Shown in pieces: positions 1 through 64,000 of a stretch of 64,000 bases of DNA; position 1 is the first letter of the stretch, and every line of letters starts with the position of its first letter. The stretch is taken from assembly GCA_905479105.1 (NCBI GenBank), contig CAJQLE010000001.1:124001-188000 (forward strand), in the 5' to 3' direction. The translations under genes and the position numbers were made by a program. Source of the stretch: an uncultured Flavobacteriales bacterium. Its GTDB lineage: Bacteria; Bacteroidota; Bacteroidia; Flavobacteriales_G; Salibacteraceae. Below the pieces are notes generated by a model. The model was not told where the DNA came from, searched no databases, and saw only the letters and a list, made by a program, of their open reading frames with translations.

Positions 1-364
1 TAGAGTCAACCTTAACGATTGGTTTATGCACCGCACGCATTGACGCTAAAACCTTATCATGATGCTGACCAGTAATCACGAATGCCTTGATGTTGCTGAT
101 TTTTATCTCATTCATCAGTGCATAGTCATCTTCATCTGCTGATGAGCTCATGACCCATACCACCGGCATATCCATGCATTCTAAAGAGTACCATGTTGAA
201 TTGAGGTCAGTAGCCTTTGCATCATTCACATATTCCACTCCATCAACAACATCAACAAACTCTAAGCGATGTTCGATATCGCCCATTCTACGCATACTTT
301 GCTTTCTCGCATCAATGAGTCGTTCATTAACCTTTGCTTCCAGTATAGATGTTTGTGACTTCAT
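1..364 (-). CDS. Stand-alone MurD C-terminal-domain-like protein (partial, runs off left edge)
   Basis: This frame opens with ATG at 362-364 and stays open for 121 codons to the window edge, so the end is missing. Residues 28-71 align with the C-terminal ligand domain of the adjacent MurD. Shared blocks are IEHRLE, a ND-KAT block, NSTWY-LE and PVVW, about 26 of 44 positions by hand count. There is no central ATPase domain and no GSNGKTT loop. The MurD motif GGVDKGND is replaced by SSSADEDD, and NDSKATN reads NDAKATD. The start lies 11 bases after the murD stop, so it is probably co-transcribed in the dcw operon where ftsW is normally next. I infer a non-catalytic paralogue, perhaps regulatory. 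It could be a decaying duplicate, but the sequence has diverged while the frame remains intact. Confidence 0.8.
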   Translation of the reverse strand, partial: MKSQTSILEAKVNERLIDARKQSMRRMGDIEHRLEFVDVVDGVEYVNDAKATDLNSTWYSLECMDMPVVWVMSSSADEDDYALMNEIKISNIKAFVITGQHHDKVLASMRAVHKPIVKVDS

Positions 365-375
365 GGAGTGATTGA

Positions 376-1716
376 TTACAGGTTTCTTACAGCTTCTTTA
401 AATTGACGTCCACGATCTTCATAATCATCGAATAAATCAAAACTTGCGCAAGCAGGGCTTAGCAATACAGCATCACCTTTAACGCCAGCTTTATAGGCTT
501 TGTAAACAGCCTCGCGCATAGTATCTACTTCGATAATTTGCTCAACATACGGTCCAAAAGCTTCAATCAACTTGGCGTTGTCCTTTCCTAGACAAACGAG
601 TGTTTTTACTTTGGCCTTCACCATAGCGTCAAGCTGAGTATAATCATTGCCTTTATCTACACCTCCAGCAATCCAAACTACAGGCTGATTCATACTTTCT
701 AATGCATACCAAGTAGAGTTTACGTTGGTTGCTTTTGAATCATTGATAAAAGAAATTCCATAAACATCATTCACAAGTTCAAGTCTGTGTTCAATGTTTT
801 GAAAATCTGATAAACACTCTCTTATCAAATCTTTTCTTACCTCTAGTATTCTAGCTGCGATGCCTGATGCCATCGAGTTGTAGAGGTTGTGTTTGCCCTG
901 AAGGGCGAGTTCTTGCATCGTCATAGTAAATTGGTTTTTATTTGGGTTAATGGTTATTTTATTGTCGTTTGCGAAGGCTGCTAAACCTTCATGATTCTGT
1001 TTTATTGAAAAAGGCGCTTTTTTTGCTTTTGATTCTATAGTTTTCATCACTTCACGCGTCACTGGATCATCTTCGTTATAGATGAACCAATCATCGCTGG
1101 ATTGATTTTGAGTGATTCGCATCTTAGCTCTAGCATACTTCATAAGGTCATATTCATACCTATCAAGATGATCTTCAGTAATATTCAATAGCATGGCGAT
1201 ATCACATTTGAAATCATACATACCATCCAACTGAAAACTGCTAATCTCAAGAACTACCCATTCGTATTTATCTCCTTCGGCAACTATTGCCGCAAGACTC
1301 TTACCGATATTTCCTGCCAGTCCAACGTTGATTCCTGCGCGTTGAAGAATATGATGCATTAGAAGTGCCGTAGTTGTTTTACCGTTACTACCTGTGATTC
1401 CAATGAACTTGGCTTTGGAATAACGTCCAGCAAATTCAAGCTCATTGATCACCGGAATACCTTTTTCTCTCAACTTCACTATCAATGATGCTGAATCAGG
1501 AATTCCAGGGCTTTTCACCACTTCATCTGCAGCTAGAATTTGATCAACAGAATGACCTTTTTCTTCAAACAGAATGTCATTATTTAAAAGAACGTTCTTA
1601 TACTTTTCCTTAAGTGCACCTGCGTCACTCACAAATACATCCCAGTCTTTTTGCTTCGCCAATAGCGCTGCTCCTACTCCACTTTCTCCGCCTCCAAGCA
1701 CGATCAACTTCTTCAC
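376..1716 (-). CDS. murD: UDP-N-acetylmuramoyl-L-alanine--D-glutamate ligase MurD
   Basis: Cytoplasmic Mur ligase that adds D-glutamate to UDP-MurNAc-L-Ala using ATP. An N-terminal Rossmann-like UDP-binding domain starts KKLIVLGGGESG. The central ATPase domain has GSNGKTT at residues 109-115. The C-terminal domain has IEHRLE and NDSKATN, the substrate-contacting region in the family, and GGVDKGND. The open frame extends to a TTG at 1773, but I place the start at GTG 1716. That codon shares one base with the mraY stop (TAGTG) and puts the Rossmann motif at the N terminus, giving 446 residues, a normal MurD length. It sits between mraY and a MurD-like fragment gene. Confidence 0.95.
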   Translation of the reverse strand: MKKLIVLGGGESGVGAALLAKQKDWDVFVSDAGALKEKYKNVLLNNDILFEEKGHSVDQILAADEVVKSPGIPDSASLIVKLREKGIPVINELEFAGRYSKAKFIGITGSNGKTTTALLMHHILQRAGINVGLAGNIGKSLAAIVAEGDKYEWVVLEISSFQLDGMYDFKCDIAMLLNITEDHLDRYEYDLMKYARAKMRITQNQSSDDWFIYNEDDPVTREVMKTIESKAKKAPFSIKQNHEGLAAFANDNKITINPNKNQFTMTMQELALQGKHNLYNSMASGIAARILEVRKDLIRECLSDFQNIEHRLELVNDVYGISFINDSKATNVNSTWYALESMNQPVVWIAGGVDKGNDYTQLDAMVKAKVKTLVCLGKDNAKLIEAFGPYVEQIIEVDTMREAVYKAYKAGVKGDAVLLSPACASFDLFDDYEDRGRQFKEAVRNL

Positions 1717-2963
1717 TATCTCAGCTTTAATGTGATAATGCTGATCACAGCTAGCATAACTCCAATGATCCAAAAGCGAGAGACAATTTTGCTCTCATGC
1801 ATACCCTTCATTTGATAATGATGATGAAGAGGCGCCATGAGAAAAACTCTCCTTCCTTCACCGTACTTATTTTTAGTGTATTTGAAATATGCTACCTGCA
1901 AAACCACGGATAGATTCTCCACTAAAAAGACACCGCAAAAAATTGGAATGAGAAGTTCTTTCTTAATAGCAAGAGCAAATACGGCTATGATTCCACCAAT
2001 AGCTAAACTGCCTGTATCACCCATGAAAACTTGGGCTGGAAATGAGTTGTACCATAAAAACCCTATGCATGCGCCACCGAATGCCCCCATGAAAATCACC
2101 AGCTCTTCAGAGTTGGGAATGAACATGATATTAAGATAGTCGGCAAAAATCAGGTTAGACGATAGGTAAGCGAATATTGCCAGTGTCAGGCCGACTATGG
2201 CCGATGTCCCTCCGGCTAGTCCGTCTAACCCATCAGTCATATTGGCGCCATTGGAAACGGCCGTAATCACAAAAATCACGATGATTATATAGATGATCCA
2301 GGCATATTCTGCGACAGACTCTCCCATCCAATCAAGCAACCATCGGTAATCAAATTCATTGTTCTTTATGAAGGGTATGGTCGTTTTAGTCACGCCCGTT
2401 TCAACCCACTGAGGTTGCTCAATGGCATTTCCGTTCTGATCTATTACAGATTCTGTAATTACAATGCCATTTTCATCATATGCTTTATGCTTAACAGTGA
2501 CCTCCCCGTTGAAGTAAAGTATCGCACCAGCAACAATTCCAAGTCCTACTTGCCCAACAACTTTAAACTTCCCTGCCAATCCTTTCTTATCCTTTTTAAA
2601 TACTTTGATATAATCATCTGTGAACCCTATAGCGCCTAACCAAACGGTTGAGATAAGCATCAACCAGATATATGTATTATGAAGCTTTGCGAATAATAGC
2701 GTAGGAATGATGATGGCGGATAGGATTATTAAACCTCCCATTGTAGGCGTTCCTTGCTTTTGAAGCTGACCTTCAAGACCAAGATCACGCACCGTTTCAC
2801 CAACTTGAAGTTTTCGGAGATAGTCGATAATTCGTTTACCAAAAACAAGACTTATAATCAACGAGGTGATTACAGCCATTGCGGTTCGAAACGTGATGTA
2901 CTCAAACACCCCCGCTCCCGGCACATCAAATTCATTTAAATATTGAAATAAATAATAAAGCAT
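1716..2963 (-). CDS. mraY: Phospho-N-acetylmuramoyl-pentapeptide-transferase MraY
   Basis: Integral membrane enzyme that transfers phospho-MurNAc-pentapeptide to undecaprenyl phosphate, making lipid I. The 415-residue protein has many membrane segments, the early motif TPTMGGL, the aspartate-rich DD motif in [13 protein letters not shown], the [15 protein letters not shown] loop and the histidine motif [11 protein letters not shown] near the C terminus. Residues of about 150-215 form a polar segment between membrane helices that is longer than in E. coli MraY; such a segment is common in Bacteroidota. Its ATG overlaps the murE stop by one base (TAATG), and its TAG overlaps the GTG of murD. 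Confidence 0.96.
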
Positions 2964-4423
2964 TAGCTAACTAGATTGAGCATTTCGATGAGAATTTTCA
3001 TGTCATCAAAGTCGAATCGTTCTCCCTTGATTTCTTGATAAGTTTCATGACCTTTTCCAGCCACAAGTATGATATCACCTGGATCTGCCATTGAAGCAGC
3101 AGCCTTTATCGCTTCCTTGCGATCGGTGATTGCCAGCGATTTCTTTTGTTGCGTTATTTCTATCCCTGCCTGCATATCACGAATGATTGCTTCAGGTTCT
3201 TCAGAGCGAGGATTGTCACTTGTAAGCATTACTCTATCACTTAAATCAGCAGCAATCTTGGCCATTTCTGGTCGCTTACTTTTATCACGATCACCACCGC
3301 AACCTATAACAGTGATAACCCGCTCATTTCCACCCCTTATTTCTTGAATGGTTGAGAGCACATTCTTTAATGCATCTGGGGTATGGGCATAATCGACAAT
3401 TCCGATAATCCCACTTTCAGATCGTATGTATTGAAACCTTCCTGCTGGTGGGTTTAAATTTGAAAGCATTGTAAGCACTTCCATCTTCTCCTCTCTAAGC
3501 AATAAGGCTGTGGCATAGGTAGCTAGAAGATTGTAGGCATTAAACTTCCCAATCAGCTTACTCCATATCTCTCTGTCATCTAGGATGATATTAAGGCCTT
3601 GAAAGTGGTTTTCTAAAATCTTGGCTTTAAAATCAGCTCCTGTGCGAAGTGCATAATGATAAACTTTGGACTTCGTATTCTGAACCATGATTTCACCATG
3701 GATATCATCCACATTCACTAAAGAGAACGCATCGGCAGGCAATTCATCAAAGAATTGCTTCTTAGCTGCGATGTAATTGTCAAATGTTTTGTGATAATCA
3801 AGGTGATCATGGGTAATGTTGGTGAAAATGCCTCCAGCGAATTTCAATCCTGCAATTCTTCTTTGATGGATAGCATGCGAACTCACTTCCATGAAGCAAT
3901 ACTTGCATCCTTCTTCAACCATTTGCTGTAACAAACGATTCAATTGCACAGGATCGGGCGTTGTATGAGTTGCTGGAATTTCTTTGGTTCCAATGAGGTT
4001 AACAACCGTACTAATCAAGCCTGGCTTGTTCCCAAAAGATCTATACAACCTATGCAACAAAGTCGTAACTGTTGTCTTTCCATTTGTTCCAGTAACACCA
4101 ACAAGCTTCAATTTCTCAGAAGGGTTGTCGTAATAATTGGACGCCATGAGGCCTAGTGCTTTAGCTGAGTCTTTGACCTTTACATAGGTTACGCCTTCAA
4201 CCAACTCAGAAGGAAGCTCTTCGCAAACAATAATTTTTGAACCTTGAGCGATAGCTTTATCGATGAAAAGATGACCATCTTTTTGTGTTCCTCTAATCGC
4301 AACGAACGCACTCATTTTCTCAGCCAAGCGACTATCGAAACAAATCGTCTCTACCGCCAAATGGGTGTTCCCAATTACCTCTTCAATTCCGGCCTTATAC
4401 AATATATCTTTCAGCAGTTTCAC
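2963..4423 (-). CDS. murE: UDP-MurNAc-tripeptide synthetase MurE (meso-diaminopimelate type)
   Basis: Cytoplasmic Mur ligase that adds the third amino acid of the peptidoglycan stem peptide. The ATPase loop GTNGKTT is at residues 112-118. A DNPR motif at 403-406 is the known signature for meso-diaminopimelate rather than lysine, so the cell wall should be DAP type. The C-terminal GKGHETYQ motif is also present. The length of 486 residues is usual. The start is GTG at 4423, overlapping the ftsI stop TGA as GTGA, which points to translational coupling. Confidence 0.96.
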
Positions 4424-6534
4424 GATAGCTCTAAGGTTATTTCTTGTCCTCTTTGAATATTTGCGCCTGGAATAAGCGATTGAGACTTGATCATTCCACT
4501 CCCTCTCAACTGTACTTTCAATCCTGCATTCTCCAAAATGTAGACAGCGTCTTGCGCTGACATTCCTTTCACATTTGGAACCATATTCTCCACGATGTTT
4601 CGCCTACCCATTTCAACTTTTTCCTTACCCGTTTGAGTAATCACCCATTTATTATCCAAATTGGATGACTCAACCTTCACATGCAATTCTTCAAATACAT
4701 TGTTGAGGTCTTTCTGCATTCCACTTTTAGAAACTGGGATTTTTGTAAGTGATGTGAATTTGTCTGACGACTCCAGTTCATCATGGATATTGATACTGGT
4801 TGCATAAACCTTGTCAGCGATTTCAGCGAAAATTGGTCCTGCGACATGACTAGCATAATAAACGCTTCTATTCGGTGCGTTCACTACTACGATGCAGCTG
4901 TATTTTGGATTATCTGCAGGGAAATAACCGGCAAATGAAGCCTGATAAGTGATCTTTGTTCCGTAACCAGCACTTGATTTCGCTACCCGGGCCGTACCCG
5001 TCTTACCAGCGATAGCGTAGTTAGGATTTTTCAAGTTCGTTGCAGTTCCTTCTTGAACTGCAGCTTCCATTAATTTCTGCGCCTGTTTGGCCGTCTTTTC
5101 AGAGCAAACTCTAGAATTGATTACTTGCGGGTCTATCTCGCTTATAACTGAACTTTTATCAGTAACCTTTCTTACAAAGATTGGCTTCATCATTTTCCCA
5201 TCATTGGCAATGGCATTGTAGAAGGTTAAGATTTGAAGGGGCGTCATTTTAACCTCATAACCGATGCTTGTCCACAAGTAAGAAATCAATGACCAACTTT
5301 TATCCATTGGATCTTTAATCAAAGGAGCTCCTTCGCCCGCTATCTCAATCCCAATGGATTCACCCAAATTCATTCTGCGTAAGCCATTGATGAATTTCGC
5401 TGGCTCGTTAGCATAGTACTTTTCAATGATGCGCATCACACCAATGTTTGATGAAAGAGCGAAAGCTTCTTCTACAGAAATTTTACCATGTCCACCATCT
5501 TTTGAATCACGCATGGTTTCTCCATGAAAATCTGCCGTGCCGTTCCCTGCATCAATGCTGTCATTGAGCTTTATATAGCCATCTTCAAGCGCTACAACCA
5601 AAGAAGGAAGCTTGAACGTAGACCCAGGCTCTGCACTCTCACCGATGGCATAATTGTAGTACTCATAATAATCACCATCGCCATCTTTACTCAAATTCGC
5701 AATTGCCTTAATTTCACCAGTTTCAACCTCCATAAGAATTACACATCCGTGATGTGCATCGTGAATCTTCAACTGATCCAACAGAGCGTTCTCGGCAACA
5801 TCCTGAATATTCAAATTAATGGTAGTGTGAATATCATATCCATCCATGGGTTCAATCTCATTCTCATCATTGATCGGCATCCATAACCCACCAGAAATTT
5901 TCTGCATTAATCGCTTCCCACTAACTCCGGCCAATTCACCACGATAAGCTCCTTCCAACCCAACTGGAGCAACTCCCTCTCTATCGTAACCAATGGTTCG
6001 AGCGGCCAGCATCCTAAAAGGACGCTCTCGTCTATTTTGCTGAAGAATAATAAGTCCTCCCTTGAACTTTCCTCGATTAAAAATTGGAAAATCACGCAGC
6101 ACTTTCATTTGATGAAACTTCACCCTGCGCCTGATTAGATGGTATCGTTCTCCTTTTTGACGAGCCGCCACCAATTGTCTTTTCCAATCAACTGGAGACT
6201 GATCAGCAAAGAGGTTAGACAGCTTAATGGATAATGAATCTATATTTTCATTAAACGCCTTATCAGTCAGACCATCTGCATTAAGATCCATTCTAACTTC
6301 ATAGATCGGAACTGAAGTAGCCAACATACTTTCATCATCAGAATATATGTTACCCCTAACAGCATCTATGTTTCGGTAAACAGTTGTTAAGTTTTCGGCC
6401 TTTTCTCGCCAATAAGAACCCTCAACAAACTGTATGTACAAAACCTTAGCAATAATGGAAACCCCCACCAACGCAATAGCAAAGTAGACCACATAAGATC
6501 TATTCATCATTTGCTTATTGGAGATGTTGGCCAT
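4420..6534 (-). CDS. ftsI: Division transpeptidase (FtsI/PBP class B) with C-terminal PASTA domain
   Basis: Cell-division peptidoglycan transpeptidase anchored by one N-terminal helix (about residues 13-35). The penicillin-binding module has all three active-site motifs: STFK at 305-308, SSN at 361-363 and KTGT at 511-514. The last 55 residues (about 650-704, from VPNVKGMSAQDA onward) form one PASTA domain, usual in Bacteroidota and Firmicutes division PBPs but absent from E. coli FtsI. It starts with ATG directly on the ftsL stop (TAATG) and ends overlapping murE by four bases. Its position in the dcw cluster supports the septal role. Confidence 0.94.
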   Translation of the reverse strand: MANISNKQMMNRSYVVYFAIALVGVSIIAKVLYIQFVEGSYWREKAENLTTVYRNIDAVRGNIYSDDESMLATSVPIYEVRMDLNADGLTDKAFNENIDSLSIKLSNLFADQSPVDWKRQLVAARQKGERYHLIRRRVKFHQMKVLRDFPIFNRGKFKGGLIILQQNRRERPFRMLAARTIGYDREGVAPVGLEGAYRGELAGVSGKRLMQKISGGLWMPINDENEIEPMDGYDIHTTINLNIQDVAENALLDQLKIHDAHHGCVILMEVETGEIKAIANLSKDGDGDYYEYYNYAIGESAEPGSTFKLPSLVVALEDGYIKLNDSIDAGNGTADFHGETMRDSKDGGHGKISVEEAFALSSNIGVMRIIEKYYANEPAKFINGLRRMNLGESIGIEIAGEGAPLIKDPMDKSWSLISYLWTSIGYEVKMTPLQILTFYNAIANDGKMMKPIFVRKVTDKSSVISEIDPQVINSRVCSEKTAKQAQKLMEAAVQEGTATNLKNPNYAIAGKTGTARVAKSSAGYGTKITYQASFAGYFPADNPKYSCIVVVNAPNRSVYYASHVAGPIFAEIADKVYATSINIHDELESSDKFTSLTKIPVSKSGMQKDLNNVFEELHVKVESSNLDNKWVITQTGKEKVEMGRRNIVENMVPNVKGMSAQDAVYILENAGLKVQLRGSGMIKSQSLIPGANIQRGQEITLELS

Positions 6535-6902
6535 TAGTTAATCTGGTCTAATTGAGATGATTCGAGGATAATTTTCTTTGGTGGATCATAAGACTCATCC
6601 AATCCCATGTTACGCTCTTGAATAATTTTCATCAACTCTGATTCTATGATGGTGTTATTCAATTCGCTCTTCATACTGATTTGCTCAGAGCGCAATTCCT
6701 TAATTTCTTGTTGGGTGAGGTTAATCTTTCGGACAGAAGCCTCTGCCAAATAGCCATTGGCTATATACACTAAGCCGATAAAAGCCACGAAAAGCAAAAA
6801 CGGCAGGTGCCTTATCACAGCATCTTGCGTCAAAAGCCTACCAGATAGCAAAGCAGCTATAGGGTTACTTTTCGACTCGTTTTTATTTTCTTTTTGACTC
6901 AT
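6534..6902 (-). CDS. ftsL: FtsL-like divisome protein
   Basis: A 122-residue bitopic membrane protein with a polar N terminus, one membrane helix at about residues 35-52, and a following heptad-rich segment (about 60-100) likely to form a coiled coil. This is the architecture of FtsL, which forms a complex with FtsB/FtsQ and recruits FtsW-FtsI. Sequence conservation in FtsL is poor, so the call rests on topology and on position between rsmH and ftsI, where ftsL lies in most dcw clusters. It overlaps both neighbours by one base. Confidence 0.82.
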   Translation of the reverse strand: MSQKENKNESKSNPIAALLSGRLLTQDAVIRHLPFLLFVAFIGLVYIANGYLAEASVRKINLTQQEIKELRSEQISMKSELNNTIIESELMKIIQERNMGLDESYDPPKKIILESSQLDQIN

Positions 6903-7798
6903 TATCGTTTAACTCCTATTCTCATTTTAGCACTGCGTGCTCTAGGGTTTGATTCTATTTCTTCTTCTGACGGCACAATTACTTTTCCTTTGGGATCAAG
7001 TGGACGGTGGACATTTCCAAAAACATCTTTATCAAGCACATCATCAAAATTTCCAGACCTTAAAAAATGCTTCACCATACGATCTTCTAAAGAGTGGTAA
7101 CTCAGCACAACAAGTTTTCCTCCTGGATTCAAAACTTCTGGCACCTGCTCTAAAAACTCTTGTAGCACCAATAGCTCATCATTCACTTCAATTCGAATGG
7201 CTTGAAATATGTGAGCCAACTCTCCTTTCACCTTTCTTTCAGGAACCACTGATTCAACTATCGCGACTAAATCACCAGTAGTTCTAATCGCGTTTCCTAA
7301 TCGCACTTGATCAATCTTCCTAGCTATCGGCTTAGCAAAAGATGACTCTCCATATCTTTTGAATAATCGAATCAGCACTCCCACTTCGTAATCGTTTACT
7401 ACTTCAATAGCGCTCTTTTCCTGAGAAGCATTCATTCGCATATCCAGAGGCGCATCGAACCGGAACGAGAAACCACGGGAGGCCTTATCAAAATGATGGC
7501 CCGAAACACCTAAATCAGCTATAATGCCATCTACCTTTTGAACCCCTTTAGCAAGGAGAAACTGTTTTAGAAATCTGAAATTCCCGAAGCACAATTCGAA
7601 GCGATCATCATCTGGAGCGTTATTCACCGCATCAGCGTCTTGATCAAATCCCAGTAAATGACCTTCAGAAGCCAAGCGTTTTAGAATTTCTTTACTATGA
7701 CCTCCAGCACCAAGCGTTACATCAACATAAGTTCCAGCAGGCTGCATATCCAACGCATCAACACCCTCATGTAAAAGAACTGTTGTGTGATAAGTCAT
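6902..7798 (-). CDS. rsmH: 16S rRNA (cytosine-1402-N4)-methyltransferase RsmH
   Basis: SAM-dependent methyltransferase for C1402 in the ribosomal P site. The SAM-binding motif VDVTLGAGGHS lies near residue 25, with ADLGVSGHHFD and the family signature GFSFRFDAPLDMRM following. The C-terminal part has LVVLSYHSLEDRMVK. The length of 298 residues is standard. It begins two bases after the mraZ stop and ends overlapping ftsL by one base, the conserved start of the dcw operon. Confidence 0.97.
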   Translation of the reverse strand: MTYHTTVLLHEGVDALDMQPAGTYVDVTLGAGGHSKEILKRLASEGHLLGFDQDADAVNNAPDDDRFELCFGNFRFLKQFLLAKGVQKVDGIIADLGVSGHHFDKASRGFSFRFDAPLDMRMNASQEKSAIEVVNDYEVGVLIRLFKRYGESSFAKPIARKIDQVRLGNAIRTTGDLVAIVESVVPERKVKGELAHIFQAIRIEVNDELLVLQEFLEQVPEVLNPGGKLVVLSYHSLEDRMVKHFLRSGNFDDVLDKDVFGNVHRPLDPKGKVIVPSEEEIESNPRARSAKMRIGVKR

Positions 7799-7800
7799 AC

Positions 7801-8262
7801 CTATGAATCAGTATCTTCAAGTCCACCCATTACATCCTCAGCAAGTGCTGCAAACGCATCAGCATCCTGATCCATTACTTCTTCATACTTATCCTTAGCC
7901 CACACCTCTATTCGATCAGCGTATGCAAAAAGCACCGCCTCCTTATCAATTCCTGAAAACTTCATTAGCGACTTAGGTACTAGAACTCGAGCATTTGAGT
8001 CAAGCGAAATGGCAGTAGCGCCATTATGAAACTGTCGATAAAACGATCGATTCTTGGCAACAAAAAGATTTAAGTTCTTAAGCTTCGATGTAATCTTCTC
8101 CCACTCATTAAGCGGATAAAGCACCAAACAACCCTCAAAACCTCTGTTTAAGACAAACTGCTCTTTCGCGGAGGGGTCAATTTGTTTGCGCAGACCACCC
8201 GGCAGTAAGAAGCGAGACTTACTGTCCAATTTGCAATCAAATTCACCTAAAAAGCTTGTCAT
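7801..8262 (-). CDS. mraZ: Transcriptional regulator MraZ
   Basis: First gene of the dcw cluster. MraZ proteins are AbrB-fold DNA-binding proteins with two SpoVT/AbrB-like repeats that form ring oligomers and control their own operon. Both halves are visible: DCKLDSKSRFLLPGGLR at about residues 10-26 and ATAISLDSNARVLVPKSLM at about 83-101. The acidic C-terminal tail is common in Bacteroidota copies. The 153-residue length is normal. A tandem 10-base repeat of the type bound by MraZ lies just upstream (8301-8320), so autoregulation is likely. Confidence 0.95.
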   Translation of the reverse strand: MTSFLGEFDCKLDSKSRFLLPGGLRKQIDPSAKEQFVLNRGFEGCLVLYPLNEWEKITSKLKNLNLFVAKNRSFYRQFHNGATAISLDSNARVLVPKSLMKFSGIDKEAVLFAYADRIEVWAKDKYEEVMDQDADAFAALAEDVMGGLEDTDS

Positions 8263-8286
8263 GAAATCGTTTCAATAATGAAAGCG

Positions 8287-8320
8287 TAAAAGTATGCGAT
8301 TTTTACCACATTTTACCACT
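8287..8320 (-). promoter_or_regulatory. mraZ promoter with tandem MraZ-box repeats
   Basis: On the minus strand two exactly adjacent 10-base units, AGTGGTAAAA and TGTGGTAAAA (8320 to 8301), differ only in the first base. Known MraZ operators are direct repeats with 10-base period and a TGGG or GTGG core, so this fits. Immediately downstream is TACTTTTA (8294 to 8287), one base from the Bacteroidota -7 box TAnnTTTG. Repeats just upstream of the -7 box would let MraZ block its own promoter. I found no clear -33 TTTG. The operator role is inferred. Confidence 0.65.
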
Positions 8321-8400
8321 ATATAACAGATTGTTGATAAATCACTCTGTTATTCATGAACAATTTCACTTTAAAGTACATCCCACTTGCGTTCTATTTG

Positions 8401-8420
8401 GTGGGAAATTGTGGAATCCA
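8401..8420 (+). promoter_or_regulatory. Second candidate MraZ-type repeat, opposite orientation
   Basis: The units GTGGGAAATT and GTGGAATCCA lie head to tail with 10-base period on the plus strand. The GTGG core and spacing match the mraZ-proximal repeat at 8301-8320, but the units point toward the hydrolase-engB operon. It could be a weaker MraZ site linking the divergent operons, or chance in a short control region. Confidence 0.35.
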
Positions 8421-8511
8421 TATCATTCATTATTGACAATCACAACATCGCTGTTAACATTTAGGTGTTTACATACTCACTAATAAGACACCTCACTAAC
8501 ATCTAATTCTT

Positions 8512-8519
8512 TATTTTTG
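8512..8519 (+). promoter_or_regulatory. -7 promoter box for the hydrolase-engB operon
   Basis: TATTTTTG matches the Bacteroidota -7 consensus TAnnTTTG exactly. The hydrolase ATG at 8544 lies 24 bases downstream. A start at the TTG at 8517 would lie inside this box, which argues for the ATG. No clear -33 TTTG is visible. Confidence 0.5.
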
Positions 8520-8543
8520 GGAACTTGCAACATTGCACCCACC

Positions 8544-9314
8544 ATGAAGGTTAACATTATCGAAGAAGGCGGATTTAGCTACATTGAGGAAGGTCAAGGA
8601 GAAACCATAGTGGTGCTTCATGGACTCTTTGGGGCATTGAGTAATTTCAAAGGCGTGTTTGAATATTTCACCAAACGATTTAGGGTGATTATTCCGATCA
8701 TGCCTTTGTACACCATGCCCATTATTGACACCAACGTAAAGAACCTTTCGAGGTTCCTATTGGATTTCATGGATTATAAGAAAATCGATAAAGCCCATTT
8801 ATTGGGCAATAGTCTAGGTGGACATGTAGCGCTCATCTTCGCTGCGAAACACCTTAATAGAGTGAAAAGCCTAGTCTTGACGGGAAGTAGTGGTCTTTAT
8901 GAAAATTCATTAGGTGGCACTTTTCCGAAGCGAGGTAATTATGACTTCGTTAAAGAAAAGGTAGCAGTTACCTTTTACGACCCAAGACACGCAACAAAAG
9001 ACTTGGTGGATGAATGCTTTGACATCGTCAACGATAAAGGCAAAACGGTAAGAATTATTTCTCTTGCTAAATCTGCTATTCGTCATAACATGGCTTCAGA
9101 GCTGCCCAACATGAATGTTCCAACTTGTTTGATTTGGGGGAAAAATGACACCATTACGCCACCTGATGTGGCTGAAGAATTTGCTGAGCTTCTTCCTGAT
9201 GCTTCTTTATTCTGGATAGACCAATGTGGTCACGCACCTATGATGGAACATCCTGCTGAATTCAACGATACGCTGAACGCATTTTTCAAAGATAGATTCG
9301 ATTACGCTGCCTAA
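8544..9314 (+). CDS. Alpha/beta-fold hydrolase
   Basis: A 256-residue single-domain alpha/beta hydrolase. The oxyanion motif HGLFG is at 26-30, the nucleophile elbow GNSLGG has Ser90, the acid is Asp202 in WGKNDTITPP, and the base is His230 in CGHAPMMEHP, so the catalytic triad is complete. The substrate cannot be told from sequence. I chose ATG 8544 rather than TTG 8517 because a -7 promoter box covers the TTG and the family begins with MKVN-type starts. The stop overlaps the ATG of engB by one base (TAATG), so the two are translationally coupled, next to the dcw cluster. Confidence 0.88.
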   Translation: MKVNIIEEGGFSYIEEGQGETIVVLHGLFGALSNFKGVFEYFTKRFRVIIPIMPLYTMPIIDTNVKNLSRFLLDFMDYKKIDKAHLLGNSLGGHVALIFAAKHLNRVKSLVLTGSSGLYENSLGGTFPKRGNYDFVKEKVAVTFYDPRHATKDLVDECFDIVNDKGKTVRIISLAKSAIRHNMASELPNMNVPTCLIWGKNDTITPPDVAEEFAELLPDASLFWIDQCGHAPMMEHPAEFNDTLNAFFKDRFDYAA

Positions 9315-9928
9315 TGTTTATACACACCGCAGCATTCGAAAAAAGCTCTTCGAAAGTCAAAGAATGTCCTGATACCACATTACCAGAATTTGCATTTATT
9401 GGACGATCAAATGTTGGGAAATCCAGCTTGATCAATATGCTCATGCAGAGGAAAGACTTGGCCAAAACATCAGGAGCACCAGGAAAGACACGACTCATCA
9501 ATCATTTCAAGGTGAACGAATCGTGGTACTTAGTTGACCTTCCAGGCTATGGTTATGCCAAGGTCTCTAAAACAGATCGCGCTTCATTCATGAAGATGAT
9601 TTATGATTATTTCGAGCAGCGCGAAAACATGGTCAACGCCTTCGTGTTAATTGACTCAAGGCACGCACCACTTAAAAGTGATCTTGAATTTATGATCTGG
9701 TTAGGAGAGCATGGCATTCCTTTCAGCATTATTATGACCAAATTGGATAAGCTATCTAGTTCTGATCTAAAGAAGAACAAAGACGTTTACCATAAAAAAA
9801 TGCTTCTTGAATGGGATTCACTTCCTCCTTTCTTCTACACATCTGCTTCCTCTAGACTTGGTCGCGAAGAAACCCTCCAATACATTGAGCATTGTATGAA
9901 GGTTTATGAAGATGCACAGAAAGAATAA
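9314..9928 (+). CDS. engB: Ribosome biogenesis GTPase EngB (YihA/YsxC)
   Basis: Essential TRAFAC GTPase needed for 50S ribosomal subunit assembly. The G1 motif GRSNVGKS is at residues 30-37, G2 lies in GAPGKT, G3 DLPG is at 75-78, G4 TKLD is at 142-145 and G5 is TSAS near the C terminus. The length of 204 residues is normal. Its ATG shares a base with the hydrolase stop, and the next gene begins inside its last codons. Confidence 0.96.
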
Positions 9929-12047
9929 TATTGTTTTGACCTTAAAAAAAACAATCGCATCTTCTCTTTTTGTAGCGCATTTCGTTTTAACGTCCTGTCA
10001 ACCTAACTCTCAATCCACTTCCTCCATGAGTAATGTCGATTTCACCAACGACTTAATTCACGAATCAAGCCCATACCTACTGCAGCACGCTCACAATCCA
10101 GTGAATTGGATGCCTTGGGGCGAAAAAGCGTTGCAGAAAGCGAAAGATGAAAATAAACCAATGCTGATTAGCATTGGATATAGCGCTTGCCATTGGTGTC
10201 ATGTAATGGAACACGAAAGTTTCGAAGACACCGCAGTCGCTAAAATCATGAACGAGCACTTCGTTTGCATCAAAGTAGATCGCGAAGAGCGTCCTGATAT
10301 CGACCAGGTATATATGGATGCCGTTCAGTTAATGACCGGAAGAGGAGGATGGCCATTAAATTGTTTTGCGCTGCCTAATGGAAGACCGTTTTTTGGCGGG
10401 ACATATTTCCCAAAAGAACAATGGGTAAACGTATTAACTAGCGTAAACGAAACATTCATTTCTGACCCAGCGAAAGTTAATGAATACGCCACAAAACTGA
10501 CCGAAGGCATTAATCAAATGGACGAAATGCCAGTCCAGCCAGTTCCCGCTGAATTCTCAGATGAAGCCGTTGACGCTGCAGTAGGCAGATGGAAAAAGCA
10601 ATTCGACACAGCTGAAGGCGGAGCGCAAGGAGCTCCAAAATTTCCACTGCCAAATAACTATCTATTCCTTCTTCAATATGCGACTACCGAAGACGATGCA
10701 GAAGTGAGGAAACAAGTGCTACTTACGCTCGATAAAATGGCTTTTGGAGGCATATATGATCAAATTGGTGGAGGATTTGCTCGCTACTCAACGGATGATA
10801 TTTGGAAAGCTCCACATTTTGAAAAGATGCTTTACGACAATGGTCAGCTGCTTTCACTCTATTCAGAAGCCTATAAAACAACGAAAAAGCCACTTTACAA
10901 ACAGGTAATCGAAGAAACCTCACAATTTATCAAGCGAGAATTGAACGCTAAAGACGGAGCTTTCTACTCGGCTCTAGACGCTGATAGTGAAGGTGAAGAA
11001 GGGAAATTTTATGTGTGGTCTTTGGAAGAAATAAAAGACCTATCGGGTGATGACTTTGATCTAATAAAAGAATATTACAACGTCAACAGAAATGGACTTT
11101 GGGAACATGGCAACTACATTCTACTTAGAGACCGAAGCGACTCTGAAATAGCCGACAAATTCAGCCTAAGCGAAGATGAATTGCATCAAAAAATAGAGTT
11201 GTTCAAACAAAAAGCAATGGCAGTCAGAGGCAATAGAATACGCCCGGGATTGGATGATAAAACGCTTACAAGTTGGAATGCAATGACATCAAAAGGATTG
11301 GTGGACGCCTTCATTGCAACTAACAATAAAGAACATCTGGTATTGGCTAAAAGCAACCTTGACTTCCTACTCAAACAGCAGGTAAAGAAAGACGGCAGCC
11401 TTTATCATTCTTATAAAAATGATAAGTCAAGTATTAATGCTTACTTAGAAGATTACGCCCATTTAATCGATGCATTAATTCGCTATTACGAGGCCACATT
11501 TGAAATAGAATATTTAGACAAAGCCAATTCATTGGCTCAATTTGTCGTGGAGAATTTTAATCAAAATGACGCTGGATTCTTTTACTTCAAATCATCGGCT
11601 GACGACCGTCTTGTTGCCCAAAAAGCAGAAATCACAGATAATGTAATACCTGCTTCTAATTCTGTTTTAGCCACTTGTTTGTTCAAGCTAGGTCAGCTCT
11701 ACGAGAATGAAGAATTCATCTCAATTACCAAGACTATGGCCGCATCAATTGAGCCAAACTTCAGTCGCTACCCTGCTGGCTACAGTCAATGGATGAGCCT
11801 GATGCTTTATCTATCTGAGCCTTATTATGAAATCGCGATAGTAGGAGAAGAATGTGAAGAAAAAAGAGACGCACTCCTGCAGCACTATCTTCCAAAAGCA
11901 TTGATTTGCGGTGGAAAAGATGCTGGAAAATTACCCATACTTCAAAACCGAAAAGTTCAAGGAAAAACCCTCATTTACGTATGTCAAAGTGGAGCTTGCA
12001 AGCTTCCCGTATCAGAAATTGATGCAGCGTTGGAGCTTATTGATTAG
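9906..12047 (+). CDS. DUF255 thioredoxin-fold / six-hairpin glycosidase-like protein (YyaL family), predicted lipoprotein
   Basis: A 713-residue YyaL/SPATA20-type protein. The thioredoxin-like DUF255 domain occupies about residues 45-210, with CHWC at 95-98 and the hallmark sequences [14 protein letters not shown] and DREERPDID. The rest is the alpha/alpha-barrel part with [15 protein letters not shown] and [11 protein letters not shown]. The biochemical role of the family is unsettled. Unusually, the N terminus looks like a lipoprotein signal: a basic start, a hydrophobic run and the lipobox LTSC with Cys31, so it is probably exported. The start ATG 9906 overlaps engB by 23 bases; ATG 9912 would also keep the signal. 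Confidence 0.88.
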
Positions 12048-12882
12048 CCTGATACTGTTCATCAGTTACAATGCATTTTCACAAGTTATTATTCCTGGGA
12101 AATTCATTGATAAGCGTTATCCTCTATTTAACGACAGCCGCATTGCTGATCAAGCTATTGAAAGCATTACGATACGTGTTATGCGTAAACCATCAAGTAG
12201 ACCTATCTATGATGATGGCCGCAGAATCGCCTATCATTTTAATGAATTGGGAAGATTAATCTCATTTCAGAAAGTATTTCCAAGCAGAGCAGGTCGCGTA
12301 GACACGAGCAGTCAAACATTCATATATCGCAATGACATTATTCAAGCTCGATCTGAAAAAATAGGCAAGTACAGAAAAAGGATCTCCCTTGATCACATCA
12401 GTACACACCAGGTCATTGAAACGATAAAAGTGAAGCATGGCAACATGGACTGGGACGAATTAGGGAAAGAAGAAATTAAACGTAATGAATCCAAAATAGA
12501 AGATCAACTCTTGATCACCGAACTAAGAGGAGGTGTAAATGAAGCTCCATATCAATCTACTATTAGTGTCTTTAATGCCAATAATAAACCGATTAAAAAA
12601 GAGGTGTGGTATAGTTCAAGACTTGCTAGTTTGGAACAATATGAATACTCAAACGGCCTCTTGTCTAGTTATTCAATTAAGAACGCTGAAAAAGGAAGCA
12701 CAATGAATATTAGCTACAGCACAAGCTCAAGCATTCAAGACGAAGGCACTTGGTGTGAAAATGATGAGTGTAAAAATTGGAGTATCGTTTTCTATGAAAC
12801 AGGCCTACCAAAAGCTTTTATTCTCATGAATATCAAAACGCAGGATATGGAGATTTGGGAGTATCGATATAAGTATCGCTAA
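12022..12882 (+). CDS. Secreted protein of unknown function
   Basis: A 286-residue protein starting [13 protein letters not shown] with a signal peptide ending near AFSQ. The frame extends to 11911, but that part is the shifted reading of the DUF255 gene end, so ATG 12022, 26 bases inside the upstream gene, is the better start. The mature part has several short aromatic segments ([40 protein letters not shown]) reminiscent of the beta-strand repeats of YD/RHS-like or MORN-like proteins. I cannot place it in a family. It ends just before a convergent lipoprotein gene. Confidence 0.75.
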
Positions 12883-12883
12883 T

Positions 12884-13369
12884 TCACTCCATTACCACAT
12901 ATTTACACTGCGTTGCCCCGATGGAAATGCTTCCGGAGAAAACCACGTCACCACCTACTGATGTTCCGCCAGATCGAAGAAATGCCTCGTAGCTATATGT
13001 GCCAGGTTCGAGATCCCGAATATCAACTTTAGGACAACCTGACTCACAACCTGACACTCCTCCATTACAAGCTTCAAGAAAACGACCTACATATTCATCT
13101 TCCCAATACAATTCTATCTGAAAGCCATTTTGGATATCAATCAAATTGAAAAAGTAAACATCACTCGGATAGGTGCAGGTCCCATCATCTGACTCAGCTC
13201 TTGACCAATAATTTGAAGCCTCGGGGTCAGTGCATCCCAAATATTCACAACTCCCATCATCAGAAGTTGCGGTATCGTCATAATTCGTAGCTGAAAAGTC
13301 CGTGCATCCTTTGTTGCAGGATGATACTATAATACTGATGGTAAGTAAAGTAAAAAGTAAACTCCTCAT
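12884..13369 (-). CDS. Lipoprotein with two GCTD-DDGSC repeats
   Basis: A 161-residue predicted lipoprotein with lipobox VSSC and acylated Cys18. Residues 21-43 and 45-67 are two copies of a calcium-site-like repeat of the pattern GCTD-xx-A-x-NY...DDG-S/T-C-x-Y. This repeat is common in surface proteins of marine Bacteroidota and in marine phage. The rest (about 70-161) contains more cysteines and a PGTYSYEAFLRSGG strand and is not recognised. Its ATG overlaps the tsaB stop by four bases (ATGA), so it is translated with tsaB though unrelated in role. Surface binding is inference only. Confidence 0.78.
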   Translation of the reverse strand: MRSLLFTLLTISIIVSSCNKGCTDFSATNYDDTATSDDGSCEYLGCTDPEASNYWSRAESDDGTCTYPSDVYFFNLIDIQNGFQIELYWEDEYVGRFLEACNGGVSGCESGCPKVDIRDLEPGTYSYEAFLRSGGTSVGGDVVFSGSISIGATQCKYVVME

Positions 13370-14064
13370 ACAATTCCTTTTTTAGGAGTCGTAGCTTGAA
13401 ATTCCTTCAAATAAAATGGTTCGAAGTAAGCCACATCCTCATAGTTTTCTTCAATATAGGATTTCTCTGAAAGTGAAGTCATCTGAGATGCGGAAGGCCA
13501 TATACCATTTAGGAAACGGCCGTTTTGAGAAAGGCAAAGGGGCTTGAACTTTTCTGATCCATTCCCGAAGAATAACATCGTATGCTTTTGCAGCTCTTCA
13601 GCAAATGAAGTTTCATCCAAAATCACTGGAGAAATATCATTCAAAGACTCAATCTCTTTATCAAATAAAGCAGTGTAAACCTCCATGCGTCTAGCGTCCA
13701 ACATTGGGCATAAAACCGGATCTTCAATCTCTGAAATCACATCTTGAACAACTGAGTTGAGACACATTTGCTTGAGTGTATCTATTGCAATTAGTGGCTT
13801 ATCAGCACCGAAACACAGTCCTTTCGCTAAGCTCACGCCAATGCGCAGTCCAGTATAGCTTCCTGGACCTTTACTTACCGCAATGGCATCAAGGTCAGAA
13901 GGAGAAAAGTGATTTCTCTTTAAAAGTTCATCCGTAAAAACTGCCAACTTCTCAGCATGGGAGTATCCATCATTCACTTCTTCGAAGTCAATACAAACGC
14001 CATCTTTACCAAGAGCCACAGAGCACATAGTTGTAGCAGATTCTATGTTGAGAATTAGAGCCAT
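13366..14064 (-). CDS. tsaB: tRNA threonylcarbamoyladenosine biosynthesis protein TsaB
   Basis: Partner of TsaD in making the t6A modification at position 37 of ANN-decoding tRNAs. The actin/ASKHA fold begins LILNIESATTMCSVAL, and the family signature SKGPGSYTGLRIGVSLAKGL lies near residues 64-84. TsaB lacks the metal-binding site of TsaD, as expected here. The length of 232 residues is usual. A 51-base gap separates it from the TolC-like gene upstream in the same direction. Confidence 0.95.
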   Translation of the reverse strand: MALILNIESATTMCSVALGKDGVCIDFEEVNDGYSHAEKLAVFTDELLKRNHFSPSDLDAIAVSKGPGSYTGLRIGVSLAKGLCFGADKPLIAIDTLKQMCLNSVVQDVISEIEDPVLCPMLDARRMEVYTALFDKEIESLNDISPVILDETSFAEELQKHTMLFFGNGSEKFKPLCLSQNGRFLNGIWPSASQMTSLSEKSYIEENYEDVAYFEPFYLKEFQATTPKKGIV

Positions 14065-14115
14065 TTCTTAAGCACGAATTACACGATAATTTCCGAAACG
14101 TTAATCAACCGTTTT

Positions 14116-15531
14116 CTAACCTTCGAATCCGAGTGGCTTACCCATGTAGAAATCCAAAATCTTTGTTTTGAATATGAAGTCATAACGCGAGCGAGACAGC
14201 TGCGCTTGTGAAATTTGCAGATTATTCTTTGCGGTATTGAATTCAGTGACGTTCATCGCGCCTGCTTCAAATCTTACCTCAGCAAAATCAAACGACTTTT
14301 GTGATGATTTCACAGCCTCAACATTTGCCTTGTAAAAGTCGCGTGACGCCACGGCATCAACTCGCGCCAATTCGATGCGCTGACGCAATCCCATTTTCTC
14401 TTGCTCCAATTGTAACTCAGCGATCGACTGATTGACTTTAGCTTGATTCACAGTGTTCTTGACGCTGTATCGATTGAATATTGGCAAATTCAAACTTACC
14501 CCTAGAAACTGGTTGAAGTTGTCATCCAGCTGAGTCGTAAATGGAACCCGCTTCATAGCAGCATCAAACGTAGAAGTATAAACTATATCGCCTGCTTGAG
14601 TAAACCCAATCTGTTGATCGGGACCTTGAGAAATAGACTCAACCTCAGTTCTTAACCCAGAGTAACCACTCCCAATAGATCCACTCAAAACCAATGAAGG
14701 ATAGTATCCACTTTTAGCTGCATTCAATTGTTTGTCCCAACTAAGCAAAGAATACTCCGCACTCTTAATTTCAGGCATGGCAGATTCAGCATAGCTATAT
14801 ACCGTTGCAGAATTTTCTAAACGAATGGTGCTGTCTGCATCAATCTGAGGTCTTATGAGGTTTATAGTCTCGTCAGCAGGCAATAGCATCAATTGTTTCA
14901 ATTGAAGCTTAGCGATTTGATAGTCATTTCTGCGTTGCGTGAGGGTTGACCGATCGCGACTTAGTTGCGCTTCAAGCTCATACTGTGTGCCTAGATTTGA
15001 AGCTCCAGCTACTACCATCTTCTTGATTCGATCCAATTGACGCTCCGTAATATTTACTTGCTGTTCAGCAGCAATAATAAGGTCTTCTGCAAGAACCACC
15101 TGCAAGTAAGAGCCAGAGACATTAAGTGCAATATTGTTTTTCTGCGTTTCTAAATCATACTTCACAGATTCTAATCCTGCCTGTTGGGCTTGAATATTTT
15201 GCTGATTTTGAAATCCATTGAACAAGGTTACGTTGGATGAAAGCCCGAACGAATTACTCTGAACACGCGTTGTGGCAAACTGATTCGTAAAAGGATCAAT
15301 TCGTTGACCCCAGTTGTAATTGTGTGAAGCAAACCCATTGACATTGGGTAGAACGTTAGCCTTACTCGCTTTAAGCTGAGACTCACTTGCATCAAGGCCT
15401 AGTTCAGCTTGTTTCACTTGCAAATTATTTTGCCAAGCGAGTTCAATACATTGCTCCAATGAATAAATCTCCTGTGCATGAATACCTGACCACGCAAAAA
15501 GGGAAATGACGAATAGAAAAGCACACCTCAT
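14116..15531 (-). CDS. TolC-family outer membrane efflux protein
   Basis: A 471-residue outer-membrane channel protein with signal peptide MRCAFLFVISLFAWSGIHAQ. It starts with the typical YSLEQCIELAWQNNLQVKQAEL and has long helices with a repeated second half, as in TolC trimers spanning the periplasm. The longer frame to 15567 is rejected because a perfect -7 box (TACATTTG, 15543 to 15536) lies four bases upstream of ATG 15531. No membrane fusion or inner-membrane pump gene is adjacent in this window, so the substrate is unknown. It is followed by tsaB. Confidence 0.9.
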   Translation of the reverse strand: MRCAFLFVISLFAWSGIHAQEIYSLEQCIELAWQNNLQVKQAELGLDASESQLKASKANVLPNVNGFASHNYNWGQRIDPFTNQFATTRVQSNSFGLSSNVTLFNGFQNQQNIQAQQAGLESVKYDLETQKNNIALNVSGSYLQVVLAEDLIIAAEQQVNITERQLDRIKKMVVAGASNLGTQYELEAQLSRDRSTLTQRRNDYQIAKLQLKQLMLLPADETINLIRPQIDADSTIRLENSATVYSYAESAMPEIKSAEYSLLSWDKQLNAAKSGYYPSLVLSGSIGSGYSGLRTEVESISQGPDQQIGFTQAGDIVYTSTFDAAMKRVPFTTQLDDNFNQFLGVSLNLPIFNRYSVKNTVNQAKVNQSIAELQLEQEKMGLRQRIELARVDAVASRDFYKANVEAVKSSQKSFDFAEVRFEAGAMNVTEFNTAKNNLQISQAQLSRSRYDFIFKTKILDFYMGKPLGFEG

Positions 15532-15535
15532 ATAA

Positions 15536-15568
15536 CAAATGTATAAACGCCTTTCAGGGGACGGCAAA
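15536..15568 (-). promoter_or_regulatory. Promoter of the TolC-family gene
   Basis: The minus strand reads TTTG (15568 to 15565), a 21-base spacer, then TACATTTG (15543 to 15536). This matches the Bacteroidota consensus at both boxes. Only four bases (TTAT) separate the -7 box from the ATG, so the mRNA probably has almost no leader. Confidence 0.7.
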
Positions 15569-15603
15569 AAATAATACGAGCGGCTGTAAATGGTGATAAA
15601 CGT

Positions 15604-15849
15604 TTAAGACTGAGATTCAGACTCAGAAGTATTTTGATTCAATCTTCTGAAAAGAATAATACCCATGCCTATTAATAAAGCGTAAGGTATTCCCATCAAA
15701 TAAAGAATGCCAGCATTCAAACCTTGAGCTAATTCACCGCCTGTTTTTAAATTGGACTCCACCACAGCACTACACATACTGCATTGAGCAGTAACCTCAA
15801 CGGATACTAGAGCTAAAATTAGGGTTAGAAAAATTGCTTTTTTGATCAT
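15604..15849 (-). CDS. Small CSMC-motif membrane protein next to oxidase assembly genes
   Basis: An 81-residue protein with signal peptide (to about VTAQ), then CSMC at 23-26, a short polar segment ESNLKTGGELAQGLNAG, and one membrane helix (about 49-66) followed by RR and a serine/glutamate tail. The CxxC faces the periplasm, as expected for a redox or copper-related helper. It lies beside DUF420 and SCO1, so a role in cytochrome oxidase maturation is plausible but inferred. A TACATTTG box at 15867-15860 is ten bases upstream of its ATG. Confidence 0.78.
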   Translation of the reverse strand: MIKKAIFLTLILALVSVEVTAQCSMCSAVVESNLKTGGELAQGLNAGILYLMGIPYALLIGMGIILFRRLNQNTSESESQS

Positions 15850-15880
15850 AAATACTTAACAAATGTAAATATCCTTTGGT

Positions 15881-16408
15881 TTAATAGTAGGGAGAAATCA
15901 TGAAGTAAACCACCACTCCGGTGATCGAAACGTACAACCAAATAGGAAATGTGATTCGAGCAATTTTCTTGTGTTTATCAATCTTGTTTGACAAGGCTCT
16001 TGAAAATGTAATAAGCACCAAAGGCACGATTATAACAGCCAAAACGATGTGGGTTAGTAATATGAAGAAATAGATATTTCGAATCATTCCCTCTCCGCCA
16101 AAAGCGGTGCTCTCATGGGTAGTGTGATAAAGCACATAACTCACCAAGAACAAAGCACTCAGCACAAGATTAGTCGTCATCAGCATTTGATGAGCTTTAC
16201 GTTTTCCTTGTTTGATCATTACAACTGCTGCAATAAGCAGTATGCTCACCGTCCCGTTGATGGTGGCATTCAATGCTGGAAGAAAATCAAAACTTCCTTC
16301 AGCAACTTCGAACTTCGGAGTAATATATATGACACCTACTGCGGAGGCAAGCACACCTGCCACAATGTAAATCCACTTATTGATATTTACCTCTTTGTTT
16401 CCTTCCAT
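15881..16408 (-). CDS. DUF420 membrane protein (CtaM/YozB-like)
   Basis: A 175-residue protein with five predicted membrane helices. It matches the DUF420 pattern, including LPALNATINGTVSILL, the GKRKAHQMLMTTNLVLSALFL segment and YHTTHESTAFGG with conserved histidines. In Bacillus and Staphylococcus members of this family (YozB/CtaM) are needed for active aa3/caa3 cytochrome oxidase. Its place between SCO1 and the small CSMC protein, downstream of oxidase subunits, agrees. Its start overlaps the SCO1 end by 22 bases. Confidence 0.88.
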   Translation of the reverse strand: MEGNKEVNINKWIYIVAGVLASAVGVIYITPKFEVAEGSFDFLPALNATINGTVSILLIAAVVMIKQGKRKAHQMLMTTNLVLSALFLVSYVLYHTTHESTAFGGEGMIRNIYFFILLTHIVLAVIIVPLVLITFSRALSNKIDKHKKIARITFPIWLYVSITGVVVYFMISPYY

Positions 16409-17037
16409 GTCATGTATGGTTCTTTGAGCAACAATTTAATGGCATCCTGAAGTTTCTTGTTTTCCTTGTGAATTCTAGAATCAAAAAACTCTCGAATAAC
16501 TCCCTGTTGATCAATTAGCACAAAATGTTTTGAAGGCAATTGACTGCGACTTTCCAGTTGCTGGGTGCTCACAAATACGTATTCCAAAAAAGCATCCAGC
16601 TCATTTTGATCTTTCACTTTTGCAAATTTCCAATTCTGCATTTCTGGCATGTGATTGTTTTGAAGGCTTTTTAAATCCTCAAGATTCACTTCTGCGTTTA
16701 AACAAACACTAACCACACTCCATTTATCTTTTTCTGAAACGTCATATAAATAATTGACCAAGGTCACTCCTTTCTTCATGCATGCCTCATCGCATGACAT
16801 GGTGAAAAAATCAAATAAAACAGGTCGTCCTTTCAAGTCATCAATGGAGAACTCAATTCCATCTTGATCTTGCAAGACCATATTTGGAGCTGGTTTGTAA
16901 ATGGTGTCGGTATTATCTTGAACACGATAAGAACCATAAGCTCCCATTTTAATCACATGATGCTCACCCAATGAAAAAATCAAGAAGAGAATCGAAGGAA
17001 AAAGAAGTATCAGTATTAAGTAAAATCCTTTGCGCAT
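16387..17037 (-). CDS. SCO1/SenC-family copper chaperone
   Basis: A membrane-anchored thioredoxin-fold protein that delivers copper to the CuA site of cytochrome c oxidase subunit II or reduces it. One N-terminal helix (about residues 5-23) is followed by the SCO motif CxxxC as Cys82 and Cys86 (SCDEACMKKG), and the third ligand His171 lies in SKHFVLIDQQG. All three copper ligands are present. The length of 216 residues is normal. It is separated from oxidase subunit IV by 64 bases holding a weak hairpin, and it overlaps DUF420. Confidence 0.92.
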   Translation of the reverse strand: MRKGFYLILILLFPSILFLIFSLGEHHVIKMGAYGSYRVQDNTDTIYKPAPNMVLQDQDGIEFSIDDLKGRPVLFDFFTMSCDEACMKKGVTLVNYLYDVSEKDKWSVVSVCLNAEVNLEDLKSLQNNHMPEMQNWKFAKVKDQNELDAFLEYVFVSTQQLESRSQLPSKHFVLIDQQGVIREFFDSRIHKENKKLQDAIKLLLKEPYMTWKETKR

Positions 17038-17048
17038 ATATCATAAAA

Positions 17049-17076
17049 AAGGCCCTGGAATAACAATCAAAGGCCT
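17049..17076 (-). terminator. Weak hairpin with T-run between oxidase subunit IV and SCO1
   Basis: The minus strand reads AGGCC, a 17-base loop, GGCCT, then TTTTT. The stem is only five bases, so it may be a partial terminator or attenuator that lowers SCO1 expression relative to the structural subunits. Confidence 0.35.
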
Positions 17077-17101
17077 CGTTTTGTTTTTTATATTCTGATT
17101 T

Positions 17102-17488
17102 TTAAACCCATCCAATCACATCTTTCACATAGAAGATAAAGGAAGATTCCACCAAGAGAATGAAAAATAAATAACCAATAAATAATACATAAGGAATCAA
17201 TATCACGTTACGCAATGATTTACGCTCATCGCCTAAATGCATGAATACCATTACAATGTAACCCGCTTTAAGCAATGTAAGGATGATGAAAATAGACTTG
17301 ATCGTCAACCAACCCATGCCATCTACATCAATATGTGCCTTTCCCCAAATAATTCCCATTGCTACTTCAATAGCCGTAACAACTGAAAGAAGTACGGTAA
17401 CGAAGTAAATTTTCTTTCTTATTTTCTTTCCCGCTTCCTCATCGTGATGAGTATCAAGCGAGTATTCTATGATGTCGTCTCTTTCCAT
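17102..17488 (-). CDS. Cytochrome c oxidase subunit IV family protein
   Basis: A 128-residue protein with three membrane helices (about 25-45, 60-82 and 93-115) after a polar, histidine-rich N terminus. It matches the prokaryotic oxidase subunit IV type (CtaF/COX4_pro). HIDVDGMG and VMVFMHLGDERKSL are typical. It lies 18 bases downstream of subunit III in the cytochrome oxidase block. Confidence 0.9.
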   Translation of the reverse strand: MERDDIIEYSLDTHHDEEAGKKIRKKIYFVTVLLSVVTAIEVAMGIIWGKAHIDVDGMGWLTIKSIFIILTLLKAGYIVMVFMHLGDERKSLRNVILIPYVLFIGYLFFILLVESSFIFYVKDVIGWV

Positions 17489-17506
17489 GTTTTAAAATAT
17501 TGGAAG

Positions 17507-18199
17507 TTATATCAAATAGAAGAATGTGAATACGAATACCCAAACTAGATCAATAAAGTGCCAGTAAAGGCCAACCTTCTCCACCATTTCATAATGTCCT
17601 CTTTCGTCATACCATCCCTGCATAGAGCGAATTAAAACGATAAGATTAATGACCACTCCACTTAAAACGTGCGTGCCATGAAAACCTGTAATGAAGAAAA
17701 AGAAGTCAGCATACAATTGCGGACCGTAAGGATTTGAAGTCAATGATGCATTATCAGCAGATGTAGATAGAAGACCATCAGGACCAGCAATAAATGTCAT
17801 CCATTCCCAAGCTTGAGAGCCAACAAATATTGCTCCACCTAAAACAGTAAAAGCCATCCACTTAACAACACCTTTCCGATCCATTCTATGTCCTGCTTCA
17901 ACCGCCAAAACCATTGTTACAGAACTGATGATCAAAATGAATGTCATCAACGCTACATATAGAAGCGGCAAATGAGCATGCGTTAATGGAAAGTGAAAGA
18001 AAATATTTTCTGTAACTGGCCACGCATCTTCTAAGTGATGTCGTGCAAAGGCCAAGGCTGAAAGGAATCCTCCGAAAGTAAGGGCATCTGAGATGAGGAA
18101 AAACCACATCATCATTTTACCATAACTTACACTAAATGGAGAACGTCCGCCTCCCCAAAGTTCCGCTTGGTCGATTGCTTTTGTTGCTTCTCCTGCCAT
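17507..18199 (-). CDS. Cytochrome c oxidase subunit III (230 aa)
   Basis: Heme-copper oxidase subunit III with several membrane helices. Typical sequences are KMMMWFFLISDALTFGGFLSA near the N terminus, GSQAWEWMTF, FFFITGFHGTHVLSGV and the C-terminal VGLYWHFIDLVWVFVFTFFYL. It stabilises the subunit I-II core. Subunits I and II are not in this window and are expected elsewhere. It is the second of two subunit III genes in tandem, an arrangement known in Bacteroidota caa3-type clusters, and is preceded by a 40-base gap. Confidence 0.95.
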   Translation of the reverse strand: MAGEATKAIDQAELWGGGRSPFSVSYGKMMMWFFLISDALTFGGFLSALAFARHHLEDAWPVTENIFFHFPLTHAHLPLLYVALMTFILIISSVTMVLAVEAGHRMDRKGVVKWMAFTVLGGAIFVGSQAWEWMTFIAGPDGLLSTSADNASLTSNPYGPQLYADFFFFITGFHGTHVLSGVVINLIVLIRSMQGWYDERGHYEMVEKVGLYWHFIDLVWVFVFTFFYLI

Positions 18200-18239
18200 G
18201 ATTAGGTTAAAAAAGGTTATTTAGGATTTCGGTGCAATG

Positions 18240-18824
18240 TTAACGAATAAAGACTAAAAACAGTAGCAAGTATACCCAAAGGATATCAAGAAAATGCCAA
18301 TAAGTGGCAGCAACCCCGATACCTACGTGATCTTCAGCTGAATATTTTTTCAAAATTGACTTTACCGAAGTGAAAATTAATGCGAATAAGCCGCCAGCTA
18401 AGTGGGCTAGGTGCAATCCTGTGAGTACATATAGAAATGATCCTGAAGCATTGCTTTCTCTACCTGCGAAAAACACACCCGTATCTACTAATTCGCCCCA
18501 AGCTTGAAACTGAAGCATTGCAAAGACAAACCCCAAAACCAGGGTCGCCAATAGCATTACAGTGGTGAGCGTTGTATTATCTTTTTTAATCGCGTATTGC
18601 GCCAAAAGCATCGTCATGCTGCTTATCATAATTACTGCCGTGCTGACATAAAATGTGTCAGGCAAATCGAAATACAACCAATTTCCTTCTGCTTGCCTTA
18701 CAATGTAGGCACTGGTCATGCCTGCAAAAAGCATTACCATACCAACAATACCCACCCACATGAGTGGTTTTGCTGTGCGATTTCTAATGTCTTTTAATTC
18801 CTCCTGTGAAATATACGTTGCCAT
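18240..18824 (-). CDS. Cytochrome c oxidase subunit III-like protein (194 aa)
   Basis: A shorter member of the heme-copper oxidase subunit III family. It has PLMWVGIVGMVMLFAGMTSAYIVRQAEGNW, the FYVLTGLHLAHLAGG type motif and AATYWHFLDILWVYLLLFLVF at the end. It differs clearly from the 230-residue neighbour, so this is an old paired arrangement and not a recent duplicate. It starts ten bases after ctaB in the same operon. Confidence 0.93.
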   Translation of the reverse strand: MATYISQEELKDIRNRTAKPLMWVGIVGMVMLFAGMTSAYIVRQAEGNWLYFDLPDTFYVSTAVIMISSMTMLLAQYAIKKDNTTLTTVMLLATLVLGFVFAMLQFQAWGELVDTGVFFAGRESNASGSFLYVLTGLHLAHLAGGLFALIFTSVKSILKKYSAEDHVGIGVAATYWHFLDILWVYLLLFLVFIR

Positions 18825-18834
18825 CTTCTTTTGT

Positions 18835-19719
18835 TTAAATGAGATATAATAACTGAACTATTGGGAGATAAACAAACGAAGCGAACATGAGTTTAAGCGC
18901 AGCCTTATCATCCATTTTATTGAACAATTGAACAGCATACCACGCAAAGGCCACACCCATGAGTGTAACTAATGTCAAAACGATTGAATTCCCAGTGGTG
19001 AAGATGATCGGGAAAAGGCTAATTGGAATAAGAAATAAAGAGTAGATCAAGATATAAAAAGCCGAAGTCTTGCTTTTGCCTTTAGACGAAGGCATCAATC
19101 TAAAGCCGGCTTTGGTATAATCGTCATCGGCCTTCCAAGCAATTGCCCAAAAATGTGGAAACTGCCATATGAACTGAGTCGCAAATAAAACACCCGGTAT
19201 TAAACCAAAATCATTGGTTGCTGCTACGTAACCTAACATCGGAGGAATTGCTCCAGGAAATGCTCCAACAAAAACTGCTATTGGTCCAACTCTCTTTAAG
19301 GGTGTGTATACCGCAACGTAAAGAAACAGCGCCAATGTTCCGAGCAAGCCACTCAATGGATTCAATCCGAACCATAACAATAAAACGCCAACAACACCTA
19401 GTATACCAGCAATGATGAGCCCTTCCATTGGCTCCATGCGTCCATCAGGAATTGGCCGATCTGCAGTGCGCTTCATCAGCTTGTCTAAATCGCGCTCGAT
19501 AATTTGATTGAAAGCATTGGAAGAACCCGTCACCATAAACCCACCCACGATCAAAAACATGATCTCAAGTGCGTTGACTTGATGCAAATCGATGGCGAAA
19601 AAGTATCCTGTAAGCGCACTAAAAACAACCAAGGAAGCCAATCGCATTTTAGTCAATTGGGCATAGTCAGCAACTTTTGCTTTTAAAGAGACGGTTATGG
19701 ATGCTGTGCGGGCTTTCAT
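18835..19719 (-). CDS. ctaB: Protoheme IX farnesyltransferase (heme O synthase)
   Basis: Membrane UbiA-superfamily enzyme converting heme B to heme O for the oxidase. The first aspartate motif lies in NAFNQIIERDLDKLMKRTADRP, followed by the typical PDGRM, and the C-terminal DDDYTKAGFRLMP loop is present. The open frame reaches a TTG at 19734, but ATG 19719 is used here because it fits the family and sits 12 bases below a perfect TACATTTG box, giving 294 residues. It is the first gene of the oxidase block, divergent from hemW. Confidence 0.95.
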   Translation of the reverse strand: MKARTASITVSLKAKVADYAQLTKMRLASLVVFSALTGYFFAIDLHQVNALEIMFLIVGGFMVTGSSNAFNQIIERDLDKLMKRTADRPIPDGRMEPMEGLIIAGILGVVGVLLLWFGLNPLSGLLGTLALFLYVAVYTPLKRVGPIAVFVGAFPGAIPPMLGYVAATNDFGLIPGVLFATQFIWQFPHFWAIAWKADDDYTKAGFRLMPSSKGKSKTSAFYILIYSLFLIPISLFPIIFTTGNSIVLTLVTLMGVAFAWYAVQLFNKMDDKAALKLMFASFVYLPIVQLLYLI

Positions 19720-19731
19720 TTTAAAGAGGTG

Positions 19732-19739
19732 CAAATGTA
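19732..19739 (-). promoter_or_regulatory. -7 box of the ctaB-oxidase operon
   Basis: TACATTTG on the minus strand matches TAnnTTTG exactly and lies 12 bases upstream of the ctaB ATG. A clear -33 box was not found. It is part of a compact divergent region shared with hemW. Confidence 0.5.
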
Positions 19740-19785
19740 TTAAGCATGTCGAATTTTCGGCTAAGAATTGGTCTAAATTTCATCT

Positions 19786-19814
19786 TTTGTTAAGCCTGTC
19801 AAATCATACCTTCG
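19786..19814 (+). promoter_or_regulatory. Promoter of hemW
   Basis: TTTG (19786-19789), a 17-base spacer and TACCTTCG (19807-19814), one mismatch from TAnnTTTG. The ATG follows after seven bases, so the leader would be very short. Confidence 0.5.
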
Positions 19815-19821
19815 GACTTCG

Positions 19822-20946
19822 ATGGCTGGTATCTATATTCATATTCCATTTTGCAAGCAGGCATGCACGTATTGCGATTTTCATTTTTCCACCAATCAGA
19901 AACTTCGTAAACCAGTCATCGATGCATTATGTCTTGAAATAGAAATGCGACAGTCTGAAATCAATGAGGCTCCTTCAACACTCTATTTTGGGGGTGGATC
20001 ACCATCTATTCTAGATAGTCAACAATTGAATCAGATCTTTCGTTCACTTTCAAATGCATTTGATTTAAGTGCGCTGGAGGAAGTGACATTAGAATCAAAT
20101 CCGGATGACCATACTGAAGAGAAATTAAACCTATGGAAATCACTTGGAATCAACCGTTTGAGCATTGGGATTCAATCTTTCATTGATCGTGACTTAAGCT
20201 TAATGAATCGTGCTCACAATGCCAAAGACGCTGAACTTTGTGTGCAAAAAGCGCGTGAAGCTGGTTTTGAAAAAGTGACGATCGACTTGATTTATGGCAT
20301 CCCGAATCAATCTGAAGAAGAATGGAAAAGCAACATTCAACGCGCCATTGACTTAAATCCAGAACACATAAGTGCCTACTGCTTGACCGTGGAAGAAAAA
20401 ACGGCACTGTACCATCAAATGGAAAAAGGAGAAATCTCCGAAAAAGATGATGAAGTGATTGAGCAAGAATATTTGACCTTACAATGCATGCTTTCTGAAT
20501 CAGGCTATGTACACTATGAGATTTCAAACTTTGGAAAACCAGAGCATTTAGCCACGCACAATGCCAATTATTGGAAAGGACTGGCCTATATTGGGTTTGG
20601 CCCTTCGGCACATTCGTTTGACGGAGCCAACAAACGATCGTGGAACATTTCCAACAACGCTCAATACATCAAAGCGGTAAATTCTGGCGGGCAATTTTTA
20701 GATGAAGAAATCTTGCGCCCTGAAGACCGAAGCAACGAGCAAATCATGACGGGATTGAGAAGAAGCACAGGTTTCGACCTCGATCAATTTCCAAAAGAAC
20801 ACGCTTTAATGGTGCAGCAAAACATCAATGCGATGGACGATCAATTGAAAGCATGCATTTGGCAAAATGAAAGTCATGTGGGCATCCATCCTGAGAAATG
20901 GTTGTTGGCTGATGCAGTGATTCGAGAAATCATGATCGACTCTTAA
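19822..20946 (+). CDS. hemW: Radical SAM protein HemW
   Basis: A 374-residue HemW-type radical SAM protein with the iron-sulfur cysteines Cys11, Cys15 and Cys18 in IPFCKQACTYCDF, followed by LYFGGGSPS and ESNPDD. HemW is related to coproporphyrinogen dehydrogenase HemN but is a heme chaperone that passes heme to membrane proteins. The lack of an extra N-terminal HemN region and the length favour HemW. Being divergent from heme O synthase and the oxidase block fits heme traffic. Confidence 0.92.
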   Translation: MAGIYIHIPFCKQACTYCDFHFSTNQKLRKPVIDALCLEIEMRQSEINEAPSTLYFGGGSPSILDSQQLNQIFRSLSNAFDLSALEEVTLESNPDDHTEEKLNLWKSLGINRLSIGIQSFIDRDLSLMNRAHNAKDAELCVQKAREAGFEKVTIDLIYGIPNQSEEEWKSNIQRAIDLNPEHISAYCLTVEEKTALYHQMEKGEISEKDDEVIEQEYLTLQCMLSESGYVHYEISNFGKPEHLATHNANYWKGLAYIGFGPSAHSFDGANKRSWNISNNAQYIKAVNSGGQFLDEEILRPEDRSNEQIMTGLRRSTGFDLDQFPKEHALMVQQNINAMDDQLKACIWQNESHVGIHPEKWLLADAVIREIMIDS

Positions 20947-20979
20947 AATTCGTTTAATTTTTCACCAAAATTTGATCAC

Positions 20980-21687
20980 ATGGACTGGAAAAAAGGCATT
21001 GACATCTCAATTCCATACAGAACCGAAAACGAGGCTACTTCAGCATGGTATGTTGGCCCGATAAAAATTGAGCCGGTGCGAGCCGATGGTTGGGTTGGAT
21101 CAGTGAAAGAAGGCGGATCAGTAAACTTTCGAGACATTACTCTAAATCCGCATGGAAACGGAACACACACCGAATGCGTTGGCCATATTGCGCCCGAATG
21201 CCAAAGCATCAATCAACATTTGAATCAATGGATGTTTGATGCTGAGTTGATTTCCATCACTCCAGAACAGCAAGGCAAAGACTTGGTAATTACAAAAAAT
21301 CAAATCATCAAAGCGTTGGGCGAAAAACGCCCAGAGGCACTTATATTGAGAACACTTCCCAACGAAGAAGGAAAATTGCACTTGAATTATTCCAACACCA
21401 ATCCAGCCTATCTTGAGGCAAGCGCTGCAAAATGGATGGCCGAAAATGGAATCGATCATTTATTGCTTGACTTACCCTCAGTGGATCGTGAAGTGGATGG
21501 CGGAGCTTTGGCAGCTCATCGTGCATTTTGGTTTTACCCTGAAAACACGAGACTTCACGCAACCATTACTGAATTGATTTTTGTTCCGAGCCATATAAAA
21601 GACGGAAATTACCTCTTGAATCTGCAGGTAGCGCCCATCGAAAATGACGCTTCGCCAAGTAGGCCAGTTTTGTATTCGAGGGGTTAA
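20980..21687 (+). CDS. Cyclase-family (kynurenine formamidase-like) metal hydrolase
   Basis: A 235-residue member of the cyclase/KynB superfamily. The metal-binding motif is NPHGNGTHTECVGH (about residues 58-71), a variant of the usual HxGTHxDxPxH. Further typical sequences are LLLDLPSVDRE and AAHRAFW near the C terminus. Members hydrolyse amides such as N-formylkynurenine, but no tryptophan-degradation gene is near, so the substrate is open. It lies 33 bases after hemW and may be co-transcribed. Confidence 0.82.
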   Translation: MDWKKGIDISIPYRTENEATSAWYVGPIKIEPVRADGWVGSVKEGGSVNFRDITLNPHGNGTHTECVGHIAPECQSINQHLNQWMFDAELISITPEQQGKDLVITKNQIIKALGEKRPEALILRTLPNEEGKLHLNYSNTNPAYLEASAAKWMAENGIDHLLLDLPSVDREVDGGALAAHRAFWFYPENTRLHATITELIFVPSHIKDGNYLLNLQVAPIENDASPSRPVLYSRG

Positions 21688-21796
21688 AACAGGCTATTAC
21701 TTTAGCATAAATCTTTGATCTTGTAATTGGAATTATCATAGGAGTATCCATAAAAACAATAGATAATGTTCTTGTATTTTAGCGAAAAGTTTAAGA

Positions 21797-22147
21797 GTGC
21801 TTAAAGAAGTATTCAAAATATTCGCAAGTTTTACCATAGTATGGTGCTCATTCACGAGCTTCTCTCAAGGCTACGTCAACATTTGGCCTATGGGGCTCAA
21901 TACCAGCGTTGAATTTGTTGGCAGCGGATTCAACTTTTCTAATAATTTCAACACGGGCTCAGCCGCTTTGGCATGCATGAATGACGCATCGGGTAATTTA
22001 CTTTTCTACTGCCCGGCTCAGAATATTATAAATGCCAATCATAACATAATGCCTAATGGAGATTCTATAAAGGTTCACATTAGCTCTGAGCATGTTCTAA
22101 CACATCAACGACTGTCAATTGGACTTCTTCGTTTAGCTTTACAATAA
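21797..22147 (+). pseudogene. Truncated copy of the large T9SS type B surface protein
   Basis: A GTG-started frame of 116 codons with a signal peptide (ends near SFSQG). Residues 25-85 align with the mature N terminus of the two large paralogues at 22308 and 28074: xxVNIWPMG like HWYFG, ASGNLLFYCPAQNIINANHNIMPNGD like SGELMYYARPDYVINSNHDTLENG. Similarity stops near residue 88, and the frame ends after an unrelated tail. I read it as the 5' remnant of a third tandem copy. It could still yield a short secreted product. Confidence 0.65.
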
Positions 22148-22307
22148 GCTAAAACTAGTAGTATGGAGAATTATTAAAAAATTCACTCTAAATAATTACT
22201 AAGATTAAGTGTGAATTGTAACTATGAATTAATGAAATCAATCCTAACTGTTAGTCTACGTCCAAAAGAAATTTTCAGTTCTTTGACTATCAATTATTGA
22301 TCAGTTT

Positions 22308-24881
22308 TTGAAAAGTAGATTCGCCATAGTTGCTAGTTTAATCAAACTATTTGTTACACTCTCGATTCTATTGCCGAGTTCAAATATCTATGCCCAAGGG
22401 CCAACTGCTCACTGGTATTTTGGAGATTCTGCTGGAGTTGAGTTCAACAATTATAATCCCTCTTTTCTACTAAACAGCAATCTATACTTTGCTCCTGAAG
22501 GTTGCGCTGCATTGAGCAACCCAAGCGGAGAATTAATGTACTATGCCAGGCCTGACTATGTTATAAATAGCAACCATGACACCCTTGAAAATGGAGGCGA
22601 TCTGTTGGGAAGCTTTTCATCTACACAAGGAGCAATGTTTATTCCAAACCCTATTGATACTCAGATTACATATTTGATTACTCATAACGGTCTATCCCAT
22701 TTTTATTCAATTATTCGAACAAGCGAAGCAATTCCTCTAGGATTTATTCTTCCTTCGGAAAAAAACATTTCATTAACTTCTAACGCCACAGAAAAAACAA
22801 CTGCTGTTCATCATAAAAATGGCAAGGATATCTGGCTAATCACCAAAGGACACCAGTCTGACACATTTAGTGCTTTTCTTATAACTGAAAATGGAATTCA
22901 ACTTAACCCTGTCATATCATTAGCTCAGTCAGACAGTATTTTTGGCTATTCAGGTCAGCTTAAAAGCTCACCTAATGGAAGATACTTTGCAGAATGTCTC
23001 AATATTGGTTACACACAACATCCAACCCAAGCAAGACTTTATAAATTTAATAATGAGACTGGCCTAATTCATTCACCTATAGCAATTTCAGACAGCAATT
23101 TAGCTACCTATGGAGCTGAGTTTTCGGCAAATTCAGACTATGTTTATTTTTCAAATACACTTGGCCTTAACGCAATTGCTGCCAATCAGTACAGTTTAGC
23201 AAGCTATGATTCAGTGTCAATTTCAAATAGTAAATATGAGATCATAGGAAATCTCAATTTCTCATTGCAGATCGGAATTGACAAAAAAATCTACGGAACT
23301 CGGCCCTTTCCATACGATCAGCACCTGACATGTATTGAGAATCCTGAATCAACTGGTCTAAACCTCATTTATGAAGACACAGCAGTATACTTAGGTGGAA
23401 GAACATCACGACTCGGCCTCCCCGATTTCATCCAGTCTTTTTTTCACCCTGCCTATTATGATTATGAATCGAAATGCAATTTGCCCGTAAAATTCACTTC
23501 TTATCCTGTGGGTCAAGACAGCGTGCACTGGGATTTTGGCGAGCCTTCAAGTGCTTCAAATACATCTACAGTCATCAACCCAACCCATGATTATCAGAAT
23601 GAAGGTTTCTATACCGTAGAATTTATAGTCTATGCCGATAGTTCATCTGATACTTTTTTACGGGACATCTATGTGAAAAAATCATTGGGCTTAACAGGAA
23701 GCTCATTCAGTGTTGATGTATGTGACACAGCTCACGTGATCAATGCCAACCACAATCTCACACTGATGAAATACAATTGGAGCACAGGTGCCTCAGTTGA
23801 CTCCATTTCCATCACTCAAAGTGGTACTTACTTCTGTTCTATGACTGCTTTTTGTGATAGCCTAATTGATACGTTCAATGTTTCTTTTATGCCTGCGCCA
23901 AGTGTAAGCTTAGGCAACGACACTTTGCTTTGTGAAGGTCAATCTTTCACTATTGGTGCTGATCTTTCAAACACGATTGATTTCTTATGGTCAACGGGTG
24001 ATACTTCTGTATCCATTGTAGTTGATGAAAGTCTATCACCAAATTTTGAAACGTTGGATTTATGGCTCACCGCCACCAACGCCTGTGGCACTTCCAGCGA
24101 TACCATTCGCATTGAGTTCTTGCCTCAACCCGATGTTTCGTGGTTTGGCGACTCCATATTATGCGATCAATCGGAAGCCATTGTTAATACACCAATCATC
24201 GATAGCGTTACTTTTTTCATGACCTACACAACAGATGATATTGCTTATGACACATTGGCTCAACCTTGGATCATCGACACGCATGGTTTGTATTATGTGC
24301 ATGCCTTCAATCAATGCGACACGGTGGTGAAGCGCGCTTTTCTATCTCCATTCAATGTCATTGATGTTTCCTTGGGTGCAGATTCGGTGCTTTGCCCTGG
24401 AGACGTGATCAAATTGGATGCTTTTTGGCCTACGTCAAGCTACGTTTGGAATGATGGCAGCCAAGACAGCACTTTATCTGTGAGCTACAATGAATTGCAA
24501 AGCGCTGGATCCGCAATCTACACCGTAACCATCTTCAATGGCGCTTGTGAACGCATCGCTTCACGAACGTTAAGTGTTGATGATCTTGTTTGCGATACAG
24601 TCAACTGTAAATTCTCTATTCCCAATGTATTTTCTCCCAATGCCGATGGCATCAATGATGTGCTCAAAATTTCAAACACTTGCACCAACATATCATACGC
24701 TGCCGCCATTTATAACCGTTGGGGGCAATTGATTTATACAGATGAACGCGCTCAAGGATATTCACCCTTTACCTGGGATGGATTCGTGAACGGCATTGCT
24801 GCCAGCGAAGGAACTTACTTCATCATCATTCAATACGAAGACAAGGTGCAAAAAGGAAGTTTTTCATTGTTGAAGAAATAA
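22308..24881 (+). CDS. Large secreted protein with PKD domain and T9SS type B (gliding-associated) C-terminal domain
   Basis: An 857-residue cell-surface protein. It has a signal peptide (ends near IYAQG), an N-terminal region of about 370 residues like the repeated-strand domain of many Bacteroidota surface proteins (HWYFGDSAGVEF, NPSGELMYY), a PKD-like stretch near 395-450, then Ig-like cysteine modules. A type B T9SS domain ends it (PNVFSPNADGINDVLKISN to KGSFSLLKK). It is exported by T9SS and anchored or shed; the ligand is unknown. The start is TTG 22308 with no ATG alternative. From about 24060 on, the DNA is visibly richer in GC and closely like the paralogue at 28074. Confidence 0.86.
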   Translation: MKSRFAIVASLIKLFVTLSILLPSSNIYAQGPTAHWYFGDSAGVEFNNYNPSFLLNSNLYFAPEGCAALSNPSGELMYYARPDYVINSNHDTLENGGDLLGSFSSTQGAMFIPNPIDTQITYLITHNGLSHFYSIIRTSEAIPLGFILPSEKNISLTSNATEKTTAVHHKNGKDIWLITKGHQSDTFSAFLITENGIQLNPVISLAQSDSIFGYSGQLKSSPNGRYFAECLNIGYTQHPTQARLYKFNNETGLIHSPIAISDSNLATYGAEFSANSDYVYFSNTLGLNAIAANQYSLASYDSVSISNSKYEIIGNLNFSLQIGIDKKIYGTRPFPYDQHLTCIENPESTGLNLIYEDTAVYLGGRTSRLGLPDFIQSFFHPAYYDYESKCNLPVKFTSYPVGQDSVHWDFGEPSSASNTSTVINPTHDYQNEGFYTVEFIVYADSSSDTFLRDIYVKKSLGLTGSSFSVDVCDTAHVINANHNLTLMKYNWSTGASVDSISITQSGTYFCSMTAFCDSLIDTFNVSFMPAPSVSLGNDTLLCEGQSFTIGADLSNTIDFLWSTGDTSVSIVVDESLSPNFETLDLWLTATNACGTSSDTIRIEFLPQPDVSWFGDSILCDQSEAIVNTPIIDSVTFFMTYTTDDIAYDTLAQPWIIDTHGLYYVHAFNQCDTVVKRAFLSPFNVIDVSLGADSVLCPGDVIKLDAFWPTSSYVWNDGSQDSTLSVSYNELQSAGSAIYTVTIFNGACERIASRTLSVDDLVCDTVNCKFSIPNVFSPNADGINDVLKISNTCTNISYAAAIYNRWGQLIYTDERAQGYSPFTWDGFVNGIAASEGTYFIIIQYEDKVQKGSFSLLKK

Positions 24882-24896
24882 AATCCACAAAGCTCT

Positions 24897-24923
24897 TCTC
24901 TTGAACGCTTGATAATCAAGAGA
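24897..24923. terminator. Inverted repeat after the T9SS type B gene
   Basis: TCTCTTGA (24897-24904) and TCAAGAGA (24916-24923) form a perfect 8-base stem with an 11-base loop, 16 bases after the stop. No T-run follows, so termination is plausible but not typical. Confidence 0.35.
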
Positions 24924-24979
24924 CAATCACGTCTAAAATTTCGTTGTTGATATTATTATTTGGTATTAGCGAATTATAA

Positions 24980-25010
24980 TTTGGAGTAACCAATATCTAT
25001 CTTAATTTTA
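24980..25010 (+). promoter_or_regulatory. Promoter of the Lrp-family gene
   Basis: TTTG (24980-24983), a 19-base spacer and TAATTTTA (25003-25010), which differs from TAnnTTTG in the last base. The ATG is 36 bases further on. Confidence 0.5.
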
Positions 25011-25046
25011 TTCGCTGTAACAGAACAACCACAAAACAATACTATT

Positions 25047-25535
25047 ATGCCACGCCCCATAGACGACATCGACAGAAAAATTCTCAGAATCCTCCAAGAA
25101 CGAGGTAAAATATCTAACATAGACTTGAGCAGAGAAATAGAATTATCTCCAGCCCCTACGTTAGAACGCGTTAGGAAATTAGAAAACCAACGTATCATTG
25201 AGGGTTATCACGCTCAAGTGAACTTGGCTAAAATGGGAATCACCATCAAGGCATTCATTCAAGTGACCCTTGCACATCAGCAGGAAAACAACATTCACCG
25301 ATTCATTGAAGCAGTATTGCAAATTCCTGAAGTAGTAGAATGTAATCAAGTGACTGGCGACTATGACTACCAACTAAAAGTTTACACCTCTGACATTGGT
25401 GCTTTAGATCGCTTGATTACAGATCGAATCAGTAAGCTGCCTGAAGTGGGGCAAATCAAATCTCACATCATATTGAGTGAAATCAAGCATTCGAAGGTGG
25501 TGCCAATGCTTACCAGTCAATTGGAAGAGGCGTGA
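25047..25535 (+). CDS. Lrp/AsnC-family transcriptional regulator
   Basis: A 162-residue regulator. The N-terminal winged helix-turn-helix spans about residues 5-60 (DDIDRKILRILQERGKISNIDLS, SPAPTLERVRKLENQ), and the C-terminal RAM/AsnC ligand domain follows (IPEVVECNQVTGDYDYQLKV). Such proteins are octameric feast/famine regulators of amino acid genes. The targets cannot be told; autoregulation is usual in the family. It ends overlapping the MmcQ gene by four bases (GTGA). Confidence 0.93.
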   Translation: MPRPIDDIDRKILRILQERGKISNIDLSREIELSPAPTLERVRKLENQRIIEGYHAQVNLAKMGITIKAFIQVTLAHQQENNIHRFIEAVLQIPEVVECNQVTGDYDYQLKVYTSDIGALDRLITDRISKLPEVGQIKSHIILSEIKHSKVVPMLTSQLEEA

Positions 25536-25888
25536 ATGTTGAAGAATACAGAGAATATTGTATTTCAAAACTTGGTGTAACAGAAGGATTTCCTTTCAAC
25601 GAAAGCGTGCTTGTTTTTAAGGTAATGAACAAGATGTTTGCCTTGTGTGATATTGATAAATACGATGGCATAAACTTGAAATGCGAACCAGAGCGTGCCC
25701 TTCAACTTCGTGAGCAACATCCAGGAATCATTCCAGGCTATCACATGAATAAACAGTTGTGGAACACTGTAAGCACAGATGGCAGTATTTCAGATGAGCA
25801 ACTCAAAGAACTGATAGATGATAGTTATGATTTGATTGTTGCTAGCTTGCCAAAACGCGACCGAGAAGCCTTGAAAATTTTAGAATAA
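25532..25888 (+). CDS. MmcQ/YjbR family protein
   Basis: A 118-residue single-domain protein of the MmcQ/YjbR family with a CyaY-like fold. It shows EYCISKLGVTEGFPFNESVLVFKVMNKMFAL, LKCEPERALQLREQHPGIIPGYHMNKQLWNTV and a C-terminal LIDDSYDLIVASLPK. The family is labelled DNA-binding, but its role is poorly known. It starts with GTG inside the stop of the Lrp-type regulator (GTGA), so the two are coupled and may act together. Confidence 0.9.
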   Translation: MNVEEYREYCISKLGVTEGFPFNESVLVFKVMNKMFALCDIDKYDGINLKCEPERALQLREQHPGIIPGYHMNKQLWNTVSTDGSISDEQLKELIDDSYDLIVASLPKRDREALKILE

Positions 25889-25940
25889 AAAGCGGCCGTC
25901 TCTCAATAATCACAGCTTTCTTTGCGCTAAGTTAAACAGC

Positions 25941-26525
25941 ATGAAACATTTCTTCTCAGCACTGCTACGCTACTTCGTAAGAGGTATTATTTTCCTCACT
26001 CCTGCCACCGTTACGGTGTATGTGATCGTTCAGATTTTCATCATAATTGATGGGATTATCCCTATCGATATACCTGGGTTGGGATTATTAACGCTGCTTG
26101 GAGTAATCATTCTCTTTGGGATTTTAGCCAGTACTGTTCTAGCTCGACCATTTGTTAATTGGGGTAACCGTCTTTTGAAATCGGCCCCAATGATCAAAAC
26201 GATCTACTCGGCCATCAAAGATTTAGTAACAGCCTTTGTGGGAACTCAAAAAAAATTCGACCGCCCTGTCTTAGTGAAAATGTATGAAAAAGCCGAAGTT
26301 CAAAAATTAGGCTTCTTAACTGGAACCGACTTAGAAGACCTCGGAATTGGCAAAGACAGAGTGGCCGTTTACCTGCCCCACAGCTACGCTTTTTCTGGAA
26401 ATCTTTTTATCGTACCCGCTGAAAACGTCACTCCAATTGACGCAAAACCAGCCGATGTCATGAAATTTATCGTTTCAGGTGGAGTTGCTCGTATGAGTGA
26501 TATGGAGCAAGAGTTGACCGATTGA
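25941..26525 (+). CDS. DUF502 membrane protein
   Basis: A 194-residue protein with two N-terminal membrane helices (about 12-35 and 48-70), then the conserved DUF502 core. It shows RGIIFLTPATVTVYV, PMIKTIYSAIKDLVTAF and a C-terminal VYLPHSYAFSGNLFIVPAENVTPIDAKPADVMKFIVSGGV. The function of the family is unknown; it is widespread in bacteria and related to the plant LIKE-COV proteins. The stop overlaps the TTG start of the downstream transporter (TTGA). Confidence 0.9.
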   Translation: MKHFFSALLRYFVRGIIFLTPATVTVYVIVQIFIIIDGIIPIDIPGLGLLTLLGVIILFGILASTVLARPFVNWGNRLLKSAPMIKTIYSAIKDLVTAFVGTQKKFDRPVLVKMYEKAEVQKLGFLTGTDLEDLGIGKDRVAVYLPHSYAFSGNLFIVPAENVTPIDAKPADVMKFIVSGGVARMSDMEQELTD

Positions 26526-27424
26526 ACTTCTTTAGAAAATACAAGTACTATTTCTCGCTTCATGCGGTAATCTTCATTTGGGGATTCACAGGAATATTAG
26601 GCAGAATAATCACCATCTCATCCACTTCCATTGTCTGGCTGCGCATGCTTATTGCCCTAATCGGGTTGATTGCATTCATGGTCATTACCAAGCGTGGATT
26701 CTTCACCGGCAATCTGAATAAATTAAAATACTTAGGAACCGGAGTAATAACAGCTGCGCATTGGATTTTCTTCTTCGAGGCCCTCAAGATTTCAAACGTC
26801 TCTATCACGCTGACCACCCTCGCCTCAACGTCTCTTTTCGTGGCCTTTCTTGAGCCTTTCTTTTTCAAACGGAAAATCATTCCTTATGAGATTATCCTCG
26901 GAATTCTAACGCTTGCGGGTTTGGCCATCATTTTTCAGGCTGAAAGCGATTATTCTGTGGGAATTCTTTACGCTTTGATTTCCGCCTTTTTCGCTGCACT
27001 ATTTGGAACATTAAATGGCGTCTTCGTCAAATACGACCGACCTACATTAATCACAGCCTACGAGATGCTCGGTGGAGTGCTTTTCATAACCATTTACTAT
27101 CTTTTTACCGGAGGTTTCGAGCGCCTTGAAATGCCGACTAGTATCGACTGGTTTTGGCTTTTGATTTTAGGATTGGTATGCACCAGTATGGCCTTTGTGG
27201 TGAGCATAGAAGTGATGAAAGAGTTGAGTCCTTTTACCGTGAGCATGTCCATCAACATGGAGCCGATTTACTCGATCATTTTCGCACTCATTATTTTTCA
27301 AGAAGATGAATACATGAGTCCGTTATTCTACGTTGGAGCAGTGATCGTGATGAGCATGATTTTCATGAACGGTTACTTCAAGCGAAGGGCAAGACTCAAG
27401 GGCGAGAAAGTGCCTGTTCACTAG
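26522..27424 (+). CDS. DMT-superfamily (EamA) transporter
   Basis: A 300-residue membrane protein with about ten helices built from two EamA repeats: the first ends near WIFFFEALKISNVSITLTTLASTSLFVAFLEP, the second contains CTSMAFVVSIEVMKELSPFTVSMSINMEPIYSIIFALIIFQE. Such proteins move metabolites or amino acids; the substrate is unknown. The start is TTG 26522 overlapping the DUF502 stop, and the protein begins with the polar NFFRKYKYY. Confidence 0.9.
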   Translation: MNFFRKYKYYFSLHAVIFIWGFTGILGRIITISSTSIVWLRMLIALIGLIAFMVITKRGFFTGNLNKLKYLGTGVITAAHWIFFFEALKISNVSITLTTLASTSLFVAFLEPFFFKRKIIPYEIILGILTLAGLAIIFQAESDYSVGILYALISAFFAALFGTLNGVFVKYDRPTLITAYEMLGGVLFITIYYLFTGGFERLEMPTSIDWFWLLILGLVCTSMAFVVSIEVMKELSPFTVSMSINMEPIYSIIFALIIFQEDEYMSPLFYVGAVIVMSMIFMNGYFKRRARLKGEKVPVH

Positions 27425-27447
27425 GTGATTTATAATTGATCATTCAT

Positions 27448-27520
27448 GATTGATAATTAGGCAAATGCTAGCGTCAGTCTGATCGTTGGCGGATGTATCG
27501 AGAAGCGACAAGACAATTCG
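27448..27520. repeat. Intergenic repeat, copy 1
   Basis: Holds the 17-mer at 27466-27482, which recurs inverted at 41116-41132, and GTATCGAGAAGCGAC followed by AGACAATTC, inverted at 41233-41257. The AT-rich leader GATTGATAATT is also seen at 30684. It is a member of a dispersed non-coding repeat family. Confidence 0.7.
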
Positions 27521-27621
27521 TAATGTTCGTGGTTCGAAATTTGAGATTATTTCACGCTAACTCCTTGTTTTTCAGATTTTTTTAGTTTTTTTTTGTGTAG
27601 CACATTTCTAAAACCCATGCT

Positions 27622-28053
27622 ATGAAAAATGTAATCTTCTTTACCTTCTTCTTTATTGTTTCCAATTATTTGTCGTCACAGACCATTTATGTTTCAAATT
27701 CGACAGCTTGTGACTATGCCATTCGAATCTTTGGCTCACCAAATTCTCCAACCACGAATTGTTCTTCGTGTAACGTTACAGCTTGCATTCCAGCTAGCAC
27801 TTCAAACGTAGCCGTTGATTTAAATACAGGCAGTTGTGGTGCCGACACATATGTGACAATGGCTCAAGTAAGAGTTCAAGATCCTTGTGCTTCGCCAACT
27901 TGCACAAGCTCTAACACAATTTGGGTCTCTTGGTCTGGATGTAACTCATATCCAACGACAGCATCAGCTACCAACTCATGCGGTGCTCCTTGCTTAAATC
28001 CTTCAACTACTGTCAATTGGGTAACAGCCAATAGTATTGATATCGACCCTTAA
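27622..28053 (+). CDS. Small cysteine-rich secreted protein of unknown function
   Basis: A 143-residue protein with signal peptide (ends near YLSSQ). The mature part has ten cysteines (for example TNCSSCNVTAC, DPCASPTCTSS, SCGAPC), is rich in Ser/Thr/Asn and looks like a disulfide-stabilised beta protein. No T9SS C-terminal signal is seen, and I do not recognise the family. It lies just upstream of a large T9SS type B gene and downstream of a repeat. Runs of 7 T (27577-27583) and 9 T (27586-27594) lie just upstream. Confidence 0.7.
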   Translation: MKNVIFFTFFFIVSNYLSSQTIYVSNSTACDYAIRIFGSPNSPTTNCSSCNVTACIPASTSNVAVDLNTGSCGADTYVTMAQVRVQDPCASPTCTSSNTIWVSWSGCNSYPTTASATNSCGAPCLNPSTTVNWVTANSIDIDP

Positions 28054-28073
28054 TTAACTTTTCTTTAAATACA

Positions 28074-30665
28074 TTGAAGGTGCATTTAAAGAACCATAAT
28101 CGTGTATTTTTATTGGTGCTTAAACAAATCTGTTTCATTTTATTCGTTGTATTCAATTCAACTACGTTTGCACAAGGACCAGCATCGAATTGGTACTTTG
28201 GATTGCGCGCTGGAATAAGGTTTGACAACCTTGAACCAAATACATTATTGGATAGTGAAATGAGGGCATTTGAAGGCTGCACTTCCTATTCATCAGAAAG
28301 TGGCAATCTTTTATTTTATTCCAATGGTGACACTGTCTGGAACAGGAATCACCAACCGATGCCAAATGGCACAGGACTACAAGGACATCCTTCAGCAACC
28401 CAATCGGTTGCCTTTTGCCAATTACCAAACACCAATTCAAAATATTTTATTTTTACTACAGATGGTTTTGATTTAAACGTAGGATTGAGATACTCTGTAA
28501 TAGACATGGACTTGGACGGAGGATTGGGAGATATTGTTGTTGGGCAAAAAAACATAATAGTTTTAGATTCAGTCACTGAAAAGCTTGGTATTATTGAAAA
28601 ATGCGACAAATCAGGTTATTGGGTGATTACCAACCAAACGCTCGGGAACACAATTTTCACGTATTCCATAGATAGCAATGGCTTAGATACAAATGCAAAT
28701 GTCAGTCAAGGGCAAATTTCCTATTCGTCACTCGGGGCAAAATTTGGATACTTACGAATCTCTTCGAAAGGTAATTATGTTGCATTGTGTCATGAAATGA
28801 AACATAAAGTAGAATTATTTCAATTCGATAATCAAACTGGGCTATTATCGAATCCTATTGTTATTCAAACGCCCAACCTTATCAACCTTCCTGCACAGAG
28901 TAAACCATACGGTGCTGAATTTTCGCCCGATGAAGAGATTTTATACATTACTCCCAGAAATGGATTTGAGGGTTACATTGCGCAATACAGTATTTCAATT
29001 TATGACTCAACCACCATCAAGGCTTCTGAATTAATTTTAAAAGATTCAATTTGGACTGGTGCTTTGCAACTCGGTCCAGATGGACACATATATGGGTCTA
29101 GTTTATATCATCTTTTTGAAATAGAGAATCCAAATGGAATTGGTTCTGCAGCTAACTTGATCGAATCTGCAGTTTATTTAGGTGGAAGACCAGCATATGA
29201 CGGCTTACCCAACTTTGTTGCTTCAGATATTGTTCCTCCAATTCCAAACATTCAAATATGCATAGGCGACAGCATCGCATTTGACTACGAACAGGAGTGC
29301 GCCATCTCCTACTTTTGGAATTTTGACGATCCCGGTTCAGGAAGTTCAAATACCAGCAGTTTTAGTAATCCAGTGCATACGTTCTCAGATACCGGTAATT
29401 TTAATGTCCAATTGATTGTACAATACCCGACATTATCTGATACTTTCTCAAATATTATAACCGTTGTTTTGCCACCAGCACCGGGCGTACTTAAAGACAC
29501 AACTTATCTTTGCTCTACTCAACCTACTTACCTATCTGCCTTTCAATTCGGAGCAGAATACACTTGGGAAAATGGAAGTGATAGTTCAGCTATTTTGGTA
29601 AATGATACAGGCTGGTATGTATGCACCATTTACAATGCTTGCACAACCATTATCGACAGTTCATTCGTTCGATTTGTAGAGCCGTTGAATATTGATTTAG
29701 GGATAGACACATTTTTGTGTGATTCAGCAATAATAGCGCTGAATGCCTTTAGTGCAGCAAACGTTGAGTCAGTTATGTGGAGTACAGGCGACACCGCAAG
29801 TGCAACACTTGAAATCTCTCATTCTGAATTAGAGCCGTTTTCTGTTTATTGGCTCACCGCCACCAATGCTTGTGGCACTTCTAGTGACACCATTCGCATT
29901 GAGTTCTTGGCACAACCCGATGTTTCGTGGTTCAGCGATTCGGTGCTGTGCGATCAGTTGGAAGCTACCATTGCCAATCCGCAGCAAGACAGCGTAACTT
30001 ATTTCATCACCTACACCACAGATGACGTGCTCAACGATACTTTGGATGAACCTTGGCGCATTGATACCTTCGGCTTGTATTACCTGCATGCTTTCAACCG
30101 CTGCGACACGGTGGTGAAACGGGCCTTCCTTTCACCCTTCAACGCCATTGATGTTTCGCTGGGGGCTGATACGGTTCTTTGCCCTGGCGACTCTGCAGTG
30201 TTGAATGCCTTTTGGCCTTCGTCAAGCTATGTGTGGAGCGATGGGTCAACCGACAGCATTTTGGTTGTGAGCCACGATGATTTGTTGGGCGCAGGATCAG
30301 AAATGTATTCGGTAACCATTACCAATGGTGCATGCCAGCGCACTGCCTCGCGCTCGGTGAGCATTGAAGATTTGCTGTGCGACACATCCAACTGCAAATT
30401 CTCTATACCCAATGTGTTTTCACCCAATGCCGATGGCATCAATGACGTGCTCAAAATTTCGAATACATGCTCCAGCGTTTCGTTTTCTGTAGACATATAC
30501 AACCGCTGGGGGCAATTAATTTTTTCTGACCAACGTGCCCAAGGCAATACAACCATCAAATGGGATGGATATATAAACGGAGCTGTGGCATCGGAAGGAA
30601 CGTACTTCGTCATCATTCAAGCTGATGATCGGGTGCAAAAAGGAAGTTTTTCAGTGGTGAGATGA
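28074..30665 (+). CDS. Large secreted protein with PKD domain and T9SS type B C-terminal domain (paralogue of 22308)
   Basis: An 863-residue surface protein built like the gene at 22308: signal peptide (ends near TTFAQG), N-terminal strand-repeat region (NWYFGLRAGIRFDN, SGNLLFYSNGD), a PKD domain near 400-470 (YFWNFDDPGSG, HTFSDTGNFNVQLIV), cysteine-bearing Ig-like modules, and a type B T9SS domain (PNVFSPNADGINDVLKISN to KGSFSVVR). The start may be TTG 28074 or GTG 28080. The second half, from about 29845, is much closer to the paralogue than the first half and is richer in GC. The ligand is unknown. Confidence 0.86.
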   Translation: MKVHLKNHNRVFLLVLKQICFILFVVFNSTTFAQGPASNWYFGLRAGIRFDNLEPNTLLDSEMRAFEGCTSYSSESGNLLFYSNGDTVWNRNHQPMPNGTGLQGHPSATQSVAFCQLPNTNSKYFIFTTDGFDLNVGLRYSVIDMDLDGGLGDIVVGQKNIIVLDSVTEKLGIIEKCDKSGYWVITNQTLGNTIFTYSIDSNGLDTNANVSQGQISYSSLGAKFGYLRISSKGNYVALCHEMKHKVELFQFDNQTGLLSNPIVIQTPNLINLPAQSKPYGAEFSPDEEILYITPRNGFEGYIAQYSISIYDSTTIKASELILKDSIWTGALQLGPDGHIYGSSLYHLFEIENPNGIGSAANLIESAVYLGGRPAYDGLPNFVASDIVPPIPNIQICIGDSIAFDYEQECAISYFWNFDDPGSGSSNTSSFSNPVHTFSDTGNFNVQLIVQYPTLSDTFSNIITVVLPPAPGVLKDTTYLCSTQPTYLSAFQFGAEYTWENGSDSSAILVNDTGWYVCTIYNACTTIIDSSFVRFVEPLNIDLGIDTFLCDSAIIALNAFSAANVESVMWSTGDTASATLEISHSELEPFSVYWLTATNACGTSSDTIRIEFLAQPDVSWFSDSVLCDQLEATIANPQQDSVTYFITYTTDDVLNDTLDEPWRIDTFGLYYLHAFNRCDTVVKRAFLSPFNAIDVSLGADTVLCPGDSAVLNAFWPSSSYVWSDGSTDSILVVSHDDLLGAGSEMYSVTITNGACQRTASRSVSIEDLLCDTSNCKFSIPNVFSPNADGINDVLKISNTCSSVSFSVDIYNRWGQLIFSDQRAQGNTTIKWDGYINGAVASEGTYFVIIQADDRVQKGSFSVVR

Positions 30666-30683
30666 GTTCTTGGTTCACTGGGT

Positions 30684-30717
30684 GATTGATAATTGGACAG
30701 ATGCTATCGTTAGTCAG
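30684..30717. repeat. Intergenic repeat, copy 2 (short, decayed)
   Basis: This segment reads GATTGATAATTGGACAGATG then CTATCGTTAGTCAG, about 27 of 34 bases alike to 27448-27481 by hand count. It lies in the gap between two convergent genes, as expected of a spreading intergenic repeat. Confidence 0.55.
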
Positions 30718-30824
30718 CCAAAACCAGCACATTCGATCTGAGGAAAGCAACACCTCAAATTCATAAAAAAGAACCGAAACTCATGTATGATTAATTCCGA
30801 ACCTTCAAAGTTTTTAAGCTGATA

Positions 30825-31637
30825 TTACTGAGTGATGATCAATCTAAAGGTTTCTCCAGCGCCATTGTCAGCATCTACATCCATCATATAAATCCCCGCA
30901 GGAACATCATAGTTTAAGCTAACCATTGTTGATGCATTGGAAACAGCTCTATTTGCAATCACCCTTCCTGAAAGATCATATAAAGTGATTTCTAAATTTC
31001 CGGAAGCGCTTGCATTGCTCAATTCAAAACTTCCATCCGATGGATTTGGATAAATTGAAAACGACTGCTTCTTAATGTCTGCAACTCCTACTGGAAAAAC
31101 GTTAATGTCTTGGCATGTTAAACCACATGCATTATCACCATCGAAGGTTGTCAAACACACTTCGTAAACACCTGGAGCATTGTATGTGTAGGATGGATTG
31201 TTAAACGTTGATGTATTACCATCGCCAAATTCCCATAATACTGAAGAAACATTGCCAACCGTAGTTGTATTTGAGAATGAATAAAGATTATTGTCACCAC
31301 GCGTGTATTCAAACGTAGGCTCGCAATTATATTCTACAACAGTCACCGAAAGACAAAAATTATCAAAACAAGGTGGCGTGATGTTTACCAATGACAAACA
31401 GACATCGTAAGTCCCTGGCGCTGAATAGCTATGATCGGGCGTTAAACTTGGAGTTGAGCCATCACCAAAATCCCAAAGGGCAGTTAAAAATTGACCTGAA
31501 GAAGTATTGATACAACTAATATCTAACTGATCTGTTTCAAACGTGAAATCAGCCACACAGCCTTGAGCGTGGGATTGATTGATGAAAACCGCTGTCAATA
31601 AAAGGACAAAAACACTATTGTAGTAAATTGATTTCAT
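30825..31637 (-). CDS. Secreted protein with two PKD domains and T9SS type A sorting domain
   Basis: A 270-residue exported protein. The signal peptide ends near SHAQG. Two PKD domains follow (about residues 28-100 and 108-180), each with a W-x-FGDG core (LWDFGDGS and LWEFGDGN) and a YNAPGVYEVCL type strand. The last 75 residues are a type A T9SS signal beginning FSIYPNPSDGSFEL and ending in ETFRLIITQ. PKD repeats bind polysaccharide or act as spacers in other proteins; here there is no catalytic domain, so an adhesin or scaffold role is a guess. Confidence 0.9.
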   Translation of the reverse strand: MKSIYYNSVFVLLLTAVFINQSHAQGCVADFTFETDQLDISCINTSSGQFLTALWDFGDGSTPSLTPDHSYSAPGTYDVCLSLVNITPPCFDNFCLSVTVVEYNCEPTFEYTRGDNNLYSFSNTTTVGNVSSVLWEFGDGNTSTFNNPSYTYNAPGVYEVCLTTFDGDNACGLTCQDINVFPVGVADIKKQSFSIYPNPSDGSFELSNASASGNLEITLYDLSGRVIANRAVSNASTMVSLNYDVPAGIYMMDVDADNGAGETFRLIITQ

Positions 31638-31776
31638 GGCGATTACATTGGTTGATTTTAAAAAACTTCACACAAAAGAACAAACATTTATGCATTCTTT
31701 GACAATCATGAAAAAAGATCGCGACAACTTCTTTAATGTTAACTCAAAATCTATCAACTGACCATTAAACAACATT

Positions 31777-31784
31777 TACATTTG
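31777..31784 (+). promoter_or_regulatory. -7 box of ispG
   Basis: TACATTTG matches TAnnTTTG exactly and ends four bases before the ispG ATG (31789), implying a leaderless or nearly leaderless mRNA. No clear -33 box is seen. Confidence 0.5.
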
Positions 31785-31788
31785 CCGC

Positions 31789-33738
31789 ATGCAAACTGAC
31801 GTAAACATCGAGGCTGAAAAGCGCTATTGCAACAGCCTCACCTCTTTTAGCCGCTTCAAAACCATTGAAGTAAATATCGGTTCATTGAAAATGGGCGGTG
31901 ATAATCCGATCCGTATTCAGTCGATGACGACCACCGATACGATGGACACCGAAAAAACGGTAGCCCAAAGCATCCGGATGATTGATGCTGGTTGTGAATT
32001 GGTGCGCATCACAGCTCCAAGTAAAAAAGACGCTGAAAACTTGAAGCAGATCAAAGAAGCTTTGGCTGCTAAAGGCTACATGACTCCGCTTGTTGCTGAC
32101 ATTCATTTCACACCAAACGCAGCTGAAATTGCCGCTACGATTGTCGAAAAAGTGCGCGTAAATCCTGGCAATTATGCCGACAAGAAGAAATTCGAACACA
32201 TCGAATACAACGATGAAACGTACAAAGCAGAGCTAGAAAGAATACGGGAGCGTTTTACGCCTCTTGTGTTGTTGTGCAAAAAACACAACACTGCCATGCG
32301 CATTGGCACAAACCACGGTTCATTAAGCGACCGCATTTTGAGTCGTTATGGAGATACACCACTGGGAATGGTAGAAAGTGCGATGGAGTTTTTAAACATC
32401 TGCCGCGATCATGACTTTCACAATATTGTGCTTTCCATGAAGGCAAGCAACACGCAAGTGATGGTGCAAGCCTACCGTCTCTTGGTAAATCGCATGATGA
32501 ACGAAGGGATGAAATATCCTTTGCATCTTGGAGTAACAGAGGCCGGTGAAGGCGAAGATGGTCGTATAAAATCTGCTGTTGGAATCGGAACATTGCTTGA
32601 AGATGGTTTGGGCGACACCATCCGAGTTTCGTTGACCGAAGAACCTGAATTTGAAATTCCAGTGGCATTTGCCTTGGCAAAACGTTACGAGAATAGAGCC
32701 AACCATGCTCCTATTCCTGAATTGACATCTTATCCGATCAATCCATTTGAATATTCAAGAAGATCATCTGCTGAGGCTGGAAACATTGGAGACCACAATG
32801 TGCCGCGCATCATTCAAGACTTTTCTCAATTAGAAGAAATTAAGCCCGCAAACTTGCATGCCGTAGGCTACAATTACTCTGTGCCATTAGACAAATGGAA
32901 CATTACTGACCAAGCCTGTGATTTTATTTATATCGGTGATTCGTCCATTTCGTTTGAAATTCCTGGAACATTAAGTGTTATTCAAAACGCAGCTGCCTGG
33001 CAAGATAAAGATCGCCACTACCCGATTTTTGAAAGCATAAGCTATGTAGTGGCGGAGAGAAAATCGCCTCTTATCAACTTTGTGAAATCTGACTTAGATG
33101 GCTTGGATATGCCATTGATTGCTGCTTTAAAATCTGATCCTACAGCTGTGTTGATTCTAACCACAGAAAACGAACACGGAATGGCAGAGCAGCGAGCGGC
33201 ATTTTTCAGATTGATGGAAGAAGGATGTAACACTCCGGTTATCATTCAGCGCAGCTACCGGGATTTAGATGAAAATACTTTGCAGCTTTATGCCTCAACA
33301 GATTTGGGAGCTCCATTCATTGATGGATTGGGCGATGGAATTTGGATTGACGCTATAAACTGCGGTAGTAAGAAGATGCTCAACTCATTAGCATTCGGCA
33401 TCTTGCAAGCTACTCGAACGCGTATCTCAAAAACAGAATACATTTCATGTCCTTCATGCGGAAGAACATTGTTTGACCTTCAAGAAACGACTGCCAAAAT
33501 CAGAGCCAGAACGAGCCATTTGAAAGGCATTAAAATTGGCATTATGGGATGCATCGTAAATGGTCCAGGAGAAATGGCCGATGCAGATTATGGATACGTT
33601 GGAACTGGACAAGGAAAAATCACCCTTTACAAAGAAAAAGAAGTAGTGAAGCGTAATGTCCCTGAAAAAGAAGCTGTAGATGAATTAATCGCTCTGATTG
33701 CTGAACATGGCGATTGGATTGAAGTAGCAGAAGCCTAA
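31789..33738 (+). CDS. ispG: (E)-4-hydroxy-3-methylbut-2-enyl-diphosphate synthase IspG
   Basis: Iron-sulfur enzyme of the MEP isoprenoid pathway that converts methylerythritol cyclodiphosphate to HMBPP. The N-terminal TIM barrel has IRIQSMTTTDTMDTEKTVAQ and RVNPGNYADKK. The C-terminal cluster domain has SCPSCGRTL (near 555) and MGCIVNGPGEM (near 588), giving the three [4Fe-4S] cysteines. The length of 649 residues reflects the extra middle domain typical of Bacteroidota, Chlamydiae and plants; E. coli has about 370. It is followed after two bases by a Rossmann-fold gene. Confidence 0.96.
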   Translation: MQTDVNIEAEKRYCNSLTSFSRFKTIEVNIGSLKMGGDNPIRIQSMTTTDTMDTEKTVAQSIRMIDAGCELVRITAPSKKDAENLKQIKEALAAKGYMTPLVADIHFTPNAAEIAATIVEKVRVNPGNYADKKKFEHIEYNDETYKAELERIRERFTPLVLLCKKHNTAMRIGTNHGSLSDRILSRYGDTPLGMVESAMEFLNICRDHDFHNIVLSMKASNTQVMVQAYRLLVNRMMNEGMKYPLHLGVTEAGEGEDGRIKSAVGIGTLLEDGLGDTIRVSLTEEPEFEIPVAFALAKRYENRANHAPIPELTSYPINPFEYSRRSSAEAGNIGDHNVPRIIQDFSQLEEIKPANLHAVGYNYSVPLDKWNITDQACDFIYIGDSSISFEIPGTLSVIQNAAAWQDKDRHYPIFESISYVVAERKSPLINFVKSDLDGLDMPLIAALKSDPTAVLILTTENEHGMAEQRAAFFRLMEEGCNTPVIIQRSYRDLDENTLQLYASTDLGAPFIDGLGDGIWIDAINCGSKKMLNSLAFGILQATRTRISKTEYISCPSCGRTLFDLQETTAKIRARTSHLKGIKIGIMGCIVNGPGEMADADYGYVGTGQGKITLYKEKEVVKRNVPEKEAVDELIALIAEHGDWIEVAEA

Positions 33739-33740
33739 TT

Positions 33741-34403
33741 ATGATTGGAAATAAAAAACACTACCTGATTGCAGGATCAACTGGATTGATTGGAAAGCAA
33801 CTTCTCTCCTTGTTACTCAATGATCCTGAAACTGGAAAAGTGACATCGTTGGTGCGCAAGCCAAGCGGCATAACAAATGAAAAGCTTGAAGAGAAAGCAA
33901 TCAATTGGGATACGTTTACTGATAATGAATTCCCACCAAACGTTGACGCAACATTTTGCTGCTTAGGAACAACCATGGCCAATGCTGGCAGTAAAGACGC
34001 CTTTAGGAAAGTAGATTTTGAATACGTTTCAAAGCTTGCCGTTTTCAGTCAGCGGAAAGACATCCCTCAATTCCATGTAGTTAGCGCAGCTGGTTCAAAT
34101 CCAAATTCAAAGATCTTCTACAACAAGGTCAAAGGTCGTATGGAAGCGGAGATCCAGAAGTTAGATCAATTGAAAAGCATTTATATCTACCGTCCAAGTA
34201 TGCTTCTGGGAGATCGAAAAGAATTCAGATTCGGTGAGTTTGCAGGAAAGGTTTTGATGAAAGGTTTAAGCTTTATCATCCCAAAAAGCTCAAAAGCAAT
34301 TTACGACTCTCAAGTAGCGCATGCCATGCTACATCATGCTGAGCAACCAAAGAAAGGATCGCACATTGTCACCAACGCAGAGATGCTTGATTTAAGTGCA
34401 TAA
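33741..34403 (+). CDS. NAD(P)-binding Rossmann-fold oxidoreductase (HTATIP2/SDR-like)
   Basis: A 220-residue short-chain-type protein with the dinucleotide-binding motif AGSTGLIGKQLL near the N terminus, a D-x-x-F-CCLGTT segment, VVSAAGSNPNSKIFYNKVKGRMEAEI and a YRPSMLLGDRKEFR strand. This is the pattern of atypical extended SDRs such as HTATIP2/YbjT. The substrate is unknown. It begins two bases after ispG, so it is in the same transcript. Confidence 0.85.
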   Translation: MIGNKKHYLIAGSTGLIGKQLLSLLLNDPETGKVTSLVRKPSGITNEKLEEKAINWDTFTDNEFPPNVDATFCCLGTTMANAGSKDAFRKVDFEYVSKLAVFSQRKDIPQFHVVSAAGSNPNSKIFYNKVKGRMEAEIQKLDQLKSIYIYRPSMLLGDRKEFRFGEFAGKVLMKGLSFIIPKSSKAIYDSQVAHAMLHHAEQPKKGSHIVTNAEMLDLSA

Positions 34404-34406
34404 GTC

Positions 34407-34973
34407 TTGGAAGAAGATTACATCAGTATAAAGCATGGACCACGCTTTGAAGGCATGCCATCAACAATTGGAATGTTTGGCGCCATCGGATTTATCATTT
34501 ATGGTTCTTGGCTTATCAGCGAAGATCTTGCCTCAGCCCTCGTGATGTATTTCATTGCGATCGTTTGCATCTTTATTTTTCTGGATTTCCGTGGAGTGAA
34601 TATTGACTTCAAGCGCAACCGTATTCGTCAATACCGTAATATGCTGATGATTCGACATGGAAAGTGGGAAACGCTCAGTGATTTCAAAAAAGTGAGTTTG
34701 ACTTTAGAACAATTCAAAACCATGTCAGCTTCAAGCCTTATCAGTCAAAGCTTTAACAGTAAATCACACGATTCTTACTTCGTGATCTTGGAAGGAGAAG
34801 AAGGCATCATTCCTTTTGAAATTGGAGAATATGAAGCGCACTCATCAGCCAAAAGCACCATGAAGTGGATGGCAGATAAACTCAACATTCCCAGCGAAGA
34901 TTTGTATGGCGAGCGCAAGAAAAAGGCGGCAAAAATTCAAAGTGGCAGAAGAAAGACAGGGAGAAGGAACTAA
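34407..34973 (+). CDS. Two-helix membrane protein of unknown function
   Basis: A 188-residue protein starting with TTG 34407, three bases after the preceding stop; there is no ATG before the membrane segments. Two helices lie at about residues 21-38 and 42-60. After them comes a basic region (FKRNRIRQYRN) and a beta-rich soluble part that resembles bacterial PH-like domains. The C terminus is very basic (ERKKKAAKIQSGRRKTGRRN). I know no function. Confidence 0.75.
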   Translation: MEEDYISIKHGPRFEGMPSTIGMFGAIGFIIYGSWLISEDLASALVMYFIAIVCIFIFLDFRGVNIDFKRNRIRQYRNMLMIRHGKWETLSDFKKVSLTLEQFKTMSASSLISQSFNSKSHDSYFVILEGEEGIIPFEIGEYEAHSSAKSTMKWMADKLNIPSEDLYGERKKKAAKIQSGRRKTGRRN

Positions 34974-35048
34974 GTCTTTTCTAGAATTTAATGCGTGTTC
35001 TTTTAGACTTCATTTATTCAACAGATTGCGTTTTCTTCGTATCACACA

Positions 35049-37151
35049 GTGAATCCACTTGACACACCCATAGAATTTCTGAAAGGCGTTGGCCCAATGC
35101 GAGCCGACCTGCTGAAAAGCGAATTAGGCATTCGCACATTTGCCGATTTAGTTCGCCACTACCCTTTTCGTCACATTGATCGCAGTAAGTTTTACTTGAT
35201 CAGCGAGGTAGATCCAAACGCAGCTTTGGTTCAGGTAAAAGGCAAGTTCATTCGCATCGATAGTATTGGAGCACAGCGAGCTTCACGCATGGTTGGTGCT
35301 TTTCAAGATTCTCAAGGAGGTATAATGGAAGTGGTGTGGTTTAGAAGCTTAACGTGGATCAAACAAAGCATCAAGCCTGACATAGAATATGTGCTGTTTG
35401 GCAAACCCGGAATATTCAACAACAAGCTGCAAATGACGCATCCGGAAATTGAACCGGCAGCCGAATTTGATAAGCCTTTGAAAGGTGGCTTGGAAGGCGT
35501 TTATCCTGTGACGGAAAAATTGAAATCCAGAAAACTAGACAGCCGAGCGATTCGTAATTTGATGCAAACTGCACTTCCTCAAGTGCTTCTTTCGATTGCC
35601 GACACCTTGCCAGCATATATCATCAAGAGGCAAAACCTTTTGCCGATGCGAAAAGCTATCCAAGCTATTCACTTCCCTGAAAATACACAGCAGCTTGCCG
35701 AAGCTCAGCTGACCCTCAAATTTGAGGAGTTGTTCTACGTTCAAATGCGTTTGATGAAAGTGAAGGCATCACGAGAGCAAAATATCAAAGGACTCGTTTT
35801 CACAACAGTTGGAAATCATTTCAACGATTTCTACAACAATCATCTGCCATTTTCTTTAACTGAAGCGCAAAAGCGCGTGGTCAAGGAAATAAGAAAGGAC
35901 ATGGGAAGCAGCCGTCAGATGAATCGCTTGTTACAAGGTGATGTAGGCAGCGGAAAAACCATCGTTGCCTTGCTATGCGCCTTGATTGCGATCGACAACG
36001 GATACCAAGCCGCAATCATGGCACCTACTGAGATCCTATCGCAGCAACACTTCGAAGGGCTGTTTGAATTAGTCTCCGAAATGTCCATCAATGTTGCTCT
36101 ACTCACAGGAAGTTCAAAAACGGCCTACCGCAAAAAACTTCATGCACAATTGGAAAATGGTGAAATCAATCTTTTAATCGGCACACATGCTTTGATCGAG
36201 GACAAGGTGAAATTCAAGAATCTGGGTTTAGTTGTGATAGATGAGCAGCACAGATTTGGCGTGGCACAACGGTCTAAGCTTTGGAAGAAAAACACAGTTC
36301 CACCGCATATTTTAGTCATGACCGCCACACCTATTCCTAGGACGCTAGCAATGACTGTTTATGGTGATTTAGATGTTAGCGTGATTGATGAACTACCGCC
36401 TGGAAGAAAACCGATCAAAACCATTCATCGTTGGGACAGTCACCGCCTTCAGGTTTTTGGGTTTATGAAAGAGCAAATTGCTTTGGGAAGACAAGTCTAT
36501 TTGGTTTATCCGCTGATTGAAGAATCCGAAAAGCTTGACTACAAAGACTTGATGGATGGCCATGAAAGTATTTGTCGTGCGTTTCCCAGACCTGAATATG
36601 AAGTGGCTATTGTGCATGGCAAAATGAAACCTGCCGATAAAGATTTTGAAATGAAGCGCTTCGCTGAAGGTCAATGTCAAATAATGGTGGCAACAACTGT
36701 AATTGAAGTGGGCGTGAATGTGCCCAATGCTTCCGTGATGGTCATTGAAAGTGCCGAACGATTTGGACTTTCTCAATTGCACCAGTTAAGAGGCCGCGTA
36801 GGACGCGGAGCCGATCAGAGTTACTGCATTTTAATGACCGGAAACAAACTAAGCAACGATGGTCGGGTAAGAATGAACACCATGGTGGAAACCAACGATG
36901 GATTCAGAATTTCAGAAGTGGATTTAAAACTTCGCGGACCCGGAGACATTATAGGAACTCAACAAAGTGGAGCACTGGATTTTAATATTGCTGATATTGT
37001 TAAGGACACTGAAATATTGGAAGCATCTAGATCAGAAGCATTATACATTTACGACAATGACCCTACAATGTCACATCCAAGCTTAAGCAGCGTAAAAGCT
37101 CATTTAACTTTGATGATGAAAAATCGACCAAACTGGGGTAGGATCTCATAA
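35049..37151 (+). CDS. recG: ATP-dependent DNA helicase RecG
   Basis: Superfamily 2 helicase that remodels stalled forks and branch-migrates Holliday junctions. The N-terminal wedge/OB domain has LKGVGPMRADLL and HYPFRHIDRS. The helicase has LLQGDVGSGKTIVALL (motif I), VVIDEQHRFGVAQR (motif II, DEQH), MTATPIPRTLAM (motif III) and QLRGRVGRGADQSYC (motif VI). The C-terminal RGPGDIIGTQQSG is specific to RecG. The start is GTG 35049. The length of 700 residues is standard. Confidence 0.97.
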   Translation: MNPLDTPIEFLKGVGPMRADLLKSELGIRTFADLVRHYPFRHIDRSKFYLISEVDPNAALVQVKGKFIRIDSIGAQRASRMVGAFQDSQGGIMEVVWFRSLTWIKQSIKPDIEYVLFGKPGIFNNKLQMTHPEIEPAAEFDKPLKGGLEGVYPVTEKLKSRKLDSRAIRNLMQTALPQVLLSIADTLPAYIIKRQNLLPMRKAIQAIHFPENTQQLAEAQLTLKFEELFYVQMRLMKVKASREQNIKGLVFTTVGNHFNDFYNNHLPFSLTEAQKRVVKEIRKDMGSSRQMNRLLQGDVGSGKTIVALLCALIAIDNGYQAAIMAPTEILSQQHFEGLFELVSEMSINVALLTGSSKTAYRKKLHAQLENGEINLLIGTHALIEDKVKFKNLGLVVIDEQHRFGVAQRSKLWKKNTVPPHILVMTATPIPRTLAMTVYGDLDVSVIDELPPGRKPIKTIHRWDSHRLQVFGFMKEQIALGRQVYLVYPLIEESEKLDYKDLMDGHESICRAFPRPEYEVAIVHGKMKPADKDFEMKRFAEGQCQIMVATTVIEVGVNVPNASVMVIESAERFGLSQLHQLRGRVGRGADQSYCILMTGNKLSNDGRVRMNTMVETNDGFRISEVDLKLRGPGDIIGTQQSGALDFNIADIVKDTEILEASRSEALYIYDNDPTMSHPSLSSVKAHLTLMMKNRPNWGRIS

Positions 37152-37161
37152 AACAAAAACC

Positions 37162-37956
37162 ATGAAAAAAGCATACGCCATCATCAACTTAATCGTCACA
37201 ATCGCCATCGTTTATTGGAATTCCGTTGTCGGAGCAGAAGGTTTAAACGGAGTCAAAATGGCAGAATTGAGCGATAAATATTATAGCCTATTTACTCCCG
37301 CTGGATACGCTTTCAGCATTTGGGGAATCATTTTCATTGGTTTATTAATTCACGCCTATTACCAAATCAAAATGGCCTTTTTCAAAAAAGAACACAGCGG
37401 TTTCTTAGACAAAATGGGGCCATGGCTCATAATCGCCAACGTTCTTAACGGACTTTGGATTTGGGCTTGGCTCACCGAAAGAACAGGTTTAAGTGTGCTG
37501 ATAATGCTTGGACTTTTGATTTCATTGATCATTCTGGTAATCAGATTAAACATGGAACGCTGGGACGCGCCCTTCGTTGTGATTCGAAATATTTGGTGGC
37601 CAATCGTTATCTATTTTGGATGGATTTGTGTTGCTACCATCGCCAACATTTCAGCCTATTTGGTAAAGATTGAATGGCAGTCAGGGTTGGAAGATTCAAC
37701 GTGGTCGATCATCATGATTATCGTAGCGACAGTGCTCAATTTAGCCATGCTCTACTTCAGAAACATGCGAGAATTTGTGGCTGTCGGAATTTGGGCGGTA
37801 GCAGCAATCGCCTATCGACAGTGGGATGTTTATCCGAGTATACAATGGACTGCTGTTGTCTGCTGCGCAGTTTTAGGATTGGCAACAACGTATCATGCCT
37901 ACTTGAATTGGGAAACAAATCCTGCGCACAAAATGCTTAAGAAGCAAAAAGCTTAG
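37162..37956 (+). CDS. TspO/tryptophan-rich sensory-like membrane protein
   Basis: A 264-residue protein with seven or eight hydrophobic helices and many tryptophans. It shows LFTPAGYAFSIWGIIFIGLLIHAYYQ, ANVLNGLWIWAW and a late WAVAAIAYRQWDVYPSIQWTAVVC. This resembles the longer TspO-like proteins seen in many genomes, which share the PAxYxFSIW motif with true TspO but are longer. Porphyrin or lipid binding is known only for short TspO. It follows recG by ten bases and overlaps the convergent FAD oxidoreductase by four bases at its end. Confidence 0.72.
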   Translation: MKKAYAIINLIVTIAIVYWNSVVGAEGLNGVKMAELSDKYYSLFTPAGYAFSIWGIIFIGLLIHAYYQIKMAFFKKEHSGFLDKMGPWLIIANVLNGLWIWAWLTERTGLSVLIMLGLLISLIILVIRLNMERWDAPFVVIRNIWWPIVIYFGWICVATIANISAYLVKIEWQSGLEDSTWSIIMIIVATVLNLAMLYFRNMREFVAVGIWAVAAIAYRQWDVYPSIQWTAVVCCAVLGLATTYHAYLNWETNPAHKMLKKQKA

Positions 37957-39506
37957 CGCTTTACAGAAGCCATTTCTGCACATTTCTCGCCATCAATCGC
38001 AGCTGAAATAATACCACCGGCATAACCAGCGCCTTCACCACACGGGTACAAACCTTTGATTTGGACATGCTCTAATGTGTCGCGGTCTCGCGGAATTCTT
38101 ACTGGTGAAGAAGTGCGCGATTCTGGAGCATGAACCACAGCTTCGTTGGTCAAATAGCCTTTCATCGAAGCATCAAACTCCTTGAACCCTTGCTGCAAAG
38201 CCCGATAGATAAATTCAGGCAAGACTTGTTTCATTTCAACGGAAGTAGTTCCCGGAACATAAGAACTTTCAGGAATCACATCCGATTTTTTTCCTTCAGT
38301 AAAATCTACCAATCGTTGAGCTGGAACACGTTGCGTCCCGCCAGCCAATTGCCAAGCACGTTGCTCAATTTGTTTCTGAAACTCCACTCCTGCAAGCGGT
38401 CCAAATGATTTATATGCTTTAAAATCTTCGGGTTTTAATTCTACTACAATGCCCGAATTTGCCGTTGATTGATCGCGTTTGCTTGGCGACCAACCGTTGG
38501 TTACAACTTCACCTGGCGCAGTTGCACATGGCGCGATGATTCCGCCCGGACACATGCAAAAAGAATAAACTCCCCTGCCTGAAACCTGCTTCACAACACT
38601 GTATGGCGAAGGCGGCAAATATGGTCCGCGGACTTCGCACTTGTATTGTAAGGAGTCTATCAATGCTTGTGGATGTTCGACACGCACACCTATGGCAAAT
38701 GGTTTTCCTTCAATAAGAATATCATTTTGATGCAGCAATTCAAACACATCACGCGCACTATGCCCAGTAGCCAAAATCACTTTATCGGCATTCAAAGTTT
38801 CTCCGTCAGAAAGCACGACTCCTTTAATGGCCGAGCTATCGATCACTACATCAGTCATGCGGGTATTGAACCGAATTTCTCCACCATTAGCCAAAATACA
38901 TTCGCGAATAGCCGTGATTATTCCCGGCAACTTGTTGGTTCCAATATGCGGATGAGCCTCCACTAAAATATCGCGGCTCGCTCCAAATGCCCCCAATAAC
39001 TGTAGAATACGATTTACGTCTCCTCGTTTTTTAGATCGTGTGTAAAGCTTACCATCACTGTATGTTCCTGCTCCACCTTCTCCAAAGCAATAATTAGAAT
39101 CTTCATTTACGATGTGATCTTGATTGATGGCTTTGAGATCTCGCCTTCTAGCTTTCACATCCTTTCCGCGTTCTATAATGATAGGTTTCTTACCCAATTC
39201 TATGCAGCGCAATGCAGCGAACATTCCCGCAGGACCCGCTCCAATGATTATCACTGGTTCTTCATTGCTCACATTCTTATAATCTGGAAGCTGGATATCT
39301 TCTTCGATAAAATCTTCACCGATATACACTTGAACTTTGAGATTGATCTTCACATGCCGTTGACGCGCATCAACGGATCGTTTGAGAACATGAACCGCAT
39401 TAATCTCATCCAATCCAATCTCCATTTGAGTGGCAATTTCTTCCTTAATAAGCTCATCTGACGAGGCTGTTTGAGGATCTGTTTGAAAGGTGAGTTCGCT
39501 TTGCAT
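37953..39506 (-). CDS. NAD(P)/FAD-dependent oxidoreductase (COG2509 type)
   Basis: A 517-residue flavoprotein. Residues 1-80 form a DUF-like N-terminal domain. The FAD-binding motif is VIIIGAGPAGMFAALRC, followed by the ERGKDVKARRRD segment and CFGEGGAGTYSDGKLYTR, diagnostic for the COG2509 dehydrogenase group. ATGHSARDVFELL and the C-terminal GLYPCGEGAGYAGGIISAAIDG complete it. The substrate is unknown. The stop overlaps that of the convergent TspO-like gene. Confidence 0.9.
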   Translation of the reverse strand: MQSELTFQTDPQTASSDELIKEEIATQMEIGLDEINAVHVLKRSVDARQRHVKINLKVQVYIGEDFIEEDIQLPDYKNVSNEEPVIIIGAGPAGMFAALRCIELGKKPIIIERGKDVKARRRDLKAINQDHIVNEDSNYCFGEGGAGTYSDGKLYTRSKKRGDVNRILQLLGAFGASRDILVEAHPHIGTNKLPGIITAIRECILANGGEIRFNTRMTDVVIDSSAIKGVVLSDGETLNADKVILATGHSARDVFELLHQNDILIEGKPFAIGVRVEHPQALIDSLQYKCEVRGPYLPPSPYSVVKQVSGRGVYSFCMCPGGIIAPCATAPGEVVTNGWSPSKRDQSTANSGIVVELKPEDFKAYKSFGPLAGVEFQKQIEQRAWQLAGGTQRVPAQRLVDFTEGKKSDVIPESSYVPGTTSVEMKQVLPEFIYRALQQGFKEFDASMKGYLTNEAVVHAPESRTSSPVRIPRDRDTLEHVQIKGLYPCGEGAGYAGGIISAAIDGEKCAEMASVKR

Positions 39507-39627
39507 GCTGCAAAGAACTGCAAATCGAAGTTGTATTGGTAGCTCTTGTTTGATAAAACTTGCAGAGCATTTTATTGACGACCTTTGCAGAAGAATAACA
39601 TTCGTTCATTCTGCAAGCAAAAGCATC

Positions 39628-40956
39628 ATGTCAGTACATATAAAAAACCGCGAAGCCATACTTTCTAAACTAGGAATTGAAAAACTCAATCCTATGCAAG
39701 TAGAAGCTACAGAAGCGATTCATTCGAATCCAGAAATCGTATTACTTTCTCCGACCGGAACAGGTAAAACTCTGGCATTTCTCTTACCAATTATTGCGGA
39801 ATTGGATCCGGAATGCGAAGAAGTTCAAGTGCTCATCATTGTTCCATCCAGAGAGCTGGCAATTCAGATTGAGCAAGTGATTAGAGAAATGGGCACTGGT
39901 TTTAAAACCAATGCAGTGTATGGCGGAAGAGCAGCTTCAAAAGACAGAATGGAGTTGAAGCATCGACCAGCTATTTTGGTGGGAACTCCAGGACGAATTG
40001 CAGATCATCTTAGAAGAAAAAGTATTGGAACGACCTTCATAAAAACACTGGTACTAGACGAGTTCGATAAATCACTCGAAATTGGGTTTGAAGGTGAAAT
40101 GAGCGAAATCTGTGCATTGCTTCCTGAAGTAAAAAAACGCTTGCTTACTTCGGCTACACCAAAAGTCCTTATCCCCTCTTTTGTTGGCCTCAAGGATCCG
40201 AAATATGTCAACTATTTAGAAGATGGCGTTCCGATGCTTGACATCAAAATCTTGCTTTCGCCAGATAGGGACAAGCTAGATACGCTAGTGGCAGTGCTCG
40301 AACAATTAGGCGATCAGCCGGGGATCATCTTTTGCAATTTCAAAGAGTCAATCAATCGTGTGAGTGAATACTTAGACAGACACAATATTGCCAATGGCAT
40401 TTTTTATGGTGGCATGGAGCAAAAAGATCGAGAGCGCGCTTTGATCAAATTCAGAAATGGAAGCTACAATATCATCATCGCTACAGACCTTGCTGCGCGT
40501 GGATTGGACATTCCCGAATTGAAGTATATTATCCATTATCACTTGCCGCTGAAAAAGCAAGAGTTTACGCATCGCAACGGTCGAACAGCCCGCATGAATA
40601 GCGAAGGATCTGCATATATTTTACAATACGAAAAAGAACGTTTACCGGATTTTATCCGAGCTATTAATCCACCTATTGAAGACCTAGAAGACCTGCCTTC
40701 AGTAAAAAAGAAAGAAGCCATTACTTGGGAGACCATTTTTGTGTCTGGTGGACGCAAAGACAAAATTTCTAAAGGCGATATCGCTGGATTATTCATCAAG
40801 CAAGGTGGCCTCGGAAATGATCAAGTTGGTGTGATTGAAATCAAACAAGACTGCTCTTTTGTGGCGGTAGACGCATCAAAAGTTGATCAACTTATCCAGA
40901 AATTGGATAATTCACGATTGAAGAAGAAAAAGGTTCGAGTTACGAGGATTGATTAG
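39628..40956 (+). CDS. DbpA-like DEAD-box RNA helicase
   Basis: A 442-residue RNA helicase. The Q motif is NPMQVEA, motif I SPTGTGKT is at 41-48, motif Ia VPSRELA, motif Ib GTPGR, motif II is DEFD at 144-147 instead of DEAD, SAT lies in LTSATP, and motif VI is HRNGRTAR. The last 75 residues look like the DbpA-type RNA-binding domain (FVSGGRKDKISKGDIAGLF, VGVIEIKQDCSFVAVDA), so ribosome assembly on 23S rRNA is likely. The frame extends to 39490, but ATG 39628 is the natural start for the helicase fold. Confidence 0.9.
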   Translation: MSVHIKNREAILSKLGIEKLNPMQVEATEAIHSNPEIVLLSPTGTGKTLAFLLPIIAELDPECEEVQVLIIVPSRELAIQIEQVIREMGTGFKTNAVYGGRAASKDRMELKHRPAILVGTPGRIADHLRRKSIGTTFIKTLVLDEFDKSLEIGFEGEMSEICALLPEVKKRLLTSATPKVLIPSFVGLKDPKYVNYLEDGVPMLDIKILLSPDRDKLDTLVAVLEQLGDQPGIIFCNFKESINRVSEYLDRHNIANGIFYGGMEQKDRERALIKFRNGSYNIIIATDLAARGLDIPELKYIIHYHLPLKKQEFTHRNGRTARMNSEGSAYILQYEKERLPDFIRAINPPIEDLEDLPSVKKKEAITWETIFVSGGRKDKISKGDIAGLFIKQGGLGNDQVGVIEIKQDCSFVAVDASKVDQLIQKLDNSRLKKKKVRVTRID

Positions 40957-41343
40957 ATTCAGAGCTAGTTGAAGAGTTGAGGAGAGAAGGGTTATAGAGT
41001 GACTTGTAATTCATGATTTATAATTGATTATTAGGGAACCTATTAATCAATAACTGGGAACCATTAACCTTCTTAAGCCGCTTGTCTTCGAGACTCGCCT
41101 CCTTCGTCAGCGACCTCAGACTGACGCTAGCACTCTGCGTGACTATGAACCCTGAACCTCCTTAGCTGTCAGTTCGAGTGTTTCTGAGGAACGAAGAAAA
41201 GTATCGAGAACTAAGACAGCGACCATGACCATGAATTGTCTAGTCGCTTCTCGATACAATCCCGCTATTCGCGGAATCACTCGAAGTGACAGACAATGTA
41301 TCAACCCCACCACCAATTCAGAGTTCAGAAAGGCCTTCAATCA
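40957..41343. repeat. Non-coding repeat block with long inverted repeats
   Basis: No gene is seen here. It holds copy 3 of the intergenic repeat (41116-41132 and 41233-41257, both inverted relative to 27466-27510). It also holds a composite palindrome: outer arms TGTCAGTTCGAGTG (41167-41180) and CACTCGAAGTGACA (41278-41291), inner arms GTATCGAGAA (41201-41210) and TTCTCGATAC (41248-41257). Transcribed, it would fold into a long hairpin between two convergent genes. I recognise this kind of sequence as a common intergenic repeat of Flavobacteriia. Confidence 0.75.
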
Positions 41344-42096
41344 TTAATTCTTTACAATCATGGCACTTCCTTGCCAATCCGATAATTCAATGAGGGATTC
41401 GGGAATGGTCACCATAAATTCATCAATTGCCTTTGGGATGCCTTCCCAATTATGGTTGTAGTCATGAACAATGATTACACCTCCACTATTTAATCGCGGA
41501 TAGAAAAATTCCAAGGCCGCAATCGTTGGAGCATATAAATCTGCGTCAATATGTACCAAAGCAAATTTTTCAGATTCGAGGCCTACTGATGTCTCAGGAA
41601 AAAAACCTGGTTTGAATCTGAGATTATCATTTCCTTTCATATAGTGCTGAACTTTTTCAACACTCGTGTCCGCAAACATGTCCGTTGTAAATCTATCGTC
41701 CTTCTGTTTTTCAAGAACCAAGTCCTTCTGACTGAAGCCTTCAAATGTGTCAAAAAGGTAAAAGATTCGGTTAGGATCCATATGATGAATTGCCCGTGCT
41801 GTTTCTCCTTTGTGCACACCCAATTCTGCAAAAGCGCCAGCGACTTTGTTCTTCTGCAGCTGCTCTACCTGAAACCATAAATTGTAAAACCGCACCCGAT
41901 CTCTGTAAGATCGCTCTATTCGTATTAAGTCCTTTGAGACTAACTTTTCTTTCACCGCTTTTTCCCAAGCATGCGGCTTGCTGATTTTATACGACCAAAA
42001 CGTCTCTAAATACTTGAATCCAAAAAACACCAAAACGAAAACGAATAGGATGTTTACAGACTGCCAAAGGGAAATATGTGCGAGGATGAAATTCAT
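41344..42096 (-). CDS. TylF/MycF-family methyltransferase, membrane-anchored
   Basis: A 250-residue protein with one N-terminal helix (about 12-30) and a TylF-like SAM methyltransferase domain. It has the SAM motif AELGVHKGETAR, then YLFDTFEGF and the metal-binding HIDADLYAPT and VHDYNHNWEGI. TylF and MycF O-methylate macrolide sugars using SAM and Mg; the substrate here is unknown and may be a surface glycan or lipid because the protein is membrane-anchored. A near -7 box TACATTG lies at 42117-42111. Confidence 0.88.
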   Translation of the reverse strand: MNFILAHISLWQSVNILFVFVLVFFGFKYLETFWSYKISKPHAWEKAVKEKLVSKDLIRIERSYRDRVRFYNLWFQVEQLQKNKVAGAFAELGVHKGETARAIHHMDPNRIFYLFDTFEGFSQKDLVLEKQKDDRFTTDMFADTSVEKVQHYMKGNDNLRFKPGFFPETSVGLESEKFALVHIDADLYAPTIAALEFFYPRLNSGGVIIVHDYNHNWEGIPKAIDEFMVTIPESLIELSDWQGSAMIVKN

Positions 42097-42144
42097 TTCT
42101 TTAAGCGAGGCAATGTAAAAAATTAAAGAATCTTAAAGCCAAAA

Positions 42145-42173
42145 AAGGGCACCTCCAGCGAAGAAGCGCCCTT
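42145..42173 (-). terminator. Second hairpin downstream of the PadR operon
   Basis: On the minus strand AAGGGC, a 17-base loop, GCCCTT and then TTTT form a terminator-like structure, 60 bases beyond the stronger terminator at 42230-42255. Confidence 0.45.
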
Positions 42174-42203
42174 AACCTAACTAAACAGAGAACGATACGG
42201 TTT

Positions 42204-42219
42204 GCTCTTGCCAAAGAGC
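42204..42219. other. GCTCTT-GCCA-AAGAGC hairpin
   Basis: A perfect 6-base stem with loop GCCA lies beside the terminator of the PadR operon. Its centre CTTGCCAAAG is identical to that of the hairpin at 54684-54699. Confidence 0.4.
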
Positions 42220-42229
42220 GAGTGTTTTG

Positions 42230-42255
42230 AAAAGCCCTCCATAAGGAGGGCTTTT
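42230..42255 (-). terminator. Strong terminator of the PadR-GldLM-like operon
   Basis: A perfect 11-base stem, AAAAGCCCTCC (42230-42240) and GGAGGGCTTTT (42245-42255), with a 4-base loop. It lies six bases beyond the stop of the gene at 42262 and ends in T bases on the minus strand. Confidence 0.85.
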
Positions 42256-42261
42256 ACGAAC

Positions 42262-43554
42262 CTATAAGGACTGAGCCTCAGAGGCGCCTTGGTCTCCGCT
42301 TGGCGATTCGGAGACCGCGGACTGACTTAGAAGGTATAGCAATGCTTGTGTTTCAGCATTGCGAATGTCGAGCTGCATTTTAGAAAGTTGAGAGAGTACT
42401 CCACTCAATGGAATATGACGGAAATGATACGTCTCCCAGTCTGTTTCATGTCCACTCATTTCATAAGTTTTACTAAAATCAAATGGTAAAATAGCCGCCA
42501 TTTCACTGCGAATCTCAGGCTTATAAACTTGCAATATTTCTGTTTGAAAAGATTCCAATGAAGTGATGAGGGCATTTGCGCTAAACTCTCCTTCTCCACC
42601 AAATAAAATATGTGTTGGAATGTCGAAATTGTCTTGTCCGTTCAGCAAGTACACTTTTGCATTCTTTGCATCTTCTCTAGAAATTCCCTCCGTTTCAGAG
42701 ATTAGTTCTAATCGAAATGACTCTAAAGTTGTGGAGGATTTATTGACTGTAGCTTTCAATGCAACAGCATTCTGGTTGCCTTCCAATTTAGAATAAAGTG
42801 CTTCATTATTTGCTGCTTTGTCCACTGAATCTTCAAGATCAGCGCCCACCAACAATATTCCTCTATTGAAGTTGGTGCTTCGGTTTACGCTCATCAAACC
42901 AAACACTAGAATAAAGCATGTCATTGCGACCAAACCAGTGGATAGCGTAATGGACTTATTTGCGGATGATTTGTACTTCTTAAAGTAAAAAAGAGGAACA
43001 TAAAGTGCAGCGAGAATTGCCATTCCAGACAGCAAGGTAACTGCCGCACCGGGCCAGTGCATAATCTTAAACAAGACCCCAATTGTGGTCAGCGTTAAAC
43101 CCACAAAACCTGAGATGTGCATCATCGATTCATCACGCGGAGATTCCTTCAGTTTGTGCCAAAGCAACATGGGTAAGTACACGAGCGCAAGCAAACCCGC
43201 ACCCAATATGATTAAGACACCAGCGCCATACCAGTGCATCAGTTTAAAAATCGTCCCCGCCAAGAGAAGAAAAGTCGAAGTCAGTCCGAAAGAAAATGCT
43301 ACTTTTTTCATGTTTTCATTCATTTCGGTTAATAATTCAAAAGTTTGTTGTTGGACCTGCTTTAAGCCCCCAGGTCCGAAGAGCTTTATTGTTTGTTCAA
43401 AGGCAGCTTCAAAAGATTTGCCCTCGTCCATTTGATTTTCTATTGAAGTGCATACGTGATCTAAAAGATCATCATGCAATTCATTCTGTGCTATTCCGTG
43501 CTGCTTGATGTATGCACTGATCAAAGCAACTTGTTGTTCGTTCAATTCAGACAT
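42262..43554 (-). CDS. HAAS-like head, two GldL-like membrane hairpins and GldM-like domain in one protein
   Basis: A 430-residue protein I cannot match to a named family as a whole. Residues 1-75 resemble the HAAS domain of PadR-linked proteins (ELHDDLLDHVCTSIENQM, FEAAFEQTIKLFG). Two membrane hairpins follow (about 84-132 and 145-192), each with the GldL-like motif: IFKLMHWYGAG and LFKIMHWPGAA. A fifth helix (about 201-223) leads to a periplasmic part like the GldM D1 domain: LMSVNRSTNFNRG resembles the end of the GldM helix, and residues 376-408 contain YHFRHIPL then LSKMQLDIRNAET, like the GldM segment YHFKGFP...LSAWQNDVKKTET. The second helix of each hairpin lacks the glutamate needed by GldL. 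It overlaps padR by eight bases. A sensor or structural role, not a proton motor, is my inference. Confidence 0.78.
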   Translation of the reverse strand: MSELNEQQVALISAYIKQHGIAQNELHDDLLDHVCTSIENQMDEGKSFEAAFEQTIKLFGPGGLKQVQQQTFELLTEMNENMKKVAFSFGLTSTFLLLAGTIFKLMHWYGAGVLIILGAGLLALVYLPMLLWHKLKESPRDESMMHISGFVGLTLTTIGVLFKIMHWPGAAVTLLSGMAILAALYVPLFYFKKYKSSANKSITLSTGLVAMTCFILVFGLMSVNRSTNFNRGILLVGADLEDSVDKAANNEALYSKLEGNQNAVALKATVNKSSTTLESFRLELISETEGISREDAKNAKVYLLNGQDNFDIPTHILFGGEGEFSANALITSLESFQTEILQVYKPEIRSEMAAILPFDFSKTYEMSGHETDWETYHFRHIPLSGVLSQLSKMQLDIRNAETQALLYLLSQSAVSESPSGDQGASEAQSL

Positions 43555-43897
43555 TGTAGCTAGGTTTTAGTGAGAAGTTATTCAACAGACGATTCATCGT
43601 TTGAGAGAACTCGTGAAATTCTGCTGCTAATGATGTCGCTTGATCGTTTCCAGTCTCTGTTAATCTATAGTATTTCCGTACTCGCTTTCCGATGTTTTCT
43701 TTCTCGGTTTCGAGCAGGCCTTCCGCTTCCAATCGATGCAATAGTGGATACAAAGCGCCTTCGGTTAATTGAATTTTTCCATCGGTTTCTTCCTTCACGT
43801 GTTGCGTGATTTCATAACCATACATCCGGCCTTTTTTAGCTAACAAGCTCAAAACAATTGTTTTAAGCGTTCCTTTAATGAGTTCGTTTGAATACAT
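43547..43897 (-). CDS. PadR-family transcriptional regulator
   Basis: A 116-residue winged-helix regulator. LIKGTLKTIVLSLLAKKGRMYGYEITQHV is the typical PadR N terminus, and LTEGALYPLLHRLEAEGLL is the recognition helix region. The wing is KRVRKYYRLTETG. The open frame reaches 43957, but ATG 43897 is chosen because a consensus promoter covers the upstream part. It is a member of the short, single-domain PadR-s2 type that often controls the adjacent membrane gene. Palindromes inside and above its promoter suggest autoregulation. Confidence 0.92.
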   Translation of the reverse strand: MYSNELIKGTLKTIVLSLLAKKGRMYGYEITQHVKEETDGKIQLTEGALYPLLHRLEAEGLLETEKENIGKRVRKYYRLTETGNDQATSLAAEFHEFSQTMNRLLNNFSLKPSYNV

Positions 43898-43901
43898 AAG
43901 G

Positions 43902-43960
43902 CAAATATACATTAGATTCTTATGCATCCAAACATTATACCTAATTTTCTTATGCATAAG
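43902..43960 (-). promoter_or_regulatory. padR operon promoter with two ATGCATAAG operator-like repeats
   Basis: The minus strand has TTTG (43932 to 43929), a 19-base spacer and TATATTTG (43909 to 43902), a near-ideal promoter; the ATG follows after four bases. ATGCATAAG occurs at 43957-43949, inside the perfect palindrome CTTATGCATAAG (43949-43960), and again at 43927-43919, inside the spacer. The repeats are exactly 30 bases apart, about three helical turns, so a dimer pair could bind on one face. The operator role is inferred. Confidence 0.7.
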
Positions 43961-44017
43961 GATCTAAAGTGTTGATAATCTTACGAATAAATTTTCACCT
44001 CTTCTAGGAGCAACACA

Positions 44018-44046
44018 TTGAAGGATTATGCCAAGCGCTATATTTG
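44018..44046 (+). promoter_or_regulatory. Promoter of the lipoprotein at 44065
   Basis: TTG (44018-44020), an 18-base spacer and TATATTTG (44039-44046), matching the Bacteroidota consensus. It overlaps the upstream possible starts at 44044 and 44047, so the gene must start at ATG 44065. Confidence 0.7.
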
Positions 44047-44064
44047 ATGTCTAAAGCATATTGT

Positions 44065-44592
44065 ATGAAGTATTTCACAAAGGCCTTTTTCCTATTACTT
44101 ATCACTTCTTCCGCACTTACCTCATGTGTTAAGTATCAAATTAACAATCGGTGCTGTGAAGATGAATACGAGATCATCAATACAAATTATGTGTTGCCTG
44201 ATTCCTTTGCGTTGTATATTCCACAAGCTTTCACTCCTAATGGAGATGGCGTGAATGATATTTTTCTGCCTGTTGGAAACAGGTTTGAAGTTGAAGACTT
44301 AGTCATAAAGAAAGGACGTAAAACTGTATATAAATCTTCTGAGCGCATTGAAGCCTATTGGGACGGTGGTGACGAAAAAGACGGGCGCTATTCTTATGAA
44401 TTGACAATTCGCCTTTCAAATAATGATAAGTTGGACATTGAAGGCAACGTTTGCTTGATGACCATTGGCGCAATTGGTAGCAACCTGCACGATACGGAAA
44501 GAGAAAAAATATGCGAATGTGTGATGGGCGATATGATCAACGCTAGAGACGGTGTTGTAAAAGCGACCGTTGAATGTCCGTCAAATCAATAA
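44065..44592 (+). CDS. Small lipoprotein with an isolated T9SS type B/gliding-like segment
   Basis: A 175-residue predicted lipoprotein with lipobox LTSC and Cys21. Residues 51-65 read YIPQAFTPNGDGVND, the hallmark opening of the gliding-motility-associated (T9SS type B) C-terminal domain, followed by a domain of about 100 residues. In large proteins this domain is the export signal at the C terminus; here it is nearly the whole protein and follows a lipoprotein signal. The C-terminal 60 residues add cysteines (KICECVMGD, ECPSNQ). No other domain is seen. Confidence 0.78.
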   Translation: MKYFTKAFFLLLITSSALTSCVKYQINNRCCEDEYEIINTNYVLPDSFALYIPQAFTPNGDGVNDIFLPVGNRFEVEDLVIKKGRKTVYKSSERIEAYWDGGDEKDGRYSYELTIRLSNNDKLDIEGNVCLMTIGAIGSNLHDTEREKICECVMGDMINARDGVVKATVECPSNQ

Positions 44593-44595
44593 AAT

Positions 44596-45030
44596 ATGCC
44601 TGCCGATTTATTAGCACTATTTCTTCGTGACTTAGATCGACTTCAACTTGAAGTATTAGCCTTTGAATCCGAAGATGACTTATGGAATAAAAAGAAAGGC
44701 ATCAGCAATACCGCAGGAAATTTAGCACTACATATTACGGGAAATCTTCAGCATTTTATAGGGCATGAGCTTGGCAAAATCAACTATCAACGAAATCGGG
44801 AAGCTGAATTCAACAGCAGAGTTGCTAGATCAATATTACTTTCTGAAATTGAAAACGCAAAATCCTCAGTATCATCAACGCTCAAAAAGTTGAGCACAGA
44901 AGATTTAAAGGCAAATTTTCCTATTGAAGTATTTGGTCACCCAATGACCACTGGTCAATTCCTTCTCCATCTTTCTGGTCATCTTAACTATCATCTTGGG
45001 CAAATCAATTATTACCGCAGATTGAATTGA
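44596..45030 (+). CDS. DinB-like four-helix protein (DUF1572 type)
   Basis: A 144-residue helical protein of the DinB/YfiT superfamily. The likely metal-binding histidines occur in LALHITGNLQHFIGHEL (about 46-62) and in HLSGHLNYHLGQINYYRR near the C terminus. Such proteins bind a divalent metal; some act as thiol transferases, others are unassigned. It starts three bases after the lipoprotein gene. Confidence 0.88.
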   Translation: MPADLLALFLRDLDRLQLEVLAFESEDDLWNKKKGISNTAGNLALHITGNLQHFIGHELGKINYQRNREAEFNSRVARSILLSEIENAKSSVSSTLKKLSTEDLKANFPIEVFGHPMTTGQFLLHLSGHLNYHLGQINYYRRLN

Positions 45031-45065
45031 TTCCATTTTTGAACTTTTAGCCCACTTGAGCATTC

Positions 45066-45073
45066 TATATTTG
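45066..45073 (+). promoter_or_regulatory. -7 box of hemL
   Basis: TATATTTG is a perfect TAnnTTTG, 23 bases upstream of the hemL ATG. A TTTG at 45038-45041 is 24 bases further up, slightly too far for an ideal -33 box. Confidence 0.5.
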
Positions 45074-45096
45074 AAGCCTAATTTGAAAGCTCTACA

Positions 45097-46392
45097 ATGA
45101 TTACTCGATCCAAGTCAGAAGCGCTCTATGAAGAGGCGAAAAAATATTTACCAGGCGGAGTAAACTCTCCCGTTCGTGCATTTCGTTCTGTAAATGGTTC
45201 TCCTATTTACTTCGAGAAAGGAAAGGGCAGTAAAACTTGGGATGCTGACGGAAATGAATACATAGATTTTTGTTGCTCTTGGGGTCCGCTTATCTTAGGT
45301 CATGCAGATGATACAGTTTTGGCGAAAGTTTCATCCGTAATGGCCAATGGAACATCCTTTGGCGCACCTAACAAGTATGAAACAGAATTGGCGAAGTTGA
45401 TCGTAGACAACCATCGCTACATTGAAAAAATTCGTTTTGTCAACTCTGGAACCGAAGCCGCTATGAGCGCCATCCGTTTGGCAAGAGGTTATTCTGGAAA
45501 GAATAAAGTGGTAAAATTTGAAGGCTGCTATCATGGGCATGTAGACAGTTTGATGGTAAAAGCGGGGTCAGGATTGGCTACGCTTGGAACGAGCACTTCA
45601 GCTGGAATTCCTGAGAGTTTTGTGAAAGAAACGATCGTGCTTCCATTGAACAATAAAGAAGCAGTGAATAAAGCTATTGAAGAATATGGTGACGATATCG
45701 CATGTATTGCAATCGAGCCAATTCCTGCCAATAATGGTCTTTTATTACAAGACAAAGAGTTCTTACAATTTTTAAGACAGCGCTGTGATGAAACGGGTAT
45801 TCTTCTCTTCTTTGATGAGGTGATTTCTGGTTTCAGAGTATCATTTGAAGGTGCCAGCGGATATTACGGTATCAAGCCTGACATGATCGCTTTTGGAAAA
45901 ATAATTGGTGGGGGTTTTCCTGTAGGCGCATATGGAGCTTCTTCGAAAGTGATGGATCATGTTGCACCTGACGGACCCGTATATCAAGCGGGAACCTTAA
46001 GTGGTAATCCTGTTGCAATGGCAGCTGGAATAGCTCAACTAGAACAATGTCTAAAGCCTGGTTTTTATGATGCTCTGGCAGCAAAGGCACAATCGCTAGT
46101 AAACGATGTTCAATCTTATGCTGACGAGCAAGGTTTTCCATTTCACATGTTTCATGTCGGCTCAATCTTTTGGATGTCGTTCAGCAATAAAAACCGCGTG
46201 CAAAGCGCAGATGAAATTGACCCAAAAAGTGGAGAACGTTTCAAAATATTCTTTGACGAATTATTAGAACAAGGAATATACGTTGGACCTTCAAGCTATG
46301 AAGTTGGTTTTATTTCTTCTGCCCATTCCAATGAAGATTTGAAGAAAGCAGCAGGCGCTATGAAGTCTGCTCTAGCAAAGGCTTATGCCTAA
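45097..46392 (+). CDS. hemL: Glutamate-1-semialdehyde 2,1-aminomutase HemL
   Basis: PLP enzyme that isomerises glutamate-1-semialdehyde to 5-aminolevulinate, the C5 route to heme. It has PGGVNSPVRAF, the FVNSGTEAAMSAIRLAR motif, the DEVISGFR aspartate region, the PLP lysine in DMIAFGKIIGGGFPVGAYG and TLSGNPVAMAAG. The length of 431 residues is normal. The C5 pathway matches the heme-related genes ctaB and hemW in this window. The end overlaps the methyltransferase start by eight bases. Confidence 0.97.
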   Translation: MITRSKSEALYEEAKKYLPGGVNSPVRAFRSVNGSPIYFEKGKGSKTWDADGNEYIDFCCSWGPLILGHADDTVLAKVSSVMANGTSFGAPNKYETELAKLIVDNHRYIEKIRFVNSGTEAAMSAIRLARGYSGKNKVVKFEGCYHGHVDSLMVKAGSGLATLGTSTSAGIPESFVKETIVLPLNNKEAVNKAIEEYGDDIACIAIEPIPANNGLLLQDKEFLQFLRQRCDETGILLFFDEVISGFRVSFEGASGYYGIKPDMIAFGKIIGGGFPVGAYGASSKVMDHVAPDGPVYQAGTLSGNPVAMAAGIAQLEQCLKPGFYDALAAKAQSLVNDVQSYADEQGFPFHMFHVGSIFWMSFSNKNRVQSADEIDPKSGERFKIFFDELLEQGIYVGPSSYEVGFISSAHSNEDLKKAAGAMKSALAKAYA

Positions 46393-47062
46393 CGACTCAC
46401 GAATCGGCCAAGGTTTTAATCGACTTTCTTCCATCTACGACTTTGTGGTTTGGCTCGTGTTTGGCAATAAGATTCAAAACTTAAAAAGATCTTTTATTCA
46501 ATCACTTCCCACCGCTGAAAACACACTAATTATTGGCGGAGGAACTGGGGAGATTCTGGAATACGCTTTAGAATCAAACATTTCATCACGTTTTGTTTAT
46601 GCTGAGCTTTCAGACCAAATGATCATTAAAACTAAGGCGAGAATTTCAGCTGATGATCTCAGTCGGATTGAATTTTGCAATGATTATAGGGCAACGCTTG
46701 GTGAAAAGAAATTCAACTATATCATCGTTCCATTTGTGCTAGACTGCTACAGATATAAAGATGTAAAAATTATGCTCAATGAATTCACGAGTGCACTTGC
46801 TCATAAAGGAAGTATTGTTTTTTTTGATTTCAATTTGAGCAAAGAAGATGGCTTTGAATCGAGACAATGGAAGATTTACTTCATCAAGCTTCTGTACGTT
46901 TTTTTCCGACTCACAACTTCTATTCCAGCCAAAAGACTGCCATCATTTAGCAGACTTTTTAGTGAAGCCGGCTATTATAAAGCTCATACCACGCTTATTT
47001 CAAAAGGTTGGATTCAGGCCATAGAATGGAAGCGCGAAAGCAGAATAAAAGCCAGTGCATAG
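46385..47062 (+). CDS. Class I SAM-dependent methyltransferase (UbiE/MenG-like fold)
   Basis: A 225-residue methyltransferase with N-terminal GFNRLSSIYDFVVWLVFGNKI, the SAM-binding LIIGGGTGEIL and a D-x-N-type FFDFNLS strand. It resembles the methyltransferases of the UbiE/COQ5 type, but the family-specific motifs are not strong, so the substrate is unknown. It overlaps hemL by eight bases, and its last 49 bases overlap the opposite-strand UbiA-like gene. Confidence 0.85.
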   Translation: MPNDSRIGQGFNRLSSIYDFVVWLVFGNKIQNLKRSFIQSLPTAENTLIIGGGTGEILEYALESNISSRFVYAELSDQMIIKTKARISADDLSRIEFCNDYRATLGEKKFNYIIVPFVLDCYRYKDVKIMLNEFTSALAHKGSIVFFDFNLSKEDGFESRQWKIYFIKLLYVFFRLTTSIPAKRLPSFSRLFSEAGYYKAHTTLISKGWIQAIEWKRESRIKASA

Positions 47063-47892
47063 GTCAATATAAGACCTTCAAAAACCAAGGTATATTTCAG
47101 CTCTTCCCATGACTGTTTCATGAGTATGTATCCCATGATTATTAAACTAAAAATTCCAAGGTAAATCACAGCGACTTCAATAGAATTACCCATTAAACTC
47201 ACATAGCCAGTTTGTATAAACCATAGCACAGCTACCAAGAGGCCAACTTGACGTCCCTTTTGAAATCCAAATTGAGTAGCAATAGTGCTTAAACCTGCCC
47301 GTTGATCATTGGATATATCTCTTAAATCAAACGGAATAGTAACAGCCAGTAAAAAAAGTACTCTTTCAATAAAAAGAGGAAAAATCTCTCTTGAAAATAA
47401 GTCTTCCATTCCCATTTGCTCGAAGATTGGAAAACCGAACGTCAAATAACTTGCAACAAGAGATATAATAATGGGCTTGGCAAATGGAATATCACGAAAC
47501 CGCTGCCAACCCGTTGCCGTTGGTAATAGAGGAATAGTATAACCCGCAGAGATAATACCCGCAGGAATTATCCAAACGATGGCGTCTGCATGAAAATTAG
47601 GAAGAATCAATAGCTGAATAAAAACAGCCAAACTCATCGCATATTTCAAGTATGTTGCATACTTGAGCACCCATAAATGACGCTGGGCCAATTGATCTTT
47701 TGGGATAAAATCAATCTTATAAAGTCGATGAAAAGTATACAGTACAAACGAACCTAAAAGAATACTTACTGGAACGAACCAATTAAAGCTTAGATAGTCA
47801 AGCATTGAATAAGTGCTCAACGTTAAGCACGAAAGCAGGACGGCTACGAATAAATTAGAGTAGACAAAAGCACGGACAAGCCGCATAATCAT
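47014..47892 (-). CDS. UbiA-superfamily prenyltransferase-like membrane protein
   Basis: A 292-residue polytopic protein with about nine helices. The second aspartate motif of UbiA enzymes is clear, PFDLRDISNDQRAGLSTIATQFG (about residues 192-214). The first, normally NxxxDxxxD, is degenerate: the equivalent SFVLYTFHRLYKID (about 47-60) has lost the asparagine and the first aspartate. So it may not be a normal prenyltransferase. It starts with ATG overlapping the end of the next gene upstream (ATGA), a secreted unknown, which suggests the two act together. Confidence 0.78.
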   Translation of the reverse strand: MIMRLVRAFVYSNLFVAVLLSCLTLSTYSMLDYLSFNWFVPVSILLGSFVLYTFHRLYKIDFIPKDQLAQRHLWVLKYATYLKYAMSLAVFIQLLILPNFHADAIVWIIPAGIISAGYTIPLLPTATGWQRFRDIPFAKPIIISLVASYLTFGFPIFEQMGMEDLFSREIFPLFIERVLFLLAVTIPFDLRDISNDQRAGLSTIATQFGFQKGRQVGLLVAVLWFIQTGYVSLMGNSIEVAVIYLGIFSLIIMGYILMKQSWEELKYTLVFEGLILTYALAFILLSRFHSMA

Positions 47893-48509
47893 TTGATAAT
47901 ATCTTGCCCTAAAGTAAACCCAATCGCTGTTCCTACGAGTCCCGCGAAGAGCGACTTAAATAAGCGCTTATTTCTGGCCGTTCGCTCATACCCTAGCACG
48001 TAAGCTGGCTCTGTTACTAAATGAGAAGAAGAAATTTTGTTCTTATTTATTTTATAGGCTGAAATTCCTGTAGAAACCAAGTAAACAAAAGGTACCGCGA
48101 AGGAAAAAACTGTCCCTGAAAGAACAAAACCCAAACCAGCGGTGATAGGGAGTCCAGCGGCAATTGTCCAATTGGCGCGGTAATACTTTGACGCATCCTG
48201 CTCACCTTGAATATAAAAACGCATTTCATCTATAGTAAAGTAATTGCCTACCACCGTATCCATATAGTAAATCACTTTTTCTTCACCATTCGGTCCATTG
48301 ATTGAAAAAACGCGTTCTAGGTCCAATTTTTTAGCCTTCGTTTTTCCACTTTTCTTCACCAAATCATAATAAAGATATAGCGTGTCTTGACTCGTCACAT
48401 TTCCCTCCAAAACATTACCCGTCATGAGCAAAATACTCTGATTTGACTGGGCAAACAAGACTCCTGACAGAATTACAAAAGCAAAGAAAATTGGGAGCTT
48501 TTTACTCAT
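47889..48509 (-). CDS. Secreted/membrane protein of unknown function
   Basis: A 206-residue protein with signal peptide MSKKLPIFFAFVILSGVLFAQS; the frame extends to 48548, but ATG 48509 is the natural signal start. The mature part begins ILLMTGNVLEGNV with several beta strands (DTLYLYYDLVKKSGK, VIYYMDTV), followed by two hydrophobic segments near 128-155 and 182-200 that could cross the membrane. It resembles small Bacteroidota proteins made of short strand repeats, but I do not recognise it. It is coupled to the UbiA-like gene. Confidence 0.72.
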   Translation of the reverse strand: MSKKLPIFFAFVILSGVLFAQSNQSILLMTGNVLEGNVTSQDTLYLYYDLVKKSGKTKAKKLDLERVFSINGPNGEEKVIYYMDTVVGNYFTIDEMRFYIQGEQDASKYYRANWTIAAGLPITAGLGFVLSGTVFSFAVPFVYLVSTGISAYKINKNKISSSHLVTEPAYVLGYERTARNKRLFKSLFAGLVGTAIGFTLGQDIIK

Positions 48510-48601
48510 TTTACAAACATGGTGAAATAAATCGCAATTATCGTGCAAACTTAAAGACAGATATCATGTTATTCGATGCTCCTAATGAATCTCGTGCAAA
48601 G

Positions 48602-48609
48602 TATATTTG
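48602..48609 (+). promoter_or_regulatory. -7 box of gcvP
   Basis: TATATTTG is a perfect TAnnTTTG and lies 19 bases before the gcvP ATG. No -33 TTG at the right distance and no glycine riboswitch fold was seen in this short region. Confidence 0.5.
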
Positions 48610-48628
48610 CACCCTTTATTAAAACGAT

Positions 48629-51517
48629 ATGACAAGACACGATTCTTTCCAACTGAGACACATCGGACCTCGCAGAGAGGAAATCAGCAGTATGCTTGAA
48701 ACTATTGGTGTTTCATCTATTGATCAACTCATTGATGAAACGGTTCCGAAGTCTATTCGATTGAAAGCACCATTGAAACTTCCTGAAGGTGTTACAGAAT
48801 TCGAATTCTTAGAATACACCAAGGAGACAGGAGCGAAAAACAAGTTGTTTCACAACTTTATTGGTCAAGGTTACTATGGAACGATTACCCCATCGGTAAT
48901 TAAGCGTAACATATTGGAAAATCCAAGTTGGTATACTGCATACACTCCTTATCAAGCCGAGATATCACAAGGGCGATTGGAAGGCCTTCTAAACTTTCAG
49001 ACGGTAGTTTCAGATTTAACTGGACTTGAAATTGCTAATGCGAGCTTGTTGGATGAAGGGACAGCAGCTGCAGAAGCTGTAATGATGTTGTTTCATTCAA
49101 GAAGTAAGACTCAAGAAAAAGCGAATGTCAACAAGTTATTTGTTGATGAATTATGCTTTGATCAAACCATTGCGGTAGTCAAAGCAAAGGCTGAGGCCGT
49201 TGGCGTTAAAGTTGTTGTTGCAAGTGTCAATGACATTCATTTAGACAAAAGCTTTTTTGGAATCCTGATTCAATCTCCAAACAAAGAGGGTGTGATTAGT
49301 GATTATTCCCCCATAATGACGCAAGCCCAAGAACTTGAAATCAAAACGGTTGTAGCGAGTGATTTACTGGCCCTTTGCCTGATGACTCCTCCGGGAGAAT
49401 GGGGGGCAGATGTAGTAGTTGGAAGCACTCAAAGGTTTGGTGTTCCAATGGGCTATGGCGGTCCACACGCGGGGTTCTTTGCTACTAAAGACGAATACAA
49501 ACGTCATATTCCGGGTAGAATTATCGGAGTTTCATTAGACCGCGATAATAAGCCTGCTTTAAGAATGGCCTTACAAACGCGTGAGCAGCACATTCGAAGA
49601 GACAAGGCTACAAGTAACATTTGCACGGCTCAAGCACTTTTAGCCATTATGGCATCGATGTATGCCGTTTACCACGGGCCTATTCGATTAAAAGAGATTG
49701 CCGAAGAGACTGCTCAAAAAGCAAAAAGATTGGCGCAATCCCTTTCCAAAATAGGTGTTGAGGTCAGCCATGACGCTTATTTTGACACCATTTGTTTGAA
49801 AGTAAAGGACGTTGAAGCAGTTAAAAAAACTGCTTTGTCTATGGACACCAACTTCTGGTATCATGAAAATGGACTTATCACAGTTACCGTTGATGAAACT
49901 ACAAATGAGAAAAGTCTAAATCTTATTCTTTCAATTTTCGCGAAAGCTCTAGGCGAGGAAGAGGCTGAACTTACAAAGGCAACAGGAGAAGTAGCGATTC
50001 CTGTTCACTTGCAGCGTTCTTCTGAATTCCTAGAACATCCTATTTTCAATGCGTTTCAAAGTGAAACCGACATGATGCGCTATATCAAGCAATTGGAAAA
50101 CAAGGATATTTCCCTTACCAGAAGCATGATTGCTTTGGGAAGTTGCACCATGAAGTTGAATGCAGCTACTCAGCTTTATCCTATTTCAGACCCTCAATTT
50201 GCAAACCTTCACCCATTCGTTCCAGCAAACCAAGCTAAAGGATACGAGTTAATTATCAAGGAATTGCATGATTCGCTATGCGAAATCACAGGATTTGACA
50301 GTATGTCTTTCCAACCGAACTCTGGAGCTCAAGGAGAATACGCTGGCTTAATGGTCATTAAAGCTTACCATGAAGCGAATGGCAATCCAAACAGAAATAT
50401 TGTTCTCATACCGTCCTCTGCCCATGGAACAAATCCAGCAAGTGCTGTAATAGCAGGGATGAAAGTAGTTGTGGTGAAATGTGATGAAGCTGGAAACATT
50501 GACATTGATGACTTAAAGTCAAAAGCTGAAACCTACTCTGAAGATCTTGGAGCCTTGATGGTGACTTATCCATCTACTCATGGAGTTTTTGAGGAAGGAA
50601 TCAAAGACATCACCAAAATAATTCATGACAATGGCGGTCAAGTATATATGGATGGTGCTAACATGAATGCTCAAGTTGGATTGACCAGCCCCGGAAATAT
50701 TGGAGCAGACGTTTGCCATTTAAATCTCCACAAAACCTTCGCAATTCCGCATGGTGGAGGTGGACCAGGAGTTGGGCCTATTGGCGTAGCAAAGCACTTG
50801 TCTCCATTCTTACCTTCTCATCCATTTCATAAAACTGGAGGAGAGAATGGTATCGGACCTGTATCGAGCGCGCCTTATGGAAGTGCATCTATCTTGCTCA
50901 TTTCATTTGCCTACATCAAAATGCTAGGTTCTGAAGGGCTTACAAACGCTACTAAATTTGCGATTTTAAATGCCAATTACCTTAAAGCAAGGTTACAAGA
51001 AAGTTTCCCAGTACTCTATACTGGATCAAACGATCGCGTAGCGCATGAGATGATTTTAGATTGTAGACCATTTAAGAAATCTGCTCAAATTGAAGTTTCG
51101 GATATTGCTAAACGTCTTATTGATTATGGTTATCACGCACCTACAGTGTCATTTCCTGTCGCTGGAACGTTAATGATAGAGCCAACTGAAAGTGAATCTA
51201 AAAAAGAGTTGGATCGATTTGCAGATGCATTAATTGAGATCAGAAGCGAAATTCGCTTCATCGAAAATGGCGATAATCTAGCTGAAACGAGTGTTCTTAG
51301 AAACGCACCGCATACTGCAGAATCCGTTACAGCAGATGAGTGGCCATATATCTACTCACGTCAAAGAGCTGCCTTTCCGCTTCCGTGGATTGTTCAGAAC
51401 AAGTATTGGGTTCCTGTTTCAAGAATCTCAGATGCCTTTGGAGATAGAAACTTGATCTGCACCTGTCCTCCACTAGAGGAATATGATCATCATCCGGCAA
51501 TGACAATGGAAGAATAA
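48629..51517 (+). CDS. gcvP: Glycine dehydrogenase (aminomethyl-transferring) GcvP
   Basis: P-protein of the glycine cleavage system: PLP-dependent decarboxylation of glycine with transfer of the aminomethyl group to lipoyl-GcvH. It is the long single-chain form (962 residues) with both halves: the N-terminal half begins RHIGPRREEISSML and includes YTPYQAEISQGRLE, and the C-terminal half has the PLP lysine in HLNLHKTFAIPHGGGGPG (about residue 702). The C terminus is CTCPPLEEYDHHPAM. gcvT and gcvH are not in the window. Confidence 0.97.
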   Translation: MTRHDSFQLRHIGPRREEISSMLETIGVSSIDQLIDETVPKSIRLKAPLKLPEGVTEFEFLEYTKETGAKNKLFHNFIGQGYYGTITPSVIKRNILENPSWYTAYTPYQAEISQGRLEGLLNFQTVVSDLTGLEIANASLLDEGTAAAEAVMMLFHSRSKTQEKANVNKLFVDELCFDQTIAVVKAKAEAVGVKVVVASVNDIHLDKSFFGILIQSPNKEGVISDYSPIMTQAQELEIKTVVASDLLALCLMTPPGEWGADVVVGSTQRFGVPMGYGGPHAGFFATKDEYKRHIPGRIIGVSLDRDNKPALRMALQTREQHIRRDKATSNICTAQALLAIMASMYAVYHGPIRLKEIAEETAQKAKRLAQSLSKIGVEVSHDAYFDTICLKVKDVEAVKKTALSMDTNFWYHENGLITVTVDETTNEKSLNLILSIFAKALGEEEAELTKATGEVAIPVHLQRSSEFLEHPIFNAFQSETDMMRYIKQLENKDISLTRSMIALGSCTMKLNAATQLYPISDPQFANLHPFVPANQAKGYELIIKELHDSLCEITGFDSMSFQPNSGAQGEYAGLMVIKAYHEANGNPNRNIVLIPSSAHGTNPASAVIAGMKVVVVKCDEAGNIDIDDLKSKAETYSEDLGALMVTYPSTHGVFEEGIKDITKIIHDNGGQVYMDGANMNAQVGLTSPGNIGADVCHLNLHKTFAIPHGGGGPGVGPIGVAKHLSPFLPSHPFHKTGGENGIGPVSSAPYGSASILLISFAYIKMLGSEGLTNATKFAILNANYLKARLQESFPVLYTGSNDRVAHEMILDCRPFKKSAQIEVSDIAKRLIDYGYHAPTVSFPVAGTLMIEPTESESKKELDRFADALIEIRSEIRFIENGDNLAETSVLRNAPHTAESVTADEWPYIYSRQRAAFPLPWIVQNKYWVPVSRISDAFGDRNLICTCPPLEEYDHHPAMTMEE

Positions 51518-51548
51518 TAACTGCATAATTTTTAAAAATTATCATCGT

Positions 51549-51556
51549 TACTTTTG
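51549..51556 (+). promoter_or_regulatory. -7 box of the SprB-repeat protein gene
   Basis: TACTTTTG matches TAnnTTTG exactly and lies 15 bases before ATG 51572. It overlaps the alternative TTG start at 51554, which supports the ATG as the start. Confidence 0.5.
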
Positions 51557-51571
51557 GGCCTCTTGAAGCCT

Positions 51572-54500
51572 ATGAAGCATTTCTTCCTTTTCAGCCTTAT
51601 TCTGATCTCAGGATTATCTCTTGGTCAACGTGTCATTTCATCACAAACGACTGCGATCACGTCATCGAGATATCAGGATTCGCTTGCTGAAAATGTTATT
51701 TTTTATGATGGGTTTGAGAACAATGCAATCCCTAACCTGTCTATCGGATGGACATCTCAATCTTTAGCAAGTGAAGGTTTTATAACAGGAACTGGAGGTT
51801 CCTCACCTGGTCAAGCAAATGAGAATGGTTTTTGGGCGGTTCCTCTGCACGGCATATTTGCTATGTCTAACGATGATGTTTGCAATTGCAATAAGTCTAA
51901 AGACAGGCTTACATCACCTTTAATTGACTTAATTGGAAACGAAAATTTAAATCTTCGATTTTCTGCATTTCAAAATGGAAGTGGTGGACAAAGTGCAAAA
52001 GTGGAGGTAAGAGCTCAAGGAAAACCTTGGACACCAATTGGTGATATTGTAAATAGTTCAATTTGGAGAGATTACAGTTTCAGTATTCCACGATCATTTA
52101 TATCAACGAGCTTTCAATTCAGATTCCTATATGATGATGCAGGCAATTACGCCTCTGGACTTGCAATTGATGATGTCTATCTCATTGATGAAATCTCAGA
52201 AGAGTTTTCATTTCGAAAGTTCTATTCAATAGAAGGAAATGATTTTGGCTCTGGACAGTTATTTGAGACTATTCCATTGTCTCAAGCCAGGGCAGCGAAA
52301 TTTGAATTTGGCGCTTGTATAGATAATAAAACTTCAAGCAGAAAAAATGCACGAATCAATGCTCAGGTCAGTGGACCATTGACCTATAATCAGACTTCAT
52401 CCAATTGGATGGTGGGAGCAAATCAGAAGAAAACAATCTATTTACCAAGCTCTGAAGCATTCACACCCTATGAATTAGGTGTTTACACGATTGAGGCATC
52501 CATTGAAAGCGACTCTGCTGATTTAGACTTAACCGACAATGCTTTTAGCACTAGTTTTTCTGTTGTAGATAGTGTTTATCGTCATGTAGAAGCGACAGCT
52601 GAAAACTCAACAGGAATATGGATTCAAGGCTCTGGAGACCGCTACGGAAACGTTTTCTACTTTCATGAAACGGATTCTATCAAGGCGATGAAAATTCGCA
52701 TACACCCTTCATCTGAAGTTGGTGCAAAATTCAAAGTCGAGATATTTCGTTTTGACTCCATCAATCAATCGCCTTCATATATTTCAAATGTTTTCGAGGT
52801 AGCGGAAGAGAATATTGGAGTTGATTTTCGTTTGCCACTGAATATTGAAATCACTGAGGGAAAACACCTCGTTACGCTTAAAAAAGAACCAGGACCTAGA
52901 CGCCTAATAGTGGGTGCAAGTAGAAATAAAGAAGCCCTCGATAGCAACGTAATTTATCAAAAATCTGGGGAAGAATGGAAGCAGCTTTCTTATTTCCCAA
53001 AATCAAGTTTAATTTTTAAATCCATTGACACCAGCTGCATCGGGCACATTCAATACACTTTAATAAGTGAGTCTTGTTCGAACAGTGATGATGGCAGTAT
53101 CTCATTAACCGTATTTGGTATGACAGGAACTGAGAACTATGCTTGGTCAAATGCAGCTGGTAATACCTCATCAATTTCAAACTTAGCACCTGGTGATTAT
53201 ACTGTTACGGTCTCCGATGCTACGCCTTGTTTTTATTCAAAAACATTTAGAATTGATAGTGCTTCAAGCCTAAAAGTCAATCCTATTGTATTTCCAGATA
53301 GCTGCGGAGGAAACACTGGATCTGTCGACTTGAATATTTCATCAGGTCAAGAACCGTATTTGATTAATTGGAACTCTGAAACACTTGGATCTGCAGAGTA
53401 TAACCTCGCAAAAGGCGATTATCAAATTCAACTATTGGATTTCAACGACTGTGCTTTAGACACCCTCATTTCTATACCAGGAAGCGATTCTTTGATTATC
53501 AATTTCACAACAATAGAGCCTAACTGTTTAGCCTCAGATGGTGAAATTAGCGCTGTCATTTCAGGCTCAAACCCCTTTATTTATAGCTGGAGCAATGGAT
53601 CAACGAACAATTTGGTGCAAAATCTTGCAGCGGGAGTCTATGCATTACAAGTATCTGACTCCATTGGGTGTATTGGGTCAGCTTCAGTTGTTCTGAAAAA
53701 TGCAAATGCACCAACTGTAGTTGTATCACAAGTGGATATGCCTATCTGCTATGGTGAAGCCTCAGGAGCTATTGACTTAACGGTCTTTGGCGGCACTACC
53801 CCCTATTCCTATAACTGGTCTAATGGCGCCACAACAGAAGAATTGACTAACCTGTTTTCTGGGATATATACCATAACAGTAAGCGATGATGTTTCCTGTT
53901 TGAATTTCGCATCGATTGATATTTCAGAATCACCCGACCCATTAGAAGTAAACTTCAACTCTAAGGGTGTTTATTGCAATGATGACAGCTCAGGAGCATC
54001 TCAAGCTATTGTTCGAGGAGGTAATAAACCTTACTCCTATAATTGGTCAACGGGTTCGCAAACCAAAGGAATTACAGATCTAATATCGGGTAGTTATGAT
54101 CTGACTATAACAGATGACGATGGATGCGAAAAATTGAGCGAAGTGTCTATTGCTTCTGGCGTGCCGTTTTTTGTCACCCTAGACTCAGTGATCAGAGATA
54201 CTGCAGGCAGTATTATTCCAAAAAACAAAATTTATATAACTTCCTTTGGCGGCACAGATCCGCATACATTTATTTGGAATGACAGCATACAAAGTGAAGA
54301 TTTGATCAACATTCCAAGCGGTGGATACGCTTTGAAAGTAACCGATCAATTAGGGTGCGTAGTTTTTCTCGAATATTTACTTGAAAACGGGCCTGCGAAT
54401 ATTTCTGATGTTGATCCGGAAGTATTCTTTACGATCTATCCGAACCCTTCCAATGGCAATGACCTTTTTAAAATAAAAAGCAGCGAGAGTATCTCCGAAA

Positions 54501-54655
54501 TGATCATCTACGATATTAGTGGCAGAATTGTATACTCAAATCTACACCTATCAAAAACTGCAGAAATTCAACTAAATGGTTATTCCCCAGGAGTGTATTT
54601 TATCAAGATACAAACTCCTTTTGGGCATCAAATCGAACCATTCATCATTAATTGA
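51572..54655 (+). CDS. Large T9SS type A surface protein with six SprB repeats
   Basis: A 1027-residue exported protein. Signal peptide MKHFFLFSLILISGLSLGQ, an N-terminal jelly-roll-like region of choice-of-anchor or MAM type (FYDGFENNAIP, LDLTDNAFSTSFS), then six SprB repeats (about residues 485-930), each with a core such as YSWSNGSTNNLVQNLAAG and a terminal YALQVSDSIGC. SprB is the gliding adhesin of Flavobacterium. The last 75 residues are a T9SS type A signal (FFTIYPNPSNGNDLF to HQIEPFIIN). It is likely a cell-surface adhesin, but the ligand is unknown. Confidence 0.9.
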   Translation: MKHFFLFSLILISGLSLGQRVISSQTTAITSSRYQDSLAENVIFYDGFENNAIPNLSIGWTSQSLASEGFITGTGGSSPGQANENGFWAVPLHGIFAMSNDDVCNCNKSKDRLTSPLIDLIGNENLNLRFSAFQNGSGGQSAKVEVRAQGKPWTPIGDIVNSSIWRDYSFSIPRSFISTSFQFRFLYDDAGNYASGLAIDDVYLIDEISEEFSFRKFYSIEGNDFGSGQLFETIPLSQARAAKFEFGACIDNKTSSRKNARINAQVSGPLTYNQTSSNWMVGANQKKTIYLPSSEAFTPYELGVYTIEASIESDSADLDLTDNAFSTSFSVVDSVYRHVEATAENSTGIWIQGSGDRYGNVFYFHETDSIKAMKIRIHPSSEVGAKFKVEIFRFDSINQSPSYISNVFEVAEENIGVDFRLPLNIEITEGKHLVTLKKEPGPRRLIVGASRNKEALDSNVIYQKSGEEWKQLSYFPKSSLIFKSIDTSCIGHIQYTLISESCSNSDDGSISLTVFGMTGTENYAWSNAAGNTSSISNLAPGDYTVTVSDATPCFYSKTFRIDSASSLKVNPIVFPDSCGGNTGSVDLNISSGQEPYLINWNSETLGSAEYNLAKGDYQIQLLDFNDCALDTLISIPGSDSLIINFTTIEPNCLASDGEISAVISGSNPFIYSWSNGSTNNLVQNLAAGVYALQVSDSIGCIGSASVVLKNANAPTVVVSQVDMPICYGEASGAIDLTVFGGTTPYSYNWSNGATTEELTNLFSGIYTITVSDDVSCLNFASIDISESPDPLEVNFNSKGVYCNDDSSGASQAIVRGGNKPYSYNWSTGSQTKGITDLISGSYDLTITDDDGCEKLSEVSIASGVPFFVTLDSVIRDTAGSIIPKNKIYITSFGGTDPHTFIWNDSIQSEDLINIPSGGYALKVTDQLGCVVFLEYLLENGPANISDVDPEVFFTIYPNPSNGNDLFKIKSSESISEMIIYDISGRIVYSNLHLSKTAEIQLNGYSPGVYFIKIQTPFGHQIEPFIIN

Positions 54656-54683
54656 TGTTAAAAACAACCATATTCTAATTGAA

Positions 54684-54699
54684 ACCCTTGCCAAAGGGT
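54684..54699. terminator. ACCCTT-GCCA-AAGGGT hairpin after the SprB-repeat gene
   Basis: A perfect 6-base stem with loop GCCA, 28 bases past the stop. There is no proper T-run, so it may be a weak terminator or an mRNA 3' end. Its centre CTTGCCAAAG is identical to that at 42204-42219. Confidence 0.4.
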
Positions 54700-54751
54700 C
54701 AATTCTTACGTCCTTTAATTAATATTGCAAACTAATTTTAAATCAAACATT

Positions 54752-56857
54752 ATGAAAAGAATACTTTACTCTTTAGTAGGTCTGTTTCTATTTGCTTCCA
54801 TAGCTTCTGCTCAGCAAAATGCATATCCGGTCCACGTTAAGGATTTTAAAAAGAACTATTCTGAAAACGATCAAGTCTTCAGATATAACAATGGAGCACA
54901 GCGTTTATCTAGCTATGACGATACCATTTGGTTTGATAGCTTTGACTCTGCATCTGTCTGGAACATTGACAACCAGCCAAGTGGTGGATGGCAAATCGCA
55001 TCTAACGTAGGTACTTGGTATTTCCCAGCTAACGCAGCAATTAACTCAACTACAGGAGGTAACTACGCGGTAATGGTACCGGATGATCCGAATAACGCAT
55101 CATCTACACTTCATAGAATTTCAACTGTAAATCCTATTGACATCTCAACGTATTCAAATCAAAATTTGGTTTTGTCTTATGAGAAATTTGGCGCTAGATT
55201 TTATGACACATTGAAAGTTGAAGTAAGTAACAATGGTGTTAACTGGACGACTCTAGATAACAATACAGACTTCCCGTTACTATCCACTGCCGGTGGAGGT
55301 GTTCTAGCTAACCCTACTTCAAGAGACTTATTTGTTCCTGTTAGTATTGTTAACGGAAGCGATCTATACATCCGATTCACTTGGGATGCTGATAGATCAG
55401 GTGTAGAAGGAATTGGTTATGGATATTTCATTGATGATATTGCATTGTTCAATGTCCCATCAAATGATTTGTCTATTGACAAAACAGCATTTTTTGAAAA
55501 TGTAGGATTCAGCTACGAATGGTACTACGGTGCAATGCCTATCCGTCAAGCTGCTGCAGATGAAATCACTTTCTCAGCTGTATATTCAAACATAGGATCT
55601 GCAGATCAAACAAATACTAAACTTGATGTTATTGTTTCTGGACAAGACAATCAAACATTCTCTTCTGCAACACAAGGTGTTTTGCTTGCTGGTGAAATTG
55701 CCGATGATACTGCCAAAACCACAACTCTTTACGGTCCTGACAACGGAGTTGGAACGTACACATTCACTTGGAATGTTGTAGGTGATAATGTAGATGACAT
55801 ACCTTCTAACAACATGTTTTCCGTAGATATGGATGTGACAGAAAATGAGTTCTCAATGACGCCACTTCCAGTATCAAGCGCAAATGTTTTAGGAAAAGGT
55901 GGAGCAGACGAGCCTTTTGTTATCACTCAAGAGTATATTTTCAATACTGAAGATACGATAACTTCAATGGGTATTGCTTTGGATCAAGAATGGACAGTTC
56001 AAGGAGCTAGCTTTCAACTCTCTGTTATAGATGAGAATGAAGTGCCTGTAACACAATCTTCCATTTATATCACAGACAATTCAATGATAACAGGTGATAT
56101 GGTTTATTTCCCTTTACCAGAAGCTATTATTCCTGCTGGTTTTTATGAAGCCAGAATTGAGGTTTTTGCTGAGTCATTATTCTTAGTTACCAGCCAGGAT
56201 CCATCGCATCTTCAAGCTGCACCTGGAGGTGGTTTTTACACAAGAACGCGTATTACTTATGGAGGTAATACATTTATTGAGGATCAAGCATACTTGACAA
56301 TTAGAACTAAAACTACTCCAAACTGTAATCCAAACGCAGAAGTATTAGGTGCTGTTTTTGATGTAAGCACTGCTGAACCTTTTGATGCTTCTATTGAAAT
56401 TTCTGATGTGAATGGTTTGAGTGGTACAATCTTCACTTATAGCTGGTCAGGACCAACAGGCTTTACTTCAGGCTCTATGAACATTGACGAATTAGCAGTG
56501 AAAGGTGACTACACATTGGTAGTAACTGACGCTGATGGTTGTACAGCAACAGGGGTATTTACTGTTGATGGAAACGTAAGTGTAGATGAACTTGCTAACG
56601 AAGCTGTTATCAATGTTTTCCCTAATCCATCTAACGGAAACTTCAATGTTAGTTTAGAGAACGCATCTGGCAATTATGATATCAACATTACTAATTCTTT
56701 GGGTCAAGTTGCTGCAAGCAGAAATGTAACAGTAAGTGGATCGAATCAAATCATTGAATTCAGTGATTTGAATCTTCCAACAGGTGTTTATACAGTTTCA
56801 GTAGCCAATACTGAGAATGTAAATACTCCAAGTATCTTCAAAGTAGTGGTTGAATAA
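54752..56857 (+). CDS. Large T9SS type A surface protein (choice-of-anchor type)
   Basis: A 701-residue secreted protein. The start is ATG 54752 (signal peptide MKRILYSLVGLFLFASIASAQ); the longer frame to 54725 starts TTG and is rejected. The mature N terminus has a jelly-roll type region with TIWFDSFDSASVWNIDN and WQIASNVGTWYF, like the N terminus of the neighbour at 51572. A single SprB-like unit (FTYSWSGPTGF, LVVTDADGC) precedes the T9SS type A signal FPNPSNGNFNVSLEN to FKVVVE. A strong terminator follows, so expression is probably well bounded. No enzyme motif is seen. Confidence 0.88.
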   Translation: MKRILYSLVGLFLFASIASAQQNAYPVHVKDFKKNYSENDQVFRYNNGAQRLSSYDDTIWFDSFDSASVWNIDNQPSGGWQIASNVGTWYFPANAAINSTTGGNYAVMVPDDPNNASSTLHRISTVNPIDISTYSNQNLVLSYEKFGARFYDTLKVEVSNNGVNWTTLDNNTDFPLLSTAGGGVLANPTSRDLFVPVSIVNGSDLYIRFTWDADRSGVEGIGYGYFIDDIALFNVPSNDLSIDKTAFFENVGFSYEWYYGAMPIRQAAADEITFSAVYSNIGSADQTNTKLDVIVSGQDNQTFSSATQGVLLAGEIADDTAKTTTLYGPDNGVGTYTFTWNVVGDNVDDIPSNNMFSVDMDVTENEFSMTPLPVSSANVLGKGGADEPFVITQEYIFNTEDTITSMGIALDQEWTVQGASFQLSVIDENEVPVTQSSIYITDNSMITGDMVYFPLPEAIIPAGFYEARIEVFAESLFLVTSQDPSHLQAAPGGGFYTRTRITYGGNTFIEDQAYLTIRTKTTPNCNPNAEVLGAVFDVSTAEPFDASIEISDVNGLSGTIFTYSWSGPTGFTSGSMNIDELAVKGDYTLVVTDADGCTATGVFTVDGNVSVDELANEAVINVFPNPSNGNFNVSLENASGNYDINITNSLGQVAASRNVTVSGSNQIIEFSDLNLPTGVYTVSVANTENVNTPSIFKVVVE

Positions 56858-56876
56858 TCACTTCTTTTCATAATAC

Positions 56877-56910
56877 AAAAAGCCCCGACCTAACTGGCCG
56901 GGGCTTTTTT
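56877..56910. terminator. Strong bidirectional terminator
   Basis: AAAAAGCCCCG (56877-56887), an A-C mismatch, two more G-C pairs, loop TAACT, and CGGGGCTTTTTTTT. It has A-runs before and T-runs after, so it serves the plus-strand gene at 54752 and the minus-strand gpmI, which converge here. Confidence 0.88.
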
Positions 56911-56931
56911 TTGTCTATTATTCTCGTTCTA

Positions 56932-58440
56932 CTAAATCAGTGATGAACCAGTCATTTCATGCGGAGCATTCACGCCAATTAATTTGAGTATTGACGGAGC
57001 TACATCGGCTAAAATACCATTAGACACACTGGACACTTGATCGCCAACAATGATGCAAGGAACCAGATTAGTTGTATGGGCAGTGTGAGGAGTTCCATTC
57101 GGCAAATAAGCTATATCTGCATTGCCATGATCAGCAATAATGATAAATGAATAGCCTTGCCTTTGTCCCTCTTCAAAAACCTTTCCTAGACATGTATCTG
57201 CAGTTTCCACAGCTTTGATGATCGCATCATAAACACCCGTATGACCAACCATATCAGGGTTAGCAAAATTCAAGCATATGAAATCTGGAGCTTTATTTTG
57301 CATGTTTTCAATAACTCGCTCAGTAATCTCCTTGGCACTCATTTCAGGTTGTAAGTCATATGTTGCCACCTTAGGTGATGCGACTACAATTCTTTCTTCA
57401 CCAGAAAAAGCTTCTTCTCTTCCTCCTGAAAAGAAAAATGTCACGTGCGGATATTTCTCTGTTTCCGCGATCCGTAATTGCTTTAATCCAGCGTTAGAAA
57501 CCACTTCTCCTAGAGTATTCACCAAATTGTCTTTTTCAAAAATTACGTGAACGTTTTTGAATGTTTCATCATATCTGGTCATGGTAACATAGTAAAGCGG
57601 AATCGTTTTCATTCCAACCTCTGGAAAATCTTGCTGCGTTATGGCCGTTGTAATCTGTCGGCAACGATCTGTTCTGAAATTGAAGCACAGCAAAACATCG
57701 CCTTCATTGACTCTTCCTTCTTTGGATTCGATGACACTCGCCTTAAAAAACTCATCGGTGATATTCTCTTCATAATTGCTTTTGCACCGTTCTGTAAAGT
57801 TGGATGTCGTTTGGCCTTTTCCATGAATCAAAAGATCATAAGCGTCTTTTATACGCTCCCATCTTTTATCGCGGTCCATGGCATAGTACCTTCCGATCAT
57901 GGAAACCAACTTCGCCTTCTTTCCATCAAGTTCTTTTTCCAACTCAGAAATAGCATCCACCGCATTTCGTGGAGCCGTATCACGACCGTCAGTAAAGGCA
58001 TGAACAAATACATTATTCACCGAAGATGTTTCCAAAATTCGCACTAATGCATGCAAATGATCTTGGTTGGAATGCACTCCACCTCTGCTCACCAATCCCA
58101 TTAAATGAACCGCAACATTGTTTTTCTCGGCATGCTGAATAGCGTCTTTCAAAGCCTGCATTTCAGCAAATTCGCCAGAATCAACAGATCGATTAATCTT
58201 CAACAAATCTTGATAAACAATTCTTCCAGCACCAATATTGAGATGACCTACTTCACTGTTTCCCATTTGGCCGTGCGGAAGACCAACATGCTCACCAAAA
58301 GTTTTCAAAGTTCCATGTGGGTACTTGCTCATCAAACCGTCAAAGACTGGAGTTTTAGCGCTGGTAATAGCATCGGCTCTTGACCCGTCTCCAATTCCCC
58401 ATCCATCCAAAATGATTAATGCTGCCTTCTTCTTATCCAT
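56932..58440 (-). CDS. gpmI: 2,3-bisphosphoglycerate-independent phosphoglycerate mutase GpmI
   Basis: Two-metal (usually Mn) glycolytic enzyme interconverting 3- and 2-phosphoglycerate. It has LIILDGWGIGDGS at the N terminus, the phosphoserine site Ser62 in GQMGNSEVGHLN, GVHSNQDHLHALV, the metal sites in ADHGNAD near the C terminus, and TPHTAHTTNLVP. The 502-residue length is standard. It is downstream of the histidine kinase by six bases and so in the same transcript. Confidence 0.96.
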   Translation of the reverse strand: MDKKKAALIILDGWGIGDGSRADAITSAKTPVFDGLMSKYPHGTLKTFGEHVGLPHGQMGNSEVGHLNIGAGRIVYQDLLKINRSVDSGEFAEMQALKDAIQHAEKNNVAVHLMGLVSRGGVHSNQDHLHALVRILETSSVNNVFVHAFTDGRDTAPRNAVDAISELEKELDGKKAKLVSMIGRYYAMDRDKRWERIKDAYDLLIHGKGQTTSNFTERCKSNYEENITDEFFKASVIESKEGRVNEGDVLLCFNFRTDRCRQITTAITQQDFPEVGMKTIPLYYVTMTRYDETFKNVHVIFEKDNLVNTLGEVVSNAGLKQLRIAETEKYPHVTFFFSGGREEAFSGEERIVVASPKVATYDLQPEMSAKEITERVIENMQNKAPDFICLNFANPDMVGHTGVYDAIIKAVETADTCLGKVFEEGQRQGYSFIIIADHGNADIAYLPNGTPHTAHTTNLVPCIIVGDQVSSVSNGILADVAPSILKLIGVNAPHEMTGSSLI

Positions 58441-58446
58441 TTCCTA

Positions 58447-59394
58447 TTAATTGAATTTCAAGCTAAATATTGTGCCTTTTGGAGAGTTGTCTTGAATACT
58501 CAATTGAGCACCATGCAGCTCAACAAGAGATTGCACTAAGTACAATCCTAGACCACTGCCCTTTTGGCTGCGTGTTTCCTCATTCCCCATTCTATAAAAC
58601 TTTTTAGTGACGCGCTCTCGCTCCAATTTTGGAATCCCTGGTCCAGCATCTAATACATCAAGCACCAAACTACTTTTTTGCTTCTGTGCTCTAATGCTCA
58701 CATCAGTTCCAGGAGCATATTTCAAGGCATTCTCTATCAAATTACTAATGATCGTCTCAAATGCACTTTTATCTGCGCTCAACACCAAACCTTCTTGGCA
58801 ATCTATTATCAGTCTATTATGTGATTTCTCAGCCAATGAATCAAAACGCTTTGAAATTGAGCTTAGATGTTCTTTCAAATCCAGTTCCTCATAAAATATT
58901 TCAAGGTTTCCGCCATCAAGTCTTGATGCCAATAAAAGATTAGAAACCAATAATTCTAGACGGTGGGCTGAGCTCAAAGCACCATCCAACATCTGAAAAC
59001 GCTGGTCTGCATCCATCTCTCTTTTGCTGAGGGTTTGGAGGTTTAGCTTAATAGAGGCAATAGGAGAATTGAACTCATGTGTGGTTGCCAAAATGAAATT
59101 TCGTTCTTGAAGTGCAAGGCGCTGCTGGCGAATAATTGATTTTCTAATAAAGAATGCACCAATTAGAAGTAATGAAAGGAAAACACTTCCTTCACCCAAA
59201 ATCATCCAAAGTTTATTTTGAAGACCAGATGGGGCTTCGGACATGGCTTCACCACCAATTGAGATCAACCGCTCATTGGCATTGAAAATTTCGCGGTTAA
59301 GATCATAAATCAGATATGCCCACCATGAAAACTGGGCAAAGACATACCCCAATAAAACATAGAGCAATAAAACGACTTTTGGCGTTTTCTTCAT
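58447..59394 (-). CDS. Membrane sensor histidine kinase (orphan)
   Basis: A 315-residue kinase. Two membrane helices (about 8-25 and 68-84) flank a short periplasmic loop of about 40 residues. The HisKA box is ATTHEFNSPIASIK with phosphoacceptor His106. The catalytic HATPase_c domain has N-box LIENALKYAP, G1 DAGPGIP and G2 GSGLGLYLVQSL. No response regulator is adjacent, so the partner is elsewhere. The open frame runs on to 59532 through the terminator and part of the tRNA; that part is rejected. A promoter box four bases above the ATG supports 59394. Confidence 0.93.
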   Translation of the reverse strand: MKKTPKVVLLLYVLLGYVFAQFSWWAYLIYDLNREIFNANERLISIGGEAMSEAPSGLQNKLWMILGEGSVFLSLLLIGAFFIRKSIIRQQRLALQERNFILATTHEFNSPIASIKLNLQTLSKREMDADQRFQMLDGALSSAHRLELLVSNLLLASRLDGGNLEIFYEELDLKEHLSSISKRFDSLAEKSHNRLIIDCQEGLVLSADKSAFETIISNLIENALKYAPGTDVSIRAQKQKSSLVLDVLDAGPGIPKLERERVTKKFYRMGNEETRSQKGSGLGLYLVQSLVELHGAQLSIQDNSPKGTIFSLKFN

Positions 59395-59398
59395 GCAG

Positions 59399-59406
59399 CA
59401 AAGGTA
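59399..59406 (-). promoter_or_regulatory. -7 box of the histidine kinase-gpmI operon
   Basis: TACCTTTG on the minus strand matches TAnnTTTG exactly and is followed after four bases (CTGC) by the ATG, again implying a leaderless mRNA. No -33 box of standard form is visible. Confidence 0.55.
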
Positions 59407-59470
59407 TCCACAAGATCTTTTAGTCGCTTTGAAATCACAAAGTAGAAACGGTTCAAATGCTAAAAACAAA

Positions 59471-59496
59471 AAAGGCGACCCAAATGGATCGCCTTT
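59471..59496 (-). terminator. Terminator of tRNA-Phe
   Basis: On the minus strand AAAGGCGA, a 10-base loop, TCGCCTTT and then TTT: an 8-base perfect stem with a T-run five bases past the tRNA. It isolates the tRNA from the kinase operon. Confidence 0.85.
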
Positions 59497-59500
59497 AAAG

Positions 59501-59573
59501 TGGTGCGGGAGGGAATCGAACCCCCGACACAAGGATTTTCAGTCCTTTGCTCTACCGACTGAGCTACCGCACC
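59501..59573 (-). tRNA. tRNA-Phe (GAA)
   Basis: A 73-base cloverleaf. Acceptor GGTGCGG pairs with CCGCACC, the D-arm is GCTC/GAGC, the anticodon arm AAGGA/TCCTT carries the loop CTGAAAA with anticodon GAA, and the T-arm GGGGG/CCCTC has the loop TTCGATT. The CCA end is not encoded. It has its own promoter (59619-59647) and terminator (59471-59496). Confidence 0.97.
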
Positions 59574-59618
59574 GCTAGAATTTTTTAACCTTGCATTCTC
59601 TTTTAGAAGAACGGGCGG

Positions 59619-59647
59619 CAAAAGTAGAAATTTATCAAAATCACCAA
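59619..59647 (-). promoter_or_regulatory. Promoter of tRNA-Phe
   Basis: On the minus strand TTG (59647 to 59645), an 18-base spacer and TACTTTTG (59626 to 59619), matching the consensus. The tRNA starts 45 bases after the -7 box. Confidence 0.7.
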
Positions 59648-59664
59648 CATTTTATTCATAGAAA

Positions 59665-60399
59665 TTGAAACTGATTGTTGACATAGGGAATTCAAGGACA
59701 AAATTGGGTCTTTTTTCAGACAGTGATTTGATAAGTTCATCAGTGCTATCAACCATTCCAGAAAAGAATGATCTTAAAACGTTCTGCGCTGGAAATCCTA
59801 TCGAGGCCATAGCTATTTCCAGTGTTGGAGAAGATGTCTCCAAAAAAATTGGGTCTTGGTTTCCAAAAACCTTCATCCTTTTAATCGATTCCATTACACC
59901 GATTCCGATCAAAACTAATTACAAAACACCAAACACCTTGGGTATTGATCGTATTTGTGGAATGGTAGCTGGAAACAAATATTTTCCTGAGAACACCGTT
60001 TTAGTGATCGACATGGGCACCTGCATCACGTATGATTTGATCGATTCAAATAAAACACACTTGGGTGGAGGTATCTCTCCAGGTTATAAAATGCGATTGG
60101 ACGCAATGCACGAATTCACAGCGCGCTTACCCAAAGTTGATCCTAAACAAGAAATTCCTGAACTAGGAACAACTACAAATGAATCCCTTTTATTCGGTGC
60201 AGGTCAAGGAATGAAGTCAGAGATAGACGGCATTATAGCCTTCTTTTCCGCAAAACATCAAAACCTTAAAGTAATTTTAACAGGCGGAAATCATTTGATG
60301 GTTGAGCAACGCGTTGAAAATGCCATTTTTGCAGCCCCAAATTTGATTCTAGAAGGAATAAACTCTATCCTTCTATACAATGAAAAATTAAATGATTAA
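59665..60399 (+). CDS. coaX: Type III pantothenate kinase CoaX
   Basis: First step of coenzyme A synthesis: ATP-dependent phosphorylation of pantothenate by the ASKHA-fold enzyme. It has LIVDIGNSRTKLGLF, the motif TLGIDRICGMVAGN, VLVIDMGTCITYDLI and GGGISPGYKMRLDAMHEFTARLP. The 244-residue length is usual. The start is TTG 59665; no ATG is available before the nucleotide-binding motif. It overlaps the next gene by eight bases and leads the envelope operon. Confidence 0.95.
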   Translation: MKLIVDIGNSRTKLGLFSDSDLISSSVLSTIPEKNDLKTFCAGNPIEAIAISSVGEDVSKKIGSWFPKTFILLIDSITPIPIKTNYKTPNTLGIDRICGMVAGNKYFPENTVLVIDMGTCITYDLIDSNKTHLGGGISPGYKMRLDAMHEFTARLPKVDPKQEIPELGTTTNESLLFGAGQGMKSEIDGIIAFFSAKHQNLKVILTGGNHLMVEQRVENAIFAAPNLILEGINSILLYNEKLND

Positions 60400-61729
60400 G
60401 CGTTTACTCTTTCTTCTTCTCATTTGCCTGAACCAAGGTGTATCCGCGCAAACCAACACAAGATCGCCATACTCAATATATGGATTGGGCGATAACGTGC
60501 ATTCCTCTTTGGCAGCTCAATCTTCAATGGGTGGAACAAGTCTTGCCATGTTGAGCACTCAAAACATCAACATTAACAACCCTGCTGCGCTCGTCTTTGT
60601 TAATCGACCAACTTTCAACTTCGACATTAAAAATGAATTTTTAACCTTAAACAATGGGGGTACTAGCGAAACAAGTTCATTATTTTCCATTGAAAATTTC
60701 TCTTTCGCTTTCCCTCTTGTGATCAACCCCAAACGCAAACGCAAAGGTGCTTTCACTTTCGGGTTAACTCCTTATGCTCGTCAAGGCTATGATGTGGCGT
60801 CATATCAGACTGTCGAAGATTTAGGTGAAATTCAATATCGTTTTTTAGGTGAAGGAGGCATAAACTCCGCTTTTTTAGCAGCCGGATACGATATACTTTC
60901 TGACTCAGGAAGAGTAAACACTTTGTCGATCGGTGCAACAGGGTCCTATGTTTTTGGATCAATCCAAAATGAAAGAATAACCATAATAGATAGCGCGTTT
61001 AATGGCTCTGGATCAAATCTATATAGAGGAGAAAATCATGAAATTAGTGCCGCTGACTTCAAACTAGGGCTTCTCTACACACGAAGACTGTTTTGGAATA
61101 AAAACACTCCTAACGCCATAAACGGAAGCTTTTCAGTTGGAGCATTTTATAAGCCATCGGTTTCAATGAATACGTTTTCTGACGATGTTGCATATACCTT
61201 CATCAATGATTACAACTCGCCCACAATTGTAGATACGGTAGCATTCTCTAGTTCGAACATTCCAACCATAGCAGCATCATCTTTCGGGCTTGGTTTTGGG
61301 TTTATATATGATGGTCGCCTAAGCCTAGGACTTGACCTTAAATCAACCCGATGGTCAGAGTTGTCAATAGCTGGAGTAAATCAAGGGTTAAATGATGAAT
61401 TCAGGGCTTCTTTGGGCATTGAATACATTCCAGACCCGACTTCATACAAGCAATTACTAAAGGTAATGCGATACCGCGCTGGTTTCAGCTATGAACAAAC
61501 AAGGCTTAATGTTTCAGGAGTTCAACCAACAAGAATTGGATTCACTGCTGGACTTGGAGTTCCTATAATTGCATCAAAATCTACTTCAGTTTTCAATATT
61601 GGCACTGAATATGCTATTAGATCAGGTGCGGGCCTTCCTGTAATCGAAAATTATGTAAACATTTTCATTGGATTAACCTTTACACCTAATCAATACGACA
61701 GGTGGTTTGCTAAACAGAAATATGATTGA
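60392..61729 (+). CDS. Outer-membrane beta-barrel-like protein
   Basis: A 445-residue protein with signal peptide MIKRLLFLLLICLNQGVSAQ. The mature part begins RSPYSIYGLGDNVH, then STQNININNPAALVF and repeated alternating strands, like the outer-membrane protein placed next to coaX and lptC in other Bacteroidota. It has features of FadL- or PorV-type barrels but no clear motif of either. A role in outer-membrane biogenesis is inferred from its operon. Confidence 0.78.
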   Translation: MIKRLLFLLLICLNQGVSAQTNTRSPYSIYGLGDNVHSSLAAQSSMGGTSLAMLSTQNININNPAALVFVNRPTFNFDIKNEFLTLNNGGTSETSSLFSIENFSFAFPLVINPKRKRKGAFTFGLTPYARQGYDVASYQTVEDLGEIQYRFLGEGGINSAFLAAGYDILSDSGRVNTLSIGATGSYVFGSIQNERITIIDSAFNGSGSNLYRGENHEISAADFKLGLLYTRRLFWNKNTPNAINGSFSVGAFYKPSVSMNTFSDDVAYTFINDYNSPTIVDTVAFSSSNIPTIAASSFGLGFGFIYDGRLSLGLDLKSTRWSELSIAGVNQGLNDEFRASLGIEYIPDPTSYKQLLKVMRYRAGFSYEQTRLNVSGVQPTRIGFTAGLGVPIIASKSTSVFNIGTEYAIRSGAGLPVIENYVNIFIGLTFTPNQYDRWFAKQKYD

Positions 61730-61745
61730 TATTAATTTGAATTTT

Positions 61746-63065
61746 ATGAGACGTTTTTTGATGACCTTGATGGCTTTTGGTCTTTTAAGCCAAGTGAGTT
61801 TTGCTCAATTGAGAACTTACACAAACAATGCTGAGGACAGTATGATGTGTGTTCAGAATCTGTCACTCTATATTGAATACTTTAAGCAAGACAATTATAA
61901 CGATGCGATAGTTGGCTGGAGAGAGGCTGCGAAAGTTTGTCCGAAAGCAACGGAATCATTGTGGACTAATGGAATAAAAATCTACGAAGAACTAGCGGAA
62001 AAGGAAAACGATATAGCTAAAAAAGTTAGCCTAATCGATACAATGATTTGGGCTTACGATCAGCGTATCGAGCATTTTGGCAAGGAAGGATACGTTCTTG
62101 GAAGAAAAGGCTCAGACCTTTTGAAATATAAAAAGAACAACCCTGAACTAGCGTTTGCAGCTTTGTCAAAATCTTTGGAACTTCAGGGAAATGAAATGGA
62201 GGCAGGAGCCAGTATTTATTTGTACAAGTCTGCTTATGACATGTTCAAAGATGGCAACGGTGAAAAGGCAGTACTCTTTGATCTATACTCATCATTAGGA
62301 GATGTAGTTGATTACAACCTTCAAAACCAGACAAGCGAGCGAATGAAAGCTGCCTATCAATCAGCACAAGACAACATCGACAAGATGTTTGGATCTGTTG
62401 CAGAGTGCCCTGATCTTATTGAGATTTACTCGTCAAAATTTAAAGCGACACCTAATGATGAGAAGCTATTGCGTCAAATCTTGAAGGTGATGGATAAAAG
62501 AGATTGCACAGAAGAAAATCTCTACTTGCAAGTGGCTGAAGAACTTTATGCTATCGATCCAAGCCCAGAAGCGAGTTACGCCATTGCTAATGGATATGCC
62601 AAAAAGAAAAATTATAGCACAGCAAGTGAATACTATGGCAAGACAATAGAATCGACTGATGACAATGTTTTAAAAATGAAGGCTCTTGAGAAAGGAGCGC
62701 GCACAGCCATCGCCATGGGTCAAGGTCAAAAAGCAAAATCATTAGCAACCAAAATGCTAGCAATTAATGCAAATAGCGGTGATGCTTACATCATCATAGG
62801 CGATGCATACATCGCAGGAAAAAGCGATTGTGGCGGAAATGATTGCTCCGCAAGAGCAATTTACTGGGCTGCTGTGGACAAATACGCCAGGGCTAAATCT
62901 GTTGACCCAAGTGTTTCTGAAGAAGCTCAGAAAAAAATCAATATTTACACCGAGCAGTTCCCTAAGAAAGAAGACTGTTTCTTTCATGGAATTAATGAAG
63001 GAACAACATTTAAATTTGATTGCTGGATTGGTGAGTCAACCACCGTTCGTACAAGATCAAACTAA
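61746..63065 (+). CDS. Secreted TPR-like protein
   Basis: A 439-residue protein with signal peptide MRRFLMTLMAFGLLSQVSFAQ and many helix-turn-helix segments of tetratricopeptide type, such as NYNDAIVGWREAAKVCPKA and ASEYYGKTIESTDD. Such proteins scaffold periplasmic complexes. The frame reaches 61707; I use ATG 61746, which gives a clean signal. It starts 16 bases after the outer-membrane gene. A function in LPS or lipoprotein export is suggested only by its place before lptC. Confidence 0.82.
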   Translation: MRRFLMTLMAFGLLSQVSFAQLRTYTNNAEDSMMCVQNLSLYIEYFKQDNYNDAIVGWREAAKVCPKATESLWTNGIKIYEELAEKENDIAKKVSLIDTMIWAYDQRIEHFGKEGYVLGRKGSDLLKYKKNNPELAFAALSKSLELQGNEMEAGASIYLYKSAYDMFKDGNGEKAVLFDLYSSLGDVVDYNLQNQTSERMKAAYQSAQDNIDKMFGSVAECPDLIEIYSSKFKATPNDEKLLRQILKVMDKRDCTEENLYLQVAEELYAIDPSPEASYAIANGYAKKKNYSTASEYYGKTIESTDDNVLKMKALEKGARTAIAMGQGQKAKSLATKMLAINANSGDAYIIIGDAYIAGKSDCGGNDCSARAIYWAAVDKYARAKSVDPSVSEEAQKKINIYTEQFPKKEDCFFHGINEGTTFKFDCWIGESTTVRTRSN

Positions 63066-63653
63066 TTGAATACCAGATTTTCAAATACAAAGTTTTTCAT
63101 CCCGATCATTTTCATGATCGGGATGCTTGTTTCTAGCTGTGAAAACAATATTGAAGATGTAAATCGATTGACAAACTTCGAAGAGCTTCCACTTCAAACT
63201 ATCTACGAATCAAAAATCACATATACTGATTCCGGCAGGGTGCATCTCATCATAGAAGCTGGTAAAATCGACCGTTTCCCAGCAGGAGAAGAGCCCTATG
63301 ATGAATTCAACAACGGAATTCGAGTTCTATCATTCAATAAAAAAGGCGAATTGGAGTCCGAGATTACAGCAGATAGAGCCACAAATTTCCCAAAACGAGA
63401 TTTTATGGTTGCCAAAGACAGTGTGGTATTGAAAGACAAAGAGGGTAAAATGCTCAATACAGAACTGCTAAATTGGGACAACACTACCAATAAAATCTAT
63501 ACCGATAAGTTTGTAAAAATCACTACCCCTTCAGAAATTCTCTACGGAGATGGATTAGAGGCGGAGCAAGATTTTTCGAGGTATGAAATTAAAAATATCA
63601 AGGGGAGAATTAAAATTGACGAAAGTGCAGACAGCACTTTGCAAACTGAGTAA
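63066..63653 (+). CDS. lptC: LPS export protein LptC (lipoprotein form)
   Basis: A 195-residue protein with lipobox VSSC and Cys25, then a beta-jellyroll of the LptC/OstA type (LVSSCENNIEDVNRLTNFE, ITYTDSGRVHLIIEAGKI, SEITADRATNFPKRDFMVAKDSVVLKD, KIYTDKFVKITTPSEILYGDGLEAEQDF). LptC links LptBFG to LptA in carrying LPS across the periplasm. The start is TTG 63066, directly on the previous stop. In E. coli it is anchored by a helix; a lipoprotein anchor is usual in Bacteroidota. Confidence 0.92.
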   Translation: MNTRFSNTKFFIPIIFMIGMLVSSCENNIEDVNRLTNFEELPLQTIYESKITYTDSGRVHLIIEAGKIDRFPAGEEPYDEFNNGIRVLSFNKKGELESEITADRATNFPKRDFMVAKDSVVLKDKEGKMLNTELLNWDNTTNKIYTDKFVKITTPSEILYGDGLEAEQDFSRYEIKNIKGRIKIDESADSTLQTE

Positions 63654-63666
63654 AACAAGCGCTTAG

Positions 63667-63870
63667 ATGAAGAAGTACAATATTTTTATGGAGAAGTTCT
63701 GGATGATCATTGCGATTGTCAGCTTCGTTTATGGCGTATATAGTGTTGGAAAGTTTGGCCTATTAGAGGCAGGACTTTATTTGCTCATGCCATTAATTGC
63801 CGGCACTCTTTTCTATCTTCGCTATTATACTCGAAAGAGAATGGAAAAAGAAAATGATCAAGATTCATAG
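63667..63870 (+). CDS. Small membrane protein of unknown function
   Basis: A 67-residue protein with two hydrophobic helices (about 11-28 and 33-51) and a basic, charged C terminus (YYTRKRMEKENDQDS). It lies 13 bases after lptC, in the same operon. I know no function for it; its position suggests a helper of the envelope genes. Confidence 0.7.
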   Translation: MKKYNIFMEKFWMIIAIVSFVYGVYSVGKFGLLEAGLYLLMPLIAGTLFYLRYYTRKRMEKENDQDS

Positions 63871-63899
63871 TCTATTCTTTATTTGATTTATCCTTTTCG

Positions 63900-64000
63900 A
63901 TGGACGACCCTTCATATCCGCTATTATTTGTTTCCCTTTTGGTTTCCTTGGTGCTATCCGCTTTTTTCAGCGGAATGGAAATCGCCTTTGTCTCTTCAAA
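63900..64000 (+). CDS. CNNM/hemolysin-type (TlyC/CorC) membrane protein (partial, runs off right edge)
   Basis: ATG 63900-63902 opens a frame of 33 codons to the window edge. It begins MDDPSYPLLFVSLLVSL and then VLSAFFSGMEIAFVSS. The segment SAFFSGMEIAFVSS is the opening of the CNNM transmembrane domain of TlyC/CorC/GldE-type proteins, which carry CBS domains and are linked to magnesium or motility. The gap of 29 bases after the small membrane protein places it in the same operon. Confidence 0.75.
   Translation, partial: MDDPSYPLLFVSLLVSLVLSAFFSGMEIAFVSS

Follow-up and report, generated by a model that had tools for sequence, protein, structure and literature searches.

A 15-bp ladder of half-sites reaching from the promoter of a padR gene into its start codon, a candidate autoregulatory operator in Bacteroidota

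The padR promoter situated in the window, that is, the whole 64,000-nucleotide stretch of DNA from an uncultured Flavobacteriales bacterium (Salibacteraceae) that was analysed, carries five half-sites on the minus strand at an exact 15-bp step, repeated four times. The conserved unit of this ladder is a 21-bp palindrome, ATACATAAG-N3-CTTATGTAT, recovered from the upstream regions of 91 padR relatives. The ladder is probably an autoregulatory operator, with padR repressed by its own product through the copy of the palindrome located on the -7 box (operator 2).

Architecture of the padR promoter

Read toward padR, the five hexamers are ATGCAT-N9-AGGTAT-N9-ATGCAT-N9-ATGTAT-N9-ATGTAT, and the complete minus-strand string is CTT ATGCAT AAGAAAATT AGGTAT AATGTTTGG ATGCAT AAGAATCTA ATGTAT ATTTGCCTT ATGTAT TC. 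They are of the type ATRYAT with 9-bp gaps, the second one (AGGTAT) deviating from it. The two copies of ATGCATAAG form elements 1 and 3, element 4 reaches into the -7 box, and padR begins within element 5, whose ATG TAT supplies its first two codons (Table 1). Five hexamers of the form A[TG][GA][CT][AC]T at exact 15-bp steps were found at one place per strand of the 64-kb window, which corresponds to a single locus because the motif is nearly self-complementary. When the window was searched with the 21-bp consensus in permissive letters, the only sites scoring at least 15/18 were those at 43892, 43907, 43937, and 43952, all of them on the ladder, while three further sites, off the ladder, were obtained at 14/18. 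Operator 2, composed of half-sites 3 and 4, has two mismatches to the consensus and is the best site of its own genome, and its right half extends into the -7 box. The promoter follows the sigmaA pattern of Bacteroidota, with TTTG at about -33 and TAnnTTTG at -7.

Table 1. Features of the padR locus in the window (positions in the window; sequences read on the strand given)
Feature	Coordinates	Strand	Remarks
Partner gene, 430 aa	42262..43554	-	8-bp overlap with padR
padR, 116 aa (MYSNELIKGTLK...), stop included	43547..43897	-	Predicted leaderless; Pfam PF03551
Half-site 5, CTTATGTAT	43892..43900	-	Holds the padR ATG (43897-43895) and the Tyr2 codon TAT
-7 box, TATATTTG	43902..43909	-	First three bases shared with half-site 4
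Operator 2 (half-sites 3 and 4), ATGCATAAG-AAT-CTAATGTAT	43907..43927	-	21-bp inverted repeat in the promoter spacer
-33 box, TTTG	43929..43932	-	19 bp before the -7 box
Operator 1, 21-bp inverted repeat ATGCATAAG-AAA-ATTAGGTAT	43937..43957	-	Upstream of the -33 box; 3 mismatches to the consensus
Half-site 2, ATTAGGTAT, right half of operator 1	43937..43945	-	Hexamer 43937-43942
Half-site 1, ATGCATAAG, left half of operator 1	43949..43957	-	Hexamer 43952-43957

A sequence-only reading of this DNA had described a TTTG-N19-TATATTTG promoter with two copies of ATGCATAAG 30 bp apart, one within the spacer (43927-43919) and one upstream, the latter contained in a 12-bp palindrome, CTTATGCATAAG (43949-43960). 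The promoter, the two copies, the palindrome, and the presence of repressor-type sites inside the promoter upstream of padR were all recovered here. The palindrome was not upheld as the unit of recognition, ATGCATAAG being the left half of the 21-bp inverted repeat. When searched as a unit with up to two mismatches, the 12-mer gave 2 matches in the window against 3.72 expected, and in the 2.79-Mb genome the exact 12-mer occurred once; with up to one mismatch, it gave 8 places, compared to 9 obtained with the reversed pattern as a control. The self-complementarity of ATGCAT is incidental, as 53 of 72 rows have A and 11 have G as the third base of this hexamer. The proposal that both sites lie on the same face of the DNA holds only approximately: with 10.5 bp per turn, 30 bp correspond to 2.86 turns and fall about 50 degrees short of a full one. 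The 30-bp step resolved into two 15-bp steps, and a fifth element, on the start codon, had been missed.

The product of padR matched PF03551 at 2e-22 (79.4 bits, above the cut-off of 27), and solved PadR relatives matched from 5.7e-13. The nearest named relative was found in a Flavobacteriales metagenome-assembled genome (locus L037), with a PadR 96% identical.

Conservation, register and the start codon among padR relatives

The upstream regions were taken from family genomes and from a one-genome-per-species collection. The latter holds at least 558 relatives, of which the best 80 were used, so that distant padR genes are under-sampled. From 116 loci, 108 tblastn rows were obtained at E<=1e-6, of which 91 non-redundant relatives were kept after removing 6 duplicates, 2 rows short of upstream DNA (L055 and L089), 8 distant paralogues, and L022, whose tblastn match does not begin at the N-terminus. 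This last locus (G009:C1:717041-717360) is a padR orthologue split over two frames, with an operator-like site upstream.

The footprinting of orthologous padR genes, proposed by the earlier reading as a check of its motif, did reveal the motif upstream of them. The best consensus score reached at least 15/18 in 73 of the 91 relatives, against 1 of 1820 dinucleotide shuffles. The palindrome axis was situated at a fixed register without any alignment, as 0.707 of the position pairs were complementary there in the 72 of 91 rows with an ATG at the aligned position, compared to at most 0.393 at the other 70 registers; shuffling the columns, with letters swapped among sequences, gave 0.605 +/- 0.011, and none of 1000 such shuffles exceeded 0.642. 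A -7 box was present upstream in 79 of the 91 relatives, and the main site was in register on it in 61. The 30 relatives failing this in-register test include one clade with a leader of some 20-30 nt and the Flavobacteriaceae-type rows, whose half-site is altered. They also include L058, L061, L072, L078, L082, L093, and L095, where the operator does not lie on the -7 box but begins a stretch further up, 27-29 bp from the ATG, and where a segment of PadR is altered (NVGNRIRKYY), as well as L043 and L096, in which no convincing operator site was found by footprinting. That the promoter-like string and the AT-rich repeats of this intergenic region arose by chance has a virtually negligible probability: the region is AT-rich and the mismatched 12-mer is unenriched, as such an origin would have it, yet the footprinting refutes it, and so do the conservation, the fixed register, and the near-exclusive link to padR.

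The 15-bp step was also recovered from the relatives. In those rows whose -7 box could be recognised (78 of 91), right half-sites (defined by 7 of 9 letters) were located at offsets from the box of 0 (59 rows), +15 (58), -15 (19), -30 (17), -31 (7), and -45 (5), and left half-sites at hexamer offsets of -15 (55), -30 (25), -45 (13), and -46 (7), the median count over all offsets being 0; an additional left-hand signal at +19 (32 rows) stems from the coding sequence ATGTATTCATCAG. Half-site 1 of the window has its counterpart in the left half-sites at -45 or -46, half-site 2 in the right half-sites at -30 or -31, and half-site 5 in those at +15. Among the 61 rows with the main site on the box, the search for further sites yielded 23 located 28-31 bp upstream, 15 exactly 15 bp upstream, and 34 exactly 15 bp downstream. 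Because of these offsets and extra sites, the 30-bp spacing of the ATGCATAAG copies is read as two 15-bp steps. The distance between operators 1 and 2 is not rigid (28-31 bp among relatives), and operator 1 is missing in many of them.

Regarding the start of transcription, exactly 4 nt separate the end of the -7 box from the ATG in 56 of the 91 relatives; the distance is 10-33 nt in 23, and no box could be recognised in the other 12. Among 55 relatives with the 4-nt distance, TTTG was found at a spacer of 17-21 in 24, against 2.1 expected. The sigmaA box is reported to span -12 to -5 in Flavobacterium psychrophilum (PMC9723704); because of this and of the 4-nt distance, +1 would fall on the A of the padR ATG, and the padR mRNA is predicted from its sequence to be leaderless. 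The 19 rows lacking an ATG at the aligned start carry a leader. On the PadR tree the leader label needs 2 changes and the 4-nt label 10, as estimated by a quick method with few columns and many open forks.

Within the ladder, the second codon is expected to serve as operator and as coding sequence at once. Tyr2 was encoded by TAT in 50/50 relatives with the box 4 nt from the ATG, compared to 10/14 leadered relatives (p = 0.0016); this comparison uses the 50 strictly leaderless rows, 7 of the 57 Tyr2 rows not being strictly so (all 57: p = 0.00027), and the Fisher p-values are optimistic as the relatives are not independent. Other Tyr codons were TAT in 339/517. When considering all 72 ATG-started rows, Tyr2 was TAT in 57/57 and His2 was CAT in 10/10.

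A rival account, possible although we consider it rather unlikely, is that operator 2 is the only functional site, and that operator 1 and half-site 5 are by-products, the +15 element stemming from the conserved N-terminus (MYSSEL), from a preference of leaderless starts, or from AT-rich codon use. It would fit the absence of operator 1 from many relatives, the overlap of element 5 with coding sequence under protein constraint, and the use of TAT for Tyr2 in four leadered, ATG-started relatives (L059, L060, L075, and L086), where the codon lies outside the ladder. Against it stands the difference in Tyr2 codons between the leaderless relatives, the leadered ones, and other positions, together with the lack of any extra T bias in the two-fold pyrimidine codons 3-13 (17 T/9 C, compared to 772/443 in the rest). 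The leadered relatives also speak against it: a right half-site was located at +15 in 9 of 23, where there is no start codon, compared to at most 1 at off-ladder offsets, and with a strict weight matrix for element 5, a harder test than this 7-of-9 match count, the best mean was obtained at the expected register, with 5 of 23 rows exceeding the threshold there; of 15 other offsets, one yielded a single row and 14 yielded none. Some leadered relatives read CTTAGGTA at +15, and the same G/T variation occurs in operator 1. It is likely, though less so than autorepression through operator 2, that operator 1 and half-site 5 add further dimers.

An improbable alternative concerns the start itself: the ATG located 4 nt from the box may be unused, or transcription may begin further upstream and include a leader. 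Leaderless mRNAs are a minority in the phylum, amounting to 5.5% in F. psychrophilum (PMC9723704), with 5'UTRs under 10 nt reported for 3.7% in B. thetaiotaomicron (PMC7366714), and the window bears an in-frame upstream ATG, with an ORF start at 43957. This upstream ATG would, however, put the promoter inside the gene, the similarity to relatives begins at MYS, and the 4-nt distance recurs in the 56 relatives mentioned above as well as in 32 of 46 loci found by pattern alone.

Two observations concern starts of this kind elsewhere. An identical TATATTTGCCTTATG begins an unrelated 240-aa reading frame in the same genome (L137:1543-1557; G000:C4:712042-712056), and such starts are therefore not unique to padR in its own genome. 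Additionally, TANNTTTGNNNNATG occurred 68 times in the genome, compared to 35 for a control pattern.

Specificity for padR and proposed regulation

The genome scan suggested by the earlier reading as a way to other targets disclosed no further convincing one. In the own genome (2.79 Mb), the consensus with up to three mismatches gave three sites, namely operator 2, operator 1, and one elsewhere, situated within a long open frame, compared to one match of the reversed control pattern; padR was the only place bearing a pair of sites. In 35 family genomes, at up to two mismatches, 16 of 20 places were located at padR orthologues, the other 4 equalling the 4 control matches, and sites were found in 15 of the 18 genomes possessing a padR orthologue. 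A wider regulon, tried as a candidate, was not found at up to three mismatches in the own genome, nor at up to two mismatches in the family genomes; weaker targets may lie below these thresholds.

A class scan was carried out with the pattern ATRCATAAGN3CTTATGTATNTTTG (up to two mismatches, 395 genomes, no protein in the query). It matched 46 genomes in 49 rows, two of which are opposite-strand readings of a palindromic site, giving 47 distinct sites, compared to 3 matches of the control pattern. All but one of the distinct sites (46/47), among them that of the window, lie upstream of a padR whose product is 52-100% identical to the query; at the remaining site, L172, no padR follows. The ATG follows the box by 3-45 nt at these loci. 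In the phylum scan (up to one mismatch, 296 genomes), five genomes were matched, compared to 0 for the control: one of them is the window, and in the other four the site precedes a padR with 50-56% identity to the query, differing from it at the N-terminus. No match was obtained at these thresholds in 349 of the 395 class genomes and 291 of the 296 phylum genomes, genomes with and without padR being pooled in these numbers. As the padR footprint supplied the pattern and several genomes belong to both sets, the scans bear on exclusiveness and spread rather than on discovery.

These scans, in turn, bear on whether another DNA-binding protein, e.g., a global regulator, reads the ladder, padR being merely its target. 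We see only a slight chance of this. The operator is indeed unlike the published PadR motif ATGT-N8-ACAT (reported in PMC4517056 and PMC5428041), as a different reader would explain. A global regulator would nevertheless be expected at many targets, and the sites are nearly confined to padR in both the class and the family scan. In addition, the operator and PadR change together in one clade, the Flavobacteriaceae-type group (8 rows), which mostly shows ATACATTT...AAATGTAT, both arms being altered symmetrically. Twelve PadR positions differ between this group and the main group, and only three of them (43, 45, and 52) are located in or next to the recognition helix, EGTLYPxLxRLE being described as helix 3 of PadR (PMC3506622). 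This joint change represents a single event and is only suggestive of PadR reading the site. From the location of the ladder and from this clade, we infer that PadR itself is the binding protein.

In the regulation that we propose, a PadR dimer would bind the palindrome ATRCATAAG-N3-CTTATGTAT at operator 2 and, because operator 2 takes up the spacer between the -33 and -7 boxes and extends into the latter, would exclude RNA polymerase. Further dimers would occupy operator 1 upstream and half-site 5, 15 bp beyond, so that PadR would jointly cover about -60 to +6, possibly in a cooperative manner. Transcription would begin at the A of the padR ATG, giving a leaderless mRNA in which the start codon and the Tyr2 codon double as an operator half-site, and the circuit would act essentially on its own operon. 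The HAAS-like cytoplasmic domain of the partner protein would probably bind PadR and, upon a putative envelope signal, release or strengthen repression.

The partner gene and known systems

The protein encoded by the partner gene combines an N-terminal helical domain, similar to HAAS or permease-prefix-1 domains, with GldL-like membrane hairpins bearing an HWPGA motif and a GldM_1st-like region, all in one protein; in Pfam it matched both GldL_N and GldM_1st. A next reading frame was found at 89 of 91 loci, 82 of them having a DH-type N-terminal motif under a loose pattern, and the HW-type motif of the GldL-like hairpins was located behind the domain in 57 of the 89 partners. When eight partners were tested against Pfam, GldL_N was found in five, two of which also had GldM_1st, while the other three showed MacB_PCD plus FtsX, peptidase M23, and nothing, respectively. 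The partner of the window may be a sensor assembled from T9SS motor parts.

The N-terminal domain has a conserved DHxC core, and D32, H33, E39, and F48 were invariant in an alignment of 37 partner domains (the window and 36 of 63 listed domains). The NCBIfam model perm_prefix_1 matched 13 of the 37 members, with a best value of 2.1e-6; the window partner matched it at 1.7e-4 and 21.4 bits, below the cut-off of 30. Pfam gave scattered weak matches only, and no HAAS or DUF1700 model was among 25 of the 32 matched families. The structure model of the domain (pLDDT 82.6) consists of helices at 6-18, 24-43, 48-57, and 63-99, with an FGPGG stretch between the third and the fourth, and a Foldseek search with this model returned no solved relative at E<=0.001.

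The arrangement may correspond to the HAAS-PadR dyad (PMC11237479), in which a standalone PadR gene is coupled to a second gene, one that joins a HAAS-like helical domain to various modules, membrane-type ones included. The passages of that paper predict the pair from gene neighbourhoods and give no operator. The present group differs from the dyad in that its partners most often carry the GldL-like HW motif. The HAAS fold has three helices, the third kinked at GxP. In the model obtained here, FGPGG lies between helices 3 and 4. By analogy with this literature, there is about an even chance that the HAAS-like partner controls PadR. Because the operon itself is the only apparent target, the predicted HAAS-PadR pair is directly testable here.

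Among the studied PadR proteins, the closest parallel is LmrR, the PadR-s2 autorepressor of Lactococcus lactis, which shares with the predicted system a small winged-helix PadR dimer acting through an inverted repeat on its own promoter. In the case of lmrR, more than one dimer reportedly occupies the promoter (PMC4534193). The LmrR site is given as ATGT-N8(10)-ACAT (PMC5428041), whereas the arms are reversed here, ACAT-N9-ATGT; inspection of the window promoter showed that ATGT-N8-ACAT is absent from it, and this motif does not define the Pfam family PF03551. Unlike at LmrR, the half-sites recur at 15-bp intervals, past the -7 box and as far as the start codon. Drugs release LmrR, whereas the present padR has a gene for a membrane partner as its neighbour. 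Regarding the promoter, both boxes of the Bacteroidota sigmaA type, TTTG and TAnnTTTG, as reported in PMC7366714 and PMC9723704, are located at the expected places. The padR promoter departs from the standard one in that an operator half-site overlaps its -7 box and in that its transcript is expected to lack a leader.

None of the titles listed in searches of open-licence papers concerned this operator, and no paper joining PadR and GldL was found among the literature matches listed. The mRNA of the lambda repressor cI transcribed from PRM also begins at the AUG and is autoregulated near its start, the protein being unrelated to PadR; it is not known to have a conserved half-site over its start codon. 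The padR ladder offers a concrete, testable candidate operator for a widespread regulator, its arms oriented opposite to those of the motif published for PadR. At the predicted leaderless start, the same bases would clearly serve both regulation and coding. A more ambitious reading, which we regard as doubtful, extends to the whole class: dimers would lie side by side on the 15-bp ladder from about -60 through the -7 box to the start codon, the first two codons would themselves be DNA bound by the repressor, and the GldL-like/HAAS-like partner would read membrane energy or the state of the envelope and set occupancy accordingly. If true, this would constitute a one-operon, kinase-free alternative to a two-component system.

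The gene divergent from padR encodes a CHU_C-like protein (below the Pfam cut-off); its region at 44039-44067 (+) includes the ATG at 44065 and a separate TATATTTG box (44039-44046), which lies about 80 bp past the ladder. Because this box lies so far beyond, the divergent gene is probably not repressed by the ladder. Finally, the genome bears a second padR paralogue (L036; G000:C2:62180-62473, minus strand), 36% identical, which is preceded by a different palindrome, TACTATGTATTGCATAGTA, followed by its own TATATTTG box.
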